Shown here piece after piece: positions 1-55,750 of a stretch of DNA of 55,750 nucleotides. The position numbers were made by a program, and so were the translations under genes. The stretch is taken from contig JADHTQ010000023.1 of assembly GCA_016784965.1 (NCBI GenBank), positions 1-55,750 of the forward strand, read 5' to 3'. Position 1 is the stretch's first letter. Each line of letters starts with the position of its first letter. Source of the DNA: Bacteriovoracaceae bacterium. GTDB taxonomy: Bacteria; Bdellovibrionota; Bacteriovoracia; Bacteriovoracales; Bacteriovoracaceae. The notes below the pieces were generated by a model. It saw nothing but the letters and a program-made list of their open reading frames with translations, was not told where the DNA came from and did not search any database.

Positions 1-61
1 TCTCAGCTTTAAGCTCAATAAGCAGATTATTTCTTTCGTTTTTTTCTAAAAATTTGTACAT
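1..61 (-). CDS. Possible 5' end of a gene cut by the window edge
   Basis: Reading leftwards from an ATG at 59-61, 20 codons stay open to the window edge; the peptide begins MYKFLEKNERNN and is charged and helical. No convincing ribosome binding site precedes it. It lies just downstream of, and on the same strand as, the lipase-like gene ending at 119. Too short to assign; it may be chance. Confidence 0.3.
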   Translation of the reverse strand, partial: MYKFLEKNERNNLLIELKAE

Positions 62-118
62 TGTGAAGAATTATAGCTCACAAGAAAGTCGAGGCCAAGA
101 CTGACTGCATAGTAAAAC

Positions 119-2071
119 CTAAATCATATCAGTATAGCATTGCTGGTTTAAATTTCTAAACTTTGCATGCTGTAATTGGCTCCATGGAGATTTTTTATGG
201 GGAAATTTCGCTGTGACCTGGTTGAGCTCTAGCGTATTAAAGTTAAAGTAAAAAATCCGTGCATATTTATTTCTAAAAAACATATCCGCTTTATAAGAAA
301 ATGCCGCTATAAAAAACTCTTCACTTCCTTCTATGTAGCGTTTTGGATCTTTTGCCTTCAGTGGCATGTACTTAGTGTTCATCTCCAATTGGGCATAACT
401 TGAGTAGGTCGGACTCACCTTTAAGGTAAACACTTTATTTTTATATCCTGGGATTAGTACGGTGTAGCGGATAAATGTCGACTTTGGAGTTTTGTGCTCC
501 ATTGCCAAAAAGGCATACTCGCTAGCAAATTGACCATAGTGATAATAGGCCAGACTACCTAAGTTATTTTCTTGATCTAGTTTGGTGACATCTTTTCTCG
601 AGTTAAACCCATGAAACTTACTAATCAACTCATTATCAATTTTTAAATGCTTGATCATAGGTAATCCTGAAGGGTTACCAAACTCATCCACCTCTTCCAT
701 TAATATCTTTATTTGATCTTGATCTGGCAAGCGTTGAATGCCATATGGAAACTTGATCTCCAGTTGTACCTGAAACAACTTCAACTCTCCAACCATTTTG
801 GAGTACAAACTCTTATCATCAGAAGTATCGTACTCGCCCAAGGCCGGAATGTGCTCCACTTTTTCTGCCACATCAAATTGAGGATAAAAAATATTTTTAA
901 TCAACTGGTATCCTGCATGATTATCAGGGGTATACTTAGTACCGGGCTCATTGCGCACACAGGCCATACCGCGATAATCTTTAGGCCTATCAATAAATGA
1001 TGGCGCAGACTCAAGGGGTACATGCCAGTAGCTTATGGGGTAGAACTTTTTGGTTAAGTTTGTTGTACCCGACACACTTTTGCTGGAATCTTGAGAAAAT
1101 TCTTTATAATAGTGAAAGTCTACACGGGTAGATGGAATATCTACAATGATATCGGACTCAACAAAATCAGGTACCAAAAAATTCAAAAGCAGCCCATGAA
1201 AGGCGCTCATATCTAGGTCCTCATTTTGTAGAATATGTCCACCAATGTTGTAAAAATTTATATTCTGCTCTAATGGGTTGACCCAAGAGTTATCACCGGG
1301 TCTGGTTTTATGCAACAGTTCTCTTCTTACGTTAGTCATCGGCAAGCTCGCCACTGCCAAGTGGTCAATTTGCTTATCAGAACCAGTTGCCCCCAAAACG
1401 GTGGTCCGAAACTTTCTACTCAAAGTCCCCTCACTAAACAAATTTGATGCTCTAGAACCCCAGTATGGCGTTCCAAAAGAAATGATGTTTTTTAAATTTA
1501 CAGGAGTTTTGCGCTTTTTTATACACTCGAGTTTTTCCTCACCTTCGGGTAGGCGCCTACATTCAAGAAATTCCTTGTCCCCATCACATTTTTTTTCAGT
1601 AACACATTTAAGAGAGTATCTCATGGCCACAAGGCCCCCTTGAGAATGCACAATAAATGAATACTCAGTATCATTAGGAAGGTTATTAACTCGAAAATAT
1701 TTGGTAATCTGTCGCTTAACGTGCTTGGCAAATGCTAAGGTACCTAAATCATTTTTTAATTTCTCTCCCTTGTGAATAATTTCACTTTTAGTGTGATATT
1801 GGACAGCGTGAGCATAGACTCTTGTACCAGCAGCAAATGCTGCTTCTGCAAAGTCATCGTTTTGTTCATTTTGATCCGGATCGTAGTGGAGAGTGCTGGG
1901 AAAATCACAAAAGGTGGTTTTGTCGCCTTGAAGACCATGAATGAAAAAAATTACATGATTTTTTTCACCACTTACACTTGCTAAACTTCTAGACCAATCC
2001 ATATGTGAAGCATTTGCGTGGCCTATCAATAATAGTTGCAGTGCTATCAAGGTTTTAAATTTTGACGTCAT
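119..2071 (-). CDS. Exported alpha/beta-hydrolase, lipase-like
   Basis: A 650-residue protein with a Sec signal peptide (about residues 1-22, ending NAS). An oxyanion-type HG follows beta strand FFIHG at 45-46, and the nucleophile elbow is VHSQGG with Ser143. The later FGTPYWGS around 199-206 resembles the strand after the elbow in PGAP1/DUF676-type and triacylglycerol lipases. The remaining roughly 400 residues have no motif I recognise, so the protein is much longer than a minimal lipase and probably carries an extra C-terminal domain. A good ribosome binding site (GGAGGAG) lies just before the ATG. It probably acts in the periplasm or outside the cell on an ester or lipid substrate; the substrate cannot be read. 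It is divergent from the NUDIX gene with only 47 bases between starts. Confidence 0.8.
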   Translation of the reverse strand: MTSKFKTLIALQLLLIGHANASHMDWSRSLASVSGEKNHVIFFIHGLQGDKTTFCDFPSTLHYDPDQNEQNDDFAEAAFAAGTRVYAHAVQYHTKSEIIHKGEKLKNDLGTLAFAKHVKRQITKYFRVNNLPNDTEYSFIVHSQGGLVAMRYSLKCVTEKKCDGDKEFLECRRLPEGEEKLECIKKRKTPVNLKNIISFGTPYWGSRASNLFSEGTLSRKFRTTVLGATGSDKQIDHLAVASLPMTNVRRELLHKTRPGDNSWVNPLEQNINFYNIGGHILQNEDLDMSAFHGLLLNFLVPDFVESDIIVDIPSTRVDFHYYKEFSQDSSKSVSGTTNLTKKFYPISYWHVPLESAPSFIDRPKDYRGMACVRNEPGTKYTPDNHAGYQLIKNIFYPQFDVAEKVEHIPALGEYDTSDDKSLYSKMVGELKLFQVQLEIKFPYGIQRLPDQDQIKILMEEVDEFGNPSGLPMIKHLKIDNELISKFHGFNSRKDVTKLDQENNLGSLAYYHYGQFASEYAFLAMEHKTPKSTFIRYTVLIPGYKNKVFTLKVSPTYSSYAQLEMNTKYMPLKAKDPKRYIEGSEEFFIAAFSYKADMFFRNKYARIFYFNFNTLELNQVTAKFPHKKSPWSQLQHAKFRNLNQQCYTDMI

Positions 2072-2118
2072 ATCTCCTCCAACTCTAGGTGTTTTGATCT
2101 AATACTTGGGAGCCTACC

Positions 2119-2841
2119 ATGACGACGGCGCTTGCGCATCACAATGCTTGCGGTGCGGTATTTTTTACAATGATTTTGTATATTCAAGCACAAAGTCGTG
2201 GTAAAATAGTGGCCAATATGGAGTTTTTACAAGGTTTAAAGCATTCTTTAGCAGCAAATAAAGGTCTCTATCGCAATGAAGCTTGGAGCGAAATGTTGCC
2301 TGAACGTACAACGTATACTAGTGAGGGCCCCCTTACTTCTGCTGCTGTTTTGCTACTTCTTTTTAAGCAAGACAATACCTGGAAATTTCCCTTAATTGAA
2401 AGAGTCGAAGATGGGAAACATCACAGTGGACAAATAAGCTTTCCCGGAGGCAGGCTGGAGCTTGGTGAAACTGCCCAAGAAGCGGCCATTCGTGAAACCC
2501 ATGAAGAGATTGGAGTGTCTCCTAAAGAAATTGAAGTTATCGGGGAACTATCCCCTATACCCATCACCGTGAGTAATTACTTGGTCTTTCCATTTGTTGC
2601 CATTGTTGGTGGCCATTTCAAGTGGCATTATCAAGCACAAGAAGTGGCAGACCTCTTTACAGTTTCAGTGTCTGAGTTATGCATACCTGAGGTCAAAAGA
2701 AAAGAAATTTGGAATTTTAAAAATACCCCAAGACTCATCCCCTACTTCAATTTACATGATAAAAAAATATGGGGAGCAACGGCCATGATTTTAAATGAAT
2801 TTGCTTGGCATCTTAAGGCCCAAGAGATCTTGCCCAGCTAG
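2119..2841 (+). CDS. NUDIX hydrolase, CoA diphosphatase (NudL) type
   Basis: The NUDIX box is essentially complete: FPGGRLELGE then RETHEEIGV, around residues 111-135, with all the catalytic Glu positions. Just upstream the HHSGQISFPGG stretch matches the extra signature of the CoA pyrophosphatase branch (NudL, NUDT7), which cuts coenzyme A to 4'-phosphopantetheine and 3',5'-ADP. The given start has a GGGAG ahead of it. However, the first 33 residues are not typical of the family, and an internal ATG at 2218 gives a protein of 207 residues, close to the usual NudL length. The start is therefore uncertain. The gene stands alone between a divergent hydrolase and the HD-domain gene. Confidence 0.85.
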   Translation: MTTALAHHNACGAVFFTMILYIQAQSRGKIVANMEFLQGLKHSLAANKGLYRNEAWSEMLPERTTYTSEGPLTSAAVLLLLFKQDNTWKFPLIERVEDGKHHSGQISFPGGRLELGETAQEAAIRETHEEIGVSPKEIEVIGELSPIPITVSNYLVFPFVAIVGGHFKWHYQAQEVADLFTVSVSELCIPEVKRKEIWNFKNTPRLIPYFNLHDKKIWGATAMILNEFAWHLKAQEILPS

Positions 2842-2857
2842 GCCTTTGTGATATAAT
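2830..2857 (+). promoter_or_regulatory. Promoter for the HD-domain gene, apparently leaderless
   Basis: TTGCCC at 2830-2835, a 16-base spacer and a perfect TATAAT at 2852-2857 lie only five bases before the ATG at 2863. Transcription would be expected to begin at or within one base of the start codon, and there is no Shine-Dalgarno sequence. The -35 box overlaps the last codons of the NUDIX gene. Confidence 0.65.
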
Positions 2858-2862
2858 TAAGT

Positions 2863-4182
2863 ATGACCAAAAGTGATCCCAAAATAATTATATTAGAGCA
2901 CCGTCCAGATTATAAGGCAATATACGGACTAAACCTAAATGTATACCTGAGGGCGGAAATTTTAATAGCTGCCACTGTGCGCGAAGTTGTAAGTTACCTA
3001 GAAATATACTCCAAGTCCTTAGTCTTTATAGATACCAGTGGATACACGGTAGATGTTGGTTTTGAGGTTTTTCGCTATATTAGTAAAAATAACCTGACTT
3101 GCCCATGCTTTATTGTGGGCAATACCAAGGCACCAGCAGATGTAGTTACCATTTTTGATGCTCAAATGGAGCTCAAACTAATCCTACAAACTGTTGCTAA
3201 ACTCTTGAAGATAACCGCCTTTTCTATGGCAAAAAAAGAGGTACCTCCCAAATTTCCTCTCCCACTGGAGTTTATTTTGCCTGGTTGGGAGTGTTGCCAC
3301 CCTCTCTACCTCAAAGATGGTGATCAATATAATAAAATACTAAAGCAGGGCGATATCATCAGTGGTGATATATTGGATGAACTAGAGGTCAAAAAGGTAA
3401 ACTATCTCTATATCGATGCCCATTATCGCCTTAAGTTTGTGAACTCTTTTACTTTCCAAATTTCATCAAAGTTAAATGACTCCTCTTTGTCTTATCAAGA
3501 TAGACTCAAGACAACAGCTAAGGGCTACCAAATGGTAATGGAGCAAGCCAGACGGCTGGGGATTAAAGAAAGCACAATGGAGCTTGCCAACGACTGCGTA
3601 GACTCTGTGCAAACTCTTATTGCCTCAACTCCCAACCTGAAGACACTGACGAGTAATTTATCCTCCGAAAGCTACCTCTACCGCCACAGTCTTTTAATAT
3701 CTTATATTGGTGCCCATATTATTAAAAAGGTAAAGTGGGGCTCAAAGGAACACCAGAAAAAATTTGCCTTTGCAGCTTTTTTCCACGACATTGTTTTAAT
3801 CCGCGATGAATTGGCAAAATATCGCAGTGACTTGTCTGTCAACAAAAGCTCTCTGCCCGATAAGGATAAAAAGCGAGTCCTAAATCATGCAGTACTAGCA
3901 GCTCAGCTTGTTTCAAAGGTCAAGTCCATACCTCTTGGCACTGATACCATAATCAGACAACACCACGGCAGCAAAAATGGAAAAACTCTCTCCAAGCTAG
4001 AAAAGGGAATTTCTCCTTTAGCTATTGTCTTTATGTTTTCAGAAGAGTGGGCGGAGCTGGCAATAATTTCTAGAGACAATGATGATAAGGTTCAAAAAGA
4101 GCTTCTACTAAAACAGCTGCAAAAAAAATACAATATTCCTGCATTCAAAAGGAATTTGCCAGAACTTACACTAGATTTTTAA
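2863..4182 (+). CDS. Receiver-like plus degenerate HD-GYP-like signalling protein
   Basis: A 439-residue soluble protein. Residues 1-120 look like a response-regulator receiver: the strand LVFIDTSGY carries an Asp in the acceptor position, followed by FEVFRYI. The middle (about 140-205) resembles the spacer seen before many HD-GYP domains (LYLKDGDQYNKILKQGD). The C-terminal half keeps HD-type metal ligands: YRHSLLIS, FFHDI, LNHAVLAAQ and RQHHG. The normal HHExxDGxGYP signature is replaced by HHGSKNGKTL, so phosphodiesterase activity on cyclic dinucleotides is doubtful. It may be a binding-only or altered-specificity relative. A leaderless promoter abuts the ATG. It is convergent with yggS, 11 bases away. 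Confidence 0.75.
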   Translation: MTKSDPKIIILEHRPDYKAIYGLNLNVYLRAEILIAATVREVVSYLEIYSKSLVFIDTSGYTVDVGFEVFRYISKNNLTCPCFIVGNTKAPADVVTIFDAQMELKLILQTVAKLLKITAFSMAKKEVPPKFPLPLEFILPGWECCHPLYLKDGDQYNKILKQGDIISGDILDELEVKKVNYLYIDAHYRLKFVNSFTFQISSKLNDSSLSYQDRLKTTAKGYQMVMEQARRLGIKESTMELANDCVDSVQTLIASTPNLKTLTSNLSSESYLYRHSLLISYIGAHIIKKVKWGSKEHQKKFAFAAFFHDIVLIRDELAKYRSDLSVNKSSLPDKDKKRVLNHAVLAAQLVSKVKSIPLGTDTIIRQHHGSKNGKTLSKLEKGISPLAIVFMFSEEWAELAIISRDNDDKVQKELLLKQLQKKYNIPAFKRNLPELTLDF

Positions 4183-4193
4183 GAAGTTTATTG

Positions 4194-4895
4194 TCATTCA
4201 AACAGTAGACTACCAATTCTGACACAATCTGATCCACATTCAACTGCCAGTTTATAATCTTGACTCATCCCCATAGATAATTTCAACGACAGTCCAGGGA
4301 AGTTATTTTCAAGTCTTACTTTGAGCTCTCTTAAGCTGTCAAAACAGCTTCTGGCATCTTTTTCAAAATCATTAGTCCGAATTTTACCAATCGTCATCAA
4401 TCCACAAAGGTTAAACTTTGAAGCTTTTTGGTCGATCACAAACTGAATCGCTTGCTTAAGCTCTTCTAAAGAATCAAAGCCAGATTTTTCTACTTCTGAA
4501 GAAGTGTTGACTTGTAAAAAGATATTCAAATGCTCTGTCTTACACCTGTCTTGTTTAGAATAGAGGGCCTGAAGCAGAGATAGAGAGTCTACTGAATGGA
4601 TGCTTTTTAGACCTGGTATCTTGAAGAGATTGTTGATTTTATTTTTCTGCAAATTGCCAATAAAGTGCCAACAAATTTTGTCCAGATCTTCTTTATTCAT
4701 CAGCTTCTCTAAGCCCGCCACTTTATCGCGCAAAGAGGGAACTTTACTTTCCCCAAAGTCTCTTTGGCCGCACTTAAAAGCCGCTAGGACTTCATCTTCA
4801 GTATAATACTTAGACACAGCGATTAGCTGGACCTTATCACCAATATCTTCTTTGATCTGTGTTAGATTGGACTTAATCTTTTGGGGCCTGTTCAT
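4194..4895 (-). CDS. yggS: YggS/PROSC family PLP homeostasis protein
   Basis: The 233-residue protein matches the family along its whole length. It has LIAVSKYY with the PLP-binding Lys29, FGESKV, WHFIGNLQKNK, SIHSVDS, LQVNTSSEVEKSGF, LCGLMTIG and the closing LSMGMSQDYKLAVECGSDCVRIG. Proteins of this group bind pyridoxal phosphate without known catalysis and buffer the PLP pool. The start lies 23 bases inside the upstream small gene, so the two are translationally coupled; the region before the ATG is only A-rich. It is the last gene of the minus-strand run from 5698. The family is often near cell-division or proC genes; here the neighbours differ. Confidence 0.93.
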   Translation of the reverse strand: MNRPQKIKSNLTQIKEDIGDKVQLIAVSKYYTEDEVLAAFKCGQRDFGESKVPSLRDKVAGLEKLMNKEDLDKICWHFIGNLQKNKINNLFKIPGLKSIHSVDSLSLLQALYSKQDRCKTEHLNIFLQVNTSSEVEKSGFDSLEELKQAIQFVIDQKASKFNLCGLMTIGKIRTNDFEKDARSCFDSLRELKVRLENNFPGLSLKLSMGMSQDYKLAVECGSDCVRIGSLLFE

Positions 4896-5250
4896 CTTTT
4901 TTTTTCAGTTTAATAGTGCTGGTAATCTCGATATCATAACGATCAACCACGTCATCTATTACTTTTTTAACATCGAGCTTGGCCAAGTAGTTTCTCATTT
5001 CACTTCCCAAGGATTGAACAAACTCCTCCTTGGCACTTTTAGCATTGTTTACTAATCCACTAATTATGTCTTTGGGGATAGGTAGATCTGAGAGAAGACT
5101 TTTGACTGCGTCTTCAGTCATAAAGGCAGCACCAACTCCAATTGATACAACTTTTTTTATTACGTCAGCAATGCCTACATCTTTATCGTCCTTTTGGGTT
5201 TTATCTGCTTTATCTGTTTTTTTTGTTTTATCTGATTTTTCACTTGTCAT
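4873..5250 (-). CDS. Small phasin-like protein with Lys/Asp-rich N-terminus
   Basis: 125 residues. The first 24 are almost only Lys, Asp, Thr, Ser and Gln, and form an unstructured charged tail. Residues about 25-110 form amphipathic helices (VVSIGVGAAFMTEDAVKSLLSDL, then NNAKSAKEEFVQSLGSEMRNYL) that resemble the helical core of phasin-related or granule-associated proteins. No signal peptide or membrane segment is present. It overlaps yggS and follows the RatA-like gene by 19 bases, so the three are probably one transcript. A role in lipid or polyhydroxyalkanoate granules would be consistent with the thiolase nearby, but that is a guess. The phasin resemblance is by pattern only. Confidence 0.7.
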   Translation of the reverse strand: MTSEKSDKTKKTDKADKTQKDDKDVGIADVIKKVVSIGVGAAFMTEDAVKSLLSDLPIPKDIISGLVNNAKSAKEEFVQSLGSEMRNYLAKLDVKKVIDDVVDRYDIEITSTIKLKKKDEQAPKD

Positions 5251-5269
5251 GTCATTACTCTTTCATGGC

Positions 5270-5698
5270 CTAATTATAGTTTTTGGCACGTTTGTAATAC
5301 GACTGCATCATCGATGGAAGATTACTTGTTACCAATTTTTTGACTAACATTTTAGGAGCAAATATATTAAAGGTTACATCTAAGGAATAGTTTACTTCCG
5401 TCTTTTCCTCACCTAAATCTTTCAATTCCCAAAATCCTTCATTTGATTTAAAAATGTCTCCTGATAATAATTTCCAAGACAATTTAGTAGGTCTAGTTTG
5501 TTTTAATTCTAAAACATATGTAAATTTTTTGATCAAATTTAAGGAGTACTGCACTTTAGCAACATTACCCTTAGCTTGTAAAATTTCAATTTCACTTACC
5601 CCATCAACAAATTCTGGGTAAGATTCATAGTCGGCAATAACATCAAAGAATTTATTAATATCAATATCAAAAACTTCTGTTCTCTGTGCATGAGGCAT
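5270..5698 (-). CDS. SRPBCC (RatA/COQ10-like) lipid-binding fold protein
   Basis: At 142 residues this is the normal size for the START-like polyketide-cyclase/COQ10 family. The N-terminus has the signature VFDIDINKFFDVIADYESYPEFVDGV, and the middle has the expected strands (YVLELKQTRPTKLSWKL, EGFWELKDLGEEKTEVNYSLDV). The closing helix is LPSMMQSYYKRAKNY. Members bind a hydrophobic ligand, such as ubiquinone in COQ10; RatA is the E. coli relative. A strong ribosome binding site (AAGGAAGGAG) precedes the ATG. It appears to head the operon RatA-like, phasin-like, yggS. Confidence 0.87.
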   Translation of the reverse strand: MPHAQRTEVFDIDINKFFDVIADYESYPEFVDGVSEIEILQAKGNVAKVQYSLNLIKKFTYVLELKQTRPTKLSWKLLSGDIFKSNEGFWELKDLGEEKTEVNYSLDVTFNIFAPKMLVKKLVTSNLPSMMQSYYKRAKNYN

Positions 5699-5767
5699 AG
5701 CTGACTCCTTCCTTAAGCTTTATACAATATTATCAATACATTTAATTGTAAACACAAATAGATTATC

Positions 5768-6493
5768 TTAGCCACCCATTTTTACAGTCAAAAATTTTCG
5801 AACTTGTTCAGAGATGAACGTTTCAGGTAACTTTGCCACAAGATCAAGTGCCCATTTAATTGAAGAAAACTCCACTCCCTCATCTAATTGAAAGAGAAAT
5901 TCATCTTCATTAATGAGTGGTGTATCGATATCTCTTTTTTTGAGTACATTTCCAGTTTTAATCCCCTTACCATCTTCCCACTCAACAAAGATGTTTAACA
6001 AGATAATCTGAAATTTTTCCAGCTCACCATCGTTGTGTTGCCAAACAAAAATTTCAACAGGTCCATCGGCCTGAAGCCACACTAAAAGATTTGAGGGCCG
6101 ATTTAAAACCATCTCACTTTTGTGCAGAGGTTTCATACTAGAAATAATATTTTCAATACACAAAAATTGGCGTATTTCTTGTTGAAATACTTCACCACTT
6201 TCTTTAAATGAAATTCCCAGACGTGACCCACTCACCCAACGAATTACTCCCACGGTTGTCAAAGACTTACCCCGCCAATGCAGCTCGCCTTCAATTTCGT
6301 TACCATCAATATAGGAGTGACCTCCATTTTTTAAGGCCAGCTGCATCCCAGTATAAGAGATATCTTTTACTTCAAATACCCTACTGTCGCTTTTTACCCC
6401 CTTAAACATCAAATATGTAAATGGAAACCGGGGCAATATCCTCTTTTCGACATCCTTGTATCCAGTTTTAATCAAGTTTAAATGTCTCTCCAT
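5768..6493 (-). CDS. PilZ-domain protein
   Basis: The N-terminal part (residues about 15-115) is a PilZ domain with both c-di-GMP contact motifs intact: R18xxxR22 in KRILPRF and D44xSxxG49 in DISYTG. It should therefore bind c-di-GMP. Residues 120-240 are a second domain I do not recognise. I place the start at the ATG read from 6493 because AAGGAG sits nine bases upstream; an in-frame ATG 12 codons earlier has no such site. It is divergent from pgsA. Other signalling genes nearby (HD protein at 2863, receiver at 9363, MotAB at 10.8-12.5 kb) suggest a motility or surface role. Confidence 0.85.
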   Translation of the reverse strand: MERHLNLIKTGYKDVEKRILPRFPFTYLMFKGVKSDSRVFEVKDISYTGMQLALKNGGHSYIDGNEIEGELHWRGKSLTTVGVIRWVSGSRLGISFKESGEVFQQEIRQFLCIENIISSMKPLHKSEMVLNRPSNLLVWLQADGPVEIFVWQHNDGELEKFQIILLNIFVEWEDGKGIKTGNVLKKRDIDTPLINEDEFLFQLDEGVEFSSIKWALDLVAKLPETFISEQVRKFLTVKMGG

Positions 6494-6629
6494 AATCGAT
6501 GTCTCCTTAACTTGTACAATTGACTTCATCTTTTATGGTAAAAGATATGAGTATTAATTGTTAGGTGGAAATTTAGACCCAATTATGTTAAATTTAGCTG
6601 TTTTTAAGCAATTACCTGGAAAAGATCAA

Positions 6630-7304
6630 ATGTCACAAAATAATTTGGATGAAGAGATAACACAAGAAACAATTGATAGTGACGACAAAGTGCAAGAATG
6701 GGAAATTGACAATCTTCCCAACAGAATTACCATTTTTCGAATTTGCTTAATTCCTATTATTATTCTCTCTTTGGCCTTAAATTTGGTGGAAAGTGAGGCC
6801 ATTGCAATTCATCACAAAACCCTTGGGTATATTGCCGCTTGGACTTTTGTGGTCGCAGCTATCACAGATTTTCTCGATGGCCATATTGCCAGAAAGCGAA
6901 AAATTGTTACAGTCTTTGGCTCATTTTTAGATCCTATTGCTGATAAATTTCTAGTAGTCTCTGCTCTTATTTTGCTTCAAGATTTAAATCGTATACCGGT
7001 TCTTTTGGTAATCATTTTGGTGTTGCGAGAAATCTACATTACCGCCTTGCGTCTTTTGGCAACTGAAAAAAACCTCTCAGTCCCTGTTGGATGGTTGGGA
7101 AAATTAAAGGCAACATTCCAAATGGTGGCAATTCCCTTTTTAATGGCCAATGATACCCCTTGGGGCATTCCGATGGCCCTTCTTGGAACTATACTTATTG
7201 ATATCGCTGCATTTTTGTCCGTTTACTCTGCTGTGGAGTACTCTGTTAAACTATTTAAGAAATTCAAAATCAAACGACAAATGCTTAAAGAAAATACCAA
7301 CTAA
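6630..7304 (+). CDS. pgsA: CDP-diacylglycerol-glycerol-3-phosphate 3-phosphatidyltransferase
   Basis: The CDP-alcohol phosphotransferase signature DGxxAR-x8-GxxxDxxxD is perfect (FLDGHIARKRK, then FGSFLDPIADKF). It is preceded by the usual N-terminal LPNRITIFRI and followed by LREIYITALRLLATEKNLSV, the typical PgsA pattern. There are about five membrane segments. The enzyme makes phosphatidylglycerol phosphate at the inner membrane. An acidic tail of about 25 residues precedes LPNRITIFR, which is longer than usual. I chose ATG 6630 (GGAAAAG upstream); ATG 6585 and TTG 6558 are also open, so the start is uncertain. Confidence 0.9.
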   Translation: MSQNNLDEEITQETIDSDDKVQEWEIDNLPNRITIFRICLIPIIILSLALNLVESEAIAIHHKTLGYIAAWTFVVAAITDFLDGHIARKRKIVTVFGSFLDPIADKFLVVSALILLQDLNRIPVLLVIILVLREIYITALRLLATEKNLSVPVGWLGKLKATFQMVAIPFLMANDTPWGIPMALLGTILIDIAAFLSVYSAVEYSVKLFKKFKIKRQMLKENTN

Positions 7305-7371
7305 AACCATTGCCTAAATTTAGAAATTTTTTACTTAGATACTACCTAAATTAGAGTTACAATATTCTATT

Positions 7372-7956
7372 ATGGGCCAAGTAAATAATACGAGACTATT
7401 TCTTAGATTGAAAAAAAGAGATACCGAGATACCTCCTCTAGTTTTAAAAAATTTGGAGTTAACTAGCTTAGAAATCGTGGGGGATAACTTACAAGTAATA
7501 CCCCAGCAAATCATACATCTACAAAAGCTAGAAACACTTTCCATAAGTGCAAAACTTATCACCCAAATTCCCAAGGAGGTTTTTAACCTTCCAATGCTTA
7601 AAACTCTAAAGCTTAAAAACTGCAGCCTGAAAACTCTTCCCGACACAACGCCAACTTGCATCGACTTAAAAAACCTTCATTTAACAAACAACGATTTAAC
7701 AATACTTCCCGACTGGATAGTTTATTTATTTGAACTTGAATATTTAGATCTTGCCGGCAACAAACTTTCAACTCTGCCAGAAGGATTCGAGAAAATTAAA
7801 AACCTGCGCAGGTTAATTCTTGATCGCAATAATTTTGTTAAGCTCCCAAACTCTCTAGAAAAGTTAGTGACCTTAAACCATCTCTCAGTGGACAATAATC
7901 CGTTTTCACCTGAAGAAAAAGAGCGCATTGCAACAGTCTTCTCCATCTGGTTTTAA
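7372..7956 (+). CDS. Leucine-rich-repeat protein
   Basis: 194 residues, nearly all leucine-rich repeats of the LxxLxLxxNxLxxLPxx type. The clearest are FELEYLDLAGNKLSTLPEGF, KNLRRLILDRNNFVKLPNSL and VTLNHLSVDNNPFSPEEKE. About seven turns of a solenoid are visible. There is no signal peptide or membrane segment, so it probably acts in the cytoplasm through protein contacts. No Shine-Dalgarno sequence is present, and a TACAAT lies eight bases before the ATG, so the message may be leaderless. It stands alone between pgsA and the thiolase. The partner cannot be told. Confidence 0.85.
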   Translation: MGQVNNTRLFLRLKKRDTEIPPLVLKNLELTSLEIVGDNLQVIPQQIIHLQKLETLSISAKLITQIPKEVFNLPMLKTLKLKNCSLKTLPDTTPTCIDLKNLHLTNNDLTILPDWIVYLFELEYLDLAGNKLSTLPEGFEKIKNLRRLILDRNNFVKLPNSLEKLVTLNHLSVDNNPFSPEEKERIATVFSIWF

Positions 7957-8080
7957 TACGTTTCAAGATATTTTAAGCATCGCAATATCACAAATTTGCT
8001 TATGTTAAGCCTTTATGATAAATCCTACTAATTCTTATGGATTAAATATTTTTTTTACAATTTTTAACAAGGAAGGAATT

Positions 8081-9241
8081 ATGTCTGTTTACATTTTGTC
8101 CGGCGCAAGAACTCCAAGTGGAAGTTTCATGGGCCAACTAAGTACAGTACCAGCTCCCAAGCTTGGTGCAGCCGCCATTTCTGGTGCAGTGTCAAAGGCC
8201 AATATTGACGTAAATAAAGTTGACGAAGTAATAATGGGCCATGTGCTCCAAGCAGGTAATAAGCAAGCACCTGCCAGGCAAGCTGCAATATATGCAGAGG
8301 TTCCAACATCTGTCCCATGCACTACCGTTAACAAAGTATGTGGTTCAGGAATGAGAACCATTATTATGGGTGCCCAATCAATCTTAGCAGGTGATAATGA
8401 ACTAGTAGTGGCAGGCGGAATGGAAAATATGTCCTTGGCCCCCTATCAACTACCTCAAGGTAGAACCGGTACTAAGTTTGGAAACACAGAAATTTATGAC
8501 ACCATCATGTACGATGGACTCCTAGATGCCTATAGCAATGCTCCCATGGGAAATTATGCCGAAGACTGTGTATCAAAATATGGATTTACCAGACAAGAGC
8601 AAGATAGCTTCGCCATAGAATCATTTAAACGAGCACAAAATGCCATTAAAGAAGGCATTTTTAAACAAGAAATAGCACCTGTTACTATTAAGGGAAGAAA
8701 AGGTGACACTGTTGTCGAAGAAGATGAGGGAGCTTTTAAAGCAAACTTTGACAAAATTCCACAGCTTAGACCCGCCTTTAAAAAAGATGGCACAATTACC
8801 GCAGCAAATGCATCTACTATCAATGACGGTGGTGCTGCAGTAGTGCTTGGAGGCGAACAATATAAAGATCAAGCTAAATTTAAAATTGTTGCTTATGCCG
8901 GTTTTGCACAAGAGCCCGAGTGGTTTACCACAGCTCCAGTTGGCGCTATGAAAAAATGTTTGGAGAAGGCCAACTTAAAACTTGAGGATATTGATCTATT
9001 TGAAGTAAATGAGGCTTTTTCCGTTGTAACAATGGCAACAATGAAAGACTTGAATTTAGATCACCAAAAGGTAAATGTCTATGGCGGCGGAGTAAGTCTC
9101 GGTCACCCCATTGGCCAATCTGGTACCAGAATTGTTGTAACTTTAATGACCGCAATGGAAAATAAAGGCGCAAAGCGAGGGATGGCATCAATCTGTATTG
9201 GTGGCGGTGAGGCCCTTTGTCTTATATTAGAAAAACTCTAA
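8081..9241 (+). CDS. atoB: Acetyl-CoA acetyltransferase (thiolase)
   Basis: A thiolase of 386 residues, the usual length. The acyl-accepting Cys87 sits in VNKVCGSGM, His342 in SLGHPIGQSG and the second Cys372 in SICIGGGE; NEAFSVV is also present. It condenses two acetyl-CoA to acetoacetyl-CoA, or the reverse, in the cytoplasm. I start at ATG 8081 because AAGGAAGG lies directly ahead; an in-frame ATG at 8015 would add 22 atypical residues. Possible roles are ketone-body or hydroxybutyrate metabolism or beta-oxidation. No phaB/phaC or fatty-acid genes are adjacent, so the choice between them is open. Confidence 0.93.
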   Translation: MSVYILSGARTPSGSFMGQLSTVPAPKLGAAAISGAVSKANIDVNKVDEVIMGHVLQAGNKQAPARQAAIYAEVPTSVPCTTVNKVCGSGMRTIIMGAQSILAGDNELVVAGGMENMSLAPYQLPQGRTGTKFGNTEIYDTIMYDGLLDAYSNAPMGNYAEDCVSKYGFTRQEQDSFAIESFKRAQNAIKEGIFKQEIAPVTIKGRKGDTVVEEDEGAFKANFDKIPQLRPAFKKDGTITAANASTINDGGAAVVLGGEQYKDQAKFKIVAYAGFAQEPEWFTTAPVGAMKKCLEKANLKLEDIDLFEVNEAFSVVTMATMKDLNLDHQKVNVYGGGVSLGHPIGQSGTRIVVTLMTAMENKGAKRGMASICIGGGEALCLILEKL

Positions 9242-9362
9242 AAAAAAATTATTGTCATCGTTTCTAAAAAGAGTGCTCCTTAAAACGATATTTATTGTAT
9301 ACTAATATCTATTGTATTTAGGGGGCCTCTTATTTACTTTTTTATCAAGGAGAGATAAATTC

Positions 9363-9719
9363 ATGGGATATACGATATTAATTGCTGATAACTATCCTCC
9401 CACACTGCTATTTTTAAAGGAGATGTTTGAAAAGGAAGGTTTTTTTATCCATAATGCTTCCAACGGAAAAGAAGCGTATGAAGTCATTTTAAGCCATGAC
9501 ATCCATTTAATTATCACTAGTGACGATATGCCCATTATGAATGGCATTGATTTATTGAAATTGTTACAAAAAGAAGGCTGGGAGATACCATCTATTGTGA
9601 TTACCGGGGGGGATGTTGTTGACCATAGGGAACTTAGGAGTCTAGGTGTACTAAGTCACATCAAAAAACCATTTTTTAATAAAGAAGAGATTCTAGAAGT
9701 TGTATATAATACCTTATAG
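9363..9719 (+). CDS. Stand-alone receiver domain lacking the phospho-acceptor Asp
   Basis: 118 residues, a single CheY-like receiver with no output domain. The fold is clear: TILIADN, then LIITSDDMPIMNG, VITGGD with Thr81, and the switch Lys102 in KKPF. In the acceptor loop the residue four before the conserved Pro, normally Asp, is Ser53. The acid pair is D9-N10 rather than two acids. It probably cannot be phosphorylated in the usual way, although D54 and D55 are adjacent. The start at 9363 is fixed by AAGGAGAG just upstream; the longer reading from 9312 lacks such a site. It ends 17 bases before the convergent HEAT-type gene. Confidence 0.88.
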   Translation: MGYTILIADNYPPTLLFLKEMFEKEGFFIHNASNGKEAYEVILSHDIHLIITSDDMPIMNGIDLLKLLQKEGWEIPSIVITGGDVVDHRELRSLGVLSHIKKPFFNKEEILEVVYNTL

Positions 9720-9736
9720 GTGTTTCAAGAATTTGG

Positions 9737-10789
9737 TTAAAACTTTACTGCTTGACACAACTCCTTATTAGCAGGTGTTGCAGTTAGATGTTTTCTAAAA
9801 TTGCCAAGAAACTCAAATAAATCTCTATCACTGTCCTTGGACAATTTTAAAACTCGATCAATCAACTCTAGCGAATATTTTCTAGGCAAAAACTTTAACT
9901 CATTTAAGGCCGCCTTTTTTTTGTGAATTGCTTTGTATTTGTAAATTAACTCAAACAACCACTCCCACAGGTTATCAGGGCACAGCACATGTAAGCTTTC
10001 TATGGCCTTTAGACTTACCTTTTGACTTTTATGCCTTATTAGGTCGTCAAATTTTTGTTTCAAAAATTTATCTTTAATCATAGCAAGAAAGATAATTCCC
10101 TGAGCAATAAAGTCAAAGTCTTTGTTAATTACAATATTTTTTTTAATTAACTTTAAAGTTTCAGGGTGAGTCGGAATAAGCTCAATTAGGTTGGCCCTGG
10201 CATAAGCTGAGTAAGTAAAGTCACCAGCATTTGCAAAAGTTAAAAGCTTATGGGTATATTTTTTAACAGTCATAGGATCTTTGCTGGTTTTTAAAATTGT
10301 AAAAATTATTGCAACTTGATCTAAGTACTCATGCTCCTCAATAGTCGCTTCAAGCTTTTTGACTATATCTAGGTGGGCAACACCTCCACTTCCCACTAAC
10401 GAAACTATCGCTTCATAGCGCACAAATTTATTCCTATCAGTTTGTAATGCTTTTAGTGCCTTTAGGCCGCCAGGCTTTTTACTAAAATACTTCAAGCTCT
10501 TTGCAATATTTATTCTCACTGTAACCGACGATGAATTTAAATTTTTTAGTGCTGCCAAAAATGCAGCGTCAACTTGCTGCCTAGACAATACCAAGATAGC
10601 ACTTGCTATTTGAGCATCTGTCGCGTTTTTATCTTGTAATACTTCTAGATTGAGCTGTTTAATTTTGTCCAATTTTGCCAAGGATTCCTTGGAAACCTTA
10701 GGATCTTTTTTATAAAAGGTTCGCAGTGAAATTAGTATGACCAAAAGGGTAATACCTGCTCCAATCAGGTAGATTTTTTTATTGGACAC
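9737..10789 (-). CDS. Membrane-anchored HEAT-repeat-like protein
   Basis: 350 residues. A single N-terminal membrane anchor (residues 6-24, YLIGAGITLLVILISLRTF) is followed by an all-helical region whose pattern recalls HEAT repeats (e.g. VTVRINIAKSLKYFSKKPGGLKALKALQ, and KFVRYEAIVSLVGSGG). Orientation is probably N-in with the solenoid in the periplasm. The gene overlaps the end of motB by 11 bases and is the third gene of the motA-motB operon. That makes it a candidate accessory part of the stator or machine rather than an unrelated gene. The HEAT assignment is by pattern. Confidence 0.7.
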   Translation of the reverse strand: MSNKKIYLIGAGITLLVILISLRTFYKKDPKVSKESLAKLDKIKQLNLEVLQDKNATDAQIASAILVLSRQQVDAAFLAALKNLNSSSVTVRINIAKSLKYFSKKPGGLKALKALQTDRNKFVRYEAIVSLVGSGGVAHLDIVKKLEATIEEHEYLDQVAIIFTILKTSKDPMTVKKYTHKLLTFANAGDFTYSAYARANLIELIPTHPETLKLIKKNIVINKDFDFIAQGIIFLAMIKDKFLKQKFDDLIRHKSQKVSLKAIESLHVLCPDNLWEWLFELIYKYKAIHKKKAALNELKFLPRKYSLELIDRVLKLSKDSDRDLFEFLGNFRKHLTATPANKELCQAVKF

Positions 10790-11654
10790 CCTTTTTTACC
10801 TTGTTTTGTTTAATATCTTCTTGTTTTTTAATTTTGGCCTTTGCTTTAATTTTGTCTTTTAACTCTGTAATGTTTTTAATTTTTTTCAGTACTTCCTTTT
10901 TATTAAAAATCAGGCCAAATCCCAACTTATAGCCCTTTGGTGGAGGCTGTACTATGGAGATAATAACTCGCCTATTTTTTGACATATTCTCTTCAATCCG
11001 CTTGCCTTGTTTATCCATATTAGGCAGCAGTGGTCGCGATTTACCATAACCTATGGCCCGCAACTTTTTACTATTATATCCTGCTTCAGAAAATTTCCTG
11101 GCAACATTGGCGGCCCTGGCGGCACTTAACTCCCAATTAGAGGGGAAATACTCTTTTAGCCCACCTGACTCACCAATTGGTACGCTATCTGTATGTCCTT
11201 CAATAATGATGCTTGAATCTTTTGTCTTAGCTAGAACTGTCGATATTAATTTATTAAGCAGAACATCTGCTTCAGGCCTTAGAGTGGCCTTACCAGAGTC
11301 AAAGAGTGCACTATTTTTCAACGTAACAGTTATCTCTTCATAGTTTTTTCTTTTAACTTCAAATTCATTTTCTTCCTTTGATACAGCTATTAGCTCTGTC
11401 ATCATGGCAGTCATTTGATCTTCTCTCTCCTCTACATTGGCCCCACGAAAATATTTTGATACTTCTTTTGCAATTCTTTGATAAGTAGGTTCATCAAAAT
11501 TAGCAAAGACCATCATTAAAATGAAGAAGCAACACAAAAGTGTCATGATATCTGCATATGAGATCAACCAGGCATCACTTTCATCTACAAGATCTGGTTC
11601 TGCCAGTAGAGCTTCGGCTTCATGGTCAATGTCGGAATCTTCTTGATCACTCAT
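10779..11654 (-). CDS. motB: MotB-type stator protein with OmpA peptidoglycan-binding domain
   Basis: 291 residues. After an acidic N-terminus comes WLISYADIMTLLCCFFILMMVF, the single MotB membrane segment with the ion-binding Asp35. The OmpA/MotB C-terminal domain (about 110-240) contains IIIEGHTDSVPIG, NWELSAARAANVARKF and the closing NRRVIISI, which anchors the stator to peptidoglycan. The last 50 residues are a Lys-rich tail not usual in MotB. Whether H+ or Na+ is used cannot be told. motA lies three bases upstream and the HEAT-type gene overlaps downstream. It forms one operon, divergent from the FliF/FliG-like gene cluster. Confidence 0.92.
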   Translation of the reverse strand: MSDQEDSDIDHEAEALLAEPDLVDESDAWLISYADIMTLLCCFFILMMVFANFDEPTYQRIAKEVSKYFRGANVEEREDQMTAMMTELIAVSKEENEFEVKRKNYEEITVTLKNSALFDSGKATLRPEADVLLNKLISTVLAKTKDSSIIIEGHTDSVPIGESGGLKEYFPSNWELSAARAANVARKFSEAGYNSKKLRAIGYGKSRPLLPNMDKQGKRIEENMSKNRRVIISIVQPPPKGYKLGFGLIFNKKEVLKKIKNITELKDKIKAKAKIKKQEDIKQNKVKKGVQ

Positions 11655-11657
11655 CCT

Positions 11658-12470
11658 CTACTTCTTCTTATTCTTTTGTGCACCTCTTAATAATCGCTTC
11701 CAATCCATCCTTTCAGCAGGCCTTAAATAGGCATTTAAGATCTCAGCTAACTCTACTGGATTGGTTTTCTCGTAGATTAATCTTACCCCCTCAACAATAA
11801 TGGTGTTTTTAAAATACTGTTCTTTGGCAGCAATAGTTAAACTTTCTGCAATGGGAATTATAAAAAGGTTGGCCAAGGCAACACCATATAATGTAGTAAC
11901 CAAGCAAATGGACATAGCAGGTCCAATTAACTTAACGGCATTGGCCTCTGCTAAATTCGACAACAGCACGATCATACCAATAGTCGTTCCCATTAGCCCA
12001 AATGCCGGTGGAAATCTACCTATTGTTCTAAATTTATTGGCATCTTGTAGGTAGTGCTTATAAATGTTTACTGCCCGCGACCTTAAGACCATCATAAGCC
12101 TTTGCTTGTCTAGTACTTGATCAGTAAATGTTATCATTGCATCTTTTAAAAATGGATCTCTAATCATTGCAATTAATTGGTCAAAGTTAATGGCCTCGGC
12201 ACGATTTGCCTCTGATAGCTTCATTAAATCACTAATAACTTTGGCGTAATCATAAGATACATCAAATACCATCTTCCTCAAAAATACCACAATCAAAAGA
12301 TAGAACTTATTGATTTTAAAAGAGACCGCTGTGGCCGCCAGGGTACCTCCAAAAACAATGAAGATACTCACGGGATCAAAAAAGATGGCAATATTGGTAG
12401 TTGACAGATACAGTCCAGTTACCAGCACTATTGCTGCAAGGGCAATCGATAATAAATTAAAATATCTCAT
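11658..12470 (-). CDS. motA: MotA-type stator protein
   Basis: 270 residues with four membrane segments: two at the N-terminus (residues about 4-24 and 29-55) and two at about 150-215. FPPAFGLMGTTIGMIVLLSNL contains the conserved Pro and Gly of MotA/PomA at segment 3. The cytoplasmic loop between segments 2 and 3 is of normal length. With MotB it forms the torque-generating channel. There is no Shine-Dalgarno before the ATG; a TATATAT run sits four bases upstream, so the transcript may be leaderless. The start is 57 bases from the divergent start at 12528, giving a shared control region. Confidence 0.93.
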   Translation of the reverse strand: MRYFNLLSIALAAIVLVTGLYLSTTNIAIFFDPVSIFIVFGGTLAATAVSFKINKFYLLIVVFLRKMVFDVSYDYAKVISDLMKLSEANRAEAINFDQLIAMIRDPFLKDAMITFTDQVLDKQRLMMVLRSRAVNIYKHYLQDANKFRTIGRFPPAFGLMGTTIGMIVLLSNLAEANAVKLIGPAMSICLVTTLYGVALANLFIIPIAESLTIAAKEQYFKNTIIVEGVRLIYEKTNPVELAEILNAYLRPAERMDWKRLLRGAQKNKKK

Positions 12471-12527
12471 AACATATATATTAACATTTTTTTATTTTTT
12501 TTGGTAAAGATTTTTTATAATCCACCG
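12471..12527. promoter_or_regulatory. Divergent promoter between motA and the 12528 gene
   Basis: This A/T-only stretch drives both arms of the machine locus. Rightwards a perfect TATAAT at 12516-12521 is six bases from the ATG at 12528. Leftwards TATATAT lies next to the motA ATG. Neither gene has a Shine-Dalgarno sequence, so both transcripts are probably leaderless. No clear -35 box is visible on the right arm. Confidence 0.55.
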
Positions 12528-13244
12528 ATGCAGGTGGGAGAAGGGCCAGGAGAGGCCTGGAGTAATGAAAAAAGGATTTTAATTTTGAAACTTCTAAAAC
12601 AAATCACCAAAAAAATTGATTCCGTTACTGACAAACAATTTGAAGAGTATCAAAAAAACAACACGCCCAAAAAGCGCTTCGGTACGGATAAACCGCCCGT
12701 TAAGGGTCTTAATATCAACGTTCATAACGAGAAAGACTACTCTCCACTAACTTGGGAATTTGAAGAAATTGATAACCGCTTTAGTGTCTTAGAGCATTTC
12801 CACAAAGCAATTCCTAAATACAATACTAAGCGGAGCAATCCAGTCGATTATAACCAAGCAGTCGTTTTAGATGATTTTGACTTTGATAATCCCGAAGCTT
12901 TTATACCTGAAGAAGAAATTAGTCCTGTAAATTCACCTGATGATAATCCCTTGCCTCAATTTTCCATGCAAGATCTTCGCAAATTTCATGGCCAGCTAGA
13001 GGATGACGATGAGATTCCTCAACCTCCTAAGAATTTATTTTATAACTTAAAAAGGCAACTTAGGATTCCACTTTCAGACCATGTGCTAAAGAGTCCTCAA
13101 AACAACATTGAGAAGGTCTTGAGAGATTTCTATGGCCCAGATGACAGCAACAGGCCCAAGGATCCTCCCCCAAACACTAATACTAGTACTAGTAAAGGTA
13201 GAAGATTTCAAGTAGACACATTAACGATTAAACCAGGAAATTGA
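12528..13244 (+). CDS. Acidic, proline-rich protein of unknown family
   Basis: I do not recognise this 238-residue protein. It is soluble, with a short N-terminal helix (EKRILILKLLKQITKKIDSV) and then long stretches rich in Asp, Glu, Pro and Asn. It has no signal peptide, so it is expected in the cytoplasm. I start at ATG 12528: a longer reading from TTG 12501 would place the TATAAT promoter box inside the gene. It is the first gene of a four-gene run (spacings of 1 and 3 bases, then an overlap) ending with the FliF/FliG-like and outer-membrane-type proteins, so a structural or adaptor role there is likely. Confidence 0.75.
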   Translation: MQVGEGPGEAWSNEKRILILKLLKQITKKIDSVTDKQFEEYQKNNTPKKRFGTDKPPVKGLNINVHNEKDYSPLTWEFEEIDNRFSVLEHFHKAIPKYNTKRSNPVDYNQAVVLDDFDFDNPEAFIPEEEISPVNSPDDNPLPQFSMQDLRKFHGQLEDDDEIPQPPKNLFYNLKRQLRIPLSDHVLKSPQNNIEKVLRDFYGPDDSNRPKDPPPNTNTSTSKGRRFQVDTLTIKPGN

Positions 13245-13245
13245 T

Positions 13246-13881
13246 ATGAATACACGGACATGTATTTATTTTCTTATTACTTTTTTATTATTTACTTCAT
13301 GCTCTTCGGTAATCACAATTACAAGTACCCCCGATAAAGCAGATGTCCATCTTAGAAAACTCTCTAGTGGTACTTCTAAAAAAATCGGGACTACCCCGTT
13401 AACTGTAAATTCATCTGATATCTCTAAAGATTATGATGTAGATGGCCCGTTGTATATTGATCTAAAAAAAGATGGATATGCTACAACGTCAGCTATTGTT
13501 ACAGACTTTAGTTTTCGGGATATTCAACTTAAATTGGTTTTAGAAGCAAAAAACTTACTTGCATACTCTACAGAAGTCGATGGTATCATCAATGATCTTT
13601 TTGAAGCACAAAAGCTTATTAGAAAAAATAACCTAAATGATGCCCGTCTTATTCTTAACAATATAAAGAAGAAGCACCCCTACCTCTCTATCATTTATGA
13701 ATTTGAAGGGGGAATACATGTTGTAAACAAAGAATTTATTAAAGCATTAGATTTGTTTAAAGTTGCCATTAAATATAACTCTAACAATGTCGAAGCACTC
13801 AGGCTAAAGCGTGCCATTGAAAAGAAGTTAAATTTAAAGGATACAGGAAGTGTCCCTACAGCTACCCAACAAAACGAGTAA
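13246..13881 (+). CDS. PEGA-domain lipoprotein with TPR-like C-terminus
   Basis: 211 residues. The lipobox FTSC gives a lipidated Cys19. A PEGA-type domain follows (VITITSTPDKADVHLRKL, IGTTPLTVNS and YIDLKKDGYATT, residues 21-105), as found on many cell-surface proteins. The second half forms helical pairs like TPRs (AQKLIRKNNLNDARLILNNI, then FIKALDLFKVAIKYNSNNVEALRL). It should sit in the periplasm, attached to the inner or outer membrane. AGGAAA lies just upstream, with one base after the previous gene. Its place next to a MotAB-linked membrane protein suggests a scaffold or wall-linking part. Confidence 0.85.
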   Translation: MNTRTCIYFLITFLLFTSCSSVITITSTPDKADVHLRKLSSGTSKKIGTTPLTVNSSDISKDYDVDGPLYIDLKKDGYATTSAIVTDFSFRDIQLKLVLEAKNLLAYSTEVDGIINDLFEAQKLIRKNNLNDARLILNNIKKKHPYLSIIYEFEGGIHVVNKEFIKALDLFKVAIKYNSNNVEALRLKRAIEKKLNLKDTGSVPTATQQNE

Positions 13882-13884
13882 GAT

Positions 13885-16014
13885 ATGAAGAAACTAAATT
13901 TGACACAATACCTCTTAATTTTACTGCTGATACTAACCCCGTCATCGCTAGTTTATACCGCTCCTAATGATGTGGAAAACAACATTCTGCTGCAAAAGTT
14001 AGCACATGAAAACAATATCAGAGAACGCTTCACCAAGGGTGTCAGTACTATTTTAAAGCCAGAGGAATATTTGCTCTCTATCTCCATTGAATTGCAAAGT
14101 GAAGCTGAATTAGAAAAAAACCGGGCCGAACGTAAGAAAAAGCGTGATGAATTGCGGGCCAAAGAACTAAAAGAAGCTAAGGAAAAAGGAGAAAGTGCCA
14201 AAATCAAAGCAGGAGACTTTGTAGTTGGTGACATTACTAGATATGAAGATGGCGAAGATCTGCTCTACATGGACAAATTTGATTTTTCTACACCACTGGA
14301 AATTTCTAAGCCAGAGGATAGAGGAGAGTCTTCCAGGCCCTACCAAAGTTTTGCTGATGGTGGAGTTTATGTTGAAACAATTGCAGATCGAGTTAAAAAC
14401 ATTAATGTCGAAGTATTAATTGAAAATTCCATATCCAAAGAATCAACGACTATGGTCCAAAACCTATTGGCCAAGATTAACACACCGGTTCTAGGACTGA
14501 CTCCAAAAATCTCTTTTGGTCGTATTGCCCTCATACCGCTAGATGAATTAAAGAAAAAACAGGAAGAAAAAGTTGAACTCGACAAGAAAAAGAAACAAGA
14601 ACTAGAAGATGCTCAAAAAAGAGAAGACGAACTGAAGGCAAAAATGGCGGAAATGAAGGCAAGAACCAAAAAGCTACAAGAGGTCGATTGGCTTGAAGGG
14701 TTTAAAACTCCACTAGCTATCGTAATTGCTGCTCTGGCCATGCTGCTTATTGGATATTATTTTGTCACTAGTGGAATCAAGTTTGGTAATAAATTCCTAA
14801 CCACCATTGATGATGTCTTTTCAAGGCCAGGTACTGCAGCCGAAAGAGCAGGTCCCCCGACTGGAGCCGGAGGAGAAGGGGTCGGTCTTGCCAGCATGGA
14901 AATGAGTGGGGGAAGTTTTAGCTTAGATGACGATGTCCCACTTGTTGGTTTTGATCGCTTTGTATCACTGCTAAAATCATCACCTACAGAGGCACTATTG
15001 CTAATACGTAGATGGATCAGCAATGAAGAAGATGGCACACTTGAGGCACTCACAATCGTAATAAAGAAGGCCTCCACCGATGAGCTTTTATATATGTTTG
15101 ACAATTTAACTGTCAACGAAAGATCCCAGTGGAAGAAAAAATTAAAAACTAACCTGACCCGCCAAGGATTGAGGCTCGGCGACACCTTTATGGAAGCGCA
15201 GATCATGGATGGCATCATTTTGCCACCGCCCACGCTAGACCTCACCTCTAAGGAGATTTTATCTCGTTTATCACCGCAGGAGTGTGCTGAGTTAATCCAA
15301 GATGATTTTGAAGTAGGTTCAGTGCTACTAAATGTACTGCCTTTTGATTTTCTGGCCAGGACTTTTGACCATGTCGACCCAGAAACGACACTTCTTCTTG
15401 CCGATTATGGTCTAAACTATACTGACGGTCTACTTAATGAGAAAAAAGAAGAATTAAAAGAGATGTTACTTAAAATTAAAGATAAGCAAAATCCTGCCTA
15501 TACACCTTTTTTGGATAAAATCATTGAAATGATTCCCAATGTAGGAATAGCAAAAGAGGATGCTCTGTTTGACTCTCTGTTTAGAAATGGGCAAACTGAA
15601 ACTTTAAAACAAGTGGCAATACAGCACTTTCCCGCCTCATTAATTAAAAAGGCACCCCAGGATTTTATTAAAAAAATTATTATGAAGTATCCAAGAAAAC
15701 AGCGCGTAGAGTACCTTCTATCTCTAACAACTGAAGACCGCACCTTCTTTTTATCTATCTTTGGTGGAGATACAGAGAAAATGCGCTCCTTTATTGAAGC
15801 AGACTTAGAAGTAGTAGCTAAAAATGAAATTCTGTTGACAAAAATCAAAAAAAACAAAGACAAAATAGGCAAGGCCTTTATACAATTTGTAAGAGAGTAT
15901 ATTTCAGACAACAAGGCTTCCTTACCTGAAATGGAAAGACTCGTTGAAGATTGGGTTGATAATAAAACACAGGATGTTGAAGATGACTTTGAAGAAATCA
16001 CAGAAGCCGCATAA
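13885..16014 (+). CDS. Membrane protein resembling a FliF C-terminus joined to a FliG-like region
   Basis: 709 residues. A signal or anchor segment lies at 8-25. The periplasmic part has two pieces resembling the third ring-building domain of FliF: RERFTKGVSTILKPEEYLLS then SISIELQ, and VKNINVEVLIENSIS through PKISFGRIALIPL. Between and after them are long charged coiled coils. A second membrane segment lies at about 274-297. In the cytoplasm SSPTEALLLIRRWISNEED (364-382) resembles the FliF tail that grips FliG. About 300 residues of helical FliG-like repeats follow (RLSPQECAELIQDDFEVGSVLLN and similar). Family resemblance is by eye. It lies in one run with a PEGA lipoprotein, divergent from motAB. 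It may be a rotor or stator-docking protein of a non-flagellar machine. Confidence 0.7.
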   Translation: MKKLNLTQYLLILLLILTPSSLVYTAPNDVENNILLQKLAHENNIRERFTKGVSTILKPEEYLLSISIELQSEAELEKNRAERKKKRDELRAKELKEAKEKGESAKIKAGDFVVGDITRYEDGEDLLYMDKFDFSTPLEISKPEDRGESSRPYQSFADGGVYVETIADRVKNINVEVLIENSISKESTTMVQNLLAKINTPVLGLTPKISFGRIALIPLDELKKKQEEKVELDKKKKQELEDAQKREDELKAKMAEMKARTKKLQEVDWLEGFKTPLAIVIAALAMLLIGYYFVTSGIKFGNKFLTTIDDVFSRPGTAAERAGPPTGAGGEGVGLASMEMSGGSFSLDDDVPLVGFDRFVSLLKSSPTEALLLIRRWISNEEDGTLEALTIVIKKASTDELLYMFDNLTVNERSQWKKKLKTNLTRQGLRLGDTFMEAQIMDGIILPPPTLDLTSKEILSRLSPQECAELIQDDFEVGSVLLNVLPFDFLARTFDHVDPETTLLLADYGLNYTDGLLNEKKEELKEMLLKIKDKQNPAYTPFLDKIIEMIPNVGIAKEDALFDSLFRNGQTETLKQVAIQHFPASLIKKAPQDFIKKIIMKYPRKQRVEYLLSLTTEDRTFFLSIFGGDTEKMRSFIEADLEVVAKNEILLTKIKKNKDKIGKAFIQFVREYISDNKASLPEMERLVEDWVDNKTQDVEDDFEEITEAA

Positions 16015-16615
16015 TTTTTGGCCCAAGGTCATTGTTTTAATCATATTTTATGTGGTTATGACGATCAACCGCGCCCATGCAGGACTGCAGGGCGCTCAAC
16101 TCCACACAATTTTTGGTATGACTTCAGGCTCTTATTCATACGTCTCTAATAAGGTCAATTTTTCCATCATGAATACTATAAATATAGAAGCTGAGATATT
16201 TTTAGATTCTAAAAAATCATTTTTTGTTAAATTTGTTCAGGCATATGATTTAACCGAAAGTTTACTGAGGTACTATGCGGCCTATGTTGGAACTAAACTC
16301 TACGTATTTTCATCGGGCAAAATATTTACCAAAACTGATGGCAAAACACTAGTGGTCTCCACTCCCAGGTGGCGCTTTTATGTCGGATGGGACTTGGGGG
16401 TTGGCTCATTACTGCTAGATAAAAGAGGAGTTGCTGTTATTCTTTATGGTACTGCTTTAGAGATTGGGGCCAATGTTGGTGCCATTTGGCAAACATGGAA
16501 AACATTCGGTCTTGAAGCTACTGGAGGGATGTCATATGGTCTTAGTTTGTCATCGTATAGCTTCTCTGGCACAAATATCAGGCTCTACGCAGGCGGAGTA
16601 TATTACTTCGATTAA
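15983..16615 (+). CDS. Exported protein, probably a small outer-membrane barrel
   Basis: 210 residues starting MTLKKSQKPHN. A signal peptide runs to about residue 31 (IIFYVVMTINRAHA). The mature part alternates hydrophobic and polar residues with many aromatics and Gly (WRFYVGWDLGVGSLLL, IRLYAGGVYYFD). This is typical of an 8- to 10-strand outer-membrane beta barrel, though the final residue is Asp after Phe. It overlaps the preceding FliF/FliG-like gene by 32 bases, with AGGAT before the ATG; starts further upstream are open but lack a site. Overlap makes co-translation likely and ties the protein to the same envelope assembly. Confidence 0.7.
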   Translation: MTLKKSQKPHNFWPKVIVLIIFYVVMTINRAHAGLQGAQLHTIFGMTSGSYSYVSNKVNFSIMNTINIEAEIFLDSKKSFFVKFVQAYDLTESLLRYYAAYVGTKLYVFSSGKIFTKTDGKTLVVSTPRWRFYVGWDLGVGSLLLDKRGVAVILYGTALEIGANVGAIWQTWKTFGLEATGGMSYGLSLSSYSFSGTNIRLYAGGVYYFD

Positions 16616-16647
16616 TTTACTGTCTTTTAATTTTTTTTAAATACAAC

Positions 16648-17778
16648 TTAAAACTCAAATTTAAATTCAAGACCGGCCCATCCCCTTCTCCCATTTGCTG
16701 ATCCAGTACCGTAAGTTGGCAAAGGATGATATACAAAGTTAGTAGAGGTTCTAACATTTTTTAAAGTATTGGCCCCAAAGCGCTGCATACCCTCAAGAAT
16801 CATACCAGCAGGATTGATAATGAAGCGAACTGTATTTCCAATGAGAGTTGAACCCAATAATTTTCCCTTATTGGCAAGTATCTTTTTTTCCGTCTGATAA
16901 AAAAGCTCCCCAAGAAGCGACCCCACAGTCGGCGTAAGCAGCAAATCTTGTATTGATGGAACTTCAGCAAAGGCCTCGAGTCCATATTCCCAAAAAAATG
17001 TCGACATCAAAACTGAGTATCCAAAGGACTCAAGTCTATCAAGTTCACTATGACGAGCAACCAAATAGTAAGCAGCACCGGAGACGGGGTGTCCTATCCA
17101 ATTAATCGCCCACTCGTCTTCATCAATAACAGGTCCACTTGTAACATTGTCCACCCACTTGGATGGCAGACTGCTCAATAACTTGGCCTTATCGGGCTCC
17201 CACTTAGTCACTGAACTTGGCAGCGCCGCCAGTACACCGATAAATCCTACTCCCAGGGTTGCAATGTATTTTTGTTTTTTTAACAAGCTAGCATACCTAC
17301 CAGAGCTATTAGAAAAAGAAGGGACCGGTGTAACAACACTCCCATCATTATAGATTTTAGTAGTCGGCTCATCTTGTTTGTCAACATAGTTAACACCCGG
17401 CCTGAGCACTACAATGGAGACCATCGGTTTATCCGGATCTTCTGCATCACATAGGTCACTCAACTCAAAACGAGAGTTTTCAGACACTATCGTTTCGTTA
17501 TCAATGATGGAATCTTTTATATCGGTGCATCTTTCATGGTCTCTGGTATCAATAGTGAGTACTCTCCCCTCCACACGTCTTGGATTTGAGGCCACATTAT
17601 GTGTATCGTGCCAACCTTTATCCATTTTTCTGATTTGATCAATAGAGGGCATATATGGATAATGCATTTGATCTAATAGCTCAGCGGTTGGTTGTCCTTG
17701 CGTAGTCGCACAATAGAAACTTAGTAAGATATAAAAAGTTATGAAGCTGCTTAGACGCAAGCTTAAGGTTTTTGCCAT
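16648..17778 (-). CDS. Exported DUF3943 family protein
   Basis: 376 residues with a signal peptide ending near residue 28 (CATTQGQ). The core from about 215 to 300 is the DUF3943 pattern: NWIGHPVSGAAYYLVAR, then SFGYSVLMSTFFWEYGLEAFAEVPSIQDLLLTPTVGSLLGE. The C-terminus WAGLEFKFEF ends in Phe like an outer-membrane protein. The family is found in envelopes of Gram-negative bacteria and its function is unknown. It stands alone, convergent with the machine operon on its left (32 bases between stops). An inverted repeat at 17814-17833 lies in its promoter region. Confidence 0.8.
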   Translation of the reverse strand: MAKTLSLRLSSFITFYILLSFYCATTQGQPTAELLDQMHYPYMPSIDQIRKMDKGWHDTHNVASNPRRVEGRVLTIDTRDHERCTDIKDSIIDNETIVSENSRFELSDLCDAEDPDKPMVSIVVLRPGVNYVDKQDEPTTKIYNDGSVVTPVPSFSNSSGRYASLLKKQKYIATLGVGFIGVLAALPSSVTKWEPDKAKLLSSLPSKWVDNVTSGPVIDEDEWAINWIGHPVSGAAYYLVARHSELDRLESFGYSVLMSTFFWEYGLEAFAEVPSIQDLLLTPTVGSLLGELFYQTEKKILANKGKLLGSTLIGNTVRFIINPAGMILEGMQRFGANTLKNVRTSTNFVYHPLPTYGTGSANGRRGWAGLEFKFEF

Positions 17779-17813
17779 TTACAACCCCCACAATTGTATT
17801 AAACAAATAAAAA

Positions 17814-17833
17814 TGTTCTATACAAGTAGAACA
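17814..17833. promoter_or_regulatory. Inverted repeat in the promoter of the DUF3943 gene
   Basis: TGTTCTATACAAGTAGAACA is a perfect inverted repeat with seven-base arms and a six-base centre. On the minus strand it overlaps TTGTAT, a possible -35 box followed 18 bases later by TAATAC. It looks like a repressor site; the regulator is unknown. Confidence 0.5.
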
Positions 17834-17921
17834 CTTTGAAAAATTAATCTACTTAAAATGGGTTAATTGAAAAATTTTTAGGTTATTATGCAACGCGACA
17901 CCATGGGCGATTTGATGGTTG

Positions 17922-18128
17922 TTAAGTAGGTGGCCCATCCAAATCCACCTTCAACTCCTTCCATAGCTCATTTATCTTCAGTAATGTTGTATCCATCATC
18001 TCTGGAAGTGAGTCAGTATTTTGCCCTGAAGAGGTCTTTTGTTTTATTAACTTAAGTCCCATGGAAAATGACCCAAGCTGATTTTTTAAATCGTGAAATT
18101 GTTTTTTTAAAGTTTTTTGATCACTCAT
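17922..18128 (-). CDS. Tiny DHp-like protein with a histidine-kinase H-box
   Basis: 68 residues, all helical. FHDLKNQLGSFSMGLKLI (11-28) reads like the H-box of a histidine kinase (HDLKN with His12), and the second half forms the partner helix MDTTLLKINELWKEL. No ATPase domain is present. It follows the FAD-oxidase gene by 27 bases on the same strand, so it is probably the last gene of the lactate/Hdr operon. It could be a stand-alone phosphotransfer or dimerisation protein, or the similarity may be only a helical hairpin. The ribosome binding site is weak (GAG). Confidence 0.55.
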   Translation of the reverse strand: MSDQKTLKKQFHDLKNQLGSFSMGLKLIKQKTSSGQNTDSLPEMMDTTLLKINELWKELKVDLDGPPT

Positions 18129-18155
18129 TATCTCAAACTATTACTTGTTATAAAT

Positions 18156-19655
18156 TTAAATTTTAAACTCAACGCCAGCAAACTTTATAACAGGGTTTTT
18201 ACTAAACAGGTGAGCATTAAAAATATTAAGAGGGTCAAACTTTTTCTTTAATGCTGTTAGTTCAGCTTTTCTTTTATCATCTGACAACTTATAAAGCTCA
18301 AGGCCCAGGCCATGCTCTTTTCTTTTAATAGTGTGATATTTTTTGTTGCCTATAATCTCCTGAGTTAACTCTTCGGTTAACTTCCACCCCTGCAGATACT
18401 CATCTTTTGTGACCATCGCCTGGGGCCTGTAATGAATAACAATGCCATCGACATACTGATGGCCAATGGGCCTTCCTGGCAGTTTTCCTTCACACATTTG
18501 AAAAATCTTCTCTAAAACGATTCCAAGCTTTGAAGGTTTGGTAACATAAATGTCTTCAAAGCCAGGTATTGCAACTCTTGCAGTTGATTTTCCTGTTGCA
18601 GCTTTTCTAATTTTTAACATGGTTACCATACCAGCAGTTGAGATACTTTTATATTTTACGTTTTTGTATTTTTTGGTCAACTCCTCGAGGTTGCTCATTC
18701 CGCTTTTTTCACCCTGATACAAAATCAACATTTTTCTACTTCCCTCTTGTACAGCAAAAAACTCTGAGAGCTCTTCATTTTGCCACAAGGGATCGTCACT
18801 TTTAAGTAGCAGAGGATCAATGAATAAAAATTCGGCGTTTAAAAAGGCACAATTTTTTTGGGTGTCCTCAATTAACGTCCCCATCACTTCACCCATTGTT
18901 ACAACATCATTTGATTCATAGGATAAAACAACGTTGCTGGTTTGCTCTTTTTTTAAAATGGGAACTACTAAAACTCCAATTTCTGTAATAATTCCCAAAG
19001 TGCCTTGAGATCCACCAATTTTTTCAATTTCATTTTTATCAGTTACTTCGATAACCTTAGAAGCTCCACTTTCTTTATCGGCAACAACCATTTTTAGATA
19101 CCCAATAATATCTTTGTAGGTACCATATTTGGGAGTTCCGTTGCCACCTGCATTTGTGCAAAAATTACCGGCAATACTAGACCAGCCAGATGATGGAACA
19201 ACTGCAACATGGTAATTGTCTTTTTTTAAAAACTTATCCAGATCATCAGAAGACATGCTCGCACCAACAACGGCGTAAAGCTCTCTGTCATCCTCTTTGT
19301 CGAGGTTAGTTGGACTTAAGTCTTTGCTGACAAAGCGAACTTGGGCATTTTTTTGACGTACTCCCCATTTGTTGCAAGTCCCTAGCCTATCAACCACCAT
19401 TAGAATAGACTCCGGTGTGGCAATGGAAGCACCTGCAGTGCCTGAGCCCATGGCCCTTGGAGTAATTACGATATTGTGTTTCATAGCATAATCAACTACG
19501 ATTTGTACTTCATCTTGATTTTTGGGAAAGACAACGGCCAGTGGTGCTCCCAATGTTAAAAAGGAAGCATCTGAGTTATATTGAGAGTAATCATCCTTAC
19601 TGAACTTTACCTCTTTTTCACTCAAAAATTCAAAAATATCGGCTCTAGTAATCAT
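18156..19655 (-). CDS. FAD-linked oxidase, D-lactate dehydrogenase/GlcD type
   Basis: 499 residues. The FAD-binding domain shows VVFPKNQDEVQIVVDYA, PRAMGSGTAGAS and VVPSSGWSSIAGNFCTNAGGNG followed by YGTYKDIIGYL, the normal pattern of the GlcD/DLD family. The FAD-oxidase C-terminal domain follows, ending KKKFDPLNIFNAHL. It oxidises a 2-hydroxy acid, most likely D-lactate, passing electrons through FAD. Its start overlaps the end of the GlcF-like gene by four bases, so the two are a functional pair. The Ldh2 and LarA genes upstream make lactate the best substrate guess; glycolate is the main alternative. Confidence 0.88.
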   Translation of the reverse strand: MITRADIFEFLSEKEVKFSKDDYSQYNSDASFLTLGAPLAVVFPKNQDEVQIVVDYAMKHNIVITPRAMGSGTAGASIATPESILMVVDRLGTCNKWGVRQKNAQVRFVSKDLSPTNLDKEDDRELYAVVGASMSSDDLDKFLKKDNYHVAVVPSSGWSSIAGNFCTNAGGNGTPKYGTYKDIIGYLKMVVADKESGASKVIEVTDKNEIEKIGGSQGTLGIITEIGVLVVPILKKEQTSNVVLSYESNDVVTMGEVMGTLIEDTQKNCAFLNAEFLFIDPLLLKSDDPLWQNEELSEFFAVQEGSRKMLILYQGEKSGMSNLEELTKKYKNVKYKSISTAGMVTMLKIRKAATGKSTARVAIPGFEDIYVTKPSKLGIVLEKIFQMCEGKLPGRPIGHQYVDGIVIHYRPQAMVTKDEYLQGWKLTEELTQEIIGNKKYHTIKRKEHGLGLELYKLSDDKRKAELTALKKKFDPLNIFNAHLFSKNPVIKFAGVEFKI

Positions 19656-20803
19656 TTATCTTCTCCCGTTTCTAATCCCTGGGCCACGATTTCAGTTATG
19701 TCAGTGATTTCTAACTCCTCCATCTTATCAATCGGCTCACCGTCGAGATAACAGTTAAAATGAATTCTACACTTGGGACAGGCAGTCAGCATATATTTGG
19801 CCCCTGCTTCTTTTGCTTCAAGTAGCCTCTCATTTTGTAAAAACTTAGTATGTGTGTCGCAATTAGAAAAATTTCCCACCCCACAGCAAGCAGAGTTCTC
19901 TTTGGTAAATTCCATCTCCTTGAAATCAACTCCTGGCACATTTTCTAAAATTTCCCTGGGAGCATCAAAGACTTTTCCAACTCGTCCCAGCCGACAGGGA
20001 TCATGATAGGTAACTTGCTTGGCAACTTCTTTGTCTAATTTCAATTTACCATTTTTAATATTTTCTGCGATAAATTCAGTAACGTGCTGAACTTCCCAGT
20101 CTATTTTTTCAATTTTAGAATATTCGTCTTTTAAAGTGATGAAGCATTCGGCACAACTTGTAACAATCTTTTTTACACCTTTGTCTTTTAACATTTTTAA
20201 ATTTGATTTTGCTAACTTCAGATAATACTCTTCCTGGCCACTCCAAAGCAGATCATAGCCACAGCACTTTTCTTCATCGGTCATCATAGGTTTAATACCC
20301 AGATGATTAAATATTTTTAGAGTATTTTTTGCAATTTTCAAACTATCTGTATGGGTAAAAACTTGATCAAAAATTGGCAGACAACCCATAAAATAAAATA
20401 TCTCACCCGAGTCAGCATAACTGTCAGGATCAAGGCCCTCTAGCCTATTTTGCTTCACATTTAAATCTGCTTGTAGTTGAGTTATGGACCTTAAGATACT
20501 GCCATGCTTACACTCATCACAATGCCCTTTTTCATGAGCATCTTTTCTGGCACTTTTTACTACCTCAACATATTGATTATTGGAAGGACAAGTTTCCATA
20601 CATTGAAAACAAGTTAAACAGCGATACAATTGCTGATCCTCAGAAAAGCTCTCTTGCCCTTCCATCAATAGCTGAAGATTGCGCCCTCTGGGCGAATAGG
20701 TCGGATCGACCTTATTTAGGGGACATGTAACCATACACTTATTACATTGGATACATTCTAGTTTTTGGTTTTTAGAATCTTGCGTTTTTTTATCTTTCAT
20801 CAT
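19652..20803 (-). CDS. Iron-sulfur/CCG-domain protein, GlcF or HdrD-like
   Basis: 383 residues. Two ferredoxin-type 4Fe-4S motifs are at the N-terminus (CIQCNKCMVTCP and CLTCFQCMETCP). Two CCG cysteine-rich domains follow: EKCCGYDLL with TSCAECF, and SACCGVGNF with TACPKCRIHF. The same architecture occurs in GlcF, GlpC and HdrD, where the CCG domains bind a 4Fe-4S or the unusual double cluster of HdrB. It should carry electrons from the GlcD-type flavin to the Hdr/FlpD proteins encoded upstream. It starts 18 bases after flpD and overlaps glcD by four bases. No membrane segment is visible. Confidence 0.88.
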   Translation of the reverse strand: MMKDKKTQDSKNQKLECIQCNKCMVTCPLNKVDPTYSPRGRNLQLLMEGQESFSEDQQLYRCLTCFQCMETCPSNNQYVEVVKSARKDAHEKGHCDECKHGSILRSITQLQADLNVKQNRLEGLDPDSYADSGEIFYFMGCLPIFDQVFTHTDSLKIAKNTLKIFNHLGIKPMMTDEEKCCGYDLLWSGQEEYYLKLAKSNLKMLKDKGVKKIVTSCAECFITLKDEYSKIEKIDWEVQHVTEFIAENIKNGKLKLDKEVAKQVTYHDPCRLGRVGKVFDAPREILENVPGVDFKEMEFTKENSACCGVGNFSNCDTHTKFLQNERLLEAKEAGAKYMLTACPKCRIHFNCYLDGEPIDKMEELEITDITEIVAQGLETGEDK

Positions 20804-20821
20804 TTACACCTAATAGCAAAC

Positions 20822-21232
20822 TTAAACTTGTCTCAAAGGAGAGGGACCTAACTCTTTTAACTCCGCTGTAAACTCTTTGGTAACAACAGCAAATTTTGGT
20901 CCCTCACCACCTGAAACCTCCTCAATGCGAAGTCTCTGGGGCTCGACACCTAAAATCGACAGGATACTTTTGAGTCTTTCAACGACTAAAACAGCATTTT
21001 TATTGCCTGAAACATAGTGGCAGTCACCTATATGACATCCAACAAGCATTACTCCATCAAATTTTTTGCGAAATGCTTCCAAAACAAGAGTCGTGTCAAT
21101 TCTTCCTAGACACATCACTCTCATCAATTTAATATTTGCAGGATATTGTAGCTTATTCATACCTGCTTGGTCAGCACCGGCATAACCGCACCAATTACAG
21201 GCCAATCCTAGAATATCTGGTTCATAATCCAT
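20822..21232 (-). CDS. FlpD/MvhD-type electron-transfer subunit
   Basis: 136 residues, one domain of the MvhD/FlpD family: ILGLACNWCGYAGADQAG, then MRVMCLGRIDTTLVLEAF and MLVGCHIGDCHYVSGN with the cluster-binding cysteines. In methanogens this protein passes electrons from hydrogenase or formate dehydrogenase into HdrA. Here it sits directly after hdrA (12 bases) and before the GlcF/GlcD-type pair. It is therefore the likely bridge between lactate oxidation and the Hdr complex. GAGGAG precedes the ATG. Confidence 0.92.
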   Translation of the reverse strand: MDYEPDILGLACNWCGYAGADQAGMNKLQYPANIKLMRVMCLGRIDTTLVLEAFRKKFDGVMLVGCHIGDCHYVSGNKNAVLVVERLKSILSILGVEPQRLRIEEVSGGEGPKFAVVTKEFTAELKELGPSPLRQV

Positions 21233-21244
21233 TGTTTATACTCC

Positions 21245-24200
21245 TCAAGAAGACTTCTTTGTCGTATCATCGATAAAAAGTCCATTCATAAGTGCTGCTA
21301 GTTGATCATTGGTTGACGAACAAACGCTGATGGCGCCTGTTGGACACAAGACCGCGCATTTCCCACAACCTTCACACATGGTGCATTCAATTTCAGTATA
21401 TAATTTATCCTTATTAACTTTTGCTGCTTGAAATTCACATCCCTCTTCACAGCGACCACAGGCCCTACAAAGTTCAGCGTTAACGGTAGCAATCATCGGA
21501 TTTAAGACGATGAAACCATCTCCTAAATAACCCGCAGCACTTGCTGCTGCACTACCTGCTTGGGCGATTGTATCTGGTATATCTTTTGGAGCTTGGGCCG
21601 AACCACAAACAAAGACATTTTTTACCATTGTATCAGTTGGCCTAATTTTTTGATGAAACTCTTTAACAAAGCCAGATTCATCTCTACCAATTCCAAATTT
21701 TTTCAACAATGCAAGGTTGTCAGTAGGCTCTGTGGCACTAGATAGCACAACAAGATCAGCATCAATGTTCAACAAGGTATTTGTGTTGGCATCATCGACA
21801 GTGACAACCAATTGACCGCTTTTTTTATCTTCTCTAATATCTCCAGGCAGCCCTTTAATAAATTTTATTCCTCTGCCTTTTACTTGGTCAAAATACTCCT
21901 CATATCCCTTGCCAAAGGCCCTGATATCAATATAGCAGATATAGATTTCTGCATCGGGAGTAAAATATTTTTTAACTAAATTGGCGTGCTTTAAGGCGAC
22001 CATACAACATACTCTGGAGCAATATGCATGGGTCCCTTCGGTCCCTTGATCTCCACTTCTTGAGCCTACACATTGAACCATGACAATCTTTTTTGCTGGC
22101 TCTCCATTGCTGGCACGTAGCACTTTGCCACCTGTTGGCCCTACTGGATCTAAAAGTCTAGCAAATTGCATTTGAGTTAAAACATCTGGGTATTTTCCAT
22201 AACCGTAATGTAGGTTAGTTGGATCAAACTCTTTAAAACCAGTGGCAACAACCACGGCACCCACATCAATTTCTTCAAATCTATCTTTTTGAAAATGGTC
22301 AATGGCCTCTGCCTCACAGGCAGCTTCACAAACTCGACAATCGGAGCAATCACCACATTGCAAACACCTTAAGGCTTCCTTGACCGCCATCTCTTCGCTA
22401 AATCCAGTGGCAACTTCAGTAAAATCATTGCGCTTATCTAGTCCAATTTCAGGCATTTTTACTCGAGGGACAGATTCAATGCGCCCCTGTTTTTTTTCTA
22501 TAATCATTTGGCGATCATAGTCTAGATCTTGGTAGGGTTGATCTTTACCCTCATAAACTTCACCCTTAATATAACAATCAATCTCTTCTGCAGCCATTTG
22601 GCCCTTAGATACTGCACCAATAACTGATGCTGCTCCGGTCATCACATCACCACCGGCGAATATCTTTTCGATATTGGTTGCTGTTGAATTCTCTTTGGTT
22701 TTAATTAAGCGGCGATTATCAAGTTCTACTGGATACTGCCCACCAAGAAACTCAAGGTTTGCCCGCTGCCCGATTGCCACATATACTTGCTGGCAATCAA
22801 TTTTTTGAGGTGGTTCATCTTTTAATACTGGAACAAAGCGTCCATCGGCATGTATATCTATGCGCTCAACTTCAAGACATTCAATTGCTGTTATTTCACC
22901 ACCTGCTTTATCCCCTACAAATGCTTTTGTAGACAGAGCTGGTCGAATGTTTATGCCCTCATGTTGTGCCTCTTCGATTTCAAAATCAATGGCAGGCATG
23001 TTTTCAAACGTTTCGAGGCAAACGAGTGTTATCGTTTTTGCTCCCATTCTTTTGACAGTTCGAGCAACATCGATTGCAACGTTACCGCCTCCAATTACAA
23101 CCACGTTTTCTTTTACTTGAGGCTTCTCACCTCTTCTTACTTGCCACAAAAAGTCACCGCCAGCAATAAGACCTTTTAGGTCACTACCTGGTATTACTTT
23201 TGGTAACATCGCACTGTCTTGTAGGCCTGTGCCTAAAAAGACTGCATCATTTTTTTGATAAAGATCTTCAAAGGAAATGTCACGTCCTACAGTAGTATTT
23301 AATATAACTTCAACGCCTAGGTTTTTAATATATCCCAAGTCGGTGTCGAAGAACTCATCTGGAAGACGATATGATGGAATACCGTAAGAGAGCATCCCTC
23401 CGGCCCTTTCATTTTGTTCATAGACTTTAACTTGATATCCTTTCATAGCCAAAGCGTGGGCACAGCCAAGACCTGCAGGGCCACTACCAATAATCGCTAC
23501 CTTCTTATCCAGTTTGTCAATTTGTGGAACAGTTGGAACAATGCCATGTTCAATGGCGTAATCAGTACAAAAACGTTTTACATCACAAATGGCCAGTGGA
23601 GCGTCCACATCTTTTCTGGTACATTCTGTTTCGCAAACGTGATTACAAACTCTACCGCAAACAGTCGGAAGCGGATTATCGCGATAAATAACTTGGAAGG
23701 CCTCTTCAAAACGCTTCTGAGCAACAAGTGCTAAATATCCTTGTGCCGCTTGATTTACCGGGCAGGCACTTTTACAGGGTGCCATGGCCTTTTTGGAAAT
23801 TGTATATTTATTGGGAACCGCTGCTGCAAATTCTTTAAAGGCCGCTTTTTTAGTTGAGGCAATTCCCATATTGTAATCGTTAATAATATCGACAGGGCAC
23901 ACTTCTGTACACTTTCCGCAACCTGTACATTTATCTTCTTCAACATAGCGTGACTTTCTTAGAACTTTTATTCTCACCCCTTCAGGAGTTTTTTGCACAT
24001 TATCTATTTCTGAATAGGTCAATAAAGTTACATTTTTGTTTTTATTGATCTCATCTAGCTTGGGAGAAAGGGTACACATGGCACAATCATCAGTGGGAAA
24101 AGTCTTGACCAATTTGGCCATATTTCCGCCAATTGTAGGCTCCTTTTCAATAAGAAATACTTTGTGTCCCAATTTTGCCAACATTAAAGAGGCGGTCACA

Positions 24201-24664
24201 CCGGCGATACCACCACCGATCACGGCGACGTCTCTATTTACTTTGGCCGTTTTTACTTCCAGAGATTGTAGTAAACGAACCTTATTCAGGGCAGCTTCAA
24301 GTAGCTTGACTCCTTTTTTGGTGGCCTTTTCTGGTTCATAGTGATGGGGATAAGAGCACTGCTCCCTCAGGTTCACCATCTCTAAAAGGTAAGGATTAAG
24401 ACCTGCATCATGGATACATTCTCGATAAAGTTCCTCATATTGTTTCGGAGTACAACACCCGATGACCACAGAGTCTAAATTATGTTCTTTAATGGCCTCT
24501 TGGATAGTCCCCTGACCATCTGCTGAGCAAGTAAAGGCTTGATATTCAGAAACCAGAACATCTGGATACTTTTTAGCAAACGCCTTTAGCTCGTCTAAAT
24601 CGACCACCTGGGAGATATTTCCCCCACAACAACATAGAAAAACACCAATTTTTTTATTACTCAT
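21245..24664 (-). CDS. hdrA: HdrA with an inserted GltD/NfnB-like NAD(P)H module
   Basis: 1139 residues, about 1.7 times a normal HdrA. Order: N-terminal HdrA domain (LCCCGGNIS, VIGCCTPKQYEE), HdrA FAD site VAVIGGGIAGVTASLMLAKLG (148-168), DDCAMCTLSPK and a 4Fe-4S motif CTGCGKCTEVCP. Next comes an insert of about 450 residues like the small subunit of glutamate synthase or NfnB: CKSACPVNQAAQG, VAIIGSGPAGLGCAHALAM, VVVIGGGNVAIDVARTV and IFAGGDVMTGAASVIGAV. The rest of HdrA follows (VVVATGFKEFD, MVQCVGSRSGDQG, SRVCCMVALKHA), then two C-terminal 4Fe-4S motifs (CRACGRCEEGC, CTMCEGCGKCAVLCP). The two flavin centres suggest electron bifurcation or confurcation with NAD(P)H as one partner. No selenocysteine codon is seen. 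Confidence 0.92.
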   Translation of the reverse strand: MSNKKIGVFLCCCGGNISQVVDLDELKAFAKKYPDVLVSEYQAFTCSADGQGTIQEAIKEHNLDSVVIGCCTPKQYEELYRECIHDAGLNPYLLEMVNLREQCSYPHHYEPEKATKKGVKLLEAALNKVRLLQSLEVKTAKVNRDVAVIGGGIAGVTASLMLAKLGHKVFLIEKEPTIGGNMAKLVKTFPTDDCAMCTLSPKLDEINKNKNVTLLTYSEIDNVQKTPEGVRIKVLRKSRYVEEDKCTGCGKCTEVCPVDIINDYNMGIASTKKAAFKEFAAAVPNKYTISKKAMAPCKSACPVNQAAQGYLALVAQKRFEEAFQVIYRDNPLPTVCGRVCNHVCETECTRKDVDAPLAICDVKRFCTDYAIEHGIVPTVPQIDKLDKKVAIIGSGPAGLGCAHALAMKGYQVKVYEQNERAGGMLSYGIPSYRLPDEFFDTDLGYIKNLGVEVILNTTVGRDISFEDLYQKNDAVFLGTGLQDSAMLPKVIPGSDLKGLIAGGDFLWQVRRGEKPQVKENVVVIGGGNVAIDVARTVKRMGAKTITLVCLETFENMPAIDFEIEEAQHEGINIRPALSTKAFVGDKAGGEITAIECLEVERIDIHADGRFVPVLKDEPPQKIDCQQVYVAIGQRANLEFLGGQYPVELDNRRLIKTKENSTATNIEKIFAGGDVMTGAASVIGAVSKGQMAAEEIDCYIKGEVYEGKDQPYQDLDYDRQMIIEKKQGRIESVPRVKMPEIGLDKRNDFTEVATGFSEEMAVKEALRCLQCGDCSDCRVCEAACEAEAIDHFQKDRFEEIDVGAVVVATGFKEFDPTNLHYGYGKYPDVLTQMQFARLLDPVGPTGGKVLRASNGEPAKKIVMVQCVGSRSGDQGTEGTHAYCSRVCCMVALKHANLVKKYFTPDAEIYICYIDIRAFGKGYEEYFDQVKGRGIKFIKGLPGDIREDKKSGQLVVTVDDANTNTLLNIDADLVVLSSATEPTDNLALLKKFGIGRDESGFVKEFHQKIRPTDTMVKNVFVCGSAQAPKDIPDTIAQAGSAAASAAGYLGDGFIVLNPMIATVNAELCRACGRCEEGCEFQAAKVNKDKLYTEIECTMCEGCGKCAVLCPTGAISVCSSTNDQLAALMNGLFIDDTTKKSS

Positions 24665-24677
24665 AAGACAGCTTCTT

Positions 24678-25535
24678 TCAATAGTTAATAAGTTGTTCAG
24701 TTGAAATTACATTTTTATCAAGACCCAGCTCATCTGCAGTTATTCCCATGGCAAGGCCTAATAGTTGCCCTAAATGCAAAACGGGTACTTCGGGCAATTT
24801 TGCTTTATTGGCACGCCCCTGATAACAGTCCAGACTTATGTGACATAAAGTACATGGAGTCACCAACATATCAGCTTCATCCTCATGTGCATTAGTCAAA
24901 CATTTCTGGGTCATTTTCAAAGATGTGTCTTCGTCAGCTAGCAGAATATGAAATCCACAACAATTATATTTATCGCGATACTCAACTGGTAGTGCGCCAC
25001 AAACTTTAATGAGCTTACTGATAAAATCAGGCTCTTTGTCATCAGAGATAACATCTGCAGGTCTTATAATATGACAGCCATAAAATGGTGCCATCCTCAC
25101 ATCTTTGATTTTTGTTTTAATCAGAGATTCTATTTTTTCAAGGCCTATGTCATCCCGTAACATCCACAAAAAGTGCTTGATTTTTACAGTCCCTTTATAC
25201 TCCAATCCAATCTCTTTTAAATCTTCGTTTACTTGCTCAAACAGTTTTGCATCATCGGCCAGTGCTTTTTGGCTTTTAAGCATTGTCATCAAGCAGGTGT
25301 TGCAGATGGTAACGATATCTCGTCCATCTTGCTCTGCTAACGCAAAATTTCTAGCATTGAGTGCTAGCTCAAATTCGGCATCTTCCTCTTCAACAATGCC
25401 TGCACCACAACAAGAAAATGCTTCATTCTCCTCAAAGTCCACTCCCAAAACCTCTAGGATTTTTATAGTGGCCTTAAGTGACTCTTCTGTTGTAGCTTCA
25501 CCAGCACAGCCGGGGTAAAGCGCATATTTCATCAT
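24678..25535 (-). CDS. hdrB: HdrB-type heterodisulfide reductase subunit
   Basis: 285 residues with two CCG domains: YALYPGCAGEA with AFSCCGAGIVEEE and CNTCLM, then FYGCHIIRP with YNCCGFHI and TPCTLCHISLD. The pattern is that of HdrB, which holds the noncubane iron-sulfur centres that split a disulfide. Two ATGs in tandem begin the gene. Its start overlaps the stop of hdrC by four bases, and hdrA follows 13 bases downstream, so HdrC, HdrB and HdrA are made together. The natural disulfide substrate of bacterial Hdr-like complexes is mostly unknown; it cannot be read here. Confidence 0.92.
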   Translation of the reverse strand: MMKYALYPGCAGEATTEESLKATIKILEVLGVDFEENEAFSCCGAGIVEEEDAEFELALNARNFALAEQDGRDIVTICNTCLMTMLKSQKALADDAKLFEQVNEDLKEIGLEYKGTVKIKHFLWMLRDDIGLEKIESLIKTKIKDVRMAPFYGCHIIRPADVISDDKEPDFISKLIKVCGALPVEYRDKYNCCGFHILLADEDTSLKMTQKCLTNAHEDEADMLVTPCTLCHISLDCYQGRANKAKLPEVPVLHLGQLLGLAMGITADELGLDKNVISTEQLINY

Positions 25536-26122
25536 GACTGTCCTCGTTTATTTAAATCTTTTGCCTGCTTTAATTTTCTGTTTTGAATTAATTGATTTAA
25601 CTTTCGTATATCTTTAATTCCTTTTATTTTTTTAGGAAAAATTGGAGGAAGCTTTCCTTTAAAAAACATCTTAATCGCTTGGGGAACTTGAGAAAATATT
25701 TTAAAACGTAGGGTATATAGCGGTAATATGGCCTCATTAACTTTACCCGTTTGTAAGATACTCTTTTTAAAGTAAATCGAATGGCGGACTCCCTTGTTCG
25801 ATGTTTTCCCCTCTTCCAAGGCGACGTTTCTGATGGCCGTAATTATATCTCCAGGTCTTATACCTTTTGGGCATTTTTCGATACAACTATTGCATCTGGC
25901 ACAAATCCAAATCATTTCTGAGTTTAAGACTTCTTCTCTTAGACCCAAAACGGCTTTTTGGATAATTTTTCTTGGATTATAATTATTGTTAACCGCCAGC
26001 ACCTGACAGGTCGAAGAGCATGTACCACAGCTCAAACACTTGGTAATACCCTCGCCCTTTGGGTGTTTTGCAATTTCTTTATAAAAATGATAATCCAAAC
26101 CTTTCTCGTCATTTGGGTCCAT
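25532..26122 (-). CDS. hdrC: HdrC-type heterodisulfide reductase subunit
   Basis: 196 residues from the ATG I choose. Two 4Fe-4S motifs, CLSCGTCSSTCQ and CARCNSCIEKCPKGI, are spaced as in HdrC, and PGDIITAIRNVALEEG follows as usual. The subunit wires HdrA to HdrB. I start at MDPNDEKG because an earlier in-frame ATG (26179) would lie inside the Ldh2 gene and add atypical residues. GTAGG precedes the chosen ATG. It starts seven bases after the Ldh2-type gene. Confidence 0.9.
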   Translation of the reverse strand: MDPNDEKGLDYHFYKEIAKHPKGEGITKCLSCGTCSSTCQVLAVNNNYNPRKIIQKAVLGLREEVLNSEMIWICARCNSCIEKCPKGIRPGDIITAIRNVALEEGKTSNKGVRHSIYFKKSILQTGKVNEAILPLYTLRFKIFSQVPQAIKMFFKGKLPPIFPKKIKGIKDIRKLNQLIQNRKLKQAKDLNKRGQS

Positions 26123-26129
26123 ACTTTGC

Positions 26130-27227
26130 CTACCTATATTGTTGAACACTTTCAAGAGACAACGAAGTTGCAATCTCATCTAAAACGGTCATTACTTTTT
26201 CAGTGATAGGAATGCCATCTTTTAAATATTCTCTCTCTTTATTAAACTCTTTTTCTCCGTGAACAAAAATTTGATCTTGATTTGTCGCTTTTTGCGATTC
26301 CTTTAGATCCTCAATCATTTGATCCATGCTGGTTGTAAACTCATTAAAATCGATAAATGCTTCAATATCGATTGCAGCAAAGAAGTGACAAACATTTGGT
26401 GGTACAACTTTGCCGTCTTTTTTGGCATAAACATTTTTGCCAAAAGCACCGCCAGATAAAACGCCACTTAAGATGTCAACCATAACGCTTAGGCCATAAC
26501 CTTTATGTCCGCCCATAAGCTCACCCTCTCCACCAAGAGGTAAAACGCCACCGCTACCAAGCTCTAACATATTTTTTAAAACAGAAGCTGCATCAGTTGT
26601 ACCAACACCATTGGCGTCCACGGCCCAACCCTGCTCGAGTGGTTTTCCCTCGCGATCATAAACTTCAACTTTACCTCGAGGAATTACAGTTGTTGCCATA
26701 TCTAGCACCCAATTATCGTGCTTATTTGCAGGAGCTGCAAAAGCAATGGGGTTTGTTCCAAGCCTCAAATTCCTTCCAAATGTAGGAACCGCCAAAGGAG
26801 CTGTATTGGTAGTTGAGATGCCAATTAGTTTTTCCTTTAATGCATTTAATACGTAATAACCAGCAATTCCGTAATGGTTACTTTTATTGACAGTAACCAT
26901 CCCAATTCCATGGGCCTTTGCTTTTTGAATTGCTAAATTCATGGCAAAATCGCCGGCCACTTGACCTGGCCCATTTTCTCCGGAAACTGTTGCTGTGATT
27001 TTAGTTTCTTTAACAATTGTTGGTTTTGCATTGGGATAAATTAATCCATTTTTGATCCCGTCAACATATCGCTTTAGTCTGGCCACACCATGAGATTTAA
27101 CCCCACGTATGTCACCACAGACTAAGTTTTCTGAGATGATGCGCGCATTTTCTTCAGTGACCTCTAATTTTGTAAAAACATCTGTACAAAAACGTTCTAA
27201 ATTATCTTTTGTAACTCGATATTCCAT
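26130..27227 (-). CDS. Malate/L-lactate dehydrogenase, Ldh2/ComC family
   Basis: 365 residues. The Ldh2 family pattern runs throughout: DIRGVKSHGVARLKRYVDG with the catalytic His, VSGENGPGQVAGDFAM, SNHYGIAGYYVLNA and NTAPLAVPTFGRNLRLGTNPIAF, then LPLGGEGELMGGHKGYGLS. Members are NAD(P)-linked dehydrogenases of malate, L-lactate, sulfolactate or ureidoglycolate. In this operon, between larA and hdrC, a 2-hydroxy acid linked to lactate is most likely. AAGGAGA lies six bases from the ATG. A soluble NAD-linked route beside a flavin-linked route suggests the operon balances NADH and low-potential electrons. Confidence 0.9.
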   Translation of the reverse strand: MEYRVTKDNLERFCTDVFTKLEVTEENARIISENLVCGDIRGVKSHGVARLKRYVDGIKNGLIYPNAKPTIVKETKITATVSGENGPGQVAGDFAMNLAIQKAKAHGIGMVTVNKSNHYGIAGYYVLNALKEKLIGISTTNTAPLAVPTFGRNLRLGTNPIAFAAPANKHDNWVLDMATTVIPRGKVEVYDREGKPLEQGWAVDANGVGTTDAASVLKNMLELGSGGVLPLGGEGELMGGHKGYGLSVMVDILSGVLSGGAFGKNVYAKKDGKVVPPNVCHFFAAIDIEAFIDFNEFTTSMDQMIEDLKESQKATNQDQIFVHGEKEFNKEREYLKDGIPITEKVMTVLDEIATSLSLESVQQYR

Positions 27228-27280
27228 AATTTTTCTCCTTAAAAATGAATAAAATATATAAACAAACGAATAATCTTCTT

Positions 27281-28558
27281 TTACTTTTTATCTTCGAATA
27301 CAGGAAAAATTAAACCGCCATATGGTACTATATACGAGGTAAAATTGTCACCATGCTTTTTCTTTATACGCGCTATGGCAGACTCAAGGTTGGCCTCCCA
27401 GTTAAAGTGTAGTCTACTACACTCATCTTTTGCCATTTGAGTAACCAGCACAATATCATAATCGTGAAGTTGCTTGGCAGTATTCACTGCAGTGTGGCCT
27501 CCGACTTCCAACTCCTCTTCTGGTGTCCCAAGTAGATCATATGGATCTTGGACTTTTCCCAGCCATTTTTCAAATTTTGCCGACGCTGTGCCTTCTGAGC
27601 ATTGTGCAATCAGTACTAGGGTTCCCCCCTTTTTGATTAACTCTTTGCCGTTATTTAAAGTTTTTTGTACTTGCAGCAGGTTGGCATCCTTTGGAAATCC
27701 ACCAGCAGAGACAAATGCTGCATCGGCCAGTTGGTTGATTTTCACAGTATATACTTCTTTGCATTTTTCTACGCCATGCTTAAAGGCCTCATGTAGATGC
27801 CCAGATGCAATATTAACAATTTCTTTTTTATCATTAATCACCATATTGATCAGAAAGTCTGGTTTCGCCATTGCCGCAGCTTCACTCATTTCATCAGAGA
27901 TTGGATTGCCTTCTAATTTTCCAATTCCTACCCCATCGCGAAGAACCATGGCATGATTTTTTCTAATTGTTTCTCGTCCAGACACTGCAGGTAAGATGGC
28001 CTTTCTTCCACCGGAAAAACCAGCAAAATAGTGAGTTGTAATTATGCCCGTGAGGATTACAAGATCGCTCTCTATGATGTTGTGATTAACCTCAAGCTTA
28101 TTCCCAGTAGACAAAGTACCAACTTCCACCACATCGGTGTCGCAGTTGTGATCAATGATTTTTACACGGCCTACAATTTCTTGACCAAAGTTATCAAGAT
28201 TTTCTTGAGGTTTGTGGGCCCGATGTGTTCCGCCACCGACAAGTAGTGTGATCTGGTCATCAGAAATTCCATTTTCATTTAAAAGATCTATTAAATTTAT
28301 TAGAATATTATGGTCTTTCGTCGCATAGGGGATGGCCCGGGTATAATCTGAAACGACAACTACCGCATTCTTGGCATTTTTGTTCTTGATAATATCACTT
28401 AGAGGAGGACTCCCGATCGGATTATTTAGAGATGATTTGAATTCAGCTTCAACATCTTTAATTCCTGGCACTGATTTAATATTTAGCGTTGCTAAAACAT
28501 TTTTATCTGGCAGAGATAGGGAGAGATATTCTTTTGCATATTTTAAATTAATTTCCAT
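27281..28558 (-). CDS. larA: Nickel-pincer lactate racemase family protein (LarA)
   Basis: 425 residues, close to the length of Lactobacillus LarA. The family landmarks are present: VVVVSDYTRAIP, LLVGGGTHRAHKP, KIIDHNCD and ITTHYFAGFSGGRKAILPAVSG, which holds the Lys that carries the nickel-pincer nucleotide in known LarA. It would interconvert L- and D-lactate, or a related 2-hydroxy acid, so one dehydrogenase can use both. I start at the ATG at 28558 (AGAGG ahead) rather than 28606. It is the first gene of the operon. The cofactor genes larB, larC and larE are not in this window. Confidence 0.9.
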   Translation of the reverse strand: MEINLKYAKEYLSLSLPDKNVLATLNIKSVPGIKDVEAEFKSSLNNPIGSPPLSDIIKNKNAKNAVVVVSDYTRAIPYATKDHNILINLIDLLNENGISDDQITLLVGGGTHRAHKPQENLDNFGQEIVGRVKIIDHNCDTDVVEVGTLSTGNKLEVNHNIIESDLVILTGIITTHYFAGFSGGRKAILPAVSGRETIRKNHAMVLRDGVGIGKLEGNPISDEMSEAAAMAKPDFLINMVINDKKEIVNIASGHLHEAFKHGVEKCKEVYTVKINQLADAAFVSAGGFPKDANLLQVQKTLNNGKELIKKGGTLVLIAQCSEGTASAKFEKWLGKVQDPYDLLGTPEEELEVGGHTAVNTAKQLHDYDIVLVTQMAKDECSRLHFNWEANLESAIARIKKKHGDNFTSYIVPYGGLIFPVFEDKK

Positions 28559-28633
28559 GGATAACCTCTTTTCATATTCCAATGAATGTCTAGTACCTTT
28601 AATCAAATATCTATCGAGTAAATTCCGCCTGAA

Positions 28634-28695
28634 TTTATAACAGAATCAATACTAAAGCAATGTAAAAAGACCCCCAAAGGTCAAGACTTCAGACC
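28634..28695 (-). promoter_or_regulatory. Promoter and possible operator of the lactate operon
   Basis: On the minus strand TTGCTT (28655-28660) and TATAAA (28634-28639) are 15 bases apart, 76 bases or more before larA. Just upstream lie three half-sites: GACC at 28669-28672, GGTC at 28679-28682 and GACC at 28692-28695. The last two form GGTC-N9-GACC, which looks like a regulator site. The spacing of the promoter is short, so this is tentative. Confidence 0.4.
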
Positions 28696-28867
28696 AGTAA
28701 AACTGCTGTATGTAAAATTTTCAATCGACATAAATACCTTAGAGCATGCATTGCCAAACCCTTTCACAGTTGGTACGGACAAAATATATTACTCAAGAAT
28801 AATTGTATACCATGTTGGTAACAGTTAAATAAAATGTTTATATAAATCTCATCAAAGGGGGACTATC

Positions 28868-29302
28868 ATGAAAAATTTATTATTAATAGCTGTCGCATCT
28901 TTTATAGTTGTAACAAACGTCTGGGCAGGCGCTCCATATGCTCAAACAATTGTTTGTGGAAGCGAGTATACTGTAAATGACGGAGACGTTGAGTTTACAA
29001 ACGCAAATGTTGTTTTATATCAAAATGCTGATGGCAAAGCATTATTGTTTGTAGGTGTTGAGGGATCTGAATATGATAGAAATATGTATGAAGTTACTCT
29101 TGAGACAAATACTGAAGCAAGCAAAGTCGCCAAAACTGAATTTACTTGGGATAACGCGGGCACTGCTGTTAAATCAGAAATTACTTTTAATCTCAATGAT
29201 GCATTTGATGACACTAATGTAGAATCAACTATGGTTTATAAAATGACTGTTGAAGGCGAGGTAAACTCAGATACTCAAAAAATGAAGTGTGTGTTTAACT
29301 AA
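28868..29302 (+). CDS. Small exported protein of unknown family
   Basis: 144 residues with a clear signal peptide (MKNLLLIAVASFIVVTNVWA). The mature part is acidic and rich in Asn, Thr and Val with alternating strands, such as DVEFTNANVVLYQNADGKALLF, and two Cys (CGS near the start and KCVFN at the end) that could form a disulfide. I do not recognise it. AAAGGGGG gives a strong ribosome binding site. It stands alone, convergent with the ATPase gene, and is divergent from the lactate operon with about 300 bases between them. It is probably periplasmic or secreted. Confidence 0.75.
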   Translation: MKNLLLIAVASFIVVTNVWAGAPYAQTIVCGSEYTVNDGDVEFTNANVVLYQNADGKALLFVGVEGSEYDRNMYEVTLETNTEASKVAKTEFTWDNAGTAVKSEITFNLNDAFDDTNVESTMVYKMTVEGEVNSDTQKMKCVFN

Positions 29303-29323
29303 AAGACCAAAGTACTCCTGACA

Positions 29324-29351
29324 CACTAAGTCCCACAAGTCTGCTGGCACC
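29324..29351. repeat. 28-base repeat, copy A
   Basis: Matches 54197-54224 in the same orientation at 27 of 28 positions; it begins CACTAAGTCCCACAAG. It covers the stop codon and last seven codons of the ATPase gene that ends at 29326. Copy B is intergenic. Confidence 0.8.
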
Positions 29352-30477
29352 ATAATTCATCTAGAAATAGGTGGTATGGTAAGATCTCTATTCCATCGAT
29401 CTTTCGAGGGGTATCATCTAAGCTTAGCACGATGAAGCGTTCACAAATGTTCTCTTCTTTTAATGCCTTCAGTCCCTTCAGGTCTCTGGAAGTGATATTT
29501 TTTTTTGCCTTCACTTCAATCGCCGTTTTTTCAGATAGAATAAAATCAACCTCAAATTGAGAGGTTGATCTCCAATACTTTAGTGTAGGCTTCAAATGTT
29601 GATGGTAAGAGCAATATGAGTTTAATTCATGATGGATGTAGTTTTCAAAGGCCTCACCATACTCTTTTGTTTTAGGAGTAATAGAAGTTCGACCTATTAA
29701 TTGGTTAACCACCCCATTATCAAAAAAATAAAATTTTGGTGACATTATTGCTTTTCTCTTTTTACTTTTTTTAAATGGTTCTAATCTATGGCCAATTAAA
29801 GTATCTTCTAAAATTTGAAAGTATTCTCTAATTGTTGGTGCTGATACCTCAGAGTCGCTTGCAATTTGAGAGTAATTTATGAGCTGGCCATTTGACAGGG
29901 CAGCTACTTCTAGAAACCTAGTAAAAACTCCCACATTTCTTACGACAGCTTCTGCTGCTATTTCATGTTGTAAATAACTATTCGTGTATTCTCGAAGATC
30001 ATCATCTGGATCATCAGAAAAATAGATAGATGGGAGTAGGCCAAATTGTAGAGCTTTATCTAAATTGAAATCACTTCCCAACTCACTTTTTATAAATGGA
30101 TGAAAAGATCTTGACCTCGCTCTACCACCAAGAAGGTTAACTCCTTTTTTCCTTAGTTTGCGAGCACTTGATCCCGTGAGAAAAAAGTTAACCCCATTTT
30201 CTTCTATCATAAGATGAACTTCATTGAGAAGTTCGGGAATTCTTTGAATTTCATCGATAACAATTATTTTATCTTTTGTACTTAGCTCCTGTCGAATTAA
30301 GGATGGATTTTTTTGTAATGAAATATAAGTGTTGGAATCTAACAAGTTATAGGTCTTGTAATTTTTCATATGATGGCGAATAAGTGAAGACTTCCCGGTT
30401 TGGCGTGGACCCAGTAACAAACAAGATTTTTTACTCAAAACAGCTAAGGGGTTGAAAAAACGTTCTATGTATGCCAT
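29326..30477 (-). CDS. P-loop ATPase of the AAA/DUF4143 type
   Basis: 383 residues. The Walker A motif is LLLGPRQTGKSSL, Walker B is IIVIDEIQRIPELL, and the sensor is FLTGSSARKLRKKGVNLLGGRA, the usual order for the AAA_14/DUF4143 family. The C-terminal DUF4143-type part contains an endonuclease-like end: FEVDFILSEKTAIEVKAKK (E-V-K core). Genes of this family are common, mobile and of unclear function; some have been suggested to relate to toxin-antitoxin or defence. Its last codons lie in a 28-base repeat that occurs again at 54197. A second, distant relative is at 43537. There is no clear ribosome binding site. Confidence 0.88.
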   Translation of the reverse strand: MAYIERFFNPLAVLSKKSCLLLGPRQTGKSSLIRHHMKNYKTYNLLDSNTYISLQKNPSLIRQELSTKDKIIVIDEIQRIPELLNEVHLMIEENGVNFFLTGSSARKLRKKGVNLLGGRARSRSFHPFIKSELGSDFNLDKALQFGLLPSIYFSDDPDDDLREYTNSYLQHEIAAEAVVRNVGVFTRFLEVAALSNGQLINYSQIASDSEVSAPTIREYFQILEDTLIGHRLEPFKKSKKRKAIMSPKFYFFDNGVVNQLIGRTSITPKTKEYGEAFENYIHHELNSYCSYHQHLKPTLKYWRSTSQFEVDFILSEKTAIEVKAKKNITSRDLKGLKALKEENICERFIVLSLDDTPRKIDGIEILPYHLFLDELWCQQTCGT

Positions 30478-30583
30478 AATTAAAACCGATACCTTTATAT
30501 GTCATGAAATTTAAAACCACAACTTTAGATTATCATGGTAGTAAAAAAATAGCAATCTTATATTTTTGGTCAATTACTATGTT

Positions 30584-31333
30584 TTACATATATAATTTTT
30601 CGATACTGCCAATAAGACCTTGTATCTGTTTTCGAAAAGGTCTGGTTATTAGATCATCATTGTCTTTTGCGTTTTCAACTTTGGTTATAAAATCTAATAA
30701 GAAGATGTAATACTCTCTGAATTCTTGTTCACTTTCAAATCCATGTTTATTCCAGATTTGCATAGTTTTTTTGCTCTCTAGATGTAATGCAAACTCTAAT
30801 GCTCGCTCGGACATCACACCAGCGGTAACCATTGCAGAAATATAGTTTCCTGTGCCCCGCAAAGCTGTGTAAGAGGCCTGCGTCAGATCTGCCACTTGAT
30901 TGTTAAATGTCTGTTTGTTTTTAACATGTTTTCTTGCACTCGCTAATTGAGCATACCGAGTGTTGAGTGTTTCAACGCTAAATTGAAGTATTGTATTGAT
31001 GTTTTGGTATTTTAATTTTACAAGTTTTATCTGCAGGGTTAAAAACTCTAAGGCAGTTGATGCGTACCGATCATTTTTATCAATACACCCACAGGTAATT
31101 TGTACAATTCTACTTGGGAGACTTGGCCTAGATTTTACTGCTAGCAATATGTTTTGTGATAATTTTTCAATCTCAACTGGTGCCTCTAATATACTTTGCT
31201 TCATACTTTTGACATAGGCACCACATTCTTTTTTGGATAGTGGAGGTGATTTACAGGTAAAACAAAAGCTTGCAAACGAATAACCTAGAAGTGCAATAGA
31301 AATATAGATTTTATAATTAATTATTGTGCTCAC
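30584..31333 (-). CDS. Exported helical protein of unknown family
   Basis: 249 residues if started at GTG 31333, which has TGAGG upstream and gives a clean signal peptide (INYKIYISIALLGYSFASFC). A longer ATG start at 31378 would put a charged stretch before it. The mature protein is mainly helical, with Cys residues near the N-terminus (CFTCKSPP, KKECGAY) and ITCGCIDKNDRYAS. No known motif is seen. It stands alone between the ATPase gene and the divergent PEP-synthase-like gene. Probably periplasmic. Confidence 0.65.
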   Translation of the reverse strand: MSTIINYKIYISIALLGYSFASFCFTCKSPPLSKKECGAYVKSMKQSILEAPVEIEKLSQNILLAVKSRPSLPSRIVQITCGCIDKNDRYASTALEFLTLQIKLVKLKYQNINTILQFSVETLNTRYAQLASARKHVKNKQTFNNQVADLTQASYTALRGTGNYISAMVTAGVMSERALEFALHLESKKTMQIWNKHGFESEQEFREYYIFLLDFITKVENAKDNDDLITRPFRKQIQGLIGSIEKLYM

Positions 31334-31480
31334 TTTAACATCCTCACTGGAATTAATATTTGCTAGGGACCATATCACGGCGCGTTATTTCCGTCAACTA
31401 TTTAAAAGTATTTGGGTAACCAGCGGGTGACTTGTCTGCAGACAAACCAGGGAGTATATTTGTAAGATCTGGGGTAAGTC

Positions 31481-33454
31481 ATGTTAGATGCAAACGGAGT
31501 AGAAATAAGTGCTTTAATTGGTAAAAAGTTATCATTTGAGGCCTTTAACCAATTATCTGGCACTATGGCAACTGTTCCCTTTGTCAAAATTGTGGTTGAA
31601 GTTGAGTCGAGGCAAATTCACTTTTTGGACGACCATAAATTTAAATTACATGCCAAATACATCGCAAAAAAAATTCTTCACATTAGTGAAGATGAGCTTC
31701 TTAGTTCAATTGATCAACTAAATAAAAAATTTTACTTCGGTAATAAAAGAGAGCTCTATCTTGGTATACTCGCCCTTTACGAGCGTGAAGGCGAAAAATT
31801 CTTTACACTGGAAACAGTCGAAGTTGATGACATGTCGGCTCAGATGCTTACTGAGTTTTATAATGTTGTAAAAGAAAATATTACAGCTAAGTATTCTTTG
31901 TTTTTAAAGCCCGCAAATCATGGACAAGAACTTGCCATCTCTGATATTGCGCCAACTGTGATTCCTCGAATATTTGGCCATGAGTTGATGGAAGCAAAAT
32001 CTTTTATTCCTCTAAACACCGGTGTGGCCAAGGGGCGCTTAGCGGTTTTTGAATCTTCTGAGGATTACCAAAGAAGAAAAGAGGAGCTTAAATGGCACGA
32101 TATAATAGTCATGAAGCGCGTGCCCGATAACATTCCTAGAATTTCTGGAATTATTAATGCCCAACACACAACTCCCCTGTCTCACACCAACGTCTTGGCC
32201 TATGGCTGGCAAATTCCAAATGCCATTCAAATTGGAGTGATTGAAGATATTAAAAGTCGAGGACTAGATGGTAAGTGGGTGTCATATACTGTTGATCGAA
32301 ACAATACTGCTGTTACCCTTGAAGAAATTAAATATATTGCCCCTCCCAAACCTTCCTGGACAACTCATCAAATTAAACTTGAAACTCCAGAAATAGAGCA
32401 AGCCCACATTGTAGGTATTGAGCATCTACGGATGGATGATCGCAAAAGCTATGGGACAAAATCTGCTAACCTTGGGGAGATCAACCATCTACTGCAACAT
32501 CCCTGCACAAAGCTTTTGGGTTTTTATAAAGTCAAAAGGTTTCCTCGGAATAATTTACTCGACTACCTTGCCCAGCGCCTAGGTGTTTCCCAAAGCGCAG
32601 ACCTAGTTAAAGAGTGTGGGAAATTTTTAAACAAGACAATTAAAGTCCCTCAGGGAATCTGTATTCCCTTTTCGCTACAACAGCAGTTTTTAGAAAGCTC
32701 TCCCCAGATTCAGCAAACAATTGGCAAGATAAAAATGGCCCTGGAGCTAAATGCCAAAGAGGTAGATCCTCTGTGTATTAAACTGCAACAAATGATACGA
32801 AACAAACCACTAAGCTCAAACATGAAAGATCTAATTGATGAGCAAATTATTGAGCACATGAGTGGTGTTGAAAGTTTCGTTGTGCGCTCATCCAGCAATG
32901 CTGAAGACTTGGAGCATTTTTCAGCAGCGGGAATTTATGAATCCTACAACCATGTTACAAATACTTTAAATATCTTCTCTAGTATAAAAAAAGTTTGGGC
33001 CTCTTTGGTTTCACCTCGCAGTATGAGGCTTCGACATGAGGTAGGGATCTCTCTTGAAGATAGTTTTATGGGTGTTGTGATTCAAGAAGAAATTAAGTGT
33101 CACATGGGTGGTGTTTTAGTCACCACTAACCCCATGAATCCACAAGAAGACTTTCGCAATGTTTACATCAACGTCTCCACAAAATCCGTGACCGATGTAG
33201 TTCAAGGAACAGATCGCCCCTTTCAAATGCTCTTTAATGTAATTGAAGGAGGTGGATCAACATTAATCAAAGATAAGTTGGCGCCTGATTTATCCAAAAA
33301 AGATAAAGCAATATTACAAAAGCTAGCAATTGCCGGAAAGTTGCTGCAGTCACACTTTTCTCCAGACTACACCTATAAAACTCCAGTTGATATCGAGTGG
33401 GCAGTAAGTGGAGAGCAAATATATATTTTACAAATAAGGCCCTACGCCATATGA
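31481..33454 (+). CDS. PEP-synthase-like protein with swapped domain order
   Basis: 657 residues. A phosphohistidine swivel-type domain comes first (INAQHTTPLSHTNVLA with His about 235, then GWQIPNAIQI). The ATP-grasp domain of the PEP synthase/pyruvate phosphate dikinase family comes after: SYGTKSANLGEINHLL, PQGICIPFSLQQ, FVVRSSSNAEDLEHFSAAGIYESY, GVLVTTNPMNP and, at the end, DIEWAVSGEQIYILQIRPY. Normal enzymes have the ATP domain first and a PEP/pyruvate domain last. Here the order is permuted and no pyruvate TIM barrel is present. The substrate is thus unknown; it may phosphorylate a small molecule. It shares an ATGA overlap with the MFS transporter, which may move that molecule. Confidence 0.82.
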   Translation: MLDANGVEISALIGKKLSFEAFNQLSGTMATVPFVKIVVEVESRQIHFLDDHKFKLHAKYIAKKILHISEDELLSSIDQLNKKFYFGNKRELYLGILALYEREGEKFFTLETVEVDDMSAQMLTEFYNVVKENITAKYSLFLKPANHGQELAISDIAPTVIPRIFGHELMEAKSFIPLNTGVAKGRLAVFESSEDYQRRKEELKWHDIIVMKRVPDNIPRISGIINAQHTTPLSHTNVLAYGWQIPNAIQIGVIEDIKSRGLDGKWVSYTVDRNNTAVTLEEIKYIAPPKPSWTTHQIKLETPEIEQAHIVGIEHLRMDDRKSYGTKSANLGEINHLLQHPCTKLLGFYKVKRFPRNNLLDYLAQRLGVSQSADLVKECGKFLNKTIKVPQGICIPFSLQQQFLESSPQIQQTIGKIKMALELNAKEVDPLCIKLQQMIRNKPLSSNMKDLIDEQIIEHMSGVESFVVRSSSNAEDLEHFSAAGIYESYNHVTNTLNIFSSIKKVWASLVSPRSMRLRHEVGISLEDSFMGVVIQEEIKCHMGGVLVTTNPMNPQEDFRNVYINVSTKSVTDVVQGTDRPFQMLFNVIEGGGSTLIKDKLAPDLSKKDKAILQKLAIAGKLLQSHFSPDYTYKTPVDIEWAVSGEQIYILQIRPYAI

Positions 33455-34683
33455 CTTTACTCAAAAAAGATCCCAGTATTAAAACTGTAGCCGCCATATA
33501 TGGTGGCTTTCAACTATTTTTGTCACTGCTTCTGTGGGTACCGGTCTTTTATATCATTCAAAAACAAATGGGGCTTGTTGATACTGAGATCTTTGGAATT
33601 CAAAGTTTCTATTATATGGCATTTTTTATTTTAGAAATTCCAACGGGGCTCATCTCTGATAAAATTGGTCACAAAAATGCTCTGCGCCTCGGTGCCCTCA
33701 TACTGATGGTCGCCAATTTCTGTCCCATCTTTTTAAGTGGCTACAGTTCATTTTTGACCCATTTCATGCTCATAGCCGTTTCCAGGTCGTTAGTATCAGG
33801 AGCTGCAAGTGCCTACTTGTATGATTTTTTAAAGACAAAAGGGGCAGTAAGTGAATACAAAAAATTCGAAGGTCGTGCCCGCGCGTGGGGTCTTCTGGCA
33901 AGAGTTATTACCTGGCCATTTGCTGGTACACTTGTCTCCATTGATCCCACCATTGTTTACTGGCTCTCTGGACTGAATTCAGCAATTGCATTTTTATGTG
34001 CTACCGGTTTGACAACTCTTACTGTAGCTCCTGCAACTAAACCTAAAGCTTCTTACAAAAATGAGTTTTTGTTTATAGCTAAAGTGTTTAAAACTTCCCC
34101 ACTTCTTGTTCTTTTAATGCTTCAAGGAGCAGGTATTTTTGTATTGCAAAGAATTTGCATGGTGCAGTTGTTTGGACCTCTTCTAGAAAACCAAAATGTT
34201 TCTATCCAAAATTTTGGTCTCGTCATGTCGGCCATGACTTTAATGGAGGCAATGGGCGCTTCAAAAAGTCATAAGCTAAAAATGTTCATCAAAGATTACA
34301 CCGCGATATTTATTTTAACTCTGTGTATGGCCGCTTGCTTTTGGGTCATGGCACAATCACAGCTTGTTGCCATAGTGGCCTTGGGGCTTTTTTCTCTTTG
34401 TTGTGGGATGGCCTTCCCCATTCAAAAGCAGCTACTCAATGACTCCATTTCAGATTCAAATTATAGGGCCACGGTCCTGTCCATTGAGTCCATTTTAGAT
34501 CGCATTATATGTGCCGTTGCCATTATGTTCATTGGACCATTAATTGCCAGCAAGCAGCTCAGTGCTGTGCTGGAGTACTCTGCCTTAATTACCTGCGCAG
34601 TAATAGTAATTGTATTTGTGCCAATTTATATAAAGCGTGGATCTTTTAACAAAAAGGACACACTGGCCTTTGACAACTTGTGA
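33451..34683 (+). CDS. MFS transporter
   Basis: 410 residues with about 12 membrane segments. The MFS loop motif between segments 2 and 3 is visible (GLISDKIGHKNALRLGA), preceded by YYMAFFILEIPTG. The ATG overlaps the stop of the PEP-synthase-like gene (ATGA), so I start at 33451; a longer reading lies inside that gene. The exported HAD-like gene follows after 12 bases. The substrate is unknown. The operon could take up, or release, a compound handled by its neighbours. Confidence 0.9.
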   Translation: MTLLKKDPSIKTVAAIYGGFQLFLSLLLWVPVFYIIQKQMGLVDTEIFGIQSFYYMAFFILEIPTGLISDKIGHKNALRLGALILMVANFCPIFLSGYSSFLTHFMLIAVSRSLVSGAASAYLYDFLKTKGAVSEYKKFEGRARAWGLLARVITWPFAGTLVSIDPTIVYWLSGLNSAIAFLCATGLTTLTVAPATKPKASYKNEFLFIAKVFKTSPLLVLLMLQGAGIFVLQRICMVQLFGPLLENQNVSIQNFGLVMSAMTLMEAMGASKSHKLKMFIKDYTAIFILTLCMAACFWVMAQSQLVAIVALGLFSLCCGMAFPIQKQLLNDSISDSNYRATVLSIESILDRIICAVAIMFIGPLIASKQLSAVLEYSALITCAVIVIVFVPIYIKRGSFNKKDTLAFDNL

Positions 34684-34695
34684 AGGATAAAATTT

Positions 34696-35283
34696 ATGAA
34701 AAAAATTGTTTTGCTTTTTTGTTTTTTATTTTCAAACGTCTACTCCAGCGATTTTTCCCATCGCCCGTGGGTTTATTTTGATCTTGGAAACACTCTTGTT
34801 AATACACATGATTTTAGTGCCATTGGTTACTTTCCAGGTGCCCAAAATTATTTAACTGAGTTGAAGCAACTTGGGTTTAACATCGGCATGATCTCAAATG
34901 TTCCCCAAAAATGGGGGCAAACCCACACTGAAAAGTTGAACACTTTAAAAAAGTTTATTGATGACAGATGGGTGGGAGAGCACAGTTTTGATTGGGACGT
35001 ATTTGATTATATAATTCTCCCTCTAAGTGATTTAGAACGAAAACCTCAACCTATTTTATTTTTAAAGGCCATGGAAGTATCAAAACCCTGCCCCATAATC
35101 TACTTTAGTGAAGATGAAGCTGAAATTTTTGCGGCAAAAAAGCTTGGTCTGGCGGCGTTTAGAGTCTCAAGTAGTAGTAATCCCGAGTATATTTTAAAAG
35201 ATCAAATTGTCGACTATATTAAGGAGAATTACTCTTTGGAGTATGATCAAAGTTGCTTTGTTGATATTATTTCTAATAATTGA
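34696..35283 (+). CDS. Exported HAD-fold protein with altered catalytic motif
   Basis: 195 residues. A signal peptide (MKKIVLLFCFLFSNVYSS) is followed by the HAD motifs: WVYFDLGNTLVN (motif I, Asp29, but Gly31 in place of the second Asp), MISNVPQ (II), ERKPQP (III, Lys) and YFSEDEAEIFAAKKLG (IV). The nucleophile Asp and the acidic pair are kept. The lost general acid suggests low phosphatase activity or a different reaction. HAD proteins are usually cytoplasmic, so export is unusual. AAGGAT precedes the ATG, and the gene follows the MFS transporter by 12 bases in one operon. Confidence 0.83.
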   Translation: MKKIVLLFCFLFSNVYSSDFSHRPWVYFDLGNTLVNTHDFSAIGYFPGAQNYLTELKQLGFNIGMISNVPQKWGQTHTEKLNTLKKFIDDRWVGEHSFDWDVFDYIILPLSDLERKPQPILFLKAMEVSKPCPIIYFSEDEAEIFAAKKLGLAAFRVSSSSNPEYILKDQIVDYIKENYSLEYDQSCFVDIISNN

Positions 35284-35379
35284 CCGTTATTTGACACAAA
35301 TATGGCAAAAATTTAACAATACTTTTATACTCACGTGATAGGTTTATTTTACAACATTTAAAAACGAGGAGTTTTAAAA

Positions 35380-35567
35380 ATGAACTTAACAAAATTTATT
35401 ACACTGACAATTTTATCGATGACGTTAGTTGTTTTACCAGTACACGCCAAGAGCAAAAGCATAGAAGAGAAATAGAAAAGCTAGAGGCCCAAAACTGTAG
35501 CAATGTTCATAAAAAACTAGAAGAATTAACTAGTTTGTTTCATACACTCTCTTCCAAAGTAAAATAG
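35380..35567 (+). pseudogene. Small exported coiled-coil protein, broken by a frameshift
   Basis: CGAGGAG lies before the ATG, and the first 23 codons encode a signal peptide (MNLTKFITLTILSMTLVVLP, then VHA). That frame stops at 35473-35475. The frame two bases on continues from the same point as a good helical protein, EQKHRREIEKLEAQNCSNVH and onward, ending at TAG 35565-35567. One lost base between about 35450 and 35472 explains both. The intact product would have about 62 residues. A sequencing error is possible. Confidence 0.65.
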
Positions 35568-35737
35568 TCCAAACGTCCAAACTTAATTACCGGCGCAAAA
35601 TGAAATGGTTGCCTTGATTTCTTAGTGAATCATAAAGAAAGTAAATATTTCAAAACTATTGCGCACCACGCAAACATCGTATACACTGCCCCTGCTTAAA
35701 CATTAAATACAAAAACTTTAATAAAAGGGAGTCAAAG

Positions 35738-36142
35738 TTGAAAACAATTTTAGTAGGAATTTTGCTGTTATTATCAATACCCAGTTTTGCAGAGGAGCTT
35801 AAAGCTTCACAAATTAATGAAAAAGACTCGGCCATGCCTGATTCAATGTGTGTTAGTTACCTAGACACAATTGAGCAAACAACTTGTGACATCAATACAT
35901 TCATCTTAGAAAGTAAGGCCCGGGGAAAATGTTTTTTCACAACCCAAATTTTAACTAAAGAGTCTGGCAAAGTAGACGAACTACAAGTCACAGCAAAAGG
36001 AGAATTTGCTTCCCCAGACAACAATATCTTCACAGCGCTCATGGATAGACTGACTACTGAAGCAGAAGATTCATTGCGTGAGTTGCTCATGAAGCAACTA
36101 AAATTAGCTCATCAAAAGTTAACTAAAAATAAATGTAAATAA
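35738..36142 (+). CDS. Small exported protein of unknown family
   Basis: 134 residues beginning at TTG with AAGGGAG seven bases upstream. Signal peptide MKTILVGILLLLSIPSFA. The mature part has Cys at MCVSYL, TTCDIN, KCFFTT and the final KCK, so two disulfides are possible, and it ends in a helix (LRELLMKQLKLAHQKL). I do not recognise it. It resembles in size and style the other single exported genes at 28868 and 54319. It is convergent with deoD, 20 bases away. Confidence 0.72.
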   Translation: MKTILVGILLLLSIPSFAEELKASQINEKDSAMPDSMCVSYLDTIEQTTCDINTFILESKARGKCFFTTQILTKESGKVDELQVTAKGEFASPDNNIFTALMDRLTTEAEDSLRELLMKQLKLAHQKLTKNKCK

Positions 36143-36162
36143 TTTTTTTGTTTGATCTCAAT

Positions 36163-36864
36163 TTATTTAGACAAGCTCAAAGCAACTTCCATCATCTGTC
36201 CAAAGGTCTTTTCACGATCTGATGAAGAAGTGCTCTCACCTGTAGCTAGACTATCACTCACCGTTAAGACTGATAAAGCGCAGACTTTATATTTTGCCGC
36301 TAAAGTGTAAAGAGCGGTCGTCTCCATTTCTACGGCCAAGGCCCCGTACTGTGCCCAAAGCTTCCAAGCATCCGGGTTTTCATTATAAAAATTATCACTC
36401 GATAGTATATTGCCAACATGTACAGGCATATTCTGCTTTTTGGCAAAGTTGTATGCTTGGTTTAACAGATTAAAGTCCGCTGTTGGTGCATAATCCATTC
36501 CATTAAACCTAAGCTTATTAAAACTGGAGTCTGTTGATGAGCTTTGGGCCAAGACGATATCGCGGACCTTAACTTCTTTTTGTAAAGAACCACATGAGCC
36601 CACGCGTATTAGTTTTTTAACCTTATACTCCGTTATTAATTCGCTAACATAAATTGCAATCGATGGCAGCCCCATACCAGTGCCTTGAACAGACACTTGT
36701 GTTCCTTGATAGCTGCCGGTATAGCCATACATACCTCGCACATTATTGTAACAGGTGACATCCTCCAAGTAATTTTCTGCCAAAAATTTTGCGCGCAGAG
36801 GGTCTCCTGGTAATAAGACAGTTGATGCAATCTGACCTGCTTTGGCACCTATGTGTATACTCAT
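36163..36864 (-). CDS. deoD: Purine-nucleoside phosphorylase, DeoD type
   Basis: 233 residues, the normal length. The landmarks of the hexameric DeoD group are clear: [26 protein letters not shown] with the phosphate-binding Gly and Arg, [31 protein letters not shown] and [15 protein letters not shown] with the ribose-binding Glu, then VSDSLATGE with the catalytic Asp. It splits purine nucleosides with phosphate to base and ribose-1-phosphate in the cytoplasm, useful for nucleoside salvage and, in a predator, for using prey nucleic acid. AAGGAATC precedes the ATG. No other nucleoside genes are adjacent. Confidence 0.95.
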
Positions 36865-37009
36865 AATTGATTCCTTAAAATGTTTTATGGATGAGTTATG
36901 TTTGCACCAAAATTACGATTAATAAAGTCATTCGTCAATTTATGAGAGAGATAAGTAGGTATTCTACCAAAAAAGTGCATAATTATGTGAATTCCAGATA
37001 AATGCATGG

Positions 37010-37033
37010 CGGCTTTCGCCGGCGAAAGTAATA
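37010..37033 (-). repeat. REP-like palindrome, left copy
   Basis: Core CTTTCGCCGGCGAAAG (37013-37028) is a perfect 16-base palindrome. Read on the minus strand, the 24 bases match 38541-38564 at 22 positions, so the two copies are inverted around the RAYT-type transposase gene at 37363. Confidence 0.75.
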
Positions 37034-37060
37034 TTTACTAACGCCCATCTTTCACTTTGA

Positions 37061-37251
37061 GTGCAGGTTAATTTTTTGGCAGAAGAAGAGACATTGTCCA
37101 AAGTGCAAAAAAACAAGATCTTAAGGAAGTTGAGTTCTTGGCAGAAAGAAGTTCCTTTTACGTTCTTTAGTCAAAGGACTGATGACGAAGCAGAGAGGTT
37201 CTATTTGAGGTAAAAGATTGGATTAAGGAAGGAGTATTTTCTTTTTTTTAA
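37061..37251 (+). pseudogene. Possible gene relic between deoD and the RAYT gene
   Basis: From GTG 37061, 50 codons are open (QKNKILRKLSSWQKEV, FFSQRTDDEAERFYL) to TAA 37211. The next frame carries on as FEVKDWIKEGVFSFF to TAA 37249-37251. Amino-acid use looks like real protein, but there is no ribosome binding site and a shift would be needed. It could be a decayed gene or chance. The rest of 36865-37362 shows only the REP-like palindrome and the RAYT promoter. Confidence 0.3.
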
Positions 37252-37323
37252 AACATGGGTTGATAACTTTGTAGCTAATTGGGGAACTATATATGGACTG
37301 CTAAAAGATACGCCGTAAAATAG

Positions 37324-37352
37324 TTGACAATTGCTGCTTGAAATGGTTTAAA
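37324..37352 (+). promoter_or_regulatory. Promoter of the RAYT-type transposase gene
   Basis: TTGACA (37324-37329), a 17-base spacer and TTTAAA (37347-37352) form a near-consensus promoter. The ATG is ten bases beyond, so the leader would be at most a few bases long and there is no Shine-Dalgarno sequence. Confidence 0.65.
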
Positions 37353-37362
37353 ATCACCCAAG

Positions 37363-38046
37363 ATGAAAGTAATTAAACAGCTACAATTAAATATAAAGGC
37401 AAGAGGTAGACCCCTAGAAAAAGGGGATACAGGCAGGACTTCTAGTGGAAAAATCGCTCATATTCCTCGTCCTGATTTGAATAGTAAAACTCCAGCTCAT
37501 ATCAATATCAAAGTGAGGAAAGATATACCGAATTTAAGACGCAAAAGTATTTATAAAATGCTCAAAATTGGTGTTAAAAAGGCGAGGATTAAGGGATTAA
37601 AGGTTATTCACTTTGCCCTTGTTTCCAACCATTTGCATTTGATCATAGAAGCAGATGGAAATAAGGAGCTCGCGCAGGGGATGAGATCATTTCTCATTAG
37701 TTTTGCCATGAATATTAATAATAGTTTAAAAAGAAGAGGAAGTCTGTTTGTAGATCGTTACAATATGGAAGTCATTAAAGTTCCAAGAAGGATGCACTAT
37801 CTTCTATCTTATGTATTTAAAAACAACTCTAAACATCAAAAAAGAAAGTTTGTAACAGATCCATACTCCTCTCTTATCACTTTTAGTGATCAGGATGTCC
37901 TTTTTGGAAAAAAGATACCCATTCTCTTTGACCCCAAGGCCCAAAAAAAGCTAAAACATTTCCTGAGAAGCTTCCTATCTCCTCCTGAATCTTGGTTGGC
38001 AACTATTGGCTGGAAGATTTTAAAACAGCAGTATGATCTCAGATAG
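37363..38046 (+). CDS. REP-associated tyrosine transposase (RAYT), Y1 family
   Basis: 227 residues. The Y1 transposase core shows HxH in VSNHLHLIIEADG (His90, His92), a central GSLFVDRYNMEVIK, and the catalytic-tyrosine region LLSYVFKNNSKHQK (Tyr150, in the place of the usual YIxxNP). These enzymes nick single-stranded REP hairpins and spread them. It is flanked by two inverted REP-like palindromes at 37010 and 38541, the usual arrangement for a RAYT. The N-terminal 40 residues are basic (KARGRPLEKGDTGRTSSGK), as in some relatives. It appears intact. Confidence 0.85.
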   Translation: MKVIKQLQLNIKARGRPLEKGDTGRTSSGKIAHIPRPDLNSKTPAHINIKVRKDIPNLRRKSIYKMLKIGVKKARIKGLKVIHFALVSNHLHLIIEADGNKELAQGMRSFLISFAMNINNSLKRRGSLFVDRYNMEVIKVPRRMHYLLSYVFKNNSKHQKRKFVTDPYSSLITFSDQDVLFGKKIPILFDPKAQKKLKHFLRSFLSPPESWLATIGWKILKQQYDLR

Positions 38047-38047
38047 T

Positions 38048-38150
38048 ATACTGATTTCAGTTTAGTTTTCCAGTGAGTGATTGACGAAGAAGCTGTGATA
38101 ATCACCGCGATGAGGAAAGCGCCACTTGAAAGCTAAAATGAAATCAGTAT
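38048..38150. repeat. 12-base inverted repeat after the RAYT gene
   Basis: ATACTGATTTCA at 38048-38059 and its exact complement TGAAATCAGTAT at 38139-38150 are separated by 79 bases. It begins just after the RAYT stop codon. It could be the edge of the RAYT unit or a long hairpin; no poly-T follows. Confidence 0.45.
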
Positions 38151-38334
38151 CAATGTTAATTAGGCCATGAATGATCCTCATAATGATGTGATATTGTAAA
38201 AAAATGGCCCTTTAACGAAATAGATAAGTTAGGGGGACAATTGATCACAGACAAGGAAAACGGCGTGCTGACTAGGTAAACTTAAAACAGTCAACATGTC
38301 ACCTGGTCCAGATGCCAGTAGGTACATTCCTGGT

Positions 38335-38492
38335 ATTTAGGTAACAAATAATACTTGGCATTTAGGTAACACTTTTTAAACATTGCACCAATGGAGGTGC
38401 TTATGCCGTGGAAGGAGTTATCAAAAATGAATGAGAAAATGAAGTTTGTTACTAGGTATAAAATGTTACCTAAATTAAAGGTTGTGCAGTAA
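38335..38492 (+). mobile_element. Internally deleted IS481-like element
   Basis: ATTTAGGTAACA occurs twice at the left (38335-38346, 38360-38371), and its exact complement TGTTACCTAAAT is at 38464-38475. Between them GGAGG precedes ATG 38403, and the reading MPWKELSKMNEKMKFVTRY is the characteristic start of IS481-type transposases. It then runs straight into the right-end repeat and stops at 38490-38492 after 29 codons. The body of the transposase has been lost, leaving a MITE-like remnant. The rest of 38151-38737 shows no gene. Confidence 0.72.
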
Positions 38493-38540
38493 CAGTGCCC
38501 TGTAACAACTTACAATTTACAGTTTAGGTGGTAGCTCAAG

Positions 38541-38564
38541 TATTACTTTCGCCTGCGAAGGCCG
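38541..38564 (+). repeat. REP-like palindrome, right copy
   Basis: TATTACTTTCGCCTGCGAAG and four more bases. The stem TTCGC/GCGAA has a two-base tip. It is the inverted partner of 37010-37033, matching at 22 of 24 positions, on the other side of the RAYT gene and the IS481-like remnant. Confidence 0.75.
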
Positions 38565-38702
38565 TTATTTGTCTTGGGTGAAATTTATGTCAACAGTGTG
38601 AAATCCAAGGGATGCACTTTTATGACAGAGGGAGATAAGTATGTATTTTTTTCAACTTTTTGTCGTCTAGCTTAGTAATAAATACATTAGGTTAAACCGT
38701 CG

Positions 38703-38731
38703 TTGCCGCGTCGCACTAACCGTGATATATC
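38703..38731 (+). promoter_or_regulatory. Promoter of the protease gene, apparently leaderless
   Basis: TTGCCG (38703-38708), a 17-base spacer and TATATC (38726-38731) lie six bases before ATG 38738. No Shine-Dalgarno is present. The layout repeats that at 2830-2857. Confidence 0.55.
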
Positions 38732-38737
38732 AGCTAC

Positions 38738-40558
38738 ATGAACTCGCCCATGCCCACGTTTTTACTTTTTTGTACCATGCTGCTCATTCTATCTTGTGGC
38801 AAACATACTGTTGATTCCAATGACAAGCCAAAAGCAACAATTCACAACATTTATAATGGCAAAAAGGTTAAAGCTGGAGAAATTATAGAAAAAGTGGCAG
38901 TTTATCTCGAAGTAACAGATAAAAGTGGGGAAGTTAATATCTGTTCTGGAACAGTTGTTGGACCAAAGGCAGTGTTGACAAATTCTCACTGCCTAGACAC
39001 TGCTGAGAGTGTTAAAGTTAACTTTGGTCAAGATGGTAATAATCCTTACAAAGTTATTAATGCTCTCGATAACTGGAAAATACAAACTGATTATGACAGC
39101 GACGCTGATTACGATATTGCTCTGATCGAGTTGGAAGAAGAAGTTCCAGCAAGAGTAATTCAGGTTAATATTGCTGCTAGCAATATGGTTTTGGGTGTTG
39201 ATCCTTACAATAATTTGTGGACTTATGGCTATGGAATTAATCGCGCATTTGTAGATAAGAGTACTTGGGATGGAGGGATTCTTAGAAAAACTAAACTCAA
39301 TTGTAAGAATTTATCAAATGATGAATTCAGCGCCCAACGCGTGTGTAAAAGTAGTTGGACGCAAGCGTCTAAGGCCATTACCCAAGGAGGTGATTCAGGG
39401 GGAGGATCTATCATTAGAAAAAATCACAAGTGGTTTTTAATCGGGTTAACTTGGGGCGGAGTTGATAAAACTCCTGATAAAAGTTTATGGGACACTCGTC
39501 AAATTGCAGTTGCAAAAGTCAGAGAAATAATTTCCTACATGAATAAAGACTGCAAGTTAATAATCAATAACCTCCCCTGTATGGGTGCTATTTTAGATGT
39601 CAACGAACCCAATCAAAAAGCTTCTCACGCGACTGTATTTCAAATACCCAACACTCCACTAAGGCCTTCGCTTTCAAAAAATGATCAAGATTGGTACAGC
39701 ATTCAAATTAATAAAGACCTCGACTTTGACCTTGAAATTCTCTTTTCACATTCAGAAGCAAACATTGACATTGAGCTCTACCACCCGGATGCAAAGACTA
39801 TGATAACTTCTTCAACAAGTGCCACTGATGATGAGAAAATCACAGCTTTTCTTGCACCAGGGAAGTATTTTATCAGGGTCTTTGGTAGTAATTTCAATAC
39901 ATCATTTGCAGATTACATATTTAAATTTTCAAAATTTGGCTGCATAAGCGGATCATGTGATAACGGCGCAGGACTTTATTTGTGGAGAAACGGTAATAAA
40001 TATCAAGGACAGTGGAAAAATGGAAAGCAACATGGGTCGGGAGTATTTTCTTGGAGCAATGGTTCTGTTTCTTATGGGGATTATAAAGACGGAAAACGAA
40101 GTGGCTTTGGATCTTATGAGACAGCTGAACATACTTATCTTGGAGAGTACTTGAATGATCGACAACATGGCTTTGGAGCTTTGATAAGTAAAGACACTGA
40201 GAATATATTTATGGGCACTTTTGTTGATGGAGAAATGATGGGCCCTGGATCACAATATCTTTTAGGGGGACAAGTTTATAAGGGCATGTGGAAAAATAAT
40301 CAACATGTAAAAGATAATCATACAAAAGATATCAAGCTCCCTAAAATGTCAGGTTGTCTTGCTGGTGACTGTTGGGGAGGTCTTGGCCTTCAACTAGATC
40401 AAACAGGCCAGATAAAAATTGGCAATTTCAAAACGGGAAGATTTCATGGTGTTGGGCTTATGGTCACTAAAAGTGATGTTGCGCATTTTGGACAGTGGAG
40501 CGATGGAAAATTTGTCATACCAACTCCTACCCCCGCTCCGAAGATGAAGTTGCCTTAA
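38738..40558 (+). CDS. Trypsin-like protease lipoprotein with PPC and MORN repeats
   Basis: 606 residues. The lipobox ILSC gives lipidated Cys20. The trypsin-type domain has the full triad: His84 in LTNSHC, Asp126 in DYDIALIEL and Ser220 in GGDSGGG. A PPC domain follows at about 284-400 (DVNEPNQ, SKNDQDWYSIQI, FLAPGKYFIRVFG). The C-terminus has five or more MORN repeats (YQGQWKNGKQHGSGVFSW, YGDYKDGKRSGFGSY, YLGEYLNDRQHGFGAL, MGTFVDGEMMGPG, YKGMWKNN). It should be anchored to a membrane and face the periplasm or outside. MORN repeats on a secreted protease are unusual. The start is supported by a leaderless promoter; ATG 38750 is an alternative. Confidence 0.88.
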   Translation: MNSPMPTFLLFCTMLLILSCGKHTVDSNDKPKATIHNIYNGKKVKAGEIIEKVAVYLEVTDKSGEVNICSGTVVGPKAVLTNSHCLDTAESVKVNFGQDGNNPYKVINALDNWKIQTDYDSDADYDIALIELEEEVPARVIQVNIAASNMVLGVDPYNNLWTYGYGINRAFVDKSTWDGGILRKTKLNCKNLSNDEFSAQRVCKSSWTQASKAITQGGDSGGGSIIRKNHKWFLIGLTWGGVDKTPDKSLWDTRQIAVAKVREIISYMNKDCKLIINNLPCMGAILDVNEPNQKASHATVFQIPNTPLRPSLSKNDQDWYSIQINKDLDFDLEILFSHSEANIDIELYHPDAKTMITSSTSATDDEKITAFLAPGKYFIRVFGSNFNTSFADYIFKFSKFGCISGSCDNGAGLYLWRNGNKYQGQWKNGKQHGSGVFSWSNGSVSYGDYKDGKRSGFGSYETAEHTYLGEYLNDRQHGFGALISKDTENIFMGTFVDGEMMGPGSQYLLGGQVYKGMWKNNQHVKDNHTKDIKLPKMSGCLAGDCWGGLGLQLDQTGQIKIGNFKTGRFHGVGLMVTKSDVAHFGQWSDGKFVIPTPTPAPKMKLP

Positions 40559-41172
40559 TGTTTTCTCTTAATACGCTTTAACCTTAAACACTTTATAGTA
40601 GGGTATTTGGCATCAGAGTAGACAGTGAATTCACCATCGAAATTCTCTGGTGTTCTTTTGATTAATGGATCAATATGATGTTTTTTAAGTTCTGGATCAA
40701 ACTTGTTAAAAGAAAAGACTCTAATTTTATAAGGAGCTCCACAATTTGGACATGGAGCAATTCCTGCAGAAAATATTAACAAAGTTCCACTGGGGCATTC
40801 TTTTTTGGGGATCTTGACGATATGGTTTAAAGAGTGTGGCAAGTTTTCATATTTACAATAATAAAAGCGTGAATCTTTACTCCAAGAATCAGCGGTAAAT
40901 AAAATCGATTCGAGGTAATTTTGTCCAATTAACTCTTCACAATGTTTGTGCTTAATCTTTTGAAATGTGTAGTCACTGCCAACTACTTCTGCGTCTCCTG
41001 CAGGAGCTTTTTTATCTAACTTAAACCTGGATTGCCTTAACTTTACTTGGTTGCGGTCTGACAATCCTGGCACACCCAAGAGTTGACCTTTGAGTTTGTT
41101 TGCCAAAGCATTAGTTGGAACGACTATAAAACTTATAAAAATCAACGTTTGCACAAAAGTAAGTGTCATCAC
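40555..41172 (-). CDS. Exported protein of unknown family with CPNCG motif
   Basis: 205 residues with a signal peptide (LTFVQTLIFISFIVVPTNALA). The mature part is basic and has several Cys: KHCEEL, YYCKYE, KKECPSG, APCPNCGAPYK and IKCLRL. The CPNCG knuckle could bind a metal or form a disulfide. I do not recognise the family. Its stop overlaps that of the protease gene on the other strand, and its start overlaps the end of the opine-dehydrogenase-like gene by four bases, so it is the last gene of that operon. Confidence 0.7.
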   Translation of the reverse strand: MMTLTFVQTLIFISFIVVPTNALANKLKGQLLGVPGLSDRNQVKLRQSRFKLDKKAPAGDAEVVGSDYTFQKIKHKHCEELIGQNYLESILFTADSWSKDSRFYYCKYENLPHSLNHIVKIPKKECPSGTLLIFSAGIAPCPNCGAPYKIRVFSFNKFDPELKKHHIDPLIKRTPENFDGEFTVYSDAKYPTIKCLRLKRIKRKH

Positions 41173-42254
41173 TTCACTCCAGTTTTTACAAAGTCTTTAA
41201 TCTGTTTCATACTCATGTCCGTAAGCCCCAGATCATGCATACTGGTGCCCTCTTCCCACCAGTTGCGCTCGTGTATTAGATTGTAGATATTAACAACTGA
41301 ATCTATATATGTTGTTTTAACTCCTGCAAGCTTTGCTATATTACTCCAGGGTACAAGGCCAAACGGCGCATCTTCTGTTAGATACCTGCTTTGGATATCA
41401 TGGGGACCTGAAATGGAAGTTAGGGAGATATTTCCGTGGATCTGCATGTAGAGATCCCTCCAGCTGTACCCCTCGGGCATACCTGAAAAATCCTCGATGG
41501 CCCGTAGGTGATAGCCAAACGCCTTGCCAATTTCTTTTCTCTCTCTATCAATGGCCATGTTCATTTTGACAGAAGAAGGGGTCACACCGTGTTCATAGAG
41601 GAAAAAAGGTCTCTTGGGCCAATTTTCAATATCATTGATACTAAACAGGCACAGGCCTGCATGAAACGCAGGGTTGACGATACTAAGACCAGCTTCTAAA
41701 ACATCTTCATACATTCTTACAAAAGGGTGAATACTTTTTAATTCGTCAAAAAGTTCATGGCCACTTTGGGCAGGCATAAAGGCCAGATTGATATCGTTAA
41801 ATCCATATAGCGATACCTTACACGGCTGGGCCAGCCTAGTGTCGTATGGAAGATTGTTGGCCTCTGCAATTATTGGACAATCGTCGCCTAGAATGTTTTT
41901 AAACAACAAAGCTGAAAAAGCGCCGGGGTAGAGCACGATGATTTGATGATCCTTATCCACTTTGCCCTTTAACTGCAAAGCATAGCTTTTATGGGCAAAG
42001 GCCGGGGTAACAATTAGGATGTAGCGGGCTCCCTCAATTGCCTCCTCAAGGTTGGAGGTTACTTTGTTTAAAGTATAGTTGCCATTTATCTCACCTGAAA
42101 TATTTATTGTTTTGGTTTGAAACAATTGGGATAGATTATGTTTAAACTCTGGCATTTCAAACATATTCACGACAAAGTCGCGGGAGGTAAGGTCTGCGGC
42201 CATAGTATGAGCTCCATGCCCTCCACCCAAAATGGCCACTTTATTTTTATTCAT
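41169..42254 (-). CDS. NAD/NADP octopine/nopaline-dehydrogenase family protein
   Basis: 361 residues from the chosen ATG. The Rossmann start KVAILGGGHGAHTMAADLTSRDF is followed by ILIVTPAFAHKSYA and LYPGAFSALLF, with IAEANNLPYDTRL. The C-terminal opine-dehydrogenase domain has VNPAFHAGLCLFSIND with the expected Asn and His. Such enzymes join an amino acid to a keto acid using NAD(P)H. I start at 42254 because GGAGGAGAAG lies just ahead; the gene overlaps the GT2 gene by eight bases. The pairing with a glycosyltransferase is unusual, so the substrate may be part of an envelope glycan. Confidence 0.87.
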   Translation of the reverse strand: MNKNKVAILGGGHGAHTMAADLTSRDFVVNMFEMPEFKHNLSQLFQTKTINISGEINGNYTLNKVTSNLEEAIEGARYILIVTPAFAHKSYALQLKGKVDKDHQIIVLYPGAFSALLFKNILGDDCPIIAEANNLPYDTRLAQPCKVSLYGFNDINLAFMPAQSGHELFDELKSIHPFVRMYEDVLEAGLSIVNPAFHAGLCLFSINDIENWPKRPFFLYEHGVTPSSVKMNMAIDRERKEIGKAFGYHLRAIEDFSGMPEGYSWRDLYMQIHGNISLTSISGPHDIQSRYLTEDAPFGLVPWSNIAKLAGVKTTYIDSVVNIYNLIHERNWWEEGTSMHDLGLTDMSMKQIKDFVKTGVK

Positions 42255-43488
42255 CTTCTCCTCCAATTTTTTTTTGGCCTATGCAAATTGCTTCTAAGTG
42301 AGAAACCTTAATCTTATCAAACCTATCAAAGTCTGCTGGGTTTTTATCTGCAATATCTTTTGGAACATTGTCTACCAGAATGCTAAATTGATCCTCGGTT
42401 AATGACTCCACAAAAGTAACAAACTCAGAAGATAAATCATTTGGCACTACATACTTGTGATACATCTTTGCAATACTTTTTAACATCGACAAGTATGGCC
42501 CAAGCTCGCTGGTGGTAGAAGTTGCTTCACTATCAATCCACGCAATTGGAACTTTTATGATGGACTGATCATTTAATAAATGAATTTTTAGAAGTAATTC
42601 AATGTCAAAAGCAAATTTTTTCTCGAGCAGATCATCAATAATTTTTCTTATTACATCTGAGCTAAACGCTTTAAATCCACATTGGGTATCCACAATTTCA
42701 TCAAGACTTGGCAACATCCTCTTCCACAGATAGATAAATAATTTACCCCTGGTATTTCTCATGCCAGCTTTTACAGAAACTGAAAGCTTTTCTCTTCTTG
42801 ATCCGATCGCTGCACTTTTAGCGTGATTGACTATGCCGTCGACTAGTAGCCCTACTTGGCCCAAATGGGTGGATAGATCTGCATCGGTAAAAACTACAAT
42901 GTGCCCCTGTTTTTTAGTCTGTACACTATCCCACAAACCGTATTGAATTGCCCCGCCTTTTTGGCTATCTTTTGTGTTCTCTATACCATTTGTAACCACA
43001 AGCCTTTTATCAATTGCATCTTGTAAAAATAAAACCTTTATCTTATCACCTAGGGAGTGTTTTTTGATTAGATCATTTGCCATACCTCCACTATTTTTAG
43101 GACATCCATCATCGACAACCACCAAATCCCAAGTAAATCCTGTGCAATTTTCAAAAAGCCAGTTTAGTTGTGACACTTTTTTAAGTAGAAAATTTTCGCC
43201 GTGAACGTGCTCAGCTTGAGTTTTTATCCTAATGTGTTCTTTGTATACTGCAAAGATGACCGTCACATGCCCATTCCCATCAAGATCTGTCATAATCTTT
43301 TTTGATCTTGCCAATTTTATTGCCAACTTTTTAAAAAGACTGGGATCTTCATTTTTAAAAAGGTCCACTTCAATTTTTTGCAGCTGCTGGAGTGTTTTTG
43401 ACTGTAAAAGATAATTACTGGCAAGCTTTTCAACTTCTTCTAAATGCTTATCATTTGTAAGCTCTAGTTCCATTAAACTGTAATCCAT
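42247..43488 (-). CDS. Family 2 glycosyltransferase
   Basis: 413 residues. The GT-A fold is visible: HVTVIFAVYKEH, WDLVVVDDGCPKNSGG and IVVFTDADLSTHLGQVGLL with the nucleotide-sugar binding DxD-like DAD. CGFKAFSSDVIRKII follows, as in dolichyl-phosphate mannosyltransferase-like GT2 enzymes. There is no membrane segment. A helical N-terminus of about 75 residues precedes the catalytic domain. I start at the ATG at 43488, with GGAG seven bases ahead; 43500 is open too. It overlaps the opine-dehydrogenase-like gene and the two are co-translated. Confidence 0.88.
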   Translation of the reverse strand: MDYSLMELELTNDKHLEEVEKLASNYLLQSKTLQQLQKIEVDLFKNEDPSLFKKLAIKLARSKKIMTDLDGNGHVTVIFAVYKEHIRIKTQAEHVHGENFLLKKVSQLNWLFENCTGFTWDLVVVDDGCPKNSGGMANDLIKKHSLGDKIKVLFLQDAIDKRLVVTNGIENTKDSQKGGAIQYGLWDSVQTKKQGHIVVFTDADLSTHLGQVGLLVDGIVNHAKSAAIGSRREKLSVSVKAGMRNTRGKLFIYLWKRMLPSLDEIVDTQCGFKAFSSDVIRKIIDDLLEKKFAFDIELLLKIHLLNDQSIIKVPIAWIDSEATSTTSELGPYLSMLKSIAKMYHKYVVPNDLSSEFVTFVESLTEDQFSILVDNVPKDIADKNPADFDRFDKIKVSHLEAICIGQKKIGGEDE

Positions 43489-43536
43489 ACTACTCTCCAT
43501 GTATGCTGATATTCCAAGCCAAGAGGGTATTCTTTA

Positions 43537-44697
43537 TCAATAAAGTAACCCGATTACCCAAAGTGGAATTATATTTTTTTGTGGTAATTCAAAATCATCT
43601 CGAATTACAAAGTCTGCACTTTTGATACTTTTTGCTTTTCCCCCTACTTCCAATATATAGCTATCCAAGATAAAATCTGCTTTTTCTTCATCTTTAGAAG
43701 CAAAAAAATTGTTAGAAATGGTCCGCAACATCGTAGCAACAAATGCCTCTCTCACATTTCCCTTCTGTGACTTATAAAGGCCATACATCGATGGGTCGTG
43801 GAAGAAGATTTTTTCTCCCACAGAATTTACTTTATGATCGTTAGGCCTTTTTATAACATTTATAAGACCGACATGCTCCATGACATTTAATAGGTCATAC
43901 AACTTTTCTGCTCCTAATTGCCACTCACTGCAAAGTGACCTCACCTTGAGTCTTGGAATAGGTGAAACTGCCAAATAGCCAATTACTGCGTTCATTAAAC
44001 GCAGATGATTCTCTTTGAGACTTGGGACAAAAAATGGGACGTCTGAGTATATTGTCTTTTCCAGAATGTTGGCCAAACGTTCTTGATAATCCCCTTCAAG
44101 AAAAATCGGCCGAAAACCCGTGTTAAGGTACTTTTTAAACTCCTTCAAAATATTTAATTCTTGGTAATAAGAAGAAATATCTACCTTTTTTCCTTTTTTA
44201 AATGGATTGACTTTTTCATAAAGCTTTCCCTTACTTAAATAGAGATATTCTCTAAAAGACATAAGAGGAATTTTTACTTGTAAAAACCTCCTAGACAAAT
44301 CCCCAATTCCCTGTCTTAAAACTAATGATGAGCTATCACTTGCAATAAACTGTTTTTTTGGATAAGCATCATAAAGGGCCTTTAACTCCACTGACCAATT
44401 ATTAATAAAGTGCACTTCATCAACAGCAATTCCATCATATCCTTCATTAAATGCCTCTTGCCCTAACTGCCACAAACTCATTGTTGCAACAAGGGGATTG
44501 TCGCCTGAAAAATAAAGGAAGTTTTTGTTATTTATATAACTTAACATCAATGTTGTTTTTCCAACTCCCCGAGGACCTACGATAATGAATGCCTTTTTGT
44601 TAGAATCTAAAACAAAATCAAATAGTGGTCGAAGCCTTTTAGGTAAGTTCGCAATTTTTCTATCCATTATTCTATGTAATTCGCTAACTATTTCCAT
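43537..44697 (-). CDS. P-loop ATPase, AAA/DUF4143-like
   Basis: 386 residues. Walker A is FIIVGPRGVGKTTLMLSY, Walker B IAVDEVHFINNW, and the sensor FIASDSSSLVLRQGIGDLSRRF. A winged-helix-like part follows (LCSEWQLGAEKLYDLLNVMEHVGLI). The end has a nuclease-like strand (ADFILDSYILEVGGKAKS). It is a distant relative of the ATPase at 29326. Its promoter is the best in the window and carries two inverted repeats, so expression is probably tightly repressed. It is a single-gene unit in the accessory region; function unknown. Confidence 0.85.
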   Translation of the reverse strand: MEIVSELHRIMDRKIANLPKRLRPLFDFVLDSNKKAFIIVGPRGVGKTTLMLSYINNKNFLYFSGDNPLVATMSLWQLGQEAFNEGYDGIAVDEVHFINNWSVELKALYDAYPKKQFIASDSSSLVLRQGIGDLSRRFLQVKIPLMSFREYLYLSKGKLYEKVNPFKKGKKVDISSYYQELNILKEFKKYLNTGFRPIFLEGDYQERLANILEKTIYSDVPFFVPSLKENHLRLMNAVIGYLAVSPIPRLKVRSLCSEWQLGAEKLYDLLNVMEHVGLINVIKRPNDHKVNSVGEKIFFHDPSMYGLYKSQKGNVREAFVATMLRTISNNFFASKDEEKADFILDSYILEVGGKAKSIKSADFVIRDDFELPQKNIIPLWVIGLLY

Positions 44698-44716
44698 AAA
44701 ACTTACCTCACCCTGA

Positions 44717-44766
44717 TGTTTCTGCTATAGAAACATTATACCACAAAACGTTCCTGTTGCAAGAAC
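44717..44766 (-). promoter_or_regulatory. Promoter with two inverted repeats for the second ATPase gene
   Basis: On the minus strand TTGCAA (44757-44762), a 16-base spacer and TATAAT (44735-44740). The -35 box lies inside GTTCCTGTTGCAAGAAC (44750-44766). The expected start point lies inside TGTTTCTGCTATAGAAACA (44717-44735), a perfect inverted repeat. Two operator-like sites bracketing a promoter suggest repression. Confidence 0.65.
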
Positions 44767-44854
44767 ATAATGACATGGATAAACAGGAGTATTTTTGATT
44801 AAAGTGAAAAAGGCTTTATACAACAATTACAGAATAATAAATATCGTGATTAAA

Positions 44855-45193
44855 TTAGGTGAGGTCCTGTTTGGCACTAGCTTCTTTTGTCTTATCTTTT
44901 TCCTTATTTTCCACAATGGAGATACAACCTCCAAAGAAGCCAGCCCCTATCTTGAGCATTGCTGCGTGAGCAATTACAGGTAGCCCAACGAAGGGAGCTG
45001 CAACCATCCCAACAGTTACACCTAAAATAGATGCTCCTGAGTAAATTGCAGTATTTGAACCTAAGTGGCTCCAACTTGCTTTTTTAAGTTTGAAGTGGCT
45101 ACATTCTTCGTTAGCCATTTGAGTCTGATGATCCATACATAGATCAGGTTGCTGACTTTTTACAGAACATTTTTTACATATTTCTTGATTCAT
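44855..45193 (-). CDS. Small Cys-rich membrane protein of unknown family
   Basis: 112 residues. The N-terminal third has six Cys or His candidates (CKKCSVKSQQPDLCMDHQ, then ECSHF) that could bind a metal. Residues about 48-92 form one or two glycine-rich hydrophobic segments (AIYSGASILGVTVGMVAAPFVGLPVIAHAAM, shown in part). The tail is Lys/Glu-rich. AAGGAT precedes the ATG. I do not recognise it. It is alone between the ATPase gene and the 45367 gene. The 173 bases after its start (45194-45366) show nothing clear. Confidence 0.65.
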   Translation of the reverse strand: MNQEICKKCSVKSQQPDLCMDHQTQMANEECSHFKLKKASWSHLGSNTAIYSGASILGVTVGMVAAPFVGLPVIAHAAMLKIGAGFFGGCISIVENKEKDKTKEASAKQDLT

Positions 45194-45366
45194 AATTTCA
45201 ATCCTTGATCTGTACTATTATAAAACTTAAATGGCCCGACGGTACAGTAGTAAAAAATTTTAATTTATTACATTTCGATTTAATGCTGTGTGGCCTGCTC
45301 GGGTACTCTTAACTTCTCATAACTTAGAATCTTCTTTTGCATAGCAATAGTTATTCAATAGTTATT

Positions 45367-46422
45367 TTATTTATCGGCAAAAATTGTTCTTGAAACTTTT
45401 TCAACGCCGGTGCTAACTACAGTGCCAATGGTGCGACTTTCTGCCATATGGTGGACAAAATAGGATACCCCTTTACCCTTTTGTGCTCGACGTGTAAACC
45501 GGCGTAAAAATCCTGTAGTAACTCCAATTTCATCTCTGATTACCTTATCGATAACCTTATTGGGAATTGTTTTAGGAAATTTTTCTACAGTATAAAATGG
45601 TCCATGTTTTTCCATTTCTTTAACCATCTGGATAAATTTAGGTATCTTGATTCGAGTTTCTAAGGGTCTACCAAAAAGAAAAAAGGTATCGTGGGCCTCT
45701 TGGATTAGATCTGCATCAAACATGGTCTTAAAATTTTTGCCTGGATAAAATTCCTCTAAAGCTTCTATCACTTTTTTCCTATTTCCCTTTAAGTAATGCT
45801 TGAGACTATTTCTATTGACTGCGATAATGTCTAAAATGGGAAAGCTTCTAAATGTTTTTGTTGACATTTTTGCTCCCAATTTTGCGCTATGCTTATGTAA
45901 CTCATCAAAATGAGTAGTCACTCTATGAAGCATTCTCTTTGAGGCCTTAGAAAGTGCAGCTCCCGCAAGGGGCCCCACCCCTAACATCAAGGTAGAAACC
46001 ACTCCCTTCATAAACAAAGCATCCTGTTGATTTATAAAATATTGTCTACCAGGGTGGTCTTGCACATAAGCATTCCCTATACTTCTCACCTCTCCCATTT
46101 GGTTAAACAGTTTATGTATAACAATTCCATCCATTACTAAACCTGCTACTAAAACATTCGCTGGTGGAACGACCACCGAAAGAGCGGTGAGTGCCAACCC
46201 AAATCCAAAGACAACTTTGCCAGAAACATCTTGCCTATTTTGATATCTTTTAAAAAGATTTGTGGCCACATGGCACAAGCTGGGATCTTCTTTTACCATC
46301 TGACTAATCATGGGAACATTGTTCATAAGCTCTATGCCATGAGCATTTTGCACTCTTTTTATCGCCTTTGCATTATATCTTAATAACTTTCTAATGGAAT
46401 CAGAGGCGGTCATATGATGCAT
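45367..46422 (-). CDS. Unknown protein with two hydrophobic segments
   Basis: 351 residues, no family recognised. The N-terminal 65 residues are helical and charged. Two hydrophobic stretches follow at about 72-96 and 137-157 (VSTLMLGVGPLAGAALSKA), and the rest is basic and helical (RKLLRYNAKAIKRVQ, FLRRFTRRAQKGKGVSYF). AGG lies before the ATG, and 17 bases separate it from the broken gene upstream, whose operon partner it once was. Whether it is still expressed is unclear. Confidence 0.6.
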   Translation of the reverse strand: MHHMTASDSIRKLLRYNAKAIKRVQNAHGIELMNNVPMISQMVKEDPSLCHVATNLFKRYQNRQDVSGKVVFGFGLALTALSVVVPPANVLVAGLVMDGIVIHKLFNQMGEVRSIGNAYVQDHPGRQYFINQQDALFMKGVVSTLMLGVGPLAGAALSKASKRMLHRVTTHFDELHKHSAKLGAKMSTKTFRSFPILDIIAVNRNSLKHYLKGNRKKVIEALEEFYPGKNFKTMFDADLIQEAHDTFFLFGRPLETRIKIPKFIQMVKEMEKHGPFYTVEKFPKTIPNKVIDKVIRDEIGVTTGFLRRFTRRAQKGKGVSYFVHHMAESRTIGTVVSTGVEKVSRTIFADK

Positions 46423-46439
46423 TTTGCCTGGATCTCCCC

Positions 46440-47295
46440 TTAAAAATGCAATCGCTGGATTTTTCCTACGATCTCAAAAAGGGAAGCCTTAGCATCCAGT
46501 GAAACAGTATCCATATACTCCTTAGCAAGCTGGGCACGCTTTACTTTACCTTGCCAGGTTCTTGGATTTAACACTCGGTGATCTTTTGTAACGTCTTTAA
46601 CTTTGCGATCACTATAAGAGTTTGCAAAGGCCTCTAAAGATTTTGCATAGGTCACCATCTCTTGTTTTTCATCAGCGGTCAACTTCCATCCTTTACCGTG
46701 GGATACCAGCAGTCCGCTTCTGTCTTTTATTAGATCTGCATAGGCATCAATACTATCTCTGTTGTGTGCTGGATGAATTTTTCGGCCTCGATAAATATTT
46801 TTAAACTTCTGGGTATCAATAGAACCTACAGAATTGAGCCTTCTGGCCAGCTCATAGTCCCCTTTTAGCCTTTGATAATACTCCTTGTACGCACTTTCTT
46901 TTTGAGCATCACAGCGGCTCTTTCTAAAACTATTACGGGCAAGCCCACGAGACACAGAGCACTTAGCATCACCTTTTTTACATACCTTTTGCACAACTGT
47001 CACTTTTAGTGCGCAATCTCATAGCTCAAGCATTTTCATTCTCTGTTTTGTTAAATCCGCCAACATTCTTTGTTTAACTTTCATATAAAAAAGCACGGTT
47101 TGATTGCGCCCAATCCACTCATAAATTGGTCTTGAGGGACCATAGCAATCTCTTCACCTCTTGGCACTTGGGAAATAGAGAAAACTTGGAAAAATCTCGA
47201 TCGGCCCACTTTGTGACCTTCTTTGCATGAATGTCATCTCAGCTCAATATCAAAACAGTTGATATAAATAGTAAAAATGCAGCTAGACTTTTAAT
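46440..47295 (-). pseudogene. Decayed exported protein gene
   Basis: The intact downstream piece (GTG 47003 to 46440, 187 residues) continues upstream in the same frame through an in-frame TGA at 47019-47021 as WIGRNQTVLFYMKVKQRM back to about 47153. One base away the frame then continues as KKVTKWADRDFSKFSLFPKC, through a second in-frame TGA at 47239-47241, to a signal peptide (KSLAAFLLFISTVLILS). The place of its start codon holds ATT (47293-47295), with AGAGG correctly placed ahead. So there are a lost ATG, two nonsense codons and one frameshift. TGA is a normal stop elsewhere here. Confidence 0.72.
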
Positions 47296-47509
47296 AAACA
47301 ATCCTCTTTGAGTCCAGGTCCAGAACGCAGCTTGTTCCCTAAAATTAATATCGGATGTCTAAAAAAAAGATTAAATACAGCAAATTTATTTAACATTGCC
47401 TTGCTTTTTCTCAAGTATAAAACTAAAAACACACAACTTGGTCAAATTATGAAATAATAAATTTTTATAAGTTGCTTAATTTGTAACAAATTTGCACTGG
47501 AGATTCGTT

Positions 47510-50053
47510 ATGGACTGGATTGTATATAAATTTGGTGGCTCAAGCCTAAAAGATGCCGATTGCTTTAGGGCGGTTTCAAAGAACATCCAAAAATCACAAC
47601 TTAAGTTATCTGCTAACACAAATAATACAAAAATGGCGGTGGTTTTATCTGCCATGGAGGGTGTTACAGATTTGCTTATATCCTCTCTTGATATGGCGGC
47701 CCAAAGTGATGAAGGCTATAAGCAAATAATTGAACAAATTAAAGGCCAGCACCTAGACACTTTCAATCAACTTGTAGACGATCAAAATATTTGCGACAAA
47801 TTTGGTCAACAACTTGAAAGTGATATATTAGAACTACAGCACATTTTACGTGCATCACAACTGAGTCGCTCCTACTCTGATACCGCCTTAGATTTGGTCT
47901 CTGGTCAAGGAGAGATTTGGTCAACAATTATTATGAATCTCTACCTTCAGTCCCAAAAGGCCAAATCTATCCAGCTCAATGCTCGAGATATTTTGTTTGT
48001 GGAATCACTGCCGACAGGACCGCTAGTTGACTGGGAAACTTCAGGGCAAAAACTTGATAAGTATCTTAAGTCCATCGACGATTGTAATAATATCGATATA
48101 GTTATCATAACTGGCTATATCGCCACTACCGCCCAGGGCATACCGACCTCGCTAAAGCGAAATGGCAGCGATTATACCGCTTCCATATTTGCCTCTTTGC
48201 TCGATGCTAAAAGTATCCATATTTTTAGCAATGTTGATGGTATCTACAGTGCAGACCCAAGAAGAGTTTCAGAAGCTGTTTTAATAAATGAGGTATCATA
48301 CAATGAGGCCATTGAGCTCGCCTATTTTGGTGCCAAGGTTCTTCATCCCAACACTATGATACCGGCGATGACCAAGAATATACCCATCCACCTACACAAC
48401 ACATTCAGGCCAGATGCCCCGGGGACTCTAATTCAGCATCACTCTCACAAAAAACCCCATTTTAAATCAGCTCACCAAGTTCAAGGTGTTGCTTCCATCG
48501 ATTCCATCGCCCTCATTAACTTAGAAGGTGCTGGAATGATCGGTGTCCCGGGGATATCCGAGAGACTTTTTGGCGTCTTGAAATCCAATAACATCTCGGT
48601 CATCATGATCTCCCAGGGAAGTTCGGAATATTCTATCTGCTTTGCAGTACATGAAAAAGACAGCAAGAAAGCTCAAAAAGTAGTAGAGCACGCCTTTGCC
48701 CAAGAAAAAGATGAAGGCCATATTCATTCAGTCAAATTAATCTCCTCCTGTAGTATCCTCGCCTGTGTTGGAGATAACATGGCAAATAACCCTGGAATTG
48801 CCGCCACTTTTTGTAATGCCCTAAAGCGGGCACACATCAACATCATGGCAATTGCTCAAGGTAGCTCTGAGCGAAACATCTCTTTGGTAATTGCCAAAAA
48901 AGATATTACCAAGGGCCTTCGAGCAGTTCACTCTGCCTTTTATCTTTCCAACCAAACAATTTCTATTGGTATTGTCGGCGTAGGCTTAATCGGCAGCACG
49001 CTACTAAAGCAGCTGGAAGATCAAAAAGTATCCCTAAAAGAGAATTTCAATATCGACTTAAGAATCAGGGGCCTTTCAAATTCGAAAAAAATGCTCTTAA
49101 TGGAGCCAATTTCTCTAAGCTCATGGGAGGAGGACTTTAAAACTCGTGGAGTGCCTGCTGATCTAAAGCAATTTGTCGATCACCTACAAACCGATCATCT
49201 GCCACATTCCGTGATCATCGATTGCACATCTAGTGGTAAAGTAGTGGAGTCTTACATCCCGTGGTTGCAAAAAGGTATTCACATTATAGCCCCCAACAAA
49301 AAGGCCAACTCCAGCTCACTTGAGTCGTACAAAAACATCTTTAAAACACTAAACCAGTGTACCGACCATCATTGCAGCAGCAAAAGTACTCATTACTTCT
49401 ATGAAACGACAGTAGGGGCCGGATTACCTGTAATTTCAACCTTGAAAGATATACTGATGACAGGAGATCGCATCATTGAAATCGAAGGAGTGCTATCTGG
49501 CACCCTGTCTTACATTTTCAACAAACTGAGCGATGGGCATAAATTCTCAACAATAGTCAAAGAAGCAAAAGAGCTAGGATATACAGAACCCGATCCCCGA
49601 GAAGATCTAAGTGGTCTTGATGTCACCAGAAAAATAGTTATCCTGGCAAGAGAGATGGGCCTAGATGTCAAAGTTGAAGATATTCCCACTGAGAATCTGG
49701 TCCCCAGTGAGCTTGCTAGCATTGAAGACATTGACGAGTTTTTGGAGGCCCTTAAAGAATATGACGTGGACATGGATACCCCAATCAAGAAGGCCCAAGA
49801 AAACAACAACGTTCTTCGCTATGTTGGGTGTATAAAAAGTGATGGAACATGCGATGTATCTCTAAAGGCCTACCCCAAAGAACATCCATTTTCACATCTA
49901 AGGGGCAGTGAAAACATCATTGCCTTTAAGACTAAAAGATATAATGAATATCCACTCATCATCCAAGGCCCAGGAGCTGGAGCTGAAGTAACTGCTGCTG
50001 GGGTTTTTGCTGACCTGCTAAGACTTGCTGATCTTCTTGGCGGCAGCTCATAA
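47510..50053 (+). CDS. thrA: Bifunctional aspartokinase/homoserine dehydrogenase
   Basis: 847 residues, ThrA-like length. Aspartokinase comes first (VYKFGGSSLKDADCFRAVS, TGYIATTAQG, LKRNGSDYTASIFASLL, VDGIYSADPR), then two ACT regulatory domains (about 335-480). Homoserine dehydrogenase follows: IGIVGVGLIGSTLLKQLED, IIAPNKKANSSS, YETTVGAGLPVISTLKD and GVLSGTLSYIFNKLSDG. It makes aspartyl phosphate and reduces aspartate semialdehyde to homoserine for Thr and Met. The start is ATG 47510 with CTGGAG ahead; TTG 47492 is open but unlikely. thrB and thrC do not follow. No leader peptide was found in the 214 bases upstream. Confidence 0.95.
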   Translation: MDWIVYKFGGSSLKDADCFRAVSKNIQKSQLKLSANTNNTKMAVVLSAMEGVTDLLISSLDMAAQSDEGYKQIIEQIKGQHLDTFNQLVDDQNICDKFGQQLESDILELQHILRASQLSRSYSDTALDLVSGQGEIWSTIIMNLYLQSQKAKSIQLNARDILFVESLPTGPLVDWETSGQKLDKYLKSIDDCNNIDIVIITGYIATTAQGIPTSLKRNGSDYTASIFASLLDAKSIHIFSNVDGIYSADPRRVSEAVLINEVSYNEAIELAYFGAKVLHPNTMIPAMTKNIPIHLHNTFRPDAPGTLIQHHSHKKPHFKSAHQVQGVASIDSIALINLEGAGMIGVPGISERLFGVLKSNNISVIMISQGSSEYSICFAVHEKDSKKAQKVVEHAFAQEKDEGHIHSVKLISSCSILACVGDNMANNPGIAATFCNALKRAHINIMAIAQGSSERNISLVIAKKDITKGLRAVHSAFYLSNQTISIGIVGVGLIGSTLLKQLEDQKVSLKENFNIDLRIRGLSNSKKMLLMEPISLSSWEEDFKTRGVPADLKQFVDHLQTDHLPHSVIIDCTSSGKVVESYIPWLQKGIHIIAPNKKANSSSLESYKNIFKTLNQCTDHHCSSKSTHYFYETTVGAGLPVISTLKDILMTGDRIIEIEGVLSGTLSYIFNKLSDGHKFSTIVKEAKELGYTEPDPREDLSGLDVTRKIVILAREMGLDVKVEDIPTENLVPSELASIEDIDEFLEALKEYDVDMDTPIKKAQENNNVLRYVGCIKSDGTCDVSLKAYPKEHPFSHLRGSENIIAFKTKRYNEYPLIIQGPGAGAEVTAAGVFADLLRLADLLGGSS

Positions 50054-50147
50054 AAATATTGGAGAATTATTAATCTTATCAACATCATTTTGTAATAGTA
50101 AGAATGCATTGTGCAAAACGTCGAAACTTAAATAATGAGGAATAGGC

Positions 50148-50915
50148 ATGTATGCTCGGTTGCAAATCATTATTGTTTGTCTTCTTTTACTAAGTACATA
50201 TGGGTATTCAAATGATCTTTCTTGCAAAAATAGCGCTCTAAGGTTCCAACACTTAGGAAGTCATAGTGCATTTTTAGATCTTTACTCTAAAAAGTCATTT
50301 TTAAGCGTTGAGAGATATAATGTAATTGATTACCATCGGCTTAAAACGGTTCGCTTAGATGATGGCAGGATCTATAAACTTGGTGAATTTGTTGGCTCTG
50401 GGCATTTTGGAGTTGTTTATTGTTTCAACAGTGATTGCACTCAAGTAATTAAGATACCAAAGGGTTCGCTAAAGGTTTTTACTTTACAACAAGAGGTCAT
50501 GATTGAGTTTGGATTTCAAAAGGCCGGAATAAATTCAGCAAAAATAATAAAACATGGTAGAGATTATCTATATTTAATCAAAAAAAGAGTTCCAGGTAAA
50601 ACCGCAAAGGAAATTATTGCCAATGGACATTTGAGTAAATTGCAAACTATTGCTTTGGCCGAGATCTTTTTTCGATGTAGAGCATTTGGTTTGTTCTTAG
50701 ATATTAATCCTGCCAATTTGGTATGGGATAGCAGCAATGAGCGCTTTGTGGTTATTGACAACTATTATGTTGGTGGGTATACAACTACCGACTCATGGAT
50801 CAATGTTTTTTTTAAAAATAATGAAGTTGGGAAAAAAATGTTTCTTGCCCATTTAGATGACACCGATAATTCTGCACAAGCAACTCTATCAAAATTATTT
50901 CAAATCTTAGAATAA
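50148..50915 (+). CDS. Exported protein-kinase-fold protein
   Basis: 255 residues. A signal peptide (LQIIIVCLLLLSTYGYS) is followed by a small kinase fold: the Gly-rich loop GEFVGSGHFGVVYCF (G83, G85, G88), VIKIPK with Lys102, Glu116 in the next helix, a catalytic loop FLDINPANLVWD (Asp185, Asn190) and VVIDNYY (Asp204 in the DFG place). All catalytic positions are kept. A kinase in the periplasm is odd since ATP is scarce there, so it may act on the way out, in another cell, or bind another ligand. GAGGA precedes the ATG. A more degenerate relative follows at 51039. Confidence 0.78.
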   Translation: MYARLQIIIVCLLLLSTYGYSNDLSCKNSALRFQHLGSHSAFLDLYSKKSFLSVERYNVIDYHRLKTVRLDDGRIYKLGEFVGSGHFGVVYCFNSDCTQVIKIPKGSLKVFTLQQEVMIEFGFQKAGINSAKIIKHGRDYLYLIKKRVPGKTAKEIIANGHLSKLQTIALAEIFFRCRAFGLFLDINPANLVWDSSNERFVVIDNYYVGGYTTTDSWINVFFKNNEVGKKMFLAHLDDTDNSAQATLSKLFQILE

Positions 50916-51038
50916 GGGCCAAGTACAGTAGGCTTCAACGAAACTCTAAATAAATAATCATTTTTTTATAAATAATTCAGATCTACATGATTCGTTAATA
51001 TTTTGCTTGTATCGTACTTTATAAACTTAAAGGTTGGC

Positions 51039-51950
51039 ATGAACTTTCAAATTTTAAAACAATATTTGTGCTTGATAGCTCTTTTTATAGCTACCATTTA
51101 TTTACCAGCTGCAAGTGAAGAGTGCATAACAGACTTGACTTCTTTTGTCCTCTATAACAGCTCATTTCCACTAAGAACAAAAATTTCACACTTGGAGGGC
51201 CTGTTAAGTTTAAACAGTGGAGATGGGCCTTTAACCAGTAGACTTTTAAAGCTCAACAGTGAACCTATTGAACTCATTAACCAAGAACAACAAATCTTAT
51301 TTGTTAATCGCAACAAGAGATTCAAGGTTACCCAAGTTCAAGGTGGTCATGAAAATGAAGGAATTTATGCGTTCTCTGATGATAGTGACAATTTTATCAT
51401 CAAAATCTTTCCTAAAAATACAAATAATCCGATCGAGCTTTTACTGAACTCATATTATGCTGAGCTAATCGGAGGCGCAAAAGTTTATGGTTTTGGACAA
51501 ACTTTAGATGGCAGGTATTATGTACAACAAACTCATCTTTTTAAAGGTAAAACAACCACAACTTTAAAAAGTATGCTTAAAAACTGGCAACAGGGCAATA
51601 TCCCTTTAGATTTACCTCTAGACTATGTGGATGATCTTGCATTAAAATTAGGTGCCCTAATTGTTAAAGCATTTGAGGAAAAAATTACTCCCCATGATCC
51701 AGACCTCATCTTCTCACTTGAGGGGCCAGGTGTTGCTTGGATCGATAGTGCTAGGTGGAGTAGGTATGATCCACTAGAGTTGATAAGGATAACAATACAT
51801 CAACGGATAATATTTGTATTGGGCCTTATCGATAGTAATTTATACTATCCTTTGCTACAGGGAATTTTGGTTGCTACATCTGCATCTTTAAAATTAGGCC
51901 CTGATGACAAAAAGATGATTATTACTACTGCCCTGTCTTTAATAAAGTAA
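51039..51950 (+). CDS. Exported protein, degenerate kinase fold
   Basis: 303 residues from ATG 51039 (AAAGG ahead); TTG 51003 is less likely. Signal peptide to about residue 26 (IATIYLPAAS). The kinase-like pattern is weaker than in its neighbour: GGHENEGIYAFSDDSDNFIIKIF with Lys122, Glu133 in PIELLL, HDPDLIF (His219, Asp220) in the catalytic-loop place and VAWIDSARW (Asp236) in the DFG place. The Asn of the loop is missing. It is probably an exported pseudokinase; the two genes may be an old duplication. 123 bases separate them. Confidence 0.65.
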   Translation: MNFQILKQYLCLIALFIATIYLPAASEECITDLTSFVLYNSSFPLRTKISHLEGLLSLNSGDGPLTSRLLKLNSEPIELINQEQQILFVNRNKRFKVTQVQGGHENEGIYAFSDDSDNFIIKIFPKNTNNPIELLLNSYYAELIGGAKVYGFGQTLDGRYYVQQTHLFKGKTTTTLKSMLKNWQQGNIPLDLPLDYVDDLALKLGALIVKAFEEKITPHDPDLIFSLEGPGVAWIDSARWSRYDPLELIRITIHQRIIFVLGLIDSNLYYPLLQGILVATSASLKLGPDDKKMIITTALSLIK

Positions 51951-51975
51951 GGAGTAGAATTATAAGGAGCAAAAC

Positions 51976-52530
51976 TTGAACACTTTAGATATTCTACTTG
52001 TTGCGATTGCCCTTTCCCTTGACGCTTTTTCAGTAGCAATCAGTTGTGGCATTAAGTTAAAAAAAGACAACTATAGCAAGTTTATCAAAATATCTTTAGC
52101 ATTTGGTTTGTTTCAGGCCATAATGCCAATATTGGGCTTCATGCTCACCCATTCTTTCATCAGAGGGTATTTTGAAAGTTACGCAAAATGGATTGCATTT
52201 GCCGTTTTTTTCTCATTAGGTCTAAAAACAATATATGATTTTTATATTGAAAAAAATGAAACTGAAGACAAAAATTGTGAATGTCAAGATCACAAATGTT
52301 TAACCACCTTGGCCTTTGCAACAAGTATTGATGCTTTTTTAATTGGGTTTGTACTTGGAATACATAGAGTAAGCTTATTAATTCCTGTAATTGTAATCGG
52401 TTTAATTACTTTTATTCATTCAATTATAGGCTGTATTTTAGGTAATAAATCTGTAACCATCCTACAAGAAAAATCAAGGCTTATTGCTGCACTAATATTA
52501 ATTCTACTTGCTGTAAAATCAGTTCTATGA
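51976..52530 (+). CDS. mntP: Manganese efflux pump MntP
   Basis: 184 residues with six membrane segments. The two repeat halves each carry the family motif: LSLDAFSVAISCGIKL near the start and ATSIDAFLIGFVLG in the middle, with the key Asp in each. It exports Mn2+ across the inner membrane. The start is TTG 51976 with AAGGAG seven bases ahead. The loop between the halves holds a Cys/His cluster (CECQDHKC) that could sense metal. No Mn riboswitch is visible in the 25 bases upstream. Confidence 0.93.
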   Translation: MNTLDILLVAIALSLDAFSVAISCGIKLKKDNYSKFIKISLAFGLFQAIMPILGFMLTHSFIRGYFESYAKWIAFAVFFSLGLKTIYDFYIEKNETEDKNCECQDHKCLTTLAFATSIDAFLIGFVLGIHRVSLLIPVIVIGLITFIHSIIGCILGNKSVTILQEKSRLIAALILILLAVKSVL

Positions 52531-52571
52531 ATGAATCAATTATGTAGTATACCGGGGCCCACCAGGATACA

Positions 52572-52586
52572 GCACTTATTTAGTGC
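52572..52586 (+). terminator. Hairpin after mntP
   Basis: GCACT-TATTT-AGTGC followed by CCCTTTTCTT. A short stem with a T-rich tail, 41 bases after the mntP stop; it also overlaps the stop codon of the minus-strand gene at 52580. Weak terminator candidate. Confidence 0.4.
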
Positions 52587-53197
52587 CCTTTTCTTCTTGG
52601 TTTTTTGGGGCGATGTTCCCTAGATTGTTTGCGCTCGTGTTTCTCTTTTCTTTTATCTTTTAGGTGCTCTTTTCTTTTGTCTCTTTTTTCCTTTCTTTGA
52701 TCATGCCTATCTTTGCGCTTTTCATGTTGCCCTTTGCGCTTTTCATGTTTGTCTTTGCGCTTTTCATGCTTGTCTTTATCTTTATCCCTGTCTTTGCCTT
52801 TTTTACCTTTTCTATCTTTTTTATCGTGTTTTAAGTGGCCAAGTTTTAACCCTGAACGCTTGACTCCTACATCCTTTGCAATTTTCCCCCATCCCTTTTT
52901 ATCCTCCATCCGCATCTTGGCAATATCTTCGACTCGTTTTCCACTCTGTCTGGCAATGTCTGAGCTAAACATTATCCCGGAATAACTCATGCCCTTGCCT
53001 CTTAATTCATCAATTCTTTTATCATCCATTTGGTAATTATCTTTAAGTTCATCTCTTAGTTTGTCGTGATCCATGTCATTAATTTCTGCAGCATGTTTGT
53101 CATCATAACTATCTGTAATGTCTTGAGCATTTAAAGGCCCAACATTAGAAATAATAAAAATAAAAAGTAGAGTAGATAAAAAAACAATTGATTTCAT
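52580..53197 (-). CDS. Exported Lys/Arg/His-rich repeat protein
   Basis: 205 residues with a signal peptide (IVFLSTLLFIFIISNVGPLNA). Residues 25-110 are acidic and helical with a conserved-looking core (GMSYSGIMFSSDIARQSGKRVEDIAKMRMEDKKGWGKIAKDVG, in part) as seen in small exported proteins of unknown role. From 115 to the end the sequence is built of seven-residue units like KHEKRKD, extremely basic. The tail could bind nucleic acid, LPS or metal. AAAGGA precedes the ATG. It follows the outer-membrane-protein gene by 16 bases, so they share an operon. Confidence 0.75.
   Translation of the reverse strand: MKSIVFLSTLLFIFIISNVGPLNAQDITDSYDDKHAAEINDMDHDKLRDELKDNYQMDDKRIDELRGKGMSYSGIMFSSDIARQSGKRVEDIAKMRMEDKKGWGKIAKDVGVKRSGLKLGHLKHDKKDRKGKKGKDRDKDKDKHEKRKDKHEKRKGQHEKRKDRHDQRKEKRDKRKEHLKDKRKEKHERKQSREHRPKKPRRKGH
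52711..52773. repeat. 21-base tandem repeat inside the basic protein gene
   Basis: CTTTGCGCTTTTCATG begins at 52711, 52732 and 52753, a strict 21-base period, with weaker copies on both sides. It encodes the KHEKRKD/G units. Confidence 0.8.
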
Positions 53198-53213
53198 TTT
53201 TCATTCCTTTATT

Positions 53214-54080
53214 TTAGAAACTATAACTTATTGTTGTTGCTATTGTTAAACTTGAGTAGTCGTCATCCATTGATTCACTTACCACTTCGAGATTTAAGTT
53301 AATTTGTTCTGTAAAGTAGTAGTCAAAGCTACCTGTGATTGTACTATAATCATCGTCACTGGTATCATATTTTTTACGCAGCCTTGAGAATTCGGCCAAA
53401 ATTTCAAATGTATCGGTATAATATATTAGCCCCACGAGGATGCCTGATTCATTATACGAGTAAGATGTCGTGTCGACTTCACTTTTGTTGATGTTTAGTT
53501 CTGTATTGAAAATGTAATTTTTTAAAAAGTACGAGTTCACACCCAGTGTTGCAGAATATGATAAATCATTGCGATCATCCAGTTTGGTATAATTATAGTA
53601 AGACGCACCAAGATCAAGGTATGGCAAAAAAGAATCAGTGAGCTCATACTCAATCCCAATAGTCGCCTTTGCCCCGAGATAGTCTTTAATTTCGTCTGCA
53701 TCGGTTGCACCAAAGTTTTTGTTATAATATGCTTTCCCTGTAAATTTTACATCAAATACACTAAAGTTCACTCGCTTGGACAATGCCACACGTGCCATAT
53801 AATAGTCATAAACATCAGTGTCAAAGTAATTATAGTAATACAGATACAGTTGCAACTTTTTGTCGTTTTCTAACTTTGAAGTGTAATTGAAGTTTAAAGC
53901 AGCATATTGATCGTCGCTTTTTGAGGTTGTCGACAAGTCGACATTATCGGTTGTTCCTGCTTCAAGCGCAACGTCAAATAAATGTGTTGCTGAATAACTA
54001 TTTGTACTCAGTATCAGTATTAATATTAATATGAAAAAAAATGGAGCACCTAACATCAATTTTTTACGAAAAACAAGCAT
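53214..54080 (-). CDS. Outer-membrane beta-barrel protein
   Basis: 288 residues from ATG 54080 (GAGG ahead); 54122 is open but puts a charged stretch before the signal peptide. The signal peptide is long (FFFILILILILSTNSYSA). The mature part is made of alternating aromatic strands with Asp/Ser-rich turns (KLQLYLYYYNYFDTD, SFLPYLDLGASYYNY) and ends TTISYSF with the C-terminal Phe that the outer-membrane assembly machinery recognises. About 14 strands can be counted roughly. Substrate unknown. It is the first gene of a pair with the basic repeat protein. Confidence 0.85.
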   Translation of the reverse strand: MLVFRKKLMLGAPFFFILILILILSTNSYSATHLFDVALEAGTTDNVDLSTTSKSDDQYAALNFNYTSKLENDKKLQLYLYYYNYFDTDVYDYYMARVALSKRVNFSVFDVKFTGKAYYNKNFGATDADEIKDYLGAKATIGIEYELTDSFLPYLDLGASYYNYTKLDDRNDLSYSATLGVNSYFLKNYIFNTELNINKSEVDTTSYSYNESGILVGLIYYTDTFEILAEFSRLRKKYDTSDDDYSTITGSFDYYFTEQINLNLEVVSESMDDDYSSLTIATTISYSF

Positions 54081-54170
54081 ACCATCCTCGCTATCACAAT
54101 AAAGTTTCTTAAATTTTAACACAGGATAATTTTTTAAGTAAACTACATTTCCGATTTTATGGCAGGGTTA

Positions 54171-54237
54171 TAAAAATTATAAATTGAATTATTGTGCACT
54201 AGGTCCCACAAGTCTGCTGGCACCTGTAAAAATTATA
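54171..54237. repeat. 28-base repeat, copy B, within short direct repeats
   Basis: 54197-54224 repeats 29324-29351 with one mismatch. The copy is bracketed by TAAAAATTATA at 54171-54181 and again at 54227-54237. The bracketing repeats are AT-only and may be chance, or a target duplication of an inserted unit of about 45 bases. No gene lies in 54123-54318. Confidence 0.6.
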
Positions 54238-54318
54238 CGGGCGTACAATTTATGTTTACACGGGTACTATTTTGGTTTAGAAGCATTTTCATCGTTTAAC
54301 AAATTATAGGAGAGCATC

Positions 54319-54732
54319 ATGAAACATTTGCCATATCAATTAATTATTTTTATTTTTGTTGTTAACACAAGTTTTGCCAGTACATATATGCAGCGTAGTC
54401 GACAGTGTGCTGAATTACACTTGCCTACCGATGAGCAAATGATGGAACTTTTTGAAGGAAGTACCTACGAATACGAGGGGCAGGAGCTTTCATTTTTGGA
54501 GTTCTATCAACAAACAGATATGGCAATGTTTAAGCCTCTACCGTATTGTCTGGCATTAATGACCAAAGCAAAAATGTGTGCCTTTGCTCCCATCTGCTTA
54601 GGTCGTACTGTAACTAAAGCTTTTTTAATAGGTTGTTTGTCTAATAGAGTTTACACCGCTATGGCCAAAGGTACTATGATGAATGCTCAGTTTATGCAAA
54701 AGTACTTAAAGTGTATGCGAAAAAAACATTAG
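54319..54732 (+). CDS. Small exported Cys-containing protein, unknown family
   Basis: 137 residues. Signal peptide YQLIIFIFVVNTSFAS, then a helical mature protein with Cys at RQCAEL, YCLALM, MCAFAPICLG, GCLSNR and KCMRKKH. The even spread of Cys suggests several disulfides. AGGAGAG precedes the ATG. I do not recognise it. It is convergent with the TetR gene, 35 bases away, and of the same style as the exported singletons at 28868 and 35738. Confidence 0.72.
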   Translation: MKHLPYQLIIFIFVVNTSFASTYMQRSRQCAELHLPTDEQMMELFEGSTYEYEGQELSFLEFYQQTDMAMFKPLPYCLALMTKAKMCAFAPICLGRTVTKAFLIGCLSNRVYTAMAKGTMMNAQFMQKYLKCMRKKH

Positions 54733-54767
54733 GTTTATTGTCATTGTTTCCCGGGCCCTAACCAAAT

Positions 54768-55406
54768 TTATCTGTCTAATAAGTGATTAGTGGCCTTAAG
54801 AGTATCCTTCCACGCTTGATCAATGGTTCTACTGTTGGTGGTAATTGCATCAATCATAGCGCCATTGATCATATCCTGCACTATCTTGCTTATATACTTT
54901 GCCTTTGCTTTTGTAATGCGTTTATTCATCTTGGTAGTTAGAATATAGGTCATCCTATCTGCCCCTCCTCCTCTAATCTGCTTGTGCAATTTTAAATACT
55001 CTCCTTTTAGGGTACAAAGATAATAAAAGAGTAAAAAAACAGATGCCTGTTCGGGGTGTTTTTTTGCCCACACAAATGGAGCTTCTACATATTTTAAAAA
55101 GAGATCCTTACCATTTTTTGCCTTTGCCACAAGATCCAGGGCAATCTGTTGGTGAGTGGCAACGATATATTTTATTACTGCATCGTAAAGCTTTTGTTTA
55201 TCGTTAAAGTGGTAAGCAACATGGGCCCGCCTGGTATTAATTTTAACCGCTATGGCCTCATAGGTTGTATTTTCAAGTCCCACAGAAGCAAGACATTCAA
55301 TTGTGGCCCGTATAATCTCTAGCTTTTTCAAATCCCCCTTTCTGGGTCTGAAATCAAAAAGTTTAAAAATCTCTGGATCAATGTTCTCTATATCACTATC
55401 ACTCAT
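54768..55406 (-). CDS. TetR family regulator
   Basis: 212 residues. The helix-turn-helix is typical (EIIRATIECLASVGLENTTYEAIAVKINTRRAHVAYHFNDKQKLYDAVIKYIV in order, residues about 28-80). The C-terminal ligand domain is helical and variable. A perfect palindrome, TTACTATATATAGTAA, lies 14 bases before the start codon and is the likely site of self-repression. No obvious target gene is adjacent besides itself and the uncertain reading at 55553, which is on the same strand upstream. GAAGG precedes the ATG. Confidence 0.9.
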   Translation of the reverse strand: MSDSDIENIDPEIFKLFDFRPRKGDLKKLEIIRATIECLASVGLENTTYEAIAVKINTRRAHVAYHFNDKQKLYDAVIKYIVATHQQIALDLVAKAKNGKDLFLKYVEAPFVWAKKHPEQASVFLLFYYLCTLKGEYLKLHKQIRGGGADRMTYILTTKMNKRITKAKAKYISKIVQDMINGAMIDAITTNSRTIDQAWKDTLKATNHLLDR

Positions 55407-55419
55407 AGGCCTTCAATTG

Positions 55420-55435
55420 TTACTATATATAGTAA
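55420..55435. promoter_or_regulatory. Palindromic operator of the TetR gene
   Basis: TTACTATATATAGTAA is a perfect 16-base palindrome next to the TetR start. It covers TATATA, which may be the -10 box, with TTGATA upstream on the minus strand. Confidence 0.65.
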
Positions 55436-55552
55436 TATCAATATAATATGAATGTCTATTTAGTTTACCTGAGTTGAAATTATATTTATAAAAAAGCCAT
55501 ACTAAAGTTATTTACCCCGCCACCGATAATGTTGCAGCGCATTGCTTTGAAA

Positions 55553-55750
55553 TTACAAAACCTTTGAGGGATAACACCTCGAAAGAGTTGCAGTGAAAAA
55601 GTGCATTGGAGAAGGGTGATCGCACTTAATTACATCTATGAAGATCCTGATTCTAGGCAGATACGGCCCTGCACAATTGGCCTTTTGTATTTGTTGGGTT
55701 AAAGTTTTGAGATTATCAACAATCTCAGGACAAAAATATGAACGAATCAA
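55553..55750 (-). CDS. Possible 3' end of a gene entering from the window edge
   Basis: 65 codons are open from the right edge to TAA at 55553 (EIVDNLKTLTQQIQKANC, ending LSRCYPSKVL). The first part looks like protein; the end is less convincing. No family recognised. It would lie upstream of the TetR gene on the same strand. Confidence 0.3.
   Translation of the reverse strand: MIRSYFCPEIVDNLKTLTQQIQKANCAGPYLPRIRIFIDVIKCDHPSPMHFFTATLSRCYPSKVL

Follow-up and report, generated by a model that had tools for sequence, protein, structure and literature searches.

Does a locus that combines motA and motB with a gene for a FliF/FliG-like protein belong to a flagellum, or does it encode an envelope machine of its own? 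To our knowledge, the stators and rotors of flagella are regarded as exclusive to that organelle. A stator survey likewise treats flagellar-type MotAB as flagellar (PMC12505986), and no description of a FliG-bearing, non-flagellar system of this kind was found in the open-licence literature that was searched. The question was addressed for a locus in a stretch of 55,750 nucleotides from a Bacteriovoracaceae bacterium (contig JADHTQ010000023.1, hereafter the window), for which an initial annotation had suggested a non-flagellar machine spanning the cell envelope. The locus was found to be a conserved, non-flagellar module, in which a flagellar-type stator is combined with a fused FliF-FliG rotor protein and outer-membrane parts. 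The motor core of this module is well supported; its output we infer.

Gene content of the two divergent operons

The open reading frames at 9737-16615 were arranged as initially annotated, in two divergent operons (Table 1) within each of which genes overlap or lie a few bases apart. The 57-base gap between the operons was also correct with the ATG at 12528 used as start of the acidic-protein gene, on which the length of the gap depends; the frame is also open from a TTG at 12501. The barrel gene could alternatively start at a TTG at 15944. A promoter scan found no sigma-70-like match inside the shared region; because the scan yielded fewer matches than shuffles, it was given no weight.

Table 1. 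Features of the divergent MotAB locus, with positions in the window.
Feature	Position	Strand	Evidence
HEAT-repeat protein, membrane-anchored, accessory	9737..10789	-	350 aa; HEAT_2 8.1e-9 (Pfam)
MotB: plug region, catalytic Asp (D35), OmpA peptidoglycan-binding domain	10779..11654	-	MotB_plug 1e-12, OmpA 8.2e-16 (Pfam)
MotA, flagellar-stator type	11658..12470	-	MotA_ExbB 6.7e-17 (Pfam); MotA/PomA structures, profile 2.7e-54 to 4e-24
Shared upstream region of the two divergent operons	12471..12527	.	57 bases; sequence
Acidic protein, lineage-specific	12528..13244	+	ORF; without Pfam match
PEGA/TPR lipoprotein, outer-membrane type	13246..13881	+	Lipobox FTSC; TPR in profile
FliF-FliG fusion protein, 709 aa	13885..16014	+	Profile, fold, hhalign
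RBM-like (FliF RBM3) periplasmic domain with disordered insert	13969..14526	+	Residues 29-214; model topology and hhalign
TM helix equivalent to FliF TM2	14704..14778	+	Profile, model, hhalign
FliG-like armadillo domain, residues about 354-700	14944..15984	+	PDB profile 3.3e-9, Foldseek, hhalign
Eight-stranded outer-membrane beta-barrel protein	15974..16615	+	AlphaFold, Foldseek; family in 38/41 loci

Proteins other than stator and rotor differed in how clearly they were recognized. In the single lipoprotein sequence, PEGA (0.02) and TPR were both under the Pfam cut-off; TPR was clear in the family profile. The barrel protein was modelled by AlphaFold with eight strands (pLDDT 77.5), and the top Foldseek matches of this model were NspA, Ail, OmpX, and OprF. 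The HEAT family occurred in 5 of 41 loci, in addition to one HEAT-MotB-MotA set in genome G161. From the same kind of set in G161, a homologue of the acidic protein was also divergently transcribed (5.8e-7), the only one among the fetched loci; no Pfam family matched the acidic protein.

Outside the locus, a leucine-rich-repeat protein (LRR_8, 1.8e-18) is encoded upstream at 7372-7956 of the window, and a DUF3943 protein (6.7e-38) at 16648-17778, where its gene converges on that of the barrel; no conserved link between the DUF3943 gene and the module was seen.

Stator and rotor proteins

The best structure matches of the MotA profile were the MotA and PomA stators (2.7e-54 and 3.4e-48), so that an energizer of the ExbB/TolQ type was ruled out. 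The Asp of MotB was conserved in all 43 sequences and the MotA prolines in all 42. The stator is thus of the flagellar type, with a MotA/PomA-type MotA and a MotB that has the Asp, the plug, and the OmpA domain. In a quick tree of 109 rows, the MotAs of the system formed a group of their own apart from flagellar MotAs (support 88 for the side and 100 for an inner clade of 32 rows), and the other MotA of the window genome was placed among the flagellar ones. One long-branched system MotA (L116) fell outside the system group. MotB also matched ZorB models (7.4e-20), as is expected of any MotB with an OmpA domain; no ZorA, ZorC, ZorD, or ZorE match was found in the cluster and its MotA is flagellar-type, which makes a Zorya-like defence system extremely improbable.

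The 709-aa protein gave no significant single-sequence match in Pfam or NCBIfam and profiles were therefore needed. An alignment of 28 homologues (A1), too diverse for a pattern scan, was compared as a profile with all PDB sequences and gave eight matches, every one of them FliG or FliF. The best of these covered the middle and C domains of FliG (3.3e-9), while residues 268-308 (RBM3) and 466-559 (TM2 and tail) of FliF were matched at 0.015 and 0.022, respectively, and the order of FliF RBM3, FliF TM2/tail, and FliG M and C was collinear. In an AlphaFold model of the fusion (pLDDT 69.6), the periplasmic domain showed the topology helix-strand-(insert)-strand-helix-strand, as in RBM3, followed by one TM helix and an all-helical domain. 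The top 12 Foldseek matches of this model were FliG without exception, the best at 1.8e-4 and spanning 338 columns, and FliF RBM3 appeared only weakly, at rank 49. By hhalign, the N half matched the flagellar FliF family at 83-88% and the C half the flagellar FliG family at 96.5-98.6%; for the whole fusion of the Bdellovibrio type these values were 94% (FliF) and 99% (FliG), and unrelated controls reached at most about 2%. Homology to FliF was thus weaker than homology to FliG.

These profile, fold, and hhalign matches demonstrated that the 709-aa protein is the membrane-proximal half of FliF fused to FliG, with the RBM3-TM2 region and FliG joined in one chain. Together with the modelling, they confirmed the outer-membrane barrel and bore out the initially noted FliF/FliG resemblance and span of the envelope. 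The fusion consists of a signal peptide, a periplasmic RBM-like domain, one TM helix, and a cytoplasmic FliG-like domain. It lacks RBM1, RBM2, and TM1 of FliF; ahead of its TM helix it has only the signal peptide and the single RBM-like domain. Its FliF part runs from an RBM3-type periplasmic domain through TM2 to the FliG-binding tail, and its FliG part comprises the middle and C-terminal armadillo domains. The FliM-binding EHPQ motif was not conserved in the fusion family, nor were the torque-helix charges D288/D289 of FliG, which contact MotA, in either A1 or the hhalign alignment. Torque transfer must therefore be rewired or absent.

Proteins of approximately 142 aa that consist of the FliG C-terminal domain alone were also observed (G000:C81:146302-146616, G000:C55:19318-19635; L285, L286, L287, L288), at two per genome in the species of the window and in G008. 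They are perhaps rotor competitors or brakes.

Conservation and independence from the flagellum

The initial annotation had made its reading depend on whether the gene order is kept in other Bdellovibrionota. The order recurred across the phylum in 40 further loci, many more than chance would produce. With the window included, the lipoprotein gene adjoined the fusion gene in 41 of 41 loci and the barrel family was recognized in 38; MotB and MotA were found in 29 and 28 of these 41 loci, several of which are cut by contig ends. The window-type fusion was present in 64 genomes and the Bdellovibrio type in 40 (matches with E < 1e-50), the union of both amounting to about 97 of 369 Bdellovibrionota genomes. 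Loci of the Bdellovibrio type had the order lipoprotein–fusion–barrel–MotA–MotB (L105, L106, L108), and in the 109-row tree their MotA grouped with that of Bdellovibrio sp. BIN15. The Bdellovibrio-type protein had no match in a scan of named genomes; organism names were taken from MotA-based loci.

A third variant, in Bdellovibrio-like single-contig genomes (L256:3335-9999 region, L289:8496-15144), encodes a 575-584-aa FliF-FliG fusion that was recognized from its single sequence (Pfam FliG_M, 2.9e-7; TIGR00207 FliG, 7.7e-11) and is accompanied by MotAB, lipoprotein, and barrel. In Halobacteriovorax-type loci, the FliG-like half stands alone as a 355-aa protein. At L127:5720-7264, in a Halobacteriovorax sp., a 514-aa membrane protein with LDKLxxL-type repeats was observed beside the stand-alone FliG-like protein and MotAB. 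In the Bdellovibrio-like genus g79, only 6 of 24 genomes matched the 615-aa type strongly, which indicated that the module is accessory rather than universal.

Neomarinimicrobiota loci (L184, L186, L179, L147, L217-L236) contained an operon with the order TPR–MotA–MotB–FliF-like–FliG and no other flagellar genes nearby. This order was found in 19 of 20 fetched loci, the remaining one ending at a contig edge before MotB. In the Marinimicrobia FliG, FliG_N, M, and C were all significant, and in one member of the FliF-like family FliF_C was matched at 0.0017. By hhalign against the Bdellovibrionota fusion, the FliF-like protein aligned with the N half (97%) and FliG with the C half (95-98%). Across 149 Marinimicrobia genomes, FliG_C was detected in 112 and FlhA in 34. 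The operon thus resembles the window module in its MotA-MotB, FliF-like, FliG, and TPR proteins, often in genomes that have no FlhA. In contrast to the window module, its FliF-like and FliG proteins are encoded by separate genes, extra TPR proteins are present, no barrel family was recognized, and its MotA belongs to a separate clade.

At the locus in the window, no linked export gate, axial rod, hook, switch, or filament genes were found, in agreement with the initial annotation, and the cluster proteins had no FliM/FliN match in Pfam or NCBIfam. The flagellar genes of the window genome lie on other contigs (FlhA on C76, FliG on C15, and nine flagellin matches). In genus g10, FlhA and flagellin were each absent from four of four genomes (completeness 88-99%). 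One of these, G147, has two modules, which hold its only two full-length MotAs; in G067, short matches were located at contig ends. Persistence in a genome without FlhA and flagellin indicated that these genes are not ordinary parts of a larger flagellar cluster. Two other genomes (G264, G371) had been candidates for this comparison; FlhA is missing from them but both contain flagellins, and they were not used as flagellum-less genomes.

Most module carriers are flagellated, and all three motAB pairs of Bdellovibrio have been treated as flagellar (PMC11323537), as would fit a locus that supplements the sheathed flagellum of the organism with additional stator and rotor components. This explanation is nevertheless improbable in view of the two modules of G147, the lack of flagellar neighbours, the separate MotA clade, and the lack of FlhA in most Marinimicrobia with the FliG. 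Two of the three MotAs of the Bdellovibrio-like genome G177 lie in modules of this kind. Homology of the components to flagellar parts would also be expected of a decayed flagellar remnant without present function, which is very unlikely, as frames are intact across many genomes, the catalytic Asp is invariant (43/43), gene order is conserved, several modules can occur per genome, and the module coexists with full flagella. Its patchy distribution and the presence of a flagellum in the window species itself point to an accessory machine.

Proposed motor and its possible output

Giant proteins (1200 aa or longer) adjoined 22 of 40 modules and none of 20 control regions drawn from carrier genomes (p = 9e-6); in a matched comparison they adjoined 13 of 20 modules and 0 of 20 controls (p = 1.3e-5). 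Most of these giant neighbours carry a lipobox where their start lies in the locus, and fn3 or HYDIN-type Ig repeats were detected in all three that were tested. Giant lipoproteins of 1200-3400 aa were observed at modules L045, L054, L058, L064, L065, L068, L072, L074, and others, and no such gene lies next to the copy in the window. Giant lipoproteins beside the module are candidate surface adhesins. As to the gliding, prey-entry, or adhesin-moving apparatus that had been envisaged for the locus, the giant neighbours fit the adhesin idea. A function that is essential for predation is disfavoured by the patchiness of the module.

It is fairly probable, in our view, that the product of the locus is a rotary motor of the envelope that stands on its own, assembled from engine parts of the flagellar type and operating without a flagellum. 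In such a motor, the fusion protein would form an inner-membrane ring through its RBM-like domain, and wall-anchored MotA5B2 units powered by ion flow would rotate this ring via the FliG domain. The periplasmic side, acting via the PEGA/TPR lipoprotein and the barrel, might then move or organize outer-membrane lipoproteins or adhesins, with surface motility, attachment, or prey-contact functions as a possible result. The output is probably surface motility or attachment; candidates taken more broadly are gliding, attachment, prey contact, and secretion. Several observations speak against this explanation: EHPQ and D288/D289 of FliG are not conserved in the fusion, its FliF homology is the weaker of the two, no giant lipoprotein gene adjoins the window copy, the module is patchily distributed, the window species has a flagellum, and Agl-type candidate genes have already been put forward for Bdellovibrio gliding (PMC9140294, PMC12546842).

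MotAB and a FliF-FliG ring might instead energize a non-motility process in the envelope, much as Tol-Pal or the type 9 secretion motor does; outer-membrane stability, export of lipoproteins or adhesins, and gating are examples. The core set includes an outer-membrane lipoprotein and a barrel, giant lipoproteins lie adjacent, and most module-bearing Marinimicrobia, for which we know of no surface motility, lack FlhA. All of this is consistent with the alternative, which we consider rather unlikely since the stator is flagellar-type and not TolQR/ExbBD-like.

The proposed rotary envelope motor shares with the bacterial flagellar motor the MotA/MotB type, ion-site Asp, and peptidoglycan anchor; its FliF RBM3-TM2 and FliG domains also agree with those of the flagellar motor in order and topology. 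Unlike the flagellar motor, the window module has FliF and FliG in one polypeptide, is without FliM/FliN, export gate, rod, hook, P/L ring, and filament genes, counts an outer-membrane lipoprotein and a barrel among its core components, and is kept without a flagellum. Myxococcus Agl-Glt similarly combines a MotAB-related proton channel with outer-membrane components and is proposed to move adhesins. AglRQS is, however, classed with generic (ExbBD/TolQR-like) transporters (PMC12505986), whereas the window stator is flagellar-type with a FliF-FliG rotor, and no Glt-type family matched the cluster proteins in Pfam or NCBIfam. The type 9 secretion/GldLM motor, too, is ion-driven and moves surface adhesins through outer-membrane lipoproteins; GldLM resembles MotAB but is not homologous to it (PMC13104615), and no Gld or Spr families were found among the cluster proteins (Pfam, NCBIfam).

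More tentatively, the loci may represent a separate class of motor in at least two phyla, in which a flagellar-type stator turns a FliF-FliG rotor without export apparatus or filament and powers movement over surfaces by way of outer-membrane adhesins. Such a motor would serve gliding in Bdellovibrionota, alone or as one of several, and would claim some MotAB pairs that are now called flagellar. A 2026 review (PMC13104615) describes the gliding machinery of Bdellovibrio as still to be identified, a problem that it regards as a major challenge; other papers favour Agl-type clusters (PMC9140294, PMC12546842). In about one in four of the Bdellovibrionota genomes that were searched, the same engine that powers flagella appears to run alone in a minimal, fused form; it appears to do so unfused in many of the searched Marinimicrobia genomes. 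The finding is relevant to the modular assembly of the flagellum, to whether extra motAB pairs of Bdellovibrio are rightly called flagellar, and to the gliding motor of predatory bacteria.
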